This document shows, piece by piece, positions 1 to 32,819 of a stretch of 32,819 nucleotides of DNA. Location of the stretch: assembly GCA_017882585.1 (NCBI GenBank), contig JADGPF010000053.1, positions 1 through 32,819 on the forward strand. Reading direction: 5' to 3'. The position numbers were made by a program, and so were the translations under genes. This DNA is from Thermoleophilia bacterium (GTDB lineage Bacteria; Actinomycetota; Thermoleophilia; Miltoncostaeales; Miltoncostaeaceae). Under the pieces are notes generated by a model. It saw only the letters and a program-made list of their open reading frames with translations. It was not told the origin of the DNA and ran no database searches. Within the stretch, counting starts at the first letter, position 1, and each line of letters begins with the position of its first letter.

Positions 1-723
1 GAGGTCCAGGGAGGCCAATCTCAGTATGTCCGCGTGCCGATGGCTGACGGAACGCTCGAGCCCGTACCTGAGTCGCTTGCGGACGATGCGAACGACGCTC
101 GAGTCTTGCCGATGGTCGACGTGTTTACGACCGCGTATCACGCCGTCGTCGGGGGGGACATCTCCGAGGGGGACACGGTTCTTGTCGTCGGCGACGGGGC
201 GGTTGGCCTGCTCGCGTGCCACGCGGCCCGGCTTTTCAACCCAGCCGCGATCGTGCTGGCTGGCCATCACAACGATCGTCTCGAGGTGGGTCGGCGTCTT
301 GGGGCGACCCACACGGTCAACACCTCGGCGAACGGTGGCCTCGAGGAGGTGCTTGGTGGCCTGACAGACGGACACGGTCCTCACGTTGTGGTCGACGCGA
401 TCTCCAGCAATCAGTCGATGAAGTCCTCGACCGAGATGGTCCAGCCTGGCGGAACCGTCAGCTGGGTGGGGATGGAGGTGTTCCTCGGCGCCCCCGACAT
501 CGCGTGGGATCAGTGCTTCTTGCGCAACCTCACGATTCGCGGGGGGGTCGCGCCGGTAAAGCGCTACCTCGCCGATCTGTGGCCCCTCCTCGAGCAGGGC
601 ACGATCGACCCGTCACCGGTTCTGACTCACGACCTCGGTATGGAGGACGCCGCGACGGGCTACACGACGATGGCCACCCGCGAGGAGGGCTCGGTGAAGG
701 TGGCCGTGTCGCCAAACGGCTGA
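1..723 (+). CDS. Zinc-type medium-chain alcohol dehydrogenase, C-terminal part (5' truncated by window edge)
   Basis: The reading frame is open from base 1 and ends with TGA at 721-723, so the gene starts outside the window. The visible part begins with a GGQSQYVRVPMAD segment, typical of the end of the catalytic domain of zinc-dependent medium-chain dehydrogenases. The nucleotide-binding Rossmann domain follows, with a VLVVGDGAVGLLA glycine motif and a later VVVDAISS strand. The family oxidises alcohols or reduces aldehydes with NAD(P). The zinc-ligand region lies upstream and cannot be judged, and the substrate cannot be read from this part. A strong hairpin follows at once, so this is the last gene of its transcript. 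Family assignment is firm; exact function is open. Confidence 0.88.
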   Translation, partial: EVQGGQSQYVRVPMADGTLEPVPESLADDANDARVLPMVDVFTTAYHAVVGGDISEGDTVLVVGDGAVGLLACHAARLFNPAAIVLAGHHNDRLEVGRRLGATHTVNTSANGGLEEVLGGLTDGHGPHVVVDAISSNQSMKSSTEMVQPGGTVSWVGMEVFLGAPDIAWDQCFLRNLTIRGGVAPVKRYLADLWPLLEQGTIDPSPVLTHDLGMEDAATGYTTMATREEGSVKVAVSPNG

Positions 724-730
724 ACGCGAC

Positions 731-780
731 CGTGGGTGAAGCCCGGCGGCGAACGACAACGCCGCCGGGCTTCACCCACG
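731..780 (+). terminator. Perfect 21-bp inverted repeat, probable terminator of the dehydrogenase gene
   Basis: Bases 731-751 and 760-780 are exact reverse complements with an 8-base loop, starting 7 bases after the dehydrogenase stop codon. No T-run follows, which is common for terminators in high-GC actinobacteria. The position and perfect pairing make termination the simplest reading. Confidence 0.75.
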
Positions 781-1305
781 GATGATGCGGTGGGTACGGC
801 TCACGATCGCTCGAGATCCAAAGCAACGCTGCCGCCGCCGTTCCGCGACAAACTGGACTGCCTGCTGATGCGTCACGCAGCAGGTGGTGACGCGACCGGT
901 CGTCCGGACTGCTGACCTGTCGTCTCAGGGCCAAGAGGTGGTCAACAGACCCCTCGGCAGTCGGCGGCAACGAATCGGCGCTTCCCCTGCGTGACACCCG
1001 CTCCATAACGGGGATTGCTGAATAGGAAGGCCCTCAGAGATGCTCGGGGCCGACACGTCCTAAGCCTGGTGTCCCACGTTCGAATCGTGCCGGGCGCATC
1101 GAACACACGGCCTGTACGAGTTCTGCGGTCGTCCAAGGCGTCCTCCGAGATGGGTTGTGAGGCACATGCGGGGGCAAGAGCAGCCAGATCGCATCGGCGC
1201 GATCAGGCGCCGCAACAGCGCGACGGGGGGGGGTGGCGTGGTCGGCGCAGAGTTGGGAGGATGTCGAGGTGGGCTGACCAGCAGCGAAAGAGGAAGGTGG
1301 ACGTC
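781..1305. other. Non-coding stretch between the dehydrogenase hairpin and a small gene
   Basis: I see no convincing gene here. Open frames on both strands are short, rich in Arg and Ser and without recognisable motifs. The stretch holds a small inverted repeat (861-867 with 878-884) and a tRNA-like fragment (1029-1098) listed separately. The last bases before 1306 carry a Shine-Dalgarno-like AAGGTGG. Confidence 0.55.
1029..1098 (+). other. tRNA-like fragment (T-arm and possible D-arm), not an intact tRNA
   Basis: A T-loop TTCGAAT at 1079-1085 is flanked by four good stem pairs (1075-1078 with 1086-1089); the fifth pair is C-C. The next seven bases, CGGGCGC, followed by A at 1098, look like the 3' side of an acceptor stem. 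A 5-bp stem (1029-1033 with 1047-1051) lies where a D-arm could be. No matching 5' acceptor strand is present, and the anticodon stem pairs at only three of five positions. I read it as a decayed tRNA or a 3'-end remnant such as an old attachment site. Chance resemblance is not excluded. Confidence 0.35.
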
Positions 1306-1611
1306 ATGGCGGCAGAATTGATTCTCGAGTTTGAGGGCATCACCACGACGGAGTACTGGGCGGTGAACAAGGCGCTTGGCATCGATGCGGCAACCGGCGA
1401 GGGAACCTGGCCGGACGGGATGGTCGCTCATTCCGCGGGACTCAATGAGGCTGGACACCTCGTCGTAATTGAGGTGTGGGACTCGCCGGGGCACCAGGCC
1501 AAGTTCATGGAGGAGCGCCTCGGCCCGGCGCTGGTGAAGGGCGGCATTACCGGACCGCCTTCGAGCATTACTTGGATTGATCTGGTATCGCACCAGCACA
1601 TCGGGAGCTAG
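1306..1611 (+). CDS. Small conserved protein, probable dimeric alpha-beta barrel (ABM-like)
   Basis: This encodes 101 residues from ATG 1306, preceded by AAGGTGG (1294-1300), which decides the start; upstream in-frame starts lack such a site. The pattern of short strands and amphipathic helices (AELILEFEGIT, then GHLVVIEVWDSPG, then a helix and SSITWIDLV) resembles small antibiotic-biosynthesis-monooxygenase-like ferredoxin-fold proteins. These usually act as homodimers, some as cofactor-free oxygenases. No catalytic residue can be named, and enzymatic activity is not implied. It stands alone, with non-coding DNA on both sides. Confidence 0.72.
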   Translation: MAAELILEFEGITTTEYWAVNKALGIDAATGEGTWPDGMVAHSAGLNEAGHLVVIEVWDSPGHQAKFMEERLGPALVKGGITGPPSSITWIDLVSHQHIGS

Positions 1612-2106
1612 ACCCGGACGTCACGCGGCGTCGACCTGCGACGAGAGGATTCGAGGCGCGCGCCCGTGTGACCCGGCGCGCGTCGAGTTTCCGCATGCCG
1701 GCGCGGTCGGTCGGCGTGACTGTCGCGTGCCGGTACCGACGGCGCGTCCCGGACGCGCGGCCTTCATAGCCCGACGGGGTCAACCACGCGCTACAGACGC
1801 GACGGCACTCGGTGACAGTCGGACCATCTCGGTGGCCTTTGCAACGTGCAATGCCGCGGCGTTTCGTAGGCGGGAATGTAGTCGGCGGAACTCGCTGCAG
1901 AGACTTCGTTCGTCCGATGGCGCAGGTTCGATTCCTGCCGGGGAGACGTCGATCGTTGCCCGCAGACGTGCTCATAGTGGGCGTATCGATGCGGATTACC
2001 GCCCACGTGGCGGCTGATCCTGTCGGTGCGGAACGCCACGGGCGGTGGTGCCTAGAGTGCGGAGGGTCTCCGCGCCCCTCTGCTCGATTGGCGCAGCGCG
2101 TCGGTC
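1612..2106. other. Non-coding stretch upstream of padR
   Basis: No gene can be supported. The open frames on either strand have no family resemblance and contain the antisense translation typical of tRNA T-arms. The stretch includes a tRNA-like fragment at 1869-1946 and a D-arm-like segment at 2082-2097. The latter reads GCTCGATTGGCGCAGC, with a 3-bp stem around an ATTGG-containing loop, and it runs into the padR promoter. Confidence 0.55.
1869..1946 (+). pseudogene. Decayed tRNA-like sequence (Thr-CGT-like anticodon loop)
   Basis: Spacing fits a 77-base tRNA plus discriminator. The T-arm is perfect: a 5-bp stem 1922-1926 with 1934-1938 around TTCGATT. A 4-bp D-stem pairs 1878-1881 with 1895-1898, with one G-U pair and a 13-base loop. 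The anticodon loop TTCGTTC sits on a 3-bp stem (1902-1904 with 1912-1914) and would place CGT as the anticodon. Against function, the outer two anticodon pairs are broken, the acceptor strands (1869-1875 and 1939-1945) do not pair, and position 37 is a pyrimidine. I infer a tRNA relic rather than a working gene. Confidence 0.35.
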
Positions 2107-2136
2107 TTGACAAGGCGATAGATAACGATATATCGT
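2107..2136 (+). promoter_or_regulatory. padR promoter with 12-bp palindrome, probable autoregulatory operator
   Basis: A consensus -35 TTGACA lies at 2107-2112. An AT-rich -10 region follows at the right distance: TATATC at 2129-2134 (16-bp spacer) or TATCGT at 2131-2136 (18 bp). A perfect palindrome ACGATATATCGT (2125-2136) covers the -10 region. PadR regulators commonly repress their own promoters by binding such palindromes, so autoregulation is a reasonable inference. The promoter is 52 bases upstream of the chosen padR start. Confidence 0.65.
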
Positions 2137-2187
2137 GATGTATAGTAAGCACTCGGCTTACAGCGAATGTCACGAAGGGAATCGCAC

Positions 2188-2748
2188 ATGCACGACACCA
2201 GCTGCGGCAGCCGCCGCAGATCTCAGGTTGACGGCGATCGCCGTCGGCACCACCACGGCCCTGGCGGTCGACCCGGACACCGAGGCGAGCAGCATCGCGA
2301 AGGACGAGGCCCCGGCCGCGCCCGGCGCGGTGACGTCCGGGCCGCGGTCCTGGCGCTCCTCGGCGAGCGGCCAATGCACGGCTACGAGATGATCCAGGAA
2401 CTCGAGACGCGCACCAGCGGCGTCTGGAAGCCGAGCCCCGGCTCGGTCTACCCCACGCTGGCGATGCTCGAAGACGAGGGCCTGGTCCAGAGCGAGACCA
2501 TCGCCGGCAAGAAGCTGTTCAAGCTCACTGCCGCCGGTGGCGAGGCACATGCCTCGGTCGGCGAGGCCCCCTGGGCCGCCATGGTCCGCGATGCGGATCC
2601 CGCTCAGGTCCAACTGCGCGAGGCCGTACAGACCGTGCACATTGCGGCACGTCAGATCGCCCACATCGGTACCGATGAGCAGAAAGCACAGGCGGTCGAG
2701 CTCATCACCGAGCTGCGCAGAGCCCTGTACCTCCTCCTGGCCGGATGA
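2188..2748 (+). CDS. PadR-family transcriptional regulator with His/Arg/Gly-rich N-terminus
   Basis: The protein has 186 residues from ATG 2188, which follows GAAGGGA (2174-2180) at good spacing; ATG 2167 in the same frame lacks such a site. Residues 1-48 are low-complexity and rich in Arg, Gly and His, including HHH. The PadR winged helix follows at about 49-120: a GDVRAAVLALL helix, PMHGYEMIQEL recognition region, then PSPGSVYPTLAMLEDEGLV and the wing with GKKLFKLT. A C-terminal helix (about 140-185) should form the dimer. Many actinobacterial PadR proteins have a similar His/Gly-rich head. The ligand and targets are unknown; the operator-like palindrome suggests self-repression. Confidence 0.88.
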   Translation: MHDTSCGSRRRSQVDGDRRRHHHGPGGRPGHRGEQHREGRGPGRARRGDVRAAVLALLGERPMHGYEMIQELETRTSGVWKPSPGSVYPTLAMLEDEGLVQSETIAGKKLFKLTAAGGEAHASVGEAPWAAMVRDADPAQVQLREAVQTVHIAARQIAHIGTDEQKAQAVELITELRRALYLLLAG

Positions 2749-2760
2749 TTCCGACGGACG

Positions 2761-2806
2761 GCCTCAGGCAGCACCCCGCGAACCCTGTCCGGGTGCTTCC
2801 TCAGCC
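2761..2806 (+). terminator. Hairpin downstream of padR
   Basis: Bases 2761-2776 and 2791-2806 are reverse complements at 13 of 16 positions, with the inner seven pairs perfect and a 14-base loop. It begins 13 bases after the padR stop. No T-tract follows. Confidence 0.55.
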
Positions 2807-3118
2807 CGCTCCTGGCCGGCGGCTCAACCCCGTCAACGTGATACGACGCCCGTCGGACGCTCGCGGGCTCGCACGGCGACGAGGACGCTGAACCCGTACG
2901 CTGCCGAGCGATCGACGTCGCGAGCCCAAGGCGCTGCGTGGCCACGACCCCGTGAAGGCGCGATACGGCCGCGAAAGCTCATGCGGGCACATACCGCGAT
3001 TCTGGAGTTCACAAGGATCGATGTGGGGTCGACCAAGGCGCGGCGCGCGGGCGAGAACAGGCGCATCAGGGCACGGCCGGGGGTGCCTGGATCCGGCGGC
3101 CCGCCCGTTCCCGCCGCC
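2807..3118. other. Intergenic stretch with no supported gene
   Basis: This lies between the padR hairpin and the terminator-like hairpin of the minus-strand gene at 3187-3450. Open frames here are Arg/Pro/Ala-rich, without motifs or ribosome binding sites. I see nothing else in it. Confidence 0.5.
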
Positions 3119-3154
3119 GCGCAGGTGCGGGCGGTTGCCAGTCGGCACCTGCGC
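3119..3154 (-). terminator. 10-bp perfect hairpin downstream of the small minus-strand gene
   Basis: Bases 3119-3128 and 3145-3154 pair perfectly around a 16-base loop. The hairpin lies 33 bases downstream of the stop codon of the minus-strand gene at 3187-3450, the expected place for its terminator. There is no T-run. Confidence 0.5.
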
Positions 3155-3186
3155 AGCGCGGAGCGATGACCAGATGCGGTCTGGGG

Positions 3187-3450
3187 CTACGCCTCGACGC
3201 AGATCACGAGCGTTTCCGGGAGCACGGTGTCGTACGCCATCGCGTCTGCCGCGGCCGGCGTGCCCATTGCGCCGATGACCGCGTCCATGTCGGCAACGTC
3301 CATGAGGACCGCGACCTGGGTGGGGTTCTGCGGGTTGACGAACGTTCGGATATTGGTGACGCCCAAGGGGCCGAAGAATTCCTCGCGTCGGGGTGAGGCG
3401 AGCCAATGATTGGTGTCTTTCACATCGTGGTGCGCGACGACGGTGGGCAT
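3187..3450 (-). CDS. Small conserved hypothetical protein
   Basis: The product has 87 residues from ATG 3450, which has GAGGAA upstream on the minus strand; the in-frame start further out has no such site. The protein reads MPTVVAHHDV at the start, then a WLASPRREEFFGPLG helix, an IRTFVNPQNPTQVAVLMDV strand pair, an alternating helix and a final strand ETLVICVEA. That beta-alpha-beta pattern suggests a small ferredoxin-like or dimeric alpha-beta barrel fold. I recall similar short actinobacterial proteins without known function, and no activity can be assigned. It has its own weak promoter candidate (TAGGTT, 3510-3505) and a hairpin downstream. Confidence 0.72.
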   Translation of the reverse strand: MPTVVAHHDVKDTNHWLASPRREEFFGPLGVTNIRTFVNPQNPTQVAVLMDVADMDAVIGAMGTPAAADAMAYDTVLPETLVICVEA

Positions 3451-3545
3451 GTTGTGTTCCTCGGGCTCTGGGGGACGCCCCGGCAATCGTCAGGGCTCGT
3501 GCAGAACCTACCTTCGCCGCGTCGGCGCGCCTAGGGTCTGCGCCG

Positions 3546-4124
3546 TCACCAGGTGCCTCGCTCCGAGGGGGAAACGACGAAGGCCAGCGGACCGCCGGGA
3601 TCGACGCGCGGTAGCGCAACCGTCAGCGTGTGCCGCAGACCGGCGCTAGTGCCAGGTGCAGAGGGTCGTCTGGCCACCCCACAGGAACCAGCCTCCCATC
3701 GGTCCCCCGGCCGCACGGCCTCCCGCGCCACGGGCCTGGTGTAGGACCGCGGGCTGGCCTTGTAACAGCGCCCGATGCCAACCGCCTTGAGTTCGATCCG
3801 CGCCGGGGTCGCGTAGTACCCGCCGCCGGGTTTGAAGATCGGATTCAGCCCATACCCGATCGCGACCTTGCCGCCCCAGGTGGTCCAGCGGATCTTGCTC
3901 ACGACGCCGGATGGGTCACCGCCGTTGAAGATGACCTTCGGGCGCGGCGTGCCCCGGCCGATTCCGCGATCCGGACCGGGCAGGAAGTACTTGGAGCCGA
4001 GCACCACGCCGTGATACGCCGACGCGGCGGCGCCAACTCGCAGCGCTCTTCGGACTGTCAGGTCTCTCTGTCGTGCCGTGCCGGATGCCTGCGTGGCGGC
4101 TTCGTTGGTCGCGATCCCGAGCAT
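3546..4124 (-). pseudogene. Relic of a secreted actinobacterial protein, frameshifted near the C-terminus
   Basis: The open frame runs from ATG 4124 (GGAG seven bases upstream) to TGA at 3546, 192 codons. Its middle part (AYHGVVLGSKYFLPG, VIFNGGDPSGVVSKIRW, GLNPIFKPGGGYY, RIELKAVGIGRC) is a compact domain I associate with small exported actinobacterial proteins of unknown role. Two things are wrong. First, at the run of five C at 3704-3708 (five G on the coding strand), adding one base restores a frame reading GPMGGWFLWGGQTTLC and stopping at 3646-3648, the expected family ending; the present frame instead runs on for about 50 unrelated residues. Second, the AAASA/YHG site resembles a signal-peptide cleavage site, but no hydrophobic segment precedes it in any frame. 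A sequencing error could explain the first defect but not the second. Confidence 0.7.
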
Positions 4125-4197
4125 CCTCAGGCTCCGATCTCTCCCTGCACAGCAGCGCGGGATACCGTCCAACCGGCATGTCGCGCATCCGCACGCG

Positions 4198-4223
4198 GCC
4201 GGCAGGGTCGCGCCCCTGCCGGC
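4198..4223 (-). terminator. 10-bp perfect hairpin ending the membrane-protein operon
   Basis: Bases 4198-4207 and 4214-4223 are exact reverse complements with a 6-base loop. The hairpin begins 7 bases beyond the stop of the minus-strand gene at 4231-4665 and sits before the next minus-strand gene relic. There is no T-tract. Confidence 0.6.
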
Positions 4224-4230
4224 GGTTTGG

Positions 4231-4665
4231 TCATTGTGAGGGCTGTGGCTCGGGATCCCGAACGCTCGGCTGGTACCGCGCGACCGAGAACCCCAAAAGG
4301 AGCGGCACCGCGATCGCGAACACGCCGAGCATGCCGATCAGTACGACCAGGCCCTCGCCGCGCGTACCGTCGTAGACAAATGCGTATCCGATCATGCCGG
4401 CGATGACCAGGTAGGCCACCAGGGCCCAGCCGGCGACCAGGCGAAACGACGCCCACGCGAAGTCCTGAAGTCGTGCGAGCAGCACGACATCGACCACCAG
4501 GACAACGACGGCCACCACGAGGAGCACGATCGCCGGGACAAGCGAGATGCTCCCCGGGAGGTTTGCGGCCATGTAGATCCCGCCGATGATGACCAGGACC
4601 ATCGCCAGGTCGGCGAGTTTGTCGATCGGAGGGAAGCTTCGTTCGGGGGCGGCGGCGGTCGTCAT
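4231..4665 (-). CDS. Four-helix integral membrane protein of unknown function
   Basis: The protein has 144 residues. After a short charged head (about 1-15) it has four hydrophobic segments at roughly 17-36, 42-64, 76-97 and 104-127, then a hydrophilic tail rich in Pro and Gln. No catalytic or cofactor motif is visible. Its ATG overlaps the stop of the upstream gene by four bases (ATGA, 4662-4665), so the two are translationally coupled and probably work together in the membrane. A hairpin follows the stop. I do not recognise a named family. Confidence 0.75.
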   Translation of the reverse strand: MTTAAAPERSFPPIDKLADLAMVLVIIGGIYMAANLPGSISLVPAIVLLVVAVVVLVVDVVLLARLQDFAWASFRLVAGWALVAYLVIAGMIGYAFVYDGTRGEGLVVLIGMLGVFAIAVPLLLGFSVARYQPSVRDPEPQPSQ

Positions 4666-5288
4666 TGCGACGACACCCGCGTCATGATGATCAGTGTCGC
4701 GATCTGCAGGATCCCAGTGATCCCGGCGGTGTATACGAAGATGCGCATGAGCCTGGCGATGCGCAGGCCGTTGGGGTTGGGCTTCTTGAGCTCGAACAGC
4801 ACTGCCAGGTTGGCGGGCTCAAGCAGGCCGATGGCAATCGTCGCCATGATCCCGACGACAACGAACGAGGCCACGAGCCATGCGTGGTTGGGCGAGCTCG
4901 GGTCCAAGTTCCCCAGGTGACGTGCCAGCTGCCAGCCCGAGGCGAGCGTCATGGTGACCAGCGTGGGCATGATCAGGACCATCTTCGGCATGAACCTGGT
5001 CGTAAACTCGATGCGTGCCGGAATCGACATCCGTCCGATGATCGGCCCGAGTATCAGGCCGACGAACAGGTCGACGCCCGTCCAGAGGCCGCCACCGACG
5101 ATGTGGAAGAACGTCAGCGCCCAGAGGTTGTTGCTGGCGATCGCGACGACCAGCCCGATCACTGCGGCGGCAACGATCGGCAGCCCCTTGAGCGGGACGA
5201 TCTGAAAGTCGCGGACGGCCGGGGGCGGCTCACCGTGGGTGTCGGGTGTGATGGCGATGGCTGCTGCGTCTTGTGCCATTGCGGACAT
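4662..5288 (-). CDS. Integral membrane protein, possibly CopD/DUF2269-like
   Basis: The protein has 208 residues with about five hydrophobic segments: around 36-58, 66-88, 100-120, 135-157 and 180-202. The second contains FFHIVGGGLWTGVDLFVG, a His-Gly-Gly-Gly-x-Trp-x-Gly pattern seen in CopD-like and DUF2269-like proteins, some of which bind heme or copper. Metal or heme binding here is speculation. The start is ATG 5288; ATG 5279 (third codon on) is an alternative. It is the first gene of a two-gene operon. A -10 candidate TAGATT (5352-5347) lies upstream in the shared divergent region. Confidence 0.75.
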   Translation of the reverse strand: MSAMAQDAAAIAITPDTHGEPPPAVRDFQIVPLKGLPIVAAAVIGLVVAIASNNLWALTFFHIVGGGLWTGVDLFVGLILGPIIGRMSIPARIEFTTRFMPKMVLIMPTLVTMTLASGWQLARHLGNLDPSSPNHAWLVASFVVVGIMATIAIGLLEPANLAVLFELKKPNPNGLRIARLMRIFVYTAGITGILQIATLIIMTRVSSQ

Positions 5289-5494
5289 CCCAGATCAGAA
5301 ACGACGGGGAAATCACCCGCATGTCGGCATGCGCGGTGATGCAACCAATCTACGGTCCGTCGGCGGGTTGGTCCATACCCCCCGCCGACGCGTCGCCGGC
5401 GGCCACACCGGTCCGGGGATTCCCTGACCCTGGTCACGCCGACCGCCGGATGTTGGTCGGCGTGGCGCGTCCTACGCTTGCCCGCACAAGGAGG
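5289..5494. promoter_or_regulatory. Divergent promoter region between membrane operon and CoA-ligase operon
   Basis: The minus-direction -10 candidate is TAGATT (5352-5347). The plus-direction -10 candidate is TACGCT (5473-5478), followed by a full Shine-Dalgarno AAGGAGG at 5488-5494. A 7-bp inverted repeat (5361-5367 with 5381-5387, 13-base loop) and a 10-bp palindrome CGACGCGTCG (5386-5395) lie between them and could bind a regulator. No -35 stands out for either direction. Confidence 0.45.
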
Positions 5495-5500
5495 ACGTCC

Positions 5501-5578
5501 GTGTTGGGGAGATCACCGCGCTGCGAGGGGTCACTGGCGCTCGCGTGGACGCATGCGTGCGCCTGGGGGCGCCGATGA
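5501..5578 (+). CDS. Putative 25-residue leader ORF coupled to the CoA ligase
   Basis: The only strong Shine-Dalgarno of this operon, AAGGAGG (5488-5494), stands six bases before GTG 5501. That start is in a different frame from the ligase. The frame runs 25 codons (MLGRSPRC...CAWGRR) and stops with TGA 5576-5578, overlapping the ligase ATG 5575 as ATGA. The arrangement fits a leader peptide that delivers ribosomes to the ligase start. The peptide has two Cys and two Trp but no amino-acid run suggesting attenuation. It could instead reflect a misplaced ligase start; no in-frame ATG, GTG or TTG start lies near the Shine-Dalgarno. Confidence 0.4.
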   Translation: MLGRSPRCEGSLALAWTHACAWGRR

Positions 5579-7119
5579 CCGCGCCGGTGCGCAATTCGGC
5601 CGCCGCCCGGACCGCCCACAACTTGGCGTGGATCCTCCTCGATCAGTCCGGGGAGCCGGCGGGCAAACTGCGCGCCCTTGTCACGGCGGAGGCCACCTGG
5701 ACGCTGGCGGACCTTCGCGACCGCACGGTGGGGATGGCCGCGGCGTTTACGGCACGCGGCATCGGTCGCCGCGACATCGTGCTCCTGCGCGCGCCGGACT
5801 CGCCCGAATGGATCGCTGCCTTCCTCGGGGCCGTCCGCTGTGGGGCGGTTGTGGCGCTGGCGGGCATGGGGATCACCGGCGAACGCCTGCGCGATGTCGC
5901 CGAGCGCGTCTCGCCGCGCCTGGTCATATCTGACGGGCCGCAGCTGCTGTCCGGCGTCGCGCAGCTCGAGCTGGCGGACGTGGCCGTCGGCGCGAGCCAC
6001 GGACGAGACGATCCCGGGATCTGTGCGGTCCGCCTCGACGACCCCTGCTACATGCTGCTGACCTCAGGTACGACGGGACCGTCGAAGTGGGCGCTGCATC
6101 GTCACCGCGACATTCCCGGATGTATCGCGACGTATGGGCGACGTGTCCTCAAGCTGCGGCCCGGCGACCTCGTGTGGTCGGTCGCCGCGCTGCCGACCAG
6201 CTACGGCCTGGGCAAGAGCATGTACTTCCCGCTCGGCATGGGTGCGGCGGCGTGGATCGAGTCGCACAGCCGCGATCCCGAGCGGCTCGAGATCGCGTGC
6301 CGCGATTTCGGCGTCAACGTGGTCGCCGGTGTGCCGACGTGGTGGGCGCGGTTGGCCCGACACGTGCGCGAGGGGCGCGTGGATCGGTCCGCATTCGCCG
6401 GAGTACGCTTAGCGGTGGCCGCGGGGGAACTCCTCGACGGGCGCGTCTGGGACGCGGTGGCCGAGACGACCGGGATGCGTATCGTGAACTCGCTGGGGTC
6501 CTCGGAGGCGACCAACCTCTACACCTCCGACGTCGTCGGCAGTCCTGCCGCGGGCCGCACAGGCTGGGTCGTGCCCGGATATCGGCTGCGCATCGCTCCG
6601 GTCGAGGGCGCACCACCGGGTGCAGGGGAACTGCTCGTGTCTGGGCCGACGGTGATGGCCGAGTACTTCGGCAACCCGGAGGCGACGGCGCACACGCTCA
6701 CCGACGGCTGGCTGCACACGGGCGATCTCGTCGAGTGGGTGCCCGACGGGCAGGTGCGTATCCTGGGTCGCGTCGGAGACCGCATCAAGGTCGGCGCGTC
6801 CTGGGTCGACCCGACCCGGGTGCGTGAGGCGCTCCTGGCCGACCCTGATGTCGCCGACGCGATCTGTGTGCCGGTAATCGACGATGATGGGGTCACCCGC
6901 CTTGTTGCGGCGGTTGCCACGCCGCGGCCCGGACCCGACCTCGAGGAGCGCCTGCGCGTGCGCTTGACCGCCTTGCCTGCGCCCGAACGCCCGCGTGCAC
7001 TACTGGTCGAAGCCGAGCTGCCGGTCACGGCCTCCGGCAAGGTCGACCGCACCGAGCTGAATGCCCGCGCACGCGCGGCACTTCGCAACCCAAACCAGAA
7101 GGTGATGCATGGCCACTGA
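5575..7119 (+). CDS. Benzoate-CoA-ligase-family AMP-forming acyl-CoA ligase
   Basis: The 514-residue protein is a complete class I adenylate-forming enzyme, activating a carboxylic acid via acyl-AMP to its CoA thioester. The phosphate loop TSGTTGPSK is at about 163-171, with Trp after the Lys where Gly is common. GVPTWWARLARH, GSSEATN, the hinge GRVGDRIKVGASWVDP and the adenylation lysine in TASGK (K489) are all present. The segments match the benzoate/cyclohexanecarboxylate-CoA ligase branch. It overlaps the thioesterase gene by 11 bp, and a BadH-like dehydrogenase follows, which favours an alicyclic or aromatic acid substrate. ATG 5575 is chosen for its coupling to the leader ORF; GTG 5545 is an in-frame alternative. 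Confidence 0.85.
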   Translation: MTAPVRNSAAARTAHNLAWILLDQSGEPAGKLRALVTAEATWTLADLRDRTVGMAAAFTARGIGRRDIVLLRAPDSPEWIAAFLGAVRCGAVVALAGMGITGERLRDVAERVSPRLVISDGPQLLSGVAQLELADVAVGASHGRDDPGICAVRLDDPCYMLLTSGTTGPSKWALHRHRDIPGCIATYGRRVLKLRPGDLVWSVAALPTSYGLGKSMYFPLGMGAAAWIESHSRDPERLEIACRDFGVNVVAGVPTWWARLARHVREGRVDRSAFAGVRLAVAAGELLDGRVWDAVAETTGMRIVNSLGSSEATNLYTSDVVGSPAAGRTGWVVPGYRLRIAPVEGAPPGAGELLVSGPTVMAEYFGNPEATAHTLTDGWLHTGDLVEWVPDGQVRILGRVGDRIKVGASWVDPTRVREALLADPDVADAICVPVIDDDGVTRLVAAVATPRPGPDLEERLRVRLTALPAPERPRALLVEAELPVTASGKVDRTELNARARAALRNPNQKVMHGH

Positions 7120-7531
7120 TGTGCTTGAGACCGCGGTCCTGGAGCGATGGAACGCCTGCGGGTACTACCAACTGGTCGGTATGCGCGTGGAGCGGGCCGA
7201 CGCCGAGGGAAGCCTGTTCCGGATCATGATCACCCCGGAGCACACCCAGTTGTACGGCACTGCACACGGCGGCATCCTGAGTGGGATGCTCGATGCCGCG
7301 ATGGCTCTGGCCCTGCTGGCCAAGATGCCCCTTGACGAGGGCTGCGCGACGATCGAGATGAAGGCCAACTTCACCGCGCCGGGCAATCCCGGGGAGCTGG
7401 TCGGCACCGGTGCGGTCCTGTCGATGGGCCGACGCATCGCGGTGGCTCGCGCCGATATCCGCGACGGCGACGGGCGGCTGGTCGCCAGCTCGCAAGGGAC
7501 GTTCATGCGCTTCAAGACGGGTGACGCATGA
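7109..7531 (+). CDS. PaaI-like hotdog-fold acyl-CoA thioesterase
   Basis: The protein has 140 residues, the usual length of single-domain hotdog thioesterases. The signature AHGGILSGMLDAAMALAL has H53-G54-G55 and D62 on the central helix, as in PaaI-type enzymes that hydrolyse aryl- or acyl-CoA esters, often to rescue CoA from dead-end intermediates. The C-terminal strands (IEMKANFTAP, RRIAVARADI, SSQGTFMRF) complete the fold. The start overlaps the ligase end by 11 bp and has AGAAGGTG upstream. Its stop overlaps the next start as ATGA, so ligase, thioesterase and dehydrogenase form one coupled operon. Confidence 0.85.
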   Translation: MATDVLETAVLERWNACGYYQLVGMRVERADAEGSLFRIMITPEHTQLYGTAHGGILSGMLDAAMALALLAKMPLDEGCATIEMKANFTAPGNPGELVGTGAVLSMGRRIAVARADIRDGDGRLVASSQGTFMRFKTGDA

Positions 7532-8286
7532 GCGAGCTCACGCGCATCGACGGCAAGGTCGCGATCGTCACCGGTGCCGCGGGCGGCATGGGTCAGGCGA
7601 TCGCACGGCTGCTGAGCGCGCGAGGAGCGTCGGTCGTGCTTACCGATCGGGATCCGGCGGTGCTCGCCATCGCCGCCGAGTTTGGTCCGGATGCGCTGGC
7701 GCTGACCCACGACGTCACGAGCGTCGAGGAGTCCACCTCGGTCATCGCAGAGGTGCGTGAGCGATTCGGGCGCCTGGACATCCTGGTCAACAACGCCGGC
7801 TGGGATCGGCCGAGCCTCTTTGCCGACTCGGACCCGGACGACTGGCTGCGGATCGTCCAGATCAACTACCTCGGTGTCGTCAACGGAAGCTACGCCGCCC
7901 TTCCATTGCTGCGGGACGCGCCGGAGGGTGGGGTAATCGTGTCGATCGCCTCCGACACCGCCCGGGTCGGCGGTTGGGGTGAGGCCGTCTACGCGGGCGC
8001 CAAGGCAGGGGTCGTCGCCTTCTCGAAGTCCCTGGCCCGCGAGGTGGCACGCGACCGGATCCGCGTCAATTGCGTCTCGCCGGCCGTCACCCAGACCGCC
8101 TTCCAGGATCGGCTCGCCGGCGATCCGGTCGGTGCGAAGGTCGTAGAAGGCGCGATCCGCGCAACCCCGATGCGCCGTGCCGCCGTGCCGGAGGAAATCG
8201 CCGAGGCGGTGGCGTTCATGGTCTCCCCTGCGGCCGGGTTCATCACCGGGCAGGCACTCTCCGTCAACGGTGGGGTCGTGATGTAA
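7528..8286 (+). CDS. Short-chain dehydrogenase resembling 2-hydroxycyclohexanecarboxyl-CoA dehydrogenase (BadH)
   Basis: The 252-residue protein has the classical SDR layout: TGAAGGMG cofactor motif (15-22), NNAG (88-91), catalytic S142, Y155 and K159, and a C-terminal FITGQALSVNGG. Beyond the generic motifs, VNNAGWD and IASDTARVGGWGEAVYAGAK closely follow the Rhodopseudomonas BadH sequence as I recall it. BadH oxidises 2-hydroxycyclohexane-1-carboxyl-CoA to the ketone. With the upstream CoA ligase this suggests a route for a cyclic carboxylic acid. Ring hydratase, acyl-CoA dehydrogenase and ring-opening hydrolase are not in the window, so the pathway is incomplete here and the substrate is inferred. 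Confidence 0.82.
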   Translation: MSELTRIDGKVAIVTGAAGGMGQAIARLLSARGASVVLTDRDPAVLAIAAEFGPDALALTHDVTSVEESTSVIAEVRERFGRLDILVNNAGWDRPSLFADSDPDDWLRIVQINYLGVVNGSYAALPLLRDAPEGGVIVSIASDTARVGGWGEAVYAGAKAGVVAFSKSLAREVARDRIRVNCVSPAVTQTAFQDRLAGDPVGAKVVEGAIRATPMRRAAVPEEIAEAVAFMVSPAAGFITGQALSVNGGVVM

Positions 8287-8293
8287 CCGGCCG

Positions 8294-9934
8294 TCAGTCG
8301 AGCGCCCTGCCGAGCTGCGCGGGGCGCCGTGGCGGCGTCACATGCACGAAGATCGCGATGCTGCGCACGTCGATGCGATCGGCGTGCGCGCCGGATGCCG
8401 TGATGGCTGCCTGGAGTCGATCGGCGGGCGGCCCTACCGGCGCGGCGAAGGCCGGATGCGGGTCCCGAGCGACCTGGGCGGCCATGTCCGGAAAGCGTCG
8501 CACGCCTGGGGAGCCGACAACCGCGATCGTGCCGTTGCTGGCGAACGCGATCGGGAACGCGAGCCAGTAGTTCGCATACAGCGAATGCACCCCCTCGCGC
8601 TGCAGGGCGACGACGACCGCCGGCATGTCTTGGGAGCGGACGGGAAGCCCGCCGACGTGCCCGGTTGTCTCGCCGCGGGCGTCGGCGGTGCGCATCGTGG
8701 CGATGCTCATCGCAGCGATGACGGCGACCAGTGCGAGCCCGACGGGCATGACGGCTCGTCCCGGTACCCGCGTCACGCCCCAGGCGAGCACCAGCGCAAG
8801 CATGGGGTATAGCGTGAACAGGTAGCGCGGTTCGCGCGTGTAGACGGTGAAGCTGGAAAGGCCGTATGGGACGGCAAAGAGGATGAACCCGGCGAGCACC
8901 GGGTCGATCGGGGCGCGGCGGGAGCTGCCCAGGGTCGCCAGGTCGACCAACCCACGCCAGCGCACTGCGATCGCCGCAGCGAGGAGCGCAAGCGCGGCGG
9001 CCACCACCAGCGCCTGCGGCAGCCAGCTGGCCGCCGGCGCCCCCGAAAACGGTCGCAGCGCGCCGAGGAACATGCCCAGGACCGGATGGACGAGCCCACT
9101 CAGCCGGGTCCCGACGGACCCCGTCGAGGTCCCGTTGCCCTGCGCCCACGGCGGGATCCAGCCATGTCGGACCTGATAGGCGATCGACGGTCCGTAGCCG
9201 AGGATGGCGGCGGCGATCCCGTAGGGCACCAGCCGCAGGAGCGATCCGCGTGATGAGCCAAGCGCCCACACCACGGCCGGCACGACGAGAAAGACCGTCA
9301 GGCCGCTCTCCCAAAGGCCGACGCCGACGCACAGGCCGAGGCCGCCGGCCACCCAGCGGCTGTGGCGCGAGGCCGGGTCGAGCCGGAGCGCGAGCAGGAG
9401 CGCACAGACGCCGATGGCCTGCGCGGCCATATACGCGCCGTGACTGTGGATGCCCTTGTAGATGTTGTAGTAGGGCCCGACGGCATAGAGCGCCGCGGCG
9501 AGCACGCCACCCCAGGCCGTGCCGGTCACGCGCCGTCCGAGGAACCCGACCACCAGGCATGTCAGACCGCACAGGGCGACCTGGACCAACCGCAACGTCG
9601 TGGGCGTACTGGGCAGGACCGCAAGCACACCCGCCTGCAGATATTGCTCGAGCGAGCCCATGTAGTTCGAGCCAGCCAAATAGGCGAATGACTGTCCGTT
9701 CAGGATGTCGTGCGCCATGACACCGGTGACGGCCTCGTCGGCGTCCAGGCGTCCGATCGTGGACGCGAGCGCCACCAGCCGGATCGCGACACACGCCGCG
9801 ATGGCCAGGACGAGGATCGCGGCCGGCCACGGCGTCCACCCACCCCGGCTGGCCCGAGCGGCCTCGCGACGGTCACTGCCGTGACGCCGGCGCGGGCGGA
9901 GGGGTCGGGTCGGGCGGCCCAGAAGACTGCTCAT
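8294..9934 (-). CDS. Polytopic membrane protein, GT-C glycosyltransferase-like
   Basis: From ATG 9934 this gives 546 residues. A basic N-terminus precedes the first helix (about 34-53). An acidic loop GRLDADEAVTGVMAHDIL follows, like the first-loop Asp/Glu motif of GT-C enzymes such as ArnT and protein mannosyltransferases, which take sugar from a polyprenyl-phosphate donor. About ten further helices lie up to about residue 430, then a soluble C-terminal domain. The acceptor is unknown; cell-envelope glycosylation is likely. A TACGCT box eight bases before ATG and no Shine-Dalgarno support this start; an in-frame ATG 10066 would overlap the upstream gene. The stop lies 7 bp from the convergent dehydrogenase stop. 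Confidence 0.75.
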   Translation of the reverse strand: MSSLLGRPTRPLRPRRRHGSDRREAARASRGGWTPWPAAILVLAIAACVAIRLVALASTIGRLDADEAVTGVMAHDILNGQSFAYLAGSNYMGSLEQYLQAGVLAVLPSTPTTLRLVQVALCGLTCLVVGFLGRRVTGTAWGGVLAAALYAVGPYYNIYKGIHSHGAYMAAQAIGVCALLLALRLDPASRHSRWVAGGLGLCVGVGLWESGLTVFLVVPAVVWALGSSRGSLLRLVPYGIAAAILGYGPSIAYQVRHGWIPPWAQGNGTSTGSVGTRLSGLVHPVLGMFLGALRPFSGAPAASWLPQALVVAAALALLAAAIAVRWRGLVDLATLGSSRRAPIDPVLAGFILFAVPYGLSSFTVYTREPRYLFTLYPMLALVLAWGVTRVPGRAVMPVGLALVAVIAAMSIATMRTADARGETTGHVGGLPVRSQDMPAVVVALQREGVHSLYANYWLAFPIAFASNGTIAVVGSPGVRRFPDMAAQVARDPHPAFAAPVGPPADRLQAAITASGAHADRIDVRSIAIFVHVTPPRRPAQLGRALD

Positions 9935-9942
9935 CGCGTCGC

Positions 9943-9948
9943 AGCGTA
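9943..9948 (-). promoter_or_regulatory. -10 box for leaderless transcript of the GT-C-like gene
   Basis: TACGCT on the minus strand (9948-9943) stands eight bases before ATG 9934, with no Shine-Dalgarno between. This spacing fits transcription starting at or next to the start codon. Confidence 0.5.
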
Positions 9949-10008
9949 TGGCGACGGCCGGCCACGGCGACCGATTCGGACCAAACGTTTCGGCAACCGG
10001 CGCACGCC

Positions 10009-10659
10009 TTACGCGGACGGGCTCGCGGCACGCGGCCCGAGGCGGCGCGAAACCTGATCGAGCCATGCCGGCGCATCATGTGCCTCGAGCGTGGAAATTC
10101 CGTGCTGCTCGGCGCGTCGCAGGGCCTGCGGCTGGTCGTCGACGTACAGCACGCGCTCAGGGGACGTCCCGAGCTGAGCCAACTGCGCGAACGCGCGCGG
10201 GTCGGGCTTCACGAGGCCGGTGAGGCTCGATATCAGCAGCGGATCCAGCAACTCGAGCAGCCCGTGGCGCGCGAGAACGGGCAGGACCCACTCCGCGCGC
10301 TGGTTGGACAGCACGCCGACGGGGACCACCGCCGCCCAGCCACGGATCACGGCGAGGTGGTCGAACGGGCGCAACATCGACGCGGTCATCTGGGTTCGCC
10401 ACACGGCCGGTTCGGCCGGCACGTCCGCATAGCCCGTGAACACCTGCCAGAACACATCGAGGTCCATGCGGCCGCTCCAGAAGGGCTGGAATAGCCGGGA
10501 GTTGAAGAATCGCCACAGCTGGCGCTCGCTCTTGGTCGAGCGCGCGGACAGCTCGGCGATCACCTGAGGCATCGCCGACGGGAGAATGACGCCGCCGATG
10601 TCGAGGATAAGCCGCTCGACGCGCGGCGATTGCGACGTGTCAGTCAGGGATGCGTGCAT
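10009..10659 (-). CDS. HAD-superfamily hydrolase (YihX-like)
   Basis: The protein has 216 residues from ATG 10659. HAD motif I reads LILDIGGVIL, with nucleophile D20; the second acidic position is Gly, as in several YihX-type or related hydrolases. Motif II is VGVLSNQ, motif III has the Lys in VKPDPRAF, and motif IV is VLYVDDQ. A helical cap lies between motifs I and II. The family dephosphorylates small phosphometabolites, YihX being a glucose-1-phosphate phosphatase; the Gly substitution makes the phosphatase role less certain. The TAGACT box eight bases upstream supports this start. The gene diverges from the CapA-like gene and precedes the GT-C-like gene by 74 bp. Confidence 0.8.
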   Translation of the reverse strand: MHASLTDTSQSPRVERLILDIGGVILPSAMPQVIAELSARSTKSERQLWRFFNSRLFQPFWSGRMDLDVFWQVFTGYADVPAEPAVWRTQMTASMLRPFDHLAVIRGWAAVVPVGVLSNQRAEWVLPVLARHGLLELLDPLLISSLTGLVKPDPRAFAQLAQLGTSPERVLYVDDQPQALRRAEQHGISTLEAHDAPAWLDQVSRRLGPRAASPSA

Positions 10660-10667
10660 GCGCGGCC

Positions 10668-10673
10668 AGTCTA
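10668..10673 (-). promoter_or_regulatory. -10 box for leaderless HAD hydrolase transcript
   Basis: TAGACT on the minus strand (10673-10668) is eight bases before ATG 10659, without a Shine-Dalgarno between. It shares a 65-bp intergenic space with the divergent promoter of the CapA-like gene. Confidence 0.55.
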
Positions 10674-10709
10674 GGCATGGGCCCGGTGCATGATCTATGG
10701 CCGCGGGGC

Positions 10710-10715
10710 TACACT
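10710..10715 (+). promoter_or_regulatory. -10 box for leaderless CapA-like transcript
   Basis: TACACT at 10710-10715 is followed by nine bases and ATG 10725, with no Shine-Dalgarno. It fits leaderless initiation at or beside the start codon. Confidence 0.5.
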
Positions 10716-10724
10716 TGCCCGACC

Positions 10725-11933
10725 ATGTCGTCTGCGCCTTCCGGAAACCGCGACCCGCGCCGCGCCGACGCACGTCGCCGCAGCCTGCGGCGCCGGCGTC
10801 GAAGGGCGCTGCTGCTCGCGGCCGCAGCAGTCGTCGCGATCGTGGTCGTCGGGACGGCAATCGGTCGGTCCGGTGGGGGCGGCGGCAACCGAAGGGCCGC
10901 TCCGGCGGCGACCCCGAGCGACGGGGCAGTCGCCCGCGCGACCCAGATGCCGGTGACGGTGGCGGCTCCGGCGGCAACGGTCTCGATCGCCGACGTCGGC
11001 GACACGATGATGGGCTCGCCGCCCTGGGGGCTGCCGCCGTCAGGCGGCAGGTACCTGTTCGCCACGGTCAAGCAGGACCTCGCCGGCAACGTCGTGACGG
11101 GCAATCTCGAGGGCACGCTGACCGGGTACACCGGCACCTCGAAGTGCGGCAAGCCGTCACCGACCTGCTTCGCGTTTCGCAGCCCGCCGGGCTTTGCCGC
11201 CAACCTCAAGCACGCCGGTTTCACCGTGATGAACGGCGCCAACAACCACTCCCACGACTTCGGCGCGGCGGGCCAGGCCAACACCGCCTCGGCGCTCCGG
11301 CGCGTCGGGATTCTCTACACCGGACCACCGGGCACGATTGCGATCCAGCATGTCGGAGCGGTGAAGGTCGCCATCCTCGGGTTTGCGCCCTACACGTGGG
11401 CAAACAACTCGACCAACCTTGCCGGGGTCGCCGCCCTGGTGCGCAAGGCGGCCCGGGAGGCGAACCTCGTGATCGTCCACGTGCATGCCGGTGCGGAGGG
11501 CGTTGGCGCGCAGCACGTGCGCCCGGGCACCGAGTACTACCTCGGCGAGAATCGAGGCAACGTCCTGGCGTTTGCACATACGGCGATCGCCGCCGGCGCG
11601 GATCTCGTGGTCGGCTCCGGGCCGCACGTCCTGCGCGGGATGCAGTTCTGGCACGGACGCCTGATCGCCTACAGCATGGGCAACTTCGTCGGATACCGGG
11701 CGTTCGGCCTTGGCGGCGTGCTCAGCCAGAGTGCGGTGCTGCAGGTGACCCTGAAGGCAAGCGGTCAGTATGTGTCGGGTCGGCTGCGCCCGGTGCAGCT
11801 GAGCGCGGTCGGCGTCCCGTCGCCAGGTGGCTATGGCATCGCCGACATCCGGACGCTGTCCCGGAAGGACTTCGGGACCACGGCGGCCCGGATCTCGGCC
11901 TCGGGCATCATCACGCCCCCGCCGGGCCAATAG
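10725..11933 (+). CDS. CapA/PgsA-like metallophosphatase-fold protein, membrane anchored
   Basis: The protein has 402 residues. A very basic N-terminus (about 10-28, mostly Arg) is followed by a transmembrane segment (about 29-46) and a Gly/Ala/Pro-rich linker. The CapA fold begins at about 84: VSIADVGDTMM, then VTGNLEGTLTG, GFTVMNGANNHSHDFG, VIVHVHAGAEG, DLVVGSGPHVLRGM and YSMGNFVG. These match the conserved metal-site-like motifs of CapA proteins (D, NLE, NNH, H, GxxPH, GNF). CapA/PgsA members take part in poly-gamma-glutamate or capsule formation; no ligase genes (capB, capC) are nearby, so the role is open. The anchor predicts an extracytoplasmic domain. The epoxide hydrolase gene starts 20 bp downstream. 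Confidence 0.82.
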   Translation: MSSAPSGNRDPRRADARRRSLRRRRRRALLLAAAAVVAIVVVGTAIGRSGGGGGNRRAAPAATPSDGAVARATQMPVTVAAPAATVSIADVGDTMMGSPPWGLPPSGGRYLFATVKQDLAGNVVTGNLEGTLTGYTGTSKCGKPSPTCFAFRSPPGFAANLKHAGFTVMNGANNHSHDFGAAGQANTASALRRVGILYTGPPGTIAIQHVGAVKVAILGFAPYTWANNSTNLAGVAALVRKAAREANLVIVHVHAGAEGVGAQHVRPGTEYYLGENRGNVLAFAHTAIAAGADLVVGSGPHVLRGMQFWHGRLIAYSMGNFVGYRAFGLGGVLSQSAVLQVTLKASGQYVSGRLRPVQLSAVGVPSPGGYGIADIRTLSRKDFGTTAARISASGIITPPPGQ

Positions 11934-11953
11934 CGACAGACCGCGGGGGGGTC

Positions 11954-12844
11954 ATGGCACGCGAGAACGCAAGGGGCGACGTGGCAGAACACCGCATCAG
12001 CGTCGGCAGCATCCGGCTGGCGATCCGCGACACTGGCGCCGGCGATCCGGTGGTCATGCTGCACGGCTTTCCCGAGCTGTCCTACTCGTGGCGCTACCAA
12101 CTGCCGGCCCTCGCCCGGGCCGGGTACCGGGCCATCGCGCCTGATCTGCGCGGCTATGGCGCCTCTGATCGCCCGGCCACGGTAGACGCGTACGCGGTGC
12201 CTGCCCTGGTCGGGGACGTGGTGGGGCTGATCGATGCGCTCGGGTATGACCGCGTCCATCTCGTCGGCCACGACTGGGGCGGCGGCCTAGCATGGGCGAC
12301 CGCAGCGCTGCATCCGGACCGCGTGCGCTCGCTGGTGATCGCCAATGCCCCACATCCGGTGGCGTCCGCCGAGGCCCGTCGTGACGACCCGGCCCAGCGC
12401 GCCAAGAGCTGGTACATGCTCCTGTTCCAGTTCGTCGGTGTGGCAGAAAGCTGGCTCGCCGACAACGATTTCGCGAACCTGCGCGAGATGGTGTTCGACA
12501 ACGCGGCACCCGGAACGTTCTCGCCCGAGGACGTTCGGGTCTACCTCGATGCCTTTTCGCGTGACGGCGCTCTGACTGCGGCGCTCAATTACTACCGGGC
12601 GAACATGCCGGCGGCGGCCTGGCTGCGTGAGCCGCCCCAGCTGCCCCAGATCACCACGCCCACGATGGTGATCTGGGGTGAGGCCGACACATTCCTCGGC
12701 CTCGGCCTCCTCGAGCGCTCGGTCGCGAAGGTCCGCGGACCGGTGCGGGTGGAACGGCTTGCCGGTGTCAGCCACTGGGTGCAGCAGGAGGTGCCAGACG
12801 CGGTGAACGCGCTGCTGGTCGAGTGGCTGCGCTCGACCAGCTAA
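11954..12844 (+). CDS. Alpha/beta-hydrolase, epoxide hydrolase family
   Basis: The protein has 296 residues. The oxyanion motif HGFP is at 37-40. The nucleophile is Asp, in VGHDWGG (D107), which together with ring-opening Tyr candidates Y154 and Y214 separates soluble epoxide hydrolases from Ser esterases. The acid is probably D245 (WGEAD) and the base H274 (GVSHWVQQE). The family adds water to epoxides through an alkyl-enzyme ester; haloalkane dehalogenases are related but have different halide residues. A GGGGGG stretch (11945-11950) serves as ribosome binding site. It probably shares a transcript with the CapA-like gene, and its TAA abuts the convergent stop at 12845. Confidence 0.87.
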   Translation: MARENARGDVAEHRISVGSIRLAIRDTGAGDPVVMLHGFPELSYSWRYQLPALARAGYRAIAPDLRGYGASDRPATVDAYAVPALVGDVVGLIDALGYDRVHLVGHDWGGGLAWATAALHPDRVRSLVIANAPHPVASAEARRDDPAQRAKSWYMLLFQFVGVAESWLADNDFANLREMVFDNAAPGTFSPEDVRVYLDAFSRDGALTAALNYYRANMPAAAWLREPPQLPQITTPTMVIWGEADTFLGLGLLERSVAKVRGPVRVERLAGVSHWVQQEVPDAVNALLVEWLRSTS

Positions 12845-15256
12845 CTAGACGGCCGACTCCCGCAGCGCCTTTCGATCGAGCTTGCCCGACGGCAGCCGCG
12901 GCAGCGCGTCACGCGTGACGACCTCCCGGGGGGCCTTATACGGCGCCAAGTGGTGGGCCACATACCGGCGCAGATCACCGGCGAACCCGTCCGGCACCGG
13001 GCCGTCGACGGCGACCCATGCCACGACGCGCATGAGCCCTGCGGCGTCGGCGACCCCGCCGACGCCCGCCTCACGCACGTGCGGGTGTTCGAGCAGACAC
13101 GCCTCGACCTCCCGCGGACTGACCCAGCGGGCGTCGACCTTGAACAGATCGTCGACGCGCCCGACGTGCCGGTATCGCCCGCCCTCGAAGATCAGCACGT
13201 CGCCCATCCGGATCCACTCTCCGAAGACCAGCTCCCGTGTTGCGCTAGCGCGACGCCAGTACCCGGAGGTGTTGGAGGGGCTGCGGATCCAGAGGCGTCC
13301 GGGGGTGCCCTCTGCGACCTCGCGGCCCTCTGCATCGCGCAGGGCGATCTCGACGCCCGGCACCACCTGGCCGAGCCAGCCTGGCTGCGGCGCGCCCGCC
13401 CGTGTCGAGATCACCACGTTCGAACACTCCGAGCAGCCGAGTCCCTCGATCAGCGGAATCCCGAGCAGCTCAGCGAAGCCCGTGGCGATGCCCGCGGGCA
13501 GGCTGTCGCCGGATGAGACACACAGCCGCACGCTTGCCAGAGGCCGCTCCTGGGGATGCCGCCGGAGGTACTCCAGCAGCTGTGCCCAGAACGTCGGTAC
13601 CCCGGTCAACACCTGGATCTGGTGGCGTGCGGCGAGCTCGACGGTCGTTCGGGGATTCGGCCGGCTCGCATTGAGCACGGCCGTCGCCCCCGAACCGAGG
13701 ACGCGGAAGAACCCGTTGCCGAACCCCAGCGAGGTGAACAGCTTGGCGGCCGAATGGCACCGCTCGCCAGGCGCGAGCTCCAGGACATGCCTCGCGTATG
13801 TCTCGATTCCCGGCGACAGGTCCCGGTGCGCGTGCATCACTCCCTTCGGACGGCCCGTCGACCCCGAGGAATAGATGATGTACGCAAGATCCTCCGGGTG
13901 GACCGGGGCGCACGTCGGACCGCCGGCGCCGTCGGGGGCCGGCGGTCCGAGGACCGGCCAGCCGTGCGTCTCGCACTCGTCGTCGGCGATCACCAGCCGC
14001 GGTTCGCAGTCATCGAGGATCATCGCGACGCGATCCGGGGGGCTCGTCGGGTCCACCGGGACCGCGACCGCGCCCAGCCACGCGCAGCCGAGGAACGCGG
14101 CGACCCACGGGCGGCCATCGCGCAGTGCGATCGCGACCCGGTCGCCGCGGCGGGCGCCCGCGCGCGCGAGCATTCCGGCCGTATCCCGGGTCGCGGACCA
14201 GAGCGCGTCGTAGCTCGAGCTGCCCGCCGAGTCGATCACGGCGATCGCGGACCCGCGCCCCGCGGCGCGATGGCACCCGACCAGCGTGTGCACGAGGTTG
14301 GCGTGTGGGCCGACGCCGATGCCATGTGCGGCGGGTCCGGCGGGAGTGGCGATCACCAGCGCGTCGGCGAGGGCCGCAAACGCCTCATCGGGGACGCGCT
14401 CGGGTAACGCGAGAATCACGTCGGTGACCCCTGCCGCGGCGTACTCGGCGAGCCGGTCACGCACCTCGCCCGCGCTCCCGACCAGCCCGGTCGTGCGGAG
14501 CCAGCGCAGCAGGCGATCGGGCGAGGTGCCGAGGTGCGCCGCCTCGGCCGCCAACATACGCCGGCGTTCGTCGTCCGTCTGCCCGACCAGGGCAAAGGTG
14601 TAGAGCGCAACGTCGAGCGGCGGGCGTCCGGCGCCGCCGGCGGCGGCCCCGGCCACCGCGACCCGTGAGGCGACCTCGCCCGGGCTGCTCCACGCGGCGA
14701 TGATGCCGTCGGCGTGCCGGCCGGCATGACGGAGCAGCACGGGACCGTGGGCGGCGAGCCACACGGGCGGCCGACGGACGAGCGGTCGGTTCGGCGGGGT
14801 CGGCCGTCCGGCGATATCCGACCCCTCGGGGTGGCGCCACATCGCGTCCATGACCGCCAGCGCCCGGCGGACCCCGGCGGTGCGCTCGGCGGGCGTGCCG
14901 AACCGGACCCCGTATGCGGCATGCTCGGCCACATCGGACCCGGCACCGAGGCCCACGACGGTTCTGCCGCGGGCGATCGCGTCGACGACCGAGATCATCT
15001 TCGCGGCGACTTGTGGGGGGCGGTAGCTCGCCGACAGGACCGCGACCCCGAGGCGGACCCGCGTCGTGATCGTCGCCAGCGCCGCGAGCGTCGACAGCGC
15101 GTCGAAGGTCGCATCGGTCTTGACCCGCCCTGGCGACTGATAGTGGTCGTTGACCCAGAGGGCGTCGACGCCGGCGCGCTCGAGCAGCCCGGCGACGTCG
15201 CAGATGTCGTCCCAGGTCCCGCCGTATTGCGGAACGCGGACCCCGATGCGGGGCAT
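12845..15256 (-). CDS. Fusion of a luciferase-like (LLM) monooxygenase and a benzoate-CoA-ligase-family enzyme
   Basis: One uninterrupted frame encodes 803 residues. Residues 1-305 are a luciferase-like flavin/F420-dependent TIM barrel: MPRIGVRVPQYGG, ALWVNDHYQSPG, TRVRLGVAVLSASYRPPQ, GRTVVGLGAGSDVAE, PPVWLAAHGP and GSAGEVRDRLAEYAAAGVTDV. Residues about 310-803 are a complete adenylate-forming ligase: SSGSTGRPKGVMH loop (about 463-475), GVPTFWAQLL, VSSGDSLP, GLGCSECSN, GRVDDLFKVDARWVSP and PSGK with K792. The ligase half is a paralogue of the ligase at 5575-7119. The monooxygenase might oxidise the acid or CoA ester made by the other half. ATG 15256 is chosen; GTG 15268 would overlap the upstream stop as GTGA. 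No frameshift is needed, so this looks like a true fusion. Confidence 0.85.
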   Translation of the reverse strand: MPRIGVRVPQYGGTWDDICDVAGLLERAGVDALWVNDHYQSPGRVKTDATFDALSTLAALATITTRVRLGVAVLSASYRPPQVAAKMISVVDAIARGRTVVGLGAGSDVAEHAAYGVRFGTPAERTAGVRRALAVMDAMWRHPEGSDIAGRPTPPNRPLVRRPPVWLAAHGPVLLRHAGRHADGIIAAWSSPGEVASRVAVAGAAAGGAGRPPLDVALYTFALVGQTDDERRRMLAAEAAHLGTSPDRLLRWLRTTGLVGSAGEVRDRLAEYAAAGVTDVILALPERVPDEAFAALADALVIATPAGPAAHGIGVGPHANLVHTLVGCHRAAGRGSAIAVIDSAGSSSYDALWSATRDTAGMLARAGARRGDRVAIALRDGRPWVAAFLGCAWLGAVAVPVDPTSPPDRVAMILDDCEPRLVIADDECETHGWPVLGPPAPDGAGGPTCAPVHPEDLAYIIYSSGSTGRPKGVMHAHRDLSPGIETYARHVLELAPGERCHSAAKLFTSLGFGNGFFRVLGSGATAVLNASRPNPRTTVELAARHQIQVLTGVPTFWAQLLEYLRRHPQERPLASVRLCVSSGDSLPAGIATGFAELLGIPLIEGLGCSECSNVVISTRAGAPQPGWLGQVVPGVEIALRDAEGREVAEGTPGRLWIRSPSNTSGYWRRASATRELVFGEWIRMGDVLIFEGGRYRHVGRVDDLFKVDARWVSPREVEACLLEHPHVREAGVGGVADAAGLMRVVAWVAVDGPVPDGFAGDLRRYVAHHLAPYKAPREVVTRDALPRLPSGKLDRKALRESAV

Positions 15257-15264
15257 GGGTCCGG

Positions 15265-15939
15265 TCACGGGTTGCCGACGACGACGATCAGCTGGGCGGT
15301 CGGTGCGGCGGCCTGGAGCGCCGCCGAGGCGGGCGCCGGTGCGATGTCGGTGATCCCCAGATCCAGGCCGAGGCGCACCGCGATCCCCTGGTCGCCGTTG
15401 CGGTAGTAGATGATCTGCGGCACCGCAGGCGGGGTCGTGGCCGTCGACGTCGTCGGGGGCGGTACGGCGGTCGTGGTGTGCGTGGCCGAGCCGACCGTCG
15501 TGGTCGCAGTCGCCTGCGGCACCGTGGACGGAAGTGCCTGGGTCGGTACCAGGCTCGGCGGCAGCGTGACGTTGCCGGTCAGCGGGGTCGGGTACCCCTG
15601 CTGGACGATGCTGACGGCGATCTGGACCGCGACGCCCGAGGTCGTCCCGGCGTTGAGCACCGCGACCTTGATCTGCGAGCGCGGCGGCAACGGGACCGCC
15701 GGGGTCGTGCCGGTCGTCGTCGGGGCCGTGGTGACGGTCGCCGGCGCAGCCGTCGTCGGAAGGACGATCACGTTGCGGGTGCGCATGTTCGCCGGCACCG
15801 ACGGCGTGACCGTCTGGGGGTCCGAGCTCGAGCGGTGTTGCCAGCCGATCCAGAAGCCCACCAAAAGGCAGACGATCGCCAGTGCCGTGGTGGTGAGCTG
15901 GCCGGTCGTCGGGCGCCACGACATATCGGGTCGCTTCAT
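15265..15939 (-). CDS. LytR_C-domain envelope protein with Thr/Pro-rich linkers
   Basis: The protein has 224 residues. One transmembrane segment (about 16-33) follows a basic head, then a Thr/Ala/Pro-rich linker (about 40-88). The LytR_C domain begins at 89 with IKVAVLNAGTTSGVAVQIA and ends with IIYYRNGDQGIAVRLG and a final LIVVVGNP strand. Between its halves (about 125-174) there is an unusual Thr/Pro/Ala-rich insert. Stand-alone LytR_C proteins in actinobacteria are anchored and face the wall; their role is poorly known. The end lies next to or overlaps the start of the fusion gene, suggesting one transcript, though a functional link is not obvious. ATG 15924 is an alternative start. Confidence 0.75.
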   Translation of the reverse strand: MKRPDMSWRPTTGQLTTTALAIVCLLVGFWIGWQHRSSSDPQTVTPSVPANMRTRNVIVLPTTAAPATVTTAPTTTGTTPAVPLPPRSQIKVAVLNAGTTSGVAVQIAVSIVQQGYPTPLTGNVTLPPSLVPTQALPSTVPQATATTTVGSATHTTTAVPPPTTSTATTPPAVPQIIYYRNGDQGIAVRLGLDLGITDIAPAPASAALQAAAPTAQLIVVVGNP

Positions 15940-16187
15940 CGCGACGGGTCCCGGAACGCGAGCATCTCCGCTGATGCTACCGGGCGGTCCGGGGGGTCGA
16001 TCGCGACGGAGGGGTCCCCGCTATGCAACGCTCGGATTCGTGGTAACCTGCGCGCGGTCGCTGTCGTGAGGCGGTCGCTCCGTGCTGAACCGACCTGAGC
16101 GCCCGTCGCCACGCGACCCATGTAGTCGCCTTCGCTTGGCCACATTGCTTCGCCGCATGTGCACTCGGCGGCAAGCCCTGCCATTGG
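15940..16187. promoter_or_regulatory. Divergent intergenic region of LytR_C and helicase genes
   Basis: The 248 bases hold candidate -10 boxes: TAACCT at 16044-16049 in the plus direction and TAGCAT near 15980-15975 in the minus direction. Neither has a convincing -35 element. I see no hairpin or RNA gene. Confidence 0.3.
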
Positions 16188-18728
16188 ATGCCAGTCAGCC
16201 TGCGTCCCACCTCGAACACGAGCGCCCCGCCCTTGCCTGCCGAGGCCCTGGCCGCTGCCCTTGAAGATCCTGCGGCCGTTTGGCCCGACGTCGAACTGCG
16301 CCCGCATCAGATCGAAGCGCTCGACGACCTGGCCTCGCGCCTCGCGCACGGGGTGCGCCGGACCTGGGTCGATGCGCCGACCGGATCGGGCAAGACGGTC
16401 ATGTTCTGCGCGTTGGCTGCCGCGCTTGACGGTTCGGCCTGCGTCCTGGTCCCACGGCGCAATCTCGCCGAGCAGACCATCGCCGGCTTCGCGCGCCACT
16501 TCCCCTCGGTGAAGGTGCACGAGGAGGGGCCGGATGCCATCGGGCAACCCGGAGTGGCGATCTGCACGTACCAGGCGGCGCTGCGCCATGCGGACCGCAT
16601 CCAATGGGAAGACCTGGACCTGTTGGTCTGCGATGAGGCCCATACGGCCCTCGGGGCCCAGACGCGGCTGATGCTGGATCGCGCGACCAGCGCGCTCATC
16701 GTCGGCTTCACCGCAACCGGCTCGACGACCACGGGGCACGTCGAGCAGATCTTCGGCCCGGTCGCCACCACGCTTGACCGCGCCTCGGCGATCGAGCGGG
16801 GGATCCTGTGTCCGCTGCGCTCCCTGCGGGTTGAGCGCGCGGTGGATCTTTCCGACGTTGCCCGGGTACGCGGGGACTTCGATCAGGGCAGCCTGGGTCG
16901 TGCCCTCGACCGCGCGTTGTGGCACCACGCCTGCGCCGAGGTATGGACCGAGCACTTCCAGCCGCTCGGGCTTGCCGGGGTCGCCTACACCGCGACGGTT
17001 GCCCAGGCGCACAATCTCGCCGACGAGCTCGCCGCGCGTGGGGTCAAAGCGGCCGCCGTGTCGGGCCAGACGCCGGGGCGCGAGCTGCAGATGATCCTGA
17101 AGAAGTTCGGCGAGGGCTACATCGACGTGCTGTGCAACGCGGATCTACTGACCGAGGGCTGGGACGAGACGCGCGCATCGGTCGTGATGCATCTGGCGCC
17201 GACCACCTCGGAGCGGGTCTTCGTCCAGCGCCTGGGCCGCGTCATGCGTCCGGCCCCGGACAAGGAAGCCGTGTCGGTGGAGTTCCTGCCAAAGGGCGAT
17301 CTGATGGGGGTCAAGACCAGCCACGATGTCTTCGGCGTGGGCTGGTACAAGCCGCTTGGCCGCGTTGCGGGTCCGCCGGACGCGGGCGACGAACGGGGCA
17401 AGCTCGCCCAGGCGGCGCGCCTGCTCGACGACCAGGCCGGTCACGTGTCCGAGCTGGTCAACCCGGGAGCCGACCCCGCGCAGATCGCGGCGGGCTTCCG
17501 CGACGGCGGTTGGCGCGAGGCCGACACGACCAAGCTGCGCGGGATCCTGATCGAGGAATGGATCGAAGCTGCGACGGCCGACGCGACCTGCATCGAGGTC
17601 GCCGAACGCGTGGCCGGCGGAATCCCTCCCGAGGGGGCCCTGGCCTGGTGGGGGCTGACGGGGGTGCTCGCCCGCAACGCGCGCGACGGCGTGGATCAGC
17701 CGATGTGGCGCGAGTGGGCGATGGTGCTTGTGGTGCAGCCGGATCTGCGCATGTGGCTCACCGACGACGCGCCGCGCAAGGTGCTCGACAACCTGCGCAT
17801 GACCGCCCGCGAGCGTCTGCGGGCCCTGTGGTACCACGCCGACCACGCCGGCAAGTGGGACCGGATCACCGCGCTGGAGCAGCTCGGCCGCTCCGGGGAT
17901 CGCCGCCGGCGCTGGTCCGCGCTCGATGAGGCGTCATCGTGGGCACCGGCATGGGCATGGGACGTGTCGCGGGGCCTGGCCGAGGCCCATCGCCCCGGGC
18001 GCAACCAGGAGGCCGCGCGCATCGCCGGCTGGGAGGCCCGGCACCTGATTTCGGCCGGCGGGGAGATCAACCTCATCGCGGGGTGGCTCCGGGCGGCCGG
18101 CGGGCCACCGCCCGACCCGATCGCCCCCGACGCCGATTCGGCGGCCACGCTGCGCCTCGGCCAGATCGCCCGTCTGACGGTCGTGCTCGGGCCCGGCGAT
18201 GTCCCGACGCGGCCCGAGCACGTTCGGCTGGCCGCCCGCGCGGCCGCCGCCGCCGGCGGATGGGCGCATCTGCGCGGGCTGCTGGACTCCCTGGATTTCA
18301 CGACACCCGATGCCCGCCGCGCGCTGCGGGCCGCCGTCGGCGCGACCCAGCCCAAGGCGTTGTTGTCCCGGCGTGGCTGGAACGCGTTGCGTACGCGGTT
18401 CCCACGGCTGCCGTCTGCCGAAGATATCGGCCTGGGCGAGGTGCAACGCCGACGCGAGGGCGCAGCGGACGACGGTGCCAAACCGCGTCGTCGCCGTCGG
18501 CGCCGCCTGCATGCGCCTGCCGCCGACAGCGCAGCCGGCGCGACAAGCGCGTCCGCGGAGAGCGCATCTTCAAATGGCGCGGCACCCGCAGACGCCCCAG
18601 CCGACGGAGCTGCGGCAAGCGGCAACCGCCGCCGCCGCCGCCGTCGTCGCCGCCCATCCCGCAGCGGAGCGGGCGCGGGCGGATCCGCGGCGGGCGACGG
18701 CGCCGCCCCGCCACCCTCCGGAGACTGA
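16188..18728 (+). CDS. SF2 DEAH-box helicase with large C-terminal domain and Arg-rich tail
   Basis: The protein has 846 residues. The helicase core is at about 35-370: Q-like RPHQ, Walker A APTGSGKT (63-70), DEAH (149-152), motif III TAT (175-177), then the second RecA domain with TEGWDE and motif VI QRLGRVMR (347-354). The layout resembles RadD/UvrB-like and restriction-type SF2 helicases that translocate on nucleic acid. Residues about 400-745 are helical, Trp-rich and unrecognised. The tail (about 745-846) is low complexity, with two Arg blocks (about 765, and nine Arg at 814-822) that should bind nucleic acid. No nuclease or methylase genes lie next to it, so a defence role is not supported. 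The substrate is unknown. Confidence 0.85.
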   Translation: MPVSLRPTSNTSAPPLPAEALAAALEDPAAVWPDVELRPHQIEALDDLASRLAHGVRRTWVDAPTGSGKTVMFCALAAALDGSACVLVPRRNLAEQTIAGFARHFPSVKVHEEGPDAIGQPGVAICTYQAALRHADRIQWEDLDLLVCDEAHTALGAQTRLMLDRATSALIVGFTATGSTTTGHVEQIFGPVATTLDRASAIERGILCPLRSLRVERAVDLSDVARVRGDFDQGSLGRALDRALWHHACAEVWTEHFQPLGLAGVAYTATVAQAHNLADELAARGVKAAAVSGQTPGRELQMILKKFGEGYIDVLCNADLLTEGWDETRASVVMHLAPTTSERVFVQRLGRVMRPAPDKEAVSVEFLPKGDLMGVKTSHDVFGVGWYKPLGRVAGPPDAGDERGKLAQAARLLDDQAGHVSELVNPGADPAQIAAGFRDGGWREADTTKLRGILIEEWIEAATADATCIEVAERVAGGIPPEGALAWWGLTGVLARNARDGVDQPMWREWAMVLVVQPDLRMWLTDDAPRKVLDNLRMTARERLRALWYHADHAGKWDRITALEQLGRSGDRRRRWSALDEASSWAPAWAWDVSRGLAEAHRPGRNQEAARIAGWEARHLISAGGEINLIAGWLRAAGGPPPDPIAPDADSAATLRLGQIARLTVVLGPGDVPTRPEHVRLAARAAAAAGGWAHLRGLLDSLDFTTPDARRALRAAVGATQPKALLSRRGWNALRTRFPRLPSAEDIGLGEVQRRREGAADDGAKPRRRRRRRLHAPAADSAAGATSASAESASSNGAAPADAPADGAAASGNRRRRRRRRRPSRSGAGAGGSAAGDGAAPPPSGD

Positions 18729-18767
18729 TCCGCACTGCGCCGTGCGCGATTCGGTCGGAGCTGCGCC

Positions 18768-18773
18768 TATGCT
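18768..18773 (+). promoter_or_regulatory. -10 box for leaderless transcript of the small gene at 18780
   Basis: TATGCT at 18768-18773 is followed by six bases and ATG 18780, with no Shine-Dalgarno. This gives the small gene its own leaderless start just downstream of the helicase. Confidence 0.55.
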
Positions 18774-18779
18774 TGGGGC

Positions 18780-19019
18780 ATGAGCGAGCCCGTTGGATCC
18801 GAAGCGGTCGCGGACGCCCTCTGGGACCGGGTGCGACGATTGGCGCGGACGGTCGAAGGCCTTGCCGACGCCGAGGCGATGGGCGAGCTGGATGTCGATG
18901 GCCAGGCACGATTGGACCGTGCCCGGGTGCGGCTGCGTCGAGCCGTTGACCGCGCGCAGATGGCCGATGCGCTCGCCGATCAGATGGCCGAGCTGCGGCC
19001 GCCCGGCGCCGGCGCCTAG
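18780..19019 (+). CDS. Small helical hypothetical protein
   Basis: The product has 79 residues, strongly helical by composition (Ala, Arg, Glu, Asp, Leu), with an amphipathic stretch from about 8 to 68 that could form a helical hairpin or coiled coil. No family is recognised. It lies 51 bases after the helicase stop with its own -10 box, and its TAG overlaps the convergent TAG of glcF by sharing CTAG at 19016-19019. It could be a helicase partner, but nothing in the sequence proves this. Confidence 0.65.
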   Translation: MSEPVGSEAVADALWDRVRRLARTVEGLADAEAMGELDVDGQARLDRARVRLRRAVDRAQMADALADQMAELRPPGAGA

Positions 19020-20248
19020 CGGATCAGCTGGGCCGGGTGGACGACGCGGATCGGCGAGGCGATCTCGCGCAGCCCCGCCGCGATCTGGATCGCGCAGCCC
19101 GGGTTGGCGACGGCGACGCTGCTTGCACCGGTCGCGCTGATCGCCTCGGCCTTGTCGCGCCGCAGCTGTGCGGAGAGCTCCGGCTCGAGTACCGAGTACA
19201 GGCCCGCGGCGCCGCAGCAGTGCCCGCCACCCGGGATCTCCACGGGAGTCGCGCCGGTCGAGGACACGATCCGCCGCAGGTCAGGACCGAGCGCCTGCCC
19301 GTTGACGTGGTGGCAGGCGTCGTGACAGGCGATCGTGCCGAGATCGCGCACGCGGGTTACCAGCGGCATCTCGAGCAAGTCACGCACGCGGGCGGCGGCT
19401 GCCTCGGCGCGAGCCGCCCAGCGCGGTTCGTCGGCGAGCAGGTGTCCCCAGGTCTTCATGTGGTTGCTGCAGCCGGCGGAGTTGACGACGATCACCTCGG
19501 CGTCCTCACACTCCGCGATCCGCTCGCGGGCCATCCGACGCGCGGCCTCCGGATAGCCGTAGTGCATGGCGAGCGCCCCGCAGCAGCCACCCGGCCTGAA
19601 CCGCACCGCCCGATAGCCGGAGCCTGCGACGGCCCGCATCGTGTCGCGCTGGACGTCGCGGAAGGCCACGTCCATCACGCACCCGCACAGCAGCGCCGCG
19701 GTCGGTCCCGTGCCCATCGCCTGCGGCAGCGGGCGTGCGAGCTGCCGTAGCGAGATCCGCGGGCTGACCACCCGAGCGGCGGCCGGAGCGAGTCGATCCA
19801 GCCGCAGGGCCTGCGCGAGACCCAGGCCCGTGCCGGCGGCGTAGACCGCCCACGGACGCGGCAAGACGTACTTGAGCCCGAGCGCGCGCGGGCCGCGTGC
19901 GCGGATCGGGCGCACCTGCTCGACCTGCGCGCGCGCGGCCTCGATCATGCGTCCGAACGGCACACCGCTCGGGCAGGCGGTCTCGCATGCCCGGCAGGCC
20001 AGGCATTCGTCCATCATCGTCCGGAACGTGGCATCGACGGTGGCCTGCCCTTCCTGGACCGCCCGCATCGCGGCGATGCGCCCGCGGGGCGATGCGGTCT
20101 CGCGCCCGGTCAGGCGAAAGGTCGGGCAGTGCGGCAGGCACAACCCGCACGACACGCATGAGACGATGTCCTCGGCCGCCGGTGCCGCGATGCCTGGCAG
20201 CCAATTGGCCGGCCGGATCGGCGGTGGGCGCAGCTCGTCCTCGCTCAC
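19016..20248 (-). CDS. glcF: Glycolate oxidase iron-sulfur subunit GlcF
   Basis: The 410-residue protein has two 4Fe-4S motifs near the N-terminus, [12 protein letters not shown] and [12 protein letters not shown]. Two CCG domains follow: LLCGC with [12 protein letters not shown], then CHDACHH with GGHCCGAAG. This is the GlcF layout; the subunit passes electrons from the flavin subunits of glycolate oxidase to the membrane quinone pool. The GTG start at 20248 overlaps the glcE stop as GTGA, indicating coupling. It is the last gene of a four-gene minus-strand operon. LldE-type lactate dehydrogenase subunits are related, but the GlcD-GlcE-GlcF order favours glycolate. Confidence 0.9.
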
Positions 20249-21309
20249 AGGGCACCTGCCGGATCGCCGATGAATTGCCCGCGGTTGAGAATGCCGGCGG
20301 GGTCGAACGCCGTCTTGAGTCGGCGCATGACGGCAAGGCTCGTGGGGGCCGGGCCCCACGGGTCCGCACGCAGATCGTCGGGCGCGTCGAGGACGACCGT
20401 GTGGCCGCCGGCGGCGATCGCGCGCGCCCGCACCTCCTCGAGCTCGGTTAGGTCGCCGACCGCGACGGCGCAGGTTCCAACGCCCAGGTGCGCCTGGAAC
20501 CAGACGCCGCGCGCGGCCAGGTCGCTCGCGAACCGGGGTAGCAGGGCCGGCGGTACGCCGGCCTCGGCGACCGCGGGTGCGCCGAACACCGGCGGTGCAT
20601 CCGACCGGTGCATTCCGGACGGAGCCACCAGATCCTCCGACGGCCCGATCAGCTCGACATCCAACCGGTCCGGGCTGAGCAGGACCGCGCCGGGCTGATG
20701 GACGCTGCGGCGCACCCGTTCCCCCAGCGCGGCCAGCTGATCAACCGGTCCCTGCGCGGTGAACCAGCCGCTCGACGACGGCAGCGGCCAGAGCTTGAGC
20801 GTGACCTCGACGATGACCCCCAACGTGCCGTGCGCACCGACGGCGAGTCGCGGGATGTCGTAGCCGGCGACGCCCTTGACCGTCTTGCCGCCGGCCTGCA
20901 CCAGCCGTCCGTCTCCGGTGGCGAGCACGACCTGCAGTAACGAGTCACGGATCGCGCCGTAGCGCAGCCGCCGGTGACCACTGGCGGCCCGTGAGAGCAG
21001 GCCGCCGACCGTGGCGCCCGGAATGTCGGGCGCCTGAATCCAAGTCTGACCGTGCGCGGCGAGCGCCTCCTGGAGTGTTCGGACTGGGACGCCGGCCTCG
21101 ACCGTCACCACCAGATCAGCCGGTTCGTGGGCAATGACGCGGCTGAAGTCGTCCGTGCTCAGGACGGTGTCCGGCGCGGGTGTAACCCGGCCACAGCGAC
21201 CGCCGGTACCGCCGCCGACGATGCGCACCTGCCGCCCTTCGCGGCTTGCGGTTCGCAGCATCGCGCACAGCGCCGTGCGGTTATCGGGTGTGTCCGGCGC
21301 TAGATCCAC
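20245..21309 (-). CDS. glcE: Glycolate oxidase FAD-binding subunit GlcE
   Basis: From GTG 21309, overlapping the glcD stop by 10 bp, this gives 354 residues, the usual GlcE length. The FAD_binding_4 fold is clear: [14 protein letters not shown] replaces the longer PGSGT loop, with [38 protein letters not shown] and the [24 protein letters not shown] segment typical of GlcE. The C-terminus ends with [12 protein letters not shown]. It pairs with GlcD to oxidise glycolate to glyoxylate. The GTG start is inferred from coupling; an outer ATG in the same frame lies inside glcD. Confidence 0.88.
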
Positions 21310-22745
21310 GTTCCCTCGGGCAGCGCATCGTGGGGGAAGCTCAGGTCGCCGCACTTGCTGCCGGCGGGCAGGACCTTGCGCGGGTTCATGCGGCCCTCGG
21401 GGTCGAACGCTTCACGGCTGCGGGCCTGGGCATCGAGATCGGCGGGGCTGAATTGCAGCGGCATGAAGTCCCGTTTTTCCATCCCGATCCCGTGCTCACC
21501 GGAGAGCGTCCCGCCGACGCGCATGCAGACCTCGATGATCTCGCGGCCGGCCTGCAGGACCCGCGTCACCTGCGCGTCGTCGCGCCGGTCGAATGAGATC
21601 AGCGGGTGCAGGTTGCCGTCACCGGCGTGGAAGACGTTCATGATCACCAGGTCGTTGCGTGCGGCGATCTCCTCGATGGCGGCCAAGACCTCGACGAGGC
21701 GCGTGCGTGGCACGACACAATCGTGCAGGTAGTAGTTCGGTGCGATGCGCGCACATGCGCCGAACGCGTTCTTGCGTGCCTTCCAGAACAGCGCCCGCTC
21801 GGCCTCGTCGGCGGCGACGCGGATATGGCTTGCACCCGACTCCCGGCAGATGCGCTCGACGACGGCGGTATCGGCGGCGACCTGGGCGGCGGTGCCATCG
21901 AGCTCGACGAGCAGCACGGCCGCGGCGTCGACCGGCAGGCCCGCATGGACGAATGCCTCCACCGCCCGGGTCATGGTCCGGTCCATCATCTCCATGGCCG
22001 CCGGGATCACCCCCTTGGCGATGATGTCCCGCACGGCTGCCCCAGCCGCGGTCAACGCGGTGAAGTCGATCAGGAGGGTGCGGACGACCGGTGGATTTCG
22101 CGTCAGACGCACGCAGACCTTGGTGACGATGCCGAGGGTGCCTTCTCCGCCGACGATGAAGCCGCGCAGGTCGTAACCCGGCGGATCCGGCGCCGGGCCG
22201 CCGATCTCGAGGACCTCTCCGTCGGGCAGAACGATCTCGACCCCGAGGATATGTTGGGCGGTCACCCCGGAGGCAAGGCAGTGGGGGCCGCCGGCGTTCG
22301 TGCCGACGTTGCCGCCGATCGAGCAGGCCGCCTGGCTGGACGGGTCGGGCGCGTAGTGCAGGCCAAGGTGCGCGACGGCCGCGGTCAGGTCGAGGTTCAA
22401 GACGCCGGGCTCGACCCATGCGGACGGCGTGTCGGGGTCGACCGACAGCACGCGGCCCATGCGCGCGACGGAGATGACCACGGATCCGTCGAGGGGAATC
22501 GCCGATCCCGCCAGGCTCGTCCCGGACCCGCGCGGGACGATGGGCAATCCCCGCTCGGCGGCGAGGCGCACGCATGCGGCCACCTCGGCGGTCGTTTCAC
22601 ACAACACCGCCAGGCCGCACTCGCCTTGGTTCATCGACCCGTCTTTGGCGTACACCAGACGCTCAAGCGGCTCGCTGAGCACGCGATCCGACCCGACGAT
22701 CGCCCGGAACTGATCCACGGCGGATGGGGTGATCACGGTGCCCAT
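21300..22745 (-). CDS. glcD: Glycolate oxidase catalytic flavin subunit GlcD
   Basis: The 481-residue protein belongs to the FAD_binding_4 / FAD-oxidase_C family. The FAD loop [11 protein letters not shown] and [12 protein letters not shown] lie in the first half, followed by [16 protein letters not shown]. The C-terminal substrate domain has [14 protein letters not shown] and [15 protein letters not shown], the His-rich motifs of glycolate and D-lactate dehydrogenases. It oxidises 2-hydroxy acids, here probably glycolate given glcE and glcF. The start ATG 22745 lies 11 bp after the flavoprotein gene. D-lactate as substrate cannot be excluded from sequence alone. Confidence 0.9.
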
Positions 22746-22756
22746 GACGAGCGAGC

Positions 22757-24040
22757 CTAGCGCGCCGCCGCCAGGGCCGCCGCCGCGCAATCCTCGCCCG
22801 CGCGGATGGCATCGACGACCGCCGAGCCCTGCGCGAGCCACAGCCCCTCGACGCCTTCGAGCAGCCGCGGTGCGGCGTTGATGGCGTCCAGCTGTGCAAG
22901 GTCTGGAGCCGGGTATCCGGCGGGAACACGGACGACCTCCGCCAAGCGCGGCTGACCGGCGTCGGCGACCCATCCGAGCGGGTCCGCCAAGGCCGTTGCA
23001 CACCGGCCTGCCAGGTCGGCGTCTGAGCATCCCCAGATCGGGTCGTCGGCGGTCGGGCTGCAGTAGCACTCCATGCCGAGCACCGACCGATCCTCGGGGC
23101 ACATCGCCCGGCTCCAGTTGGGCATCTCGAAGATCCGTGCCGCCGGGACCCGCGGGTCGTCGATCTGGACCCAGGCCTCTCCGGTGACGTCCGGGCGCGC
23201 GACCTCGAAATAGACGATGCAGACCGCGCGCATCCGCAGCGGCGGGATCGCGTCGGGCGGGGGCGCCGGAACGAGCCGTCGGGCGACCGCGCCGGGGGGT
23301 GCGCTGACGATCACCTGCCGCGTCGCCACGCGGGACACGCCGCCGCCGTGTCGGAGGACCACAGCGCCCACGCGATCATCCGGAACCTCCAGTGCCACGA
23401 CGGTCGTCTCGGTGAGCAGCTGACCGCCGAGATCCGTGACCGCGCGTGCCATCACATCCATGAGTTGGCCGATCCCCCGCCGCGGGAACCAGAATCCGTC
23501 GGGTGCGGCCTGCTCGCGCATCAGTCGCAACGGACGGACCCCCGGGATCCGCTCCAGGGGCACGCCGTCGATCTTTTCCAGATACGGCCGGAGTTCGGCG
23601 TCCACAAACTGCGCCCCGAACCGTACAGCGAGCGCGTCGCGCGCCGACTCGCGCAGGCCCGGCTCCGGTGCGTCGACCGGCGGCGCACCCCGCGGGATCC
23701 CGGCGGGGCGCTGGTCGAGAAACCGGCCGGGTCGGATCGCGCCGTCGCGCCAGGAGCTCACCGGCCGCGGCACCCACACCAGGTCATCCCCCAGCAGCCC
23801 GACGAGCCACGCATGGCGGTCGGCATCGTTGACGAACGGAATGTGGCCGCCCAGGTCATACCGCAAGGCGCCGCGATGCCGGGTCACGCACAGGCCGCCG
23901 ACTTGGCTGCTCTGATCGACGACGATCACGCGCGCGCCGCGGCCTGCGGCCAGCAGCGCCGCACCAAGGCCGGCGGGGCCCGCACCGAGGACCAGCAGAT
24001 CGGCGTGGTCCTGGGGCGCGGTGACTGGTGCGGGCGGCAT
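22757..24040 (-). CDS. FAD-dependent amine-oxidase-like flavoprotein (protoporphyrinogen oxidase/UGM-like fold)
   Basis: From ATG 24040 the product has 427 residues. The N-terminal dinucleotide motif LLVLGAGPAGLGAALLAAG is followed by VIVVDQSSQVGGLC and LRYDLGGHIPFVND, the GG-doublet layout of the amine oxidase/protoporphyrinogen oxidase/UDP-galactopyranose-mutase-like group. A second nucleotide-contact segment near the end (LWLAQGSAVVDAIRAGEDCAAAAL) completes the FAD site. The substrate is unknown. It leads the glcDEF operon (11 bp gap) and diverges from the heme O synthase cluster. A heme-related role is possible, but so is sugar or carotenoid chemistry. An in-frame GTG at 24079 would add 13 residues. 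Confidence 0.75.
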   Translation of the reverse strand: MPPAPVTAPQDHADLLVLGAGPAGLGAALLAAGRGARVIVVDQSSQVGGLCVTRHRGALRYDLGGHIPFVNDADRHAWLVGLLGDDLVWVPRPVSSWRDGAIRPGRFLDQRPAGIPRGAPPVDAPEPGLRESARDALAVRFGAQFVDAELRPYLEKIDGVPLERIPGVRPLRLMREQAAPDGFWFPRRGIGQLMDVMARAVTDLGGQLLTETTVVALEVPDDRVGAVVLRHGGGVSRVATRQVIVSAPPGAVARRLVPAPPPDAIPPLRMRAVCIVYFEVARPDVTGEAWVQIDDPRVPAARIFEMPNWSRAMCPEDRSVLGMECYCSPTADDPIWGCSDADLAGRCATALADPLGWVADAGQPRLAEVVRVPAGYPAPDLAQLDAINAAPRLLEGVEGLWLAQGSAVVDAIRAGEDCAAAALAAAR

Positions 24041-24155
24041 CGCGGCATCTTCGCGCGCGGACAGACGTGATGCCAACACACGGGGATCTCACGCCGCTGG
24101 CGGCCGAGGGACGGATGGCCGCAGCGCATGGCGTCGTCGGAGGCGCGGACTGGAG

Positions 24156-24161
24156 TATCCT
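24156..24161 (+). promoter_or_regulatory. -10 box for leaderless transcript of the ctaB operon
   Basis: TATCCT at 24156-24161 is followed by seven bases and GTG 24169. There is no Shine-Dalgarno between, which favours leaderless initiation and this GTG as the start. Confidence 0.5.
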
Positions 24162-24168
24162 CGCCTCC

Positions 24169-24378
24169 GTGAACGCTCTGTACGACTCCCCGCTACGGCT
24201 CACGGCGTTCTGCCTTGCGGCGGTGATGATGATCCCTGCCGGCTGGCTGAGCCTGCGTCACATGCTCGAACTGCGCCCGACAGAGGACAGCCCGCGGGCA
24301 CGGGCGCGCGAGACGATGTGGTCGATCGCGCCGCTGATCGGCCTGATCGCCCTGTTGATCTGGGCCGGCGTGCAGTGA
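24169..24378 (+). CDS. Small two-helix membrane protein coupled to ctaB
   Basis: From GTG 24169 the product has 69 residues with two hydrophobic helices (about 10-27 and 50-67) joined by a charged loop rich in Arg and Glu. Its TGA overlaps the ctaB GTG start as GTGA. Its position ahead of heme O synthase suggests a small accessory or assembly subunit for the cytochrome oxidase, but I recognise no family. ATG 24070 in the same frame would add 33 residues that do not look like a signal or helix. The -10 box just upstream supports the shorter form. Confidence 0.6.
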   Translation: MNALYDSPLRLTAFCLAAVMMIPAGWLSLRHMLELRPTEDSPRARARETMWSIAPLIGLIALLIWAGVQ

Positions 24379-25274
24379 GCACCGGAGTCATTAGCCCGAC
24401 ACCGACCGCCGCCCGCGCGACGTCGACGGCCGTCGAGTACCTCAAACTCACCAAGCCGCGGGTGATCTCGCTGTTGCTGGTGACAACGGCGGCGGCGATG
24501 TTCACGGCCGCGCGCGGCGTCCCGAATGGGTGGCTGATCCTCTGGACGATGGTCGGCGGATTCCTCGCCGCCGGGGGTGCCAATGCCATCAACCACTATG
24601 TCGACCGCGACATCGACGGCCACATGAAGCGCACCGACGCCCGCCCGGTCGTCGCCGGCAGCGTCACGCCCCGCCGGGCACTGGTGTTCGGGCTTGCCTG
24701 CGGCGTTGCATCGGCGGCGCTGCTGGCGACCGCGGCCAACGAACTGGCCGCTGTGCTGGCAGTGATGGGGCTCGCCGTCTACGTCGGGATCTACACCCTG
24801 TGGCTCAAGCGGTCGACGGTCCACAACATCGTCATTGGCGGCGCGGCCGGGGCGTTCCCGCCGCTGGTCGGCTGGGCGGCGGTCACGGGGCATCTCGGCC
24901 TGTACGCCTGGCTGATGTTCGCGATCGTCTTTTACTGGACCCCGCCGCATTTTTGGGCGCTGGCGCTCCTGCTGCAAAACGACTACGCCGCCGCCGGCGT
25001 GCCGATGCTCCCGGTCGTCCACGGCGAGGATGCCACGCGCCGTCAGATCTTCCTGTGGACGCTCGTGATGGTGGGGGTGACGGTTCTGCCGTGCGCGGCG
25101 GGCCTGGCCGGCTGGACGTACTTCACGGGCGCACTGATCCTCAACGCGGTATTCGTCGCGCTGGCGTTTCGGCTCTGGCGCACGCCCAGCCGCGCGCTCG
25201 CCAAGGCGACGTTTCATTACTCCCTGCTGTACCTGGCCCTCGTCTTCGTGCTGATGGCCATTGACGCCGCGTAG
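24375..25274 (+). CDS. ctaB: Protoheme IX farnesyltransferase (heme O synthase)
   Basis: The 299-residue UbiA-superfamily prenyltransferase converts heme b to heme O by adding a farnesyl group, the first step to heme A for aa3-type oxidases. The first Asp-rich motif is NAINHYVDRDIDGHMKRT (70-87) and is followed by RPV; the YWTPPHFWALAL segment is characteristic of CtaB. Seven to nine hydrophobic helices place it in the membrane. GTG 24375 overlaps the previous stop by GTGA. The cytochrome oxidase operon starts 1.3 kb downstream on the same strand, its likely client. Confidence 0.93.
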   Translation: MSTGVISPTPTAARATSTAVEYLKLTKPRVISLLLVTTAAAMFTAARGVPNGWLILWTMVGGFLAAGGANAINHYVDRDIDGHMKRTDARPVVAGSVTPRRALVFGLACGVASAALLATAANELAAVLAVMGLAVYVGIYTLWLKRSTVHNIVIGGAAGAFPPLVGWAAVTGHLGLYAWLMFAIVFYWTPPHFWALALLLQNDYAAAGVPMLPVVHGEDATRRQIFLWTLVMVGVTVLPCAAGLAGWTYFTGALILNAVFVALAFRLWRTPSRALAKATFHYSLLYLALVFVLMAIDAA

Positions 25275-25281
25275 GTCGCGG

Positions 25282-26469
25282 GTGCGCACACGGTCGGAAC
25301 GCACCCGGCGGATGGACGCGCCGATGGCGCTCATCCTGATGACGGTGGTCATCGACCTCATCGGGTTCGGGATCGTCTTGCCGATCCTGCCGCTGTGGGC
25401 GCAGCACTTCGGCGCCAGCGCGGTCGAGATCGGGATCCTCTCGGCGACGTACTCGCTGATGCAGGTCATCTTCGCGCCGCTGTGGGGGCGCCTGTCGGAC
25501 CGCGTCGGCCGTCGCCCGGTGATCCTGGTCACGCTCCTGGGGAGTTGCGTGTCGGCGTTCATGATCGGGATTGCCCATACGCTGCTGTTGCTGTTCATCG
25601 CCAGGATCCTGAACGGCGTCTCCGGTGCGTCATATGCCACGGCGCAGGCCTACGTCGCCGATATCACCACCGACGAAGGGCGCGCGCGGGGGATGGGGCT
25701 GATCGGGGCCGCGTTTGGCATCGGCTTCATCATCGGTCCCGCGCTGGGGGCCGGGCTGTCACTGATCAGCTCGGCGGCGCCGTTCTTTTTCGCGAGCGGC
25801 CTGGCGGCGGTCAACCTGCTGCTTGCATGGCGCCTGTTGCCCGAGTCCCGGCGGCCGGGATCCCTCACCGCGCCGATGGGCCGCTGGGAGACGTTGCGTC
25901 ACGCCCTCACGAGTCGCCGTATCGCGCCGCTGGTGTGGATCTCGTTTATCGCCACCTTCGCGTTCGTCGGGATGGAGGCGACGTTCGCGCTGCTGGGCTC
26001 ACACCGGTTCGGATACGGGGCCGGCACCATGGGGATGCTGTTTGCCTATGTCGGCATCGCCGCGGCGGTCGGGCAGGGGGTGCTGGTCGGCCGCGTCGTC
26101 GCCCGCTTCGGCGAAACCCAGGTGATGGTCTGGGGGCTCGCCGGCACCGCGGTCGGGCTCGCGGTGCTGGCGGTCGCGTTCAACATCGTCGTCGTGCTCA
26201 TCGCACTGGCGATCCTCGGGATCTTCTCCGGGATGGCGTTCGCCACCATCAGCGCGCTGATCTCCCATGCCGCCCCGGTCGACATGCAAGGCGGCGTGCT
26301 CGGCATCGCGGCCTCGTCAAGTGGACTGGCGCGCGTCGGGGGACCGATCGTGGCGGGCGCGCTCTTTGAGTACGTCAATCCGTCGGCCCCGCTTGCGGTG
26401 GGGGCGGTCCTCGCCGCGCTCTGTGTCGTGGTCGCGACGCGCAACGTGCTCCGTCCTGCCGCGGCGTAG
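25282..26469 (+). CDS. Major facilitator superfamily transporter, TetA-like
   Basis: About 395 residues with 12 predicted helices. Helix 1 has DLIGFGIVLPILPLW, and the loop after helix 2 is GRLSDRVGRRPVI, the MFS signature in the form found in TetA-type drug/proton antiporters. ARILNGVSGASYATAQAYVAD is the matching helix-4/5 segment. The family exports drugs or other small molecules using the proton gradient; the substrate is unknown. The start is uncertain: GTG 25282 is taken, while ATG 25312, closer to helix 1, and TTG 25261, overlapping ctaB, are alternatives. It follows ctaB closely, though a heme role is not implied. Confidence 0.85.
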   Translation: MRTRSERTRRMDAPMALILMTVVIDLIGFGIVLPILPLWAQHFGASAVEIGILSATYSLMQVIFAPLWGRLSDRVGRRPVILVTLLGSCVSAFMIGIAHTLLLLFIARILNGVSGASYATAQAYVADITTDEGRARGMGLIGAAFGIGFIIGPALGAGLSLISSAAPFFFASGLAAVNLLLAWRLLPESRRPGSLTAPMGRWETLRHALTSRRIAPLVWISFIATFAFVGMEATFALLGSHRFGYGAGTMGMLFAYVGIAAAVGQGVLVGRVVARFGETQVMVWGLAGTAVGLAVLAVAFNIVVVLIALAILGIFSGMAFATISALISHAAPVDMQGGVLGIAASSSGLARVGGPIVAGALFEYVNPSAPLAVGAVLAALCVVVATRNVLRPAAA

Positions 26470-26595
26470 GAAGACCCGCTTTGTGCGCGAATGGGATTTC
26501 GTCGGCGAGTCGCATTATGTGCCCAGATGCGGGACAGTTGACATTGCGACCGCCCATCTCCGGGGAGCGGGAAAATTGATAGCTTGCGCATCGCG
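26470..26595 (+). promoter_or_regulatory. Promoter region of the cytochrome oxidase operon
   Basis: These 126 bases are more AT-rich than the surroundings. A consensus -35-like TTGACA lies at 26538-26543 but has no good -10 at normal spacing. TAGCTT at 26579-26584, 11 bases before ATG 26596, is the best -10 candidate. No Shine-Dalgarno precedes the start, so a nearly leaderless mRNA is possible. Confidence 0.35.
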
Positions 26596-27348
26596 ATGAA
26601 GAACCGTCACATTTTGCCGCTCGCGGCCGTCATGCTAGTCGTCGGGATCCTCACGTTCGGGACGATTTTCCTGATCCCCTGGTTGCCCACCGCGGCAGCC
26701 GTCGAAGCTGTCCGGACGGACCAGTTGATCTGGTTCGAGACCATCGTCTCGGGCGTGATCTTCACGATCGTCACCAGTTTCGTGATCTACTCCGCCTGGG
26801 CCTTCCGGGCGAAGGAGGGCGACGAATCCGATGGGCCGCCAACCCACGGCAACACATCGCTTGAAATCGCCTGGACCGCAATTCCGGTCGTCCTGATCGC
26901 GATTGTCGCGGGCTGGTCGGTGCTGGTTGTCAACCGCAACGAGACTGCGCAGAAGGTCCAGGACGTCGTGCACGTCAAGACATGGCAGTACGCCTGGGAG
27001 TTCGATTACCCGTCGCTGGGGATTTCCTCGGGCGATCTGCACGTGCCCGAGGGGACCCAAGTCAAGCTCAACATCAATTCCTTCGACGTGATTCACGGCT
27101 TTTGGGTGCCGCAGTTCCGACTGCAAATCGACGCCGTTCCGGGTATCACCACCCACCTTTTGTTCACCCCGAACAAAGCCGGCACGTGGTACGTGATCTG
27201 CAACGAGCTCTGCGGCGAGGGCCACTCGCAGATGCGCGCCCGGATCATCATCCAGACCCCGGCCGACTACGCCGCGTGGGCCGCGCAAGCACAGGCCCAA
27301 GCCACGGCTGCCGCGGCGGCCTCCTCGACCCCTGCGGCGACGCACTAG
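26596..27348 (+). CDS. ctaC: Cytochrome c oxidase subunit II
   Basis: The 250-residue protein carries the CuA site: H167 (DVIHGFW), then C202, C206, H210 and M213 in CNELCGEGHSQM, all present. CuA accepts electrons from cytochrome c and passes them to subunit I. The aromatic segment TWQYAWEFDYPS precedes the cupredoxin domain. Hydrophobic segments at about 8-30, 46-70 and 93-112 give a signal-like or extra helix plus the two usual helices. The C-terminal tail is rich in Ala and Gln, and no fused cytochrome c domain follows; a separate cytochrome c is encoded at the operon end. Confidence 0.93.
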   Translation: MKNRHILPLAAVMLVVGILTFGTIFLIPWLPTAAAVEAVRTDQLIWFETIVSGVIFTIVTSFVIYSAWAFRAKEGDESDGPPTHGNTSLEIAWTAIPVVLIAIVAGWSVLVVNRNETAQKVQDVVHVKTWQYAWEFDYPSLGISSGDLHVPEGTQVKLNINSFDVIHGFWVPQFRLQIDAVPGITTHLLFTPNKAGTWYVICNELCGEGHSQMRARIIIQTPADYAAWAAQAQAQATAAAAASSTPAATH

Positions 27349-27416
27349 CGTTTGCGGCACGCGTTTCGCTCACCACGATCCCCGAGATCAATTCCGAGAT
27401 CCTGAGGACTTAATCG

Positions 27417-30185
27417 ATGGCAACACACGCACCGACTCACGCACACACCGACCACGGGCCCGGGCATCACGTCGAACCCAAGCCGCTGGGGTATTGGTGG
27501 AAGCGCGCGTTCGTGGCCACCGTCGTCGGGGTTGTCCTCGCGCTTGGGGTGACCTGGTTTGTCCGTTGGGCCTGGGGCTTCCACCCGCTGTGGAACGCCG
27601 GGGTCTACTGGACGATGATCTTCATCTTCGCCGGCATCGGCTTCATCATCGGGATCGGCTGTTTCGACTGGTGGTGGGACTACCTCCGCGGCCGGCGCGT
27701 CGGCTTCGAGGACCACTCGATGCACGGGGCCACGTCCTGGAAGGACTACCTGCGTCCGAACACGGACCACAAGGTCATCGGCATCCAGTACACGGTCCTG
27801 ACGTTCATCGCGTTTGTGATCGGTGGCCTCTACGCCGAGGGCGTGCGCGCCCAACTTGCCCAACCGGGTGAGCAGTTCGTCAACGGGCAGACCTACAACG
27901 GTCTGTTCAGCATGCACGCCACGATCATGATCTTCGGGTTCGTGATCCCGGTGTTTTCCGGGCTGGCGAACTACGTGCTGCCGCTCATGATCGGTGCCAA
28001 GGACATGGCGTTCCCGCGGCTGAACGCACTGTCGTTCTGGCTCTTGGTCGTCGCGGTCGCGCTGCTGGTGTTCGCACCGGCCTTCGGGGTCTTCACCTCG
28101 GGCTGGACCGCCTACCCTCCGCTTGCGCTCCAGGGCACGACGGGCACCACGATGTTCGAGATCGCCATCCAATTCGCCGGCGCGTCGACGATCGCCACCG
28201 CACTGAACTTCATGGTTACGATCGTCACCATGCGCGCGCCGGGCATGACCGTGTGGCGGATGCCGTTGCTGGTCTGGGCGAACGCCACCACCTCGGCCCT
28301 CGTCGTGTTCGGGACCCCGTTTATCGCCGGATCCCAGATCATGAGCCTGACCGACCGCGTGATGGGCACGAACTTCTTCAACGCCGCCAACGGTGGTGAC
28401 GTGCTGATGTACCAGCACGTGTTCTGGTTCTACTCGCATCCCGCGGTGTACATCATGATGTTGCCGGGCTTCGGGATCGTCTCCGAGGTCATCGCGACCT
28501 TCTCGCGAAAACCGATCTTCGGATACCGGGCCATCGCGTTCTCGACCGTCGCGATCGCCATCCTGGGCTTCGGGGTCTGGGCACACCACATGTTCGTGTC
28601 CGGCATGGCCTCGTGGATCCGTATCCCGATGATGATGACGACGGTCCTCATCGCGGTGCCGACCGGCATCAAGATCTTCTCCTGGCTCGGCACCATGTGG
28701 GGCGGCAAGATACACCTCAAGACGCCGATGCTCTTCGCGATGGGCTTCCTCGTGACGTTCACGATCGGTGGCCTGTCGGGGATCTACCTCGGCACGCTCA
28801 CGACGGACATCGCGACCCACTCGACCTACTTCATCGTCGCCCACATCCACTATGTGTTCTTCGGCGGGAGCGTGATGACCATCTTCGCCGGGACGTACTA
28901 CTGGTTCCCGAAGATGACCGGTCGGATGTACAACGAAACGCTCGGCAAATGGCATTTCTGGCTGACGTTCGTCGGGATGAACCTCACGTTCTTCCCGATG
29001 CACTGGCTCGGCACGCAGGGCATGCCGCGCCGCGTCGCCGACTACGCCCCGCGGTTTGCCAACGTGAACCTGTTCATCTCGATCGCGAGCCTGCTGATGG
29101 TCGCCGGCACGATCGTGTTCTTCTACAACATGATCTACTCGTGGGCGAAGGGCGCGAAGGCCCCCTGGAACCCCTGGCGCGGCCGCACCCTCGAGTGGAT
29201 GGTGTCCTCGCCGCCCAGCCTGTTCAACTTCGATCTCACCCCGCAGGTCGTCGGTGGTCCGTACCAGTACGGCATCCCCGGCGCGCGCCACGCGGTGGTC
29301 TTCGCGGGCCCCGAATTAGGCGGTGGCGAGCTCACCGAGACCGACAAGCGACTGGTACTGATCGTGGCCGACCAGGCCGTTGCATCGCCCGCGCTGATCG
29401 ACGACATCCGCCGGCGCAACGCCGAGGGGTACTGGCGCTTTACCTACGTCGTGCCCAGCACGGTCGACGACCACCGCGCGGCGGAGCGTCGCCTCCAAAC
29501 GGCGCTCGCGGTCCTCTCCGAGTCCGGCATTGACGCCAACGGCACCGTGATCGACGCACCGCCGATGCAGGTGATCGACAAGGTCATGCGTGAGGAAAAC
29601 GTCCACGAGATCATCCTCACCACGTTCCCGCTCGGGTCGTCGGCGTGGCTCGATCAGGACCTGGTCGACCGTGTCCGCAAGGCAACCGGGATCGGCGTGA
29701 CCCACGTCACCATCCTGCCGAGTGAGGCCCGCGCGACGGTGGCCTCCGAATCGGTGGCGAGAGTTGTGATCATCGCCAACTACGGCATCGACGACGTCGG
29801 CCTGGCCGCGTTGATCCAAAAGCGCGCCGACGAGCAGCCGATGAGCGCGATCGTGCTCTGCCCGCTGTCCCTGGAGGGTCCGTCGACCACGCCCGAGACC
29901 GACGCGGTCCGCGCCGAAGCATCCGGCCGCACGGCGACGCTGATCGCACGCTTGCAGGAGGCGGGCATCCAGACGCGCGGCGAGATCATCGACGGTTCGG
30001 TGACCGACGCCATCAAGGTGGCACGGACCGCGCACCACGCAAACACCGTCCTGCTTGCGACCCGGCCGGGTGATCGCATCGAGATCACCGAGGACATCAC
30101 CGCAGCGGCCGGGCAGATGAATCTCGAGCAAGTGACGACCAACGGGCAAACCTCGACGCCGTCGGGCGCCTCGGAGGGCCGATGA
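27417..30185 (+). CDS. ctaD: Cytochrome c oxidase subunit I (A2-type) fused to two C-terminal Usp-like domains
   Basis: The 922-residue protein reduces oxygen and pumps protons. The core (about 115-625) has all ligands: heme a H167 and H478, heme a3 H476, CuB H341, H390 and H391, and cross-linked Y345. The YSHPAVY motif replaces GHPEVY, marking an A2-type proton channel without the D-channel Glu. Before the core are a His-rich head (MATHAPTHAHTDHGPGHH) and two extra hydrophobic segments (about 30-50 and 62-84). After the usual NPWRGRTLEW...SPPSLFNF ending come two tandem alpha/beta domains: 644-770 (KRLVLIVADQ to THVTILP) and 780-900 (ARVVIIANYG to TVLLATRPG). They resemble universal stress proteins but lack the classic G-2x-G-9x-G(S/T) ATP motif. 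They should lie in the cytoplasm. The stop overlaps ctaE as ATGA. Confidence 0.92.
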   Translation: MATHAPTHAHTDHGPGHHVEPKPLGYWWKRAFVATVVGVVLALGVTWFVRWAWGFHPLWNAGVYWTMIFIFAGIGFIIGIGCFDWWWDYLRGRRVGFEDHSMHGATSWKDYLRPNTDHKVIGIQYTVLTFIAFVIGGLYAEGVRAQLAQPGEQFVNGQTYNGLFSMHATIMIFGFVIPVFSGLANYVLPLMIGAKDMAFPRLNALSFWLLVVAVALLVFAPAFGVFTSGWTAYPPLALQGTTGTTMFEIAIQFAGASTIATALNFMVTIVTMRAPGMTVWRMPLLVWANATTSALVVFGTPFIAGSQIMSLTDRVMGTNFFNAANGGDVLMYQHVFWFYSHPAVYIMMLPGFGIVSEVIATFSRKPIFGYRAIAFSTVAIAILGFGVWAHHMFVSGMASWIRIPMMMTTVLIAVPTGIKIFSWLGTMWGGKIHLKTPMLFAMGFLVTFTIGGLSGIYLGTLTTDIATHSTYFIVAHIHYVFFGGSVMTIFAGTYYWFPKMTGRMYNETLGKWHFWLTFVGMNLTFFPMHWLGTQGMPRRVADYAPRFANVNLFISIASLLMVAGTIVFFYNMIYSWAKGAKAPWNPWRGRTLEWMVSSPPSLFNFDLTPQVVGGPYQYGIPGARHAVVFAGPELGGGELTETDKRLVLIVADQAVASPALIDDIRRRNAEGYWRFTYVVPSTVDDHRAAERRLQTALAVLSESGIDANGTVIDAPPMQVIDKVMREENVHEIILTTFPLGSSAWLDQDLVDRVRKATGIGVTHVTILPSEARATVASESVARVVIIANYGIDDVGLAALIQKRADEQPMSAIVLCPLSLEGPSTTPETDAVRAEASGRTATLIARLQEAGIQTRGEIIDGSVTDAIKVARTAHHANTVLLATRPGDRIEITEDITAAAGQMNLEQVTTNGQTSTPSGASEGR

Positions 30186-30817
30186 CCACAGAGAACGTCA
30201 CGTTGGGCGCCGACCTCCACGGCGGGGGTCCGGCGGACGAACAGCCGCGGCACATGAGCCAGGGCACGTTCGCGATGCTGCTGTTCCTCGGCTCCGAGGC
30301 GATGCTGTTCGCATCGTTTTTCACCGCGTACTTCATGGTGCGGTTCAACGTCGCGAACAACGTCTGGCCGCCCATCGACCCGGTCACCGGCAAGAAGTAC
30401 GTGCTGCCCGTCGCGGTCACCGGCGTCAACACGCTCTTCCTGGTGTCCTCGAGCTTCACGCTCTGGTGGGGCGAGCACCGTTTGCAGAAGACCGGTGACC
30501 GCAAGTCGTTAGAGCGTGGCCTCTTGGTGACGATCTTCCTGGGCCTGACCTTCCTCGTGATCCAGTTCAACGAGTACTGGCACCTGGGATTCAGCCCGCG
30601 CGACCAAGCGTTCGGTTCGACCTTCTACTCGCTCACCGGGCTTCACGGACTCCACGTCATCGTCGGCCTCACCCTGCTGACGATTTGTTATGTACGCTCG
30701 CGGCGCCGTCACGAGTTCACCGCCGAACGGGCGACCGTGCTGTGGGCCTCGTCGCTGTACTGGCACTTCGTCGACGTCGTCTGGGTGATCCTGTTTTGCT
30801 TGGTGTACCTCCTATGA
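30182..30817 (+). CDS. ctaE: Cytochrome c oxidase subunit III
   Basis: The 211-residue protein has five hydrophobic helices, the short five-helix form of subunit III. Characteristic segments are FLGSEAMLFASFFTAYFMVR in the first helix, FNEYWHLGF, the TGLHGLHVIVGL motif and the terminal SSLYWHFVDVVWVILF. It stabilises subunit I and its proton uptake. The ATG overlaps the ctaD stop by four bases, and its own stop overlaps the first possible start of the cytochrome c gene in the same way, so all belong to one coupled operon. Confidence 0.93.
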   Translation: MTTENVTLGADLHGGGPADEQPRHMSQGTFAMLLFLGSEAMLFASFFTAYFMVRFNVANNVWPPIDPVTGKKYVLPVAVTGVNTLFLVSSSFTLWWGEHRLQKTGDRKSLERGLLVTIFLGLTFLVIQFNEYWHLGFSPRDQAFGSTFYSLTGLHGLHVIVGLTLLTICYVRSRRRHEFTAERATVLWASSLYWHFVDVVWVILFCLVYLL

Positions 30818-30831
30818 TCGAAGGACGGCAC

Positions 30832-31260
30832 ATGGGACGAGTCCGCCGAGGATTGCTTGGCGTTGCACTGATTGCTGGTGTGGTGGTCGTGGCCGGATGC
30901 GGGTCGTCATCGAACAATGCCGACGATCTGGCCAAGGGCAAGCAGCAGTTCACCCAACTGTGCGGTGGATGCCACATGCTTGGCGACGCGGGCACCCAGG
31001 GCCAAGTCGGACCCAACCTTGACGATTCGTTTGGCGCCGCCCGGCAGGCAGGCTTCAAATCCAACGGCATGAAACAGCTGGTTGAGCAGTGGATCAGCCT
31101 CGCGCAGCCGCCGATGCCGCGGAATCTGGTCTCCGGACAGGATGCCGCGAACATCGCCGCGTACGTCGCCAGCGTCGCGGGCACGCAGCCGGCAAGCCAG
31201 CCGCGGGAAATCCCGCAGCCGCCGGACCCGCAGGCCCGCCCGGTCAAGTTCCGGACCTGA
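30832..31260 (+). CDS. Cytochrome c lipoprotein
   Basis: From ATG 30832, preceded by GAAGGA at good spacing, the product has 142 residues. The signal peptide ends in a lipobox VAGC with C23, so the mature protein is lipid-anchored outside the membrane. The single heme site is CGGCH (44-48); M95 in PPMPRN is the probable sixth ligand. The size and SGQDAANIAAYVASV helix fit a small class I cytochrome c. Placed at the end of the oxidase operon, it is the likely electron donor to CuA of subunit II. ATG 30814, overlapping the ctaE stop, is an alternative start. Confidence 0.88.
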   Translation: MGRVRRGLLGVALIAGVVVVAGCGSSSNNADDLAKGKQQFTQLCGGCHMLGDAGTQGQVGPNLDDSFGAARQAGFKSNGMKQLVEQWISLAQPPMPRNLVSGQDAANIAAYVASVAGTQPASQPREIPQPPDPQARPVKFRT

Positions 31261-31264
31261 TCGA

Positions 31265-31280
31265 CGCGGGTTCGCCCGCG
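31265..31280 (+). terminator. Short GC hairpin with TTCG loop after the oxidase operon
   Basis: CGCGGG (31265-31270) and CCCGCG (31275-31280) pair perfectly around TTCG, four bases after the cytochrome c stop. No T-run follows. It may end or attenuate the oxidase transcript before the dehydrogenase gene. Confidence 0.4.
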
Positions 31281-31300
31281 CGATCACGCCCGCTCGCCTC

Positions 31301-32008
31301 ATGAGCCCGCTGCGCCTGAGTGGAGTGCGCGCGGTCGTGACGGGCGCGTCTCGCGGCATCGGCCGGGTCATCGCCGAGGCGTACCTGCGCGAGGGCGCGA
31401 TTCTGGTCGTGACGGCGCGGGAGCTGGCCCACCTCGATGCGCTTGAGCGGTCCGCCGCGGGTCAGCCCGGGCGGGTCGCCCGGACCGTGGCGCTCGAGCT
31501 CGGCGACCCCGCCTCGGTGCGCGCCGCCGCGCACGAGGCGCGGACGGAACTCGGGCGTGTGGATGTCATCGTCAACAACGCTGCGGTGCTGGGTGAGCGC
31601 GGCCCGCTGACTGCCACGCACGGGGAGGCGCTCATCGACGCACTCGCGATCAATGTCGCCGGACCCGTGGGGCTGGTCGCCGAGCTGGGTGACGCCCTCG
31701 CCGATGACGCGGTCATCATCAACGTGACCTCGGGCGCGGCAGGCCGCGCGCGGTGGGGCACCTACGGCCTGACCAAGGCGGCGCTGAACATCGCCTCGCA
31801 GATGCTCGCGGACGAGTTCGCCGCGAGCGGCGTGCGCTGTGTCGCGATCAACCCCGGCGGTGTGCGTACAGAGATGCGCAGTGCCGCGTATCCCGCCGAG
31901 GACCCTGCGAGCGTGCCGCACCCGCGCAGCGTCGCGGAGCCGTTCATCGCCATCGCGGCCGGCGCCCCGGCCCACGGGATCATCGAGGCGCGTGAATGGG
32001 GCACCTAG
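31301..32008 (+). CDS. Short-chain dehydrogenase/reductase
   Basis: The 235-residue SDR has the cofactor motif TGASRGIG (14-21), the NNAA form of the NNAG motif (92-95), catalytic S144, Y155 and K159 (YGLTK) and the NPGGVRTEM segment after the active site. Arg near the Gly motif (TARE) suggests NADP preference. The substrate is unknown. ATG 31301 is the first start after the oxidase operon hairpin. The end overlaps the VanX-like gene by 13 bp, so these two are probably co-translated; their functional link is unclear. Confidence 0.83.
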   Translation: MSPLRLSGVRAVVTGASRGIGRVIAEAYLREGAILVVTARELAHLDALERSAAGQPGRVARTVALELGDPASVRAAAHEARTELGRVDVIVNNAAVLGERGPLTATHGEALIDALAINVAGPVGLVAELGDALADDAVIINVTSGAAGRARWGTYGLTKAALNIASQMLADEFAASGVRCVAINPGGVRTEMRSAAYPAEDPASVPHPRSVAEPFIAIAAGAPAHGIIEAREWGT

Positions 32009-32697
32009 ACCCGATTCCCGGGCTGCATTCCAACGATGGCTGGCGCGCGGTCGACATCACCGCGTCCGACGAGCCGCTCGTGCCGGTCGATGCCATCGAC
32101 AGTCGCATCGTCGATCGCGCCCAGTACCACGCTTGGGGGCTCCCTGGCAGCCTCGAGCGCTCGTGGGTGCGTGAGGGCGTCGCCGGTCGCCTGGAGCGGG
32201 TGGCGCGTGGGCTTCCGGACGGGTACACACTGGTCGTCTGGGACGCGTACCGGCCGCTCGAGGTCCAGGCCGCACTGTTCAACGCCTACCTGGCCGAATT
32301 GATTGCCGTGCATCCCGGGATGCCGGCGGATGCCCTGGAGTTCGCCGCCGCGCGCTACGTCACCCCGCCGAGCCGATCGATCATGGCACCGCCGCCACAT
32401 CTGACCGGCGGCGCGGTCGACCTGACGCTCGGCTTCGCCGATGGCACCGTGCGCGATCTCGGCACCTCGTTCGACGCGTTCGTACCCGAAGCCGAGACGC
32501 ATGCCTTTGAACACGTGGACTCACCGGTGCGCGAGCTGCGACGGCGGCTGTACTGGGCCATGCATGCCCAGGGGTTTACCAACTACCCCGAAGAGTGGTG
32601 GCACTTCGACTTCGGAGACCAGTTCTGGGGCCTCGTCACCGGCCGACCGGCCATCTACGGGCCCGCGCGCCGTCCGGGAGCGACGCGGCCGGGCTAG
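31996..32697 (+). CDS. D-Ala-D-Ala dipeptidase, VanX/DdpX family
   Basis: The 233-residue protein has the zinc site of the VanX (M15D) family: H135 and D142 in PPHLTGGAVDLTLG and H203 in EEWWHFDFGD, with E200 as catalytic base candidate and R86 in DAYRP for transition-state binding. The family cleaves D-Ala-D-Ala, either in vancomycin resistance (VanX) or in wall turnover and nutrient use (DdpX). No vanH, vanA, vanR or vanS gene is present, so resistance is not supported. There is no signal peptide, which implies a cytoplasmic enzyme. Its TAG overlaps the convergent TAG of the next gene at CTAG. Confidence 0.87.
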   Translation: MGHLDPIPGLHSNDGWRAVDITASDEPLVPVDAIDSRIVDRAQYHAWGLPGSLERSWVREGVAGRLERVARGLPDGYTLVVWDAYRPLEVQAALFNAYLAELIAVHPGMPADALEFAAARYVTPPSRSIMAPPPHLTGGAVDLTLGFADGTVRDLGTSFDAFVPEAETHAFEHVDSPVRELRRRLYWAMHAQGFTNYPEEWWHFDFGDQFWGLVTGRPAIYGPARRPGATRPG

Positions 32698-32819
32698 GCG
32701 CGGCCCGCGTCGTGTGCACGCAGCACGCCGGCAAGGACGCCCGGGCGGTTGGTGAGGATGCCGTTGACCCCGTCCCGTACGAGGCGCTCCATCTGGCGGG
32801 GGTCGTCCACCGTCCCCGC
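32694..32819 (-). CDS. Glycerophosphodiester phosphodiesterase, C-terminal fragment (truncated by window edge)
   Basis: The minus frame is open from the right edge to TAG at 32696-32694. The 41 visible residues include TVDDPRQMERLVRDG and VNGILTNRPGVL, the last strand and helix of the GDPD TIM barrel, where the VxGIxTNRP pattern is diagnostic. The family hydrolyses glycerophosphodiesters to glycerol-3-phosphate and an alcohol. Catalytic residues lie outside the window. Family assignment rests on a short but distinctive segment. Confidence 0.75.
   Translation of the reverse strand, partial: AGTVDDPRQMERLVRDGVNGILTNRPGVLAGVLRAHDAGRA

Follow-up and report, generated by a model that had tools for sequence, protein, structure and literature searches.

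The window, which is the whole stretch of 32,819 nucleotides analysed here, carries a gene that encodes a luciferase-like monooxygenase (LLM) domain and an adenylate-forming ligase in a single chain (Table 1). This gene starts with an ATG at 15256 and stops at 12845–12847 on the minus strand; the coordinates 12845–15256 given in the original prediction are correct, and the strand was absent from it. A gene for a membrane-anchored LytR_C-domain protein precedes the fusion, or the LLM gene alone in one genome (G007), at every helicase locus examined, and the close or overlapping arrangement of the LytR_C and fusion genes suggests that they are probably co-transcribed. The alpha/beta hydrolase gene on the other side carries HGFP and GHDWGG motifs of the Asp-nucleophile, epoxide-hydrolase/haloalkane-dehalogenase type. 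In eight genera it is convergent with the fusion or the LLM gene, either adjoining it or separated from it by a few genes, and its product is a possible functional partner of the fusion protein. Genes further out are, by appearance, MoxR/DUF58/VWA-like. Together with the LytR_C and helicase genes, these surroundings look like a housekeeping island and point to no pathway.

Table 1. Positions in the window of the fusion gene, its domains and motifs, and the neighbouring genes.
Feature	Position	Strand	Basis
Fusion gene, LLM domain and adenylate-forming ligase, 803 aa	12845..15256	minus	Pfam, relatives, AlphaFold
LLM TIM-barrel domain, residues 1–302	14351..15256	minus	PF00296 10–278; AF2 model of residues 1–303
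N36-D37-H38, end of second barrel strand	15143..15151	minus	aligned with 'TDH' of Mer
Linker, residues 303–318, disordered, length varies among relatives	14303..14350	minus	pLDDT, dN vs dS
Ligase N-terminal core, residues 319–701	13154..14302	minus	PF00501; best PDB matches 2v7b and 4eat
P-loop YSSGSTGRPKG, residues 462–472	13841..13873	minus	motif; conservation in 25 fusions
Acid-pocket motif TSLGFGN, residues 508–514 (benzoate-CoA ligases [FH]AYGLGN)	13715..13735	minus	alignment
Acid-pocket motif GLGCSECSNV, residues 605–614 (BadA GIGSTEMLHI; H333 -> N613)	13415..13444	minus	alignment
Ligase C-terminal domain, hinge D702 to 803	12848..13153	minus	PF13193 716–792
Catalytic K792	12881–12883	minus	invariant in aligned fusions
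Membrane-anchored LytR_C-domain protein gene, upstream, 8 nt before fusion	15265..15924	minus	PF13399
Divergent helicase gene, marks conserved locus	16188..18728	plus	locus comparison
Convergent alpha/beta hydrolase gene, HGFP and GHDWGG	11954..12844	plus	motifs, neighbourhood

The domain content of the protein was examined with Pfam. The N-terminal part matched Bac_luciferase (PF00296, residues 10–278) with 134.5 bits against a cut-off of 27.9, and thus reached the gathering score of the LLM superfamily over the TIM-barrel domain. The C-terminal part matched AMP-binding (PF00501, residues 330–667, 249.8 bits) and AMP-binding_C (PF13193, residues 716–792, 53.3 bits), both above cut-off. The ligase has all three hallmarks of adenylate-forming (ANL) enzymes, namely the P-loop, the hinge (GRVDDLFKV, residues 699–707) and the C-terminal catalytic lysine. 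Residues S463–G468, P470 and K471 of the P-loop, the key hinge residues and K792 were invariant in 25 aligned fusions. The full-length AlphaFold model, built from a 25-sequence alignment, had a mean pLDDT of 83.8 and a pTM of 0.57, and showed the barrel and the ligase as ordered bodies flanking a disordered stretch (residues 303–312) with pLDDT below 50. Because a fold search with this whole model returned only ligases among its matches, the LLM domain was then modelled alone (AF2, residues 1–303), which gave a pLDDT of 94.3 and a pTM of 0.92. Thus, Pfam, the invariant motifs and the model agree with the earlier claim of one chain holding a complete LLM barrel and a complete ligase with P-loop, hinge and K792, and both domains of the fused protein are complete and look active.

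The reality of the join was assessed in 42 genomes of the host family, for which we tallied the state of the junction. The junction was read through in 34 of them, and both domains lay in one open frame in 30; contig ends cut the gene in G003, G012, G017 and G032, yet the frame spans the junction there. The junction fell outside contig coverage in G024 and G160, which were excluded from the fused or separate call, and the LLM and the ligase were encoded by separate genes in G007, G009 and G018. The fused relatives were 48–76% identical to the window protein. In close pairs, both domains showed dN/dS of 0.05–0.34, whereas for the linker most pairs gave a dN near or above the dS; both domains are thus under purifying selection and the linker is nearly neutral. 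Ala, Pro, Gly and Thr are abundant in the linker, whose length varies widely among relatives. An assembly or frameshift artefact that joined two genes, to which the three relatives with separate genes might be taken to point, is practically excluded, as is chance, by the 34 family genomes with junction-spanning frames, two of which are assemblies of one and of three contigs, and by the natural-looking domain selection and linker variation. The join is genuine and family-wide. The separate-gene homologues that the original prediction had considered as a possible objection do exist, in 3 of 42 genomes; the sequencing error it had envisaged beside them, however, does not account for the read-through. 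Three of the 42 family genomes had no copy of the protein: G002, which is 99% complete, and G015 and G023, which are less complete. The protein is therefore not essential.

Of the 12 genera sampled from the family, 10 had fused forms, and in the other two, g5 and g7, the genes were separate. In g7 they are adjacent and overlap by 4 nt (GTGA in G009, ATGA in G018), and this pair sits at two unrelated genomic places, the LLM-ligase pairing alone being kept. In g5 (G007) the LLM gene occupies the usual locus and the ligase gene lies beyond the helicase, with three genes between the two. A tree of both domains placed the fused and the separate-gene rows on opposite sides of one branch, with weak support (60/78). 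The simplest account is a single fusion of coupled genes, though fission is also possible: within one actinobacterial family, two neighbouring genes with coupled translation were most likely joined. We found no full-length fused relative outside the family at E ≤ 1e-60 among 399 genomes of the class (42 of them from the family), no fused relative outside it at E ≤ 1e-100 among 396 genomes of the phylum, and, in a plasmid search, no record covering 80% of the fusion protein. Other phyla were covered by a non-exhaustive single-sequence scan of genome contigs, which returned one relative, from a Lake Erken bin labelled 'uncultured actinobacterium' (Actinomycetota). The original prediction presented the layout as unfamiliar, and in the literature searched we likewise found no precedent for an LLM-ligase fusion, which is apparently an undescribed domain architecture assembled from two well-known enzyme types. 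The host family consists mostly of uncultured actinobacteria, and the presence of the protein in nearly all of its many small genomes suggests that it has a useful function. Two genomes, G013 (C111, C71) and G155 (C11, C91), carry two fusion copies each, in assemblies with 5–7% estimated contamination; the second copy in G013 lies in a different neighbourhood.

The closest relatives of the ligase half, by sequence and by fold, are the benzoate-CoA ligases (TIGR02262; BadA 4eat/6m2o, BxBclM 2v7b, AuaEII 4wv3), with which it shares the full core and the C-terminal domain. In contrast to them, the fusion carries an LLM domain and stays under the TIGR02262 cut-off (344.6 vs 375.25 bits). The benzoate pocket of BadA is built from Y228, G327, S328, T329, H333 and I334 (PMC7277991). 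In the alignment these residues correspond to L510, G607, C608, S609, N613 and V614 of the fusion, so that the ligase does not have the benzoate pocket of BadA; L510, C608, S609 and N613, which stand in place of Y228, S328, T329 and H333, are held in nearly all relatives. Throughout the family, fused and separate copies alike carry TSLGFGN, SGD and G[LF]GCSExSN, apart from deviations at one residue each (position 510 is F in two, 508 is A in g7 and 584 is E in one), whereas most outgroup ligases have [FH]AYGLGN, A[AG]E and GIGSTExLHI instead. The pocket is thus nearly identical whether the ligase gene is fused, overlapping or apart, which suggests that a single specific acid, other than benzoate, is probably the substrate, and that this acid probably stayed the same when the genes fused. 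Benzoate is an unlikely substrate because the family cut-off is missed and the benzoate-site residues have given way to different, strongly conserved ones. The earlier label of a benzoate-CoA-ligase-family enzyme therefore holds for the nearest relative and fails for the family cut-off and the benzoate site. The kinship of the ligase makes CoA the likely acceptor and a CoA thioester its likely product.

Gene fusions point to functional partners, and we consider it quite probable that the LLM and ligase domains serve one pathway. As an overall explanation we lean, by somewhat more than even confidence, towards a bifunctional enzyme that joins two pathway steps, one that activates an acid and one that makes a redox change to its carbon skeleton. 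This reading is supported by the fusion itself, by the g7 pair found at two places, and by a neighbouring pair within a CoA-type catabolic cluster of another family of the class. In the genome concerned (G169, L062 7306–9834), an LLM gene is immediately followed by a benzoate-CoA-ligase-type gene, and the cluster around this pair also contains thiolase, CoA-transferase, methylmalonyl-CoA-mutase-like and amidohydrolase genes. G169 was rejected as a fused case outside the family, as the apparent fusion comes from reading through the stop between two neighbouring genes; it is an independent case of LLM-ligase pairing, though its LLM is only 24% alike. In the bifunctional enzyme, the ligase would convert one carboxylic acid with ATP to an acyl-adenylate and then to a thioester, most likely of CoA, the acid probably being an aryl or other planar or bulky acid and not benzoate. 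The LLM would use F420, or FMNH2 with O2, for its redox step on this skeleton. That step would either precede the activation and yield the acid, or follow it with the acyl-CoA as substrate.

Which cofactor the LLM half might use was considered from its sequence, its fold and the gene content of the host genomes. The N36-D37-H38 triplet was invariant in 28 LLM sequences and lies at the position where both F420- and FMN-type LLMs keep an active-site D/E-H. The F420-dependent LLMs (Mer, FGD, Adf; TIGR03560/03619/03621) are the closest sequence relatives, sharing the TIM barrel and the N/T-D-H motif, whereas the fusion carries a C-terminal ligase and reaches none of their subfamily cut-offs. If the LLM is of this type, which we rate as a real possibility somewhat short of an even chance, the ligase would make the acyl-CoA, and the LLM would move hydride between F420 and the thioester, or an alcohol or imine on it. 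The sequence matches agree with such an order, Mer scoring 71.9 bits against at most 34.7 for FMN enzymes and the NCBIfam F420 subfamilies up to 116.1 bits, but every F420 subfamily cut-off shown was missed (231.4 for the best-scoring TIGR03560). The F420-dependent enzymes Mer, Adf and FGD were among the top structural matches of the LLM model, and genus g1 has F420 biosynthesis genes. Against it, the fusion is intact in seven genomes (G014, G012, G005, G016, G026, G006 and G021; 92–99% complete) in which F420 biosynthesis genes were not found, G014 being 99% complete in one contig. The oxidation named in the original prediction is not fixed, since F420-type members of the superfamily can oxidise or reduce.

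The FMN-dependent LLMs (SsuD, SfnG, luciferase) resemble the domain in fold, SsuD being the first structural match and SfnG ranking high, and differ from it by a weaker sequence kinship; the structural matches are tied between FMN and F420 enzymes. An LLM of the FMN type would work in the manner of bacterial luciferase or of a two-component monooxygenase, with a separate reductase supplying FMNH2 for the oxidation of an aldehyde or the insertion of oxygen, and the ligase would then activate the acid product; the epoxide-hydrolase-like enzyme encoded next to the gene may process an oxygenated intermediate. This order is conceivable though doubtful in our view. Besides the SsuD and SfnG matches, it is favoured by the presence of the convergent hydrolase gene near the fusion in eight genera and by the seven genomes in which F420 genes were not found, each of which keeps 4–16 LLM genes. 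The nearer sequence kinship to F420 enzymes stands against it. Furthermore, the same seven genomes keep F420H2-quinone-reductase-like genes (PF04075), whose products should need F420, and in the three-contig genome G025 (C3, L098) the F420 biosynthesis cluster lies on a separate contig of 46.6 kb. Because of these two observations, the missing F420 genes were dropped as proof of FMN; the absence in relatives may be an assembly or replicon loss, the 46.6-kb contig being possibly a separate replicon. LLM domains of NRPS/PKS systems (TIGR04020, MupA/Atu3671 type) likewise combine an LLM with adenylate-forming chemistry in one system; an LLM of the NRPS type was rejected, as the TIGR04020 score was 41.6 against 244.45 bits and Pfam detected no carrier or condensation domain in the fusion.

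How closely the two activities are coupled was considered from the linker and from the separate-gene relatives. The original prediction had proposed channelling, which finds no support here because the linker is free in length and sequence, the whole model (pTM 0.57) gives no confident domain arrangement, and homologues exist as separate genes. These observations fit a loose tether with shared expression better than channelling, and the fusion would mainly set stoichiometry and proximity through this flexible tether; a dedicated tunnel finds no support. The same freely varying linker and lack of a confident arrangement, together with the g5 genes that lie three genes apart, would also agree with tethering or co-expression alone, in which the two enzymes act in related metabolism and pass no intermediate between them. 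We regard this as unlikely, as the g7 pair moves together with its 4-nt overlap and LLM-ligase adjacency recurs in another family, and we keep to the two-step bifunctional enzyme as the favoured reading.

The fusion ties an LLM without an assigned role, from a class that is very abundant in actinobacteria, to a ligase that can be screened by ATP-PPi exchange, so that screening of ligase substrates offers a practical approach to the function of such LLMs. It is conceivable, if on present evidence improbable, that the family as a whole uses a bifunctional enzyme both to activate an unrecognised carboxylic acid and to perform a flavin- or F420-dependent redox step on the skeleton of that acid; if true, an undescribed catabolic or biosynthetic route would be defined in aquatic actinobacteria.

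Other genes in the window were also noted. Three overlapping genes at 5545–8286 on the plus strand encode a benzoate-CoA-ligase-like enzyme, a 4HBT thioesterase and an SDR. This ligase is distant from that of the fusion (36%) and also has N at the position of BadA H333. Pathway inference from this operon was dropped, as it lies beside the fusion only in genus g1. An ORF of 493 aa at 8294–9775 on the minus strand, with a weak glycosyltransferase (PMT_2) match, is not conserved beside the fusion in relatives. At 27417–30185 on the plus strand, a 922-aa ORF for cytochrome oxidase subunit I matches PF00115 over residues 121–558 only, and its last ~320 residues resemble a universal-stress-like domain, with a weak Usp match (E 0.046). 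Each of the eight family relatives tested keeps this tail, at 40–75% identity, and further matches within the class are weaker.
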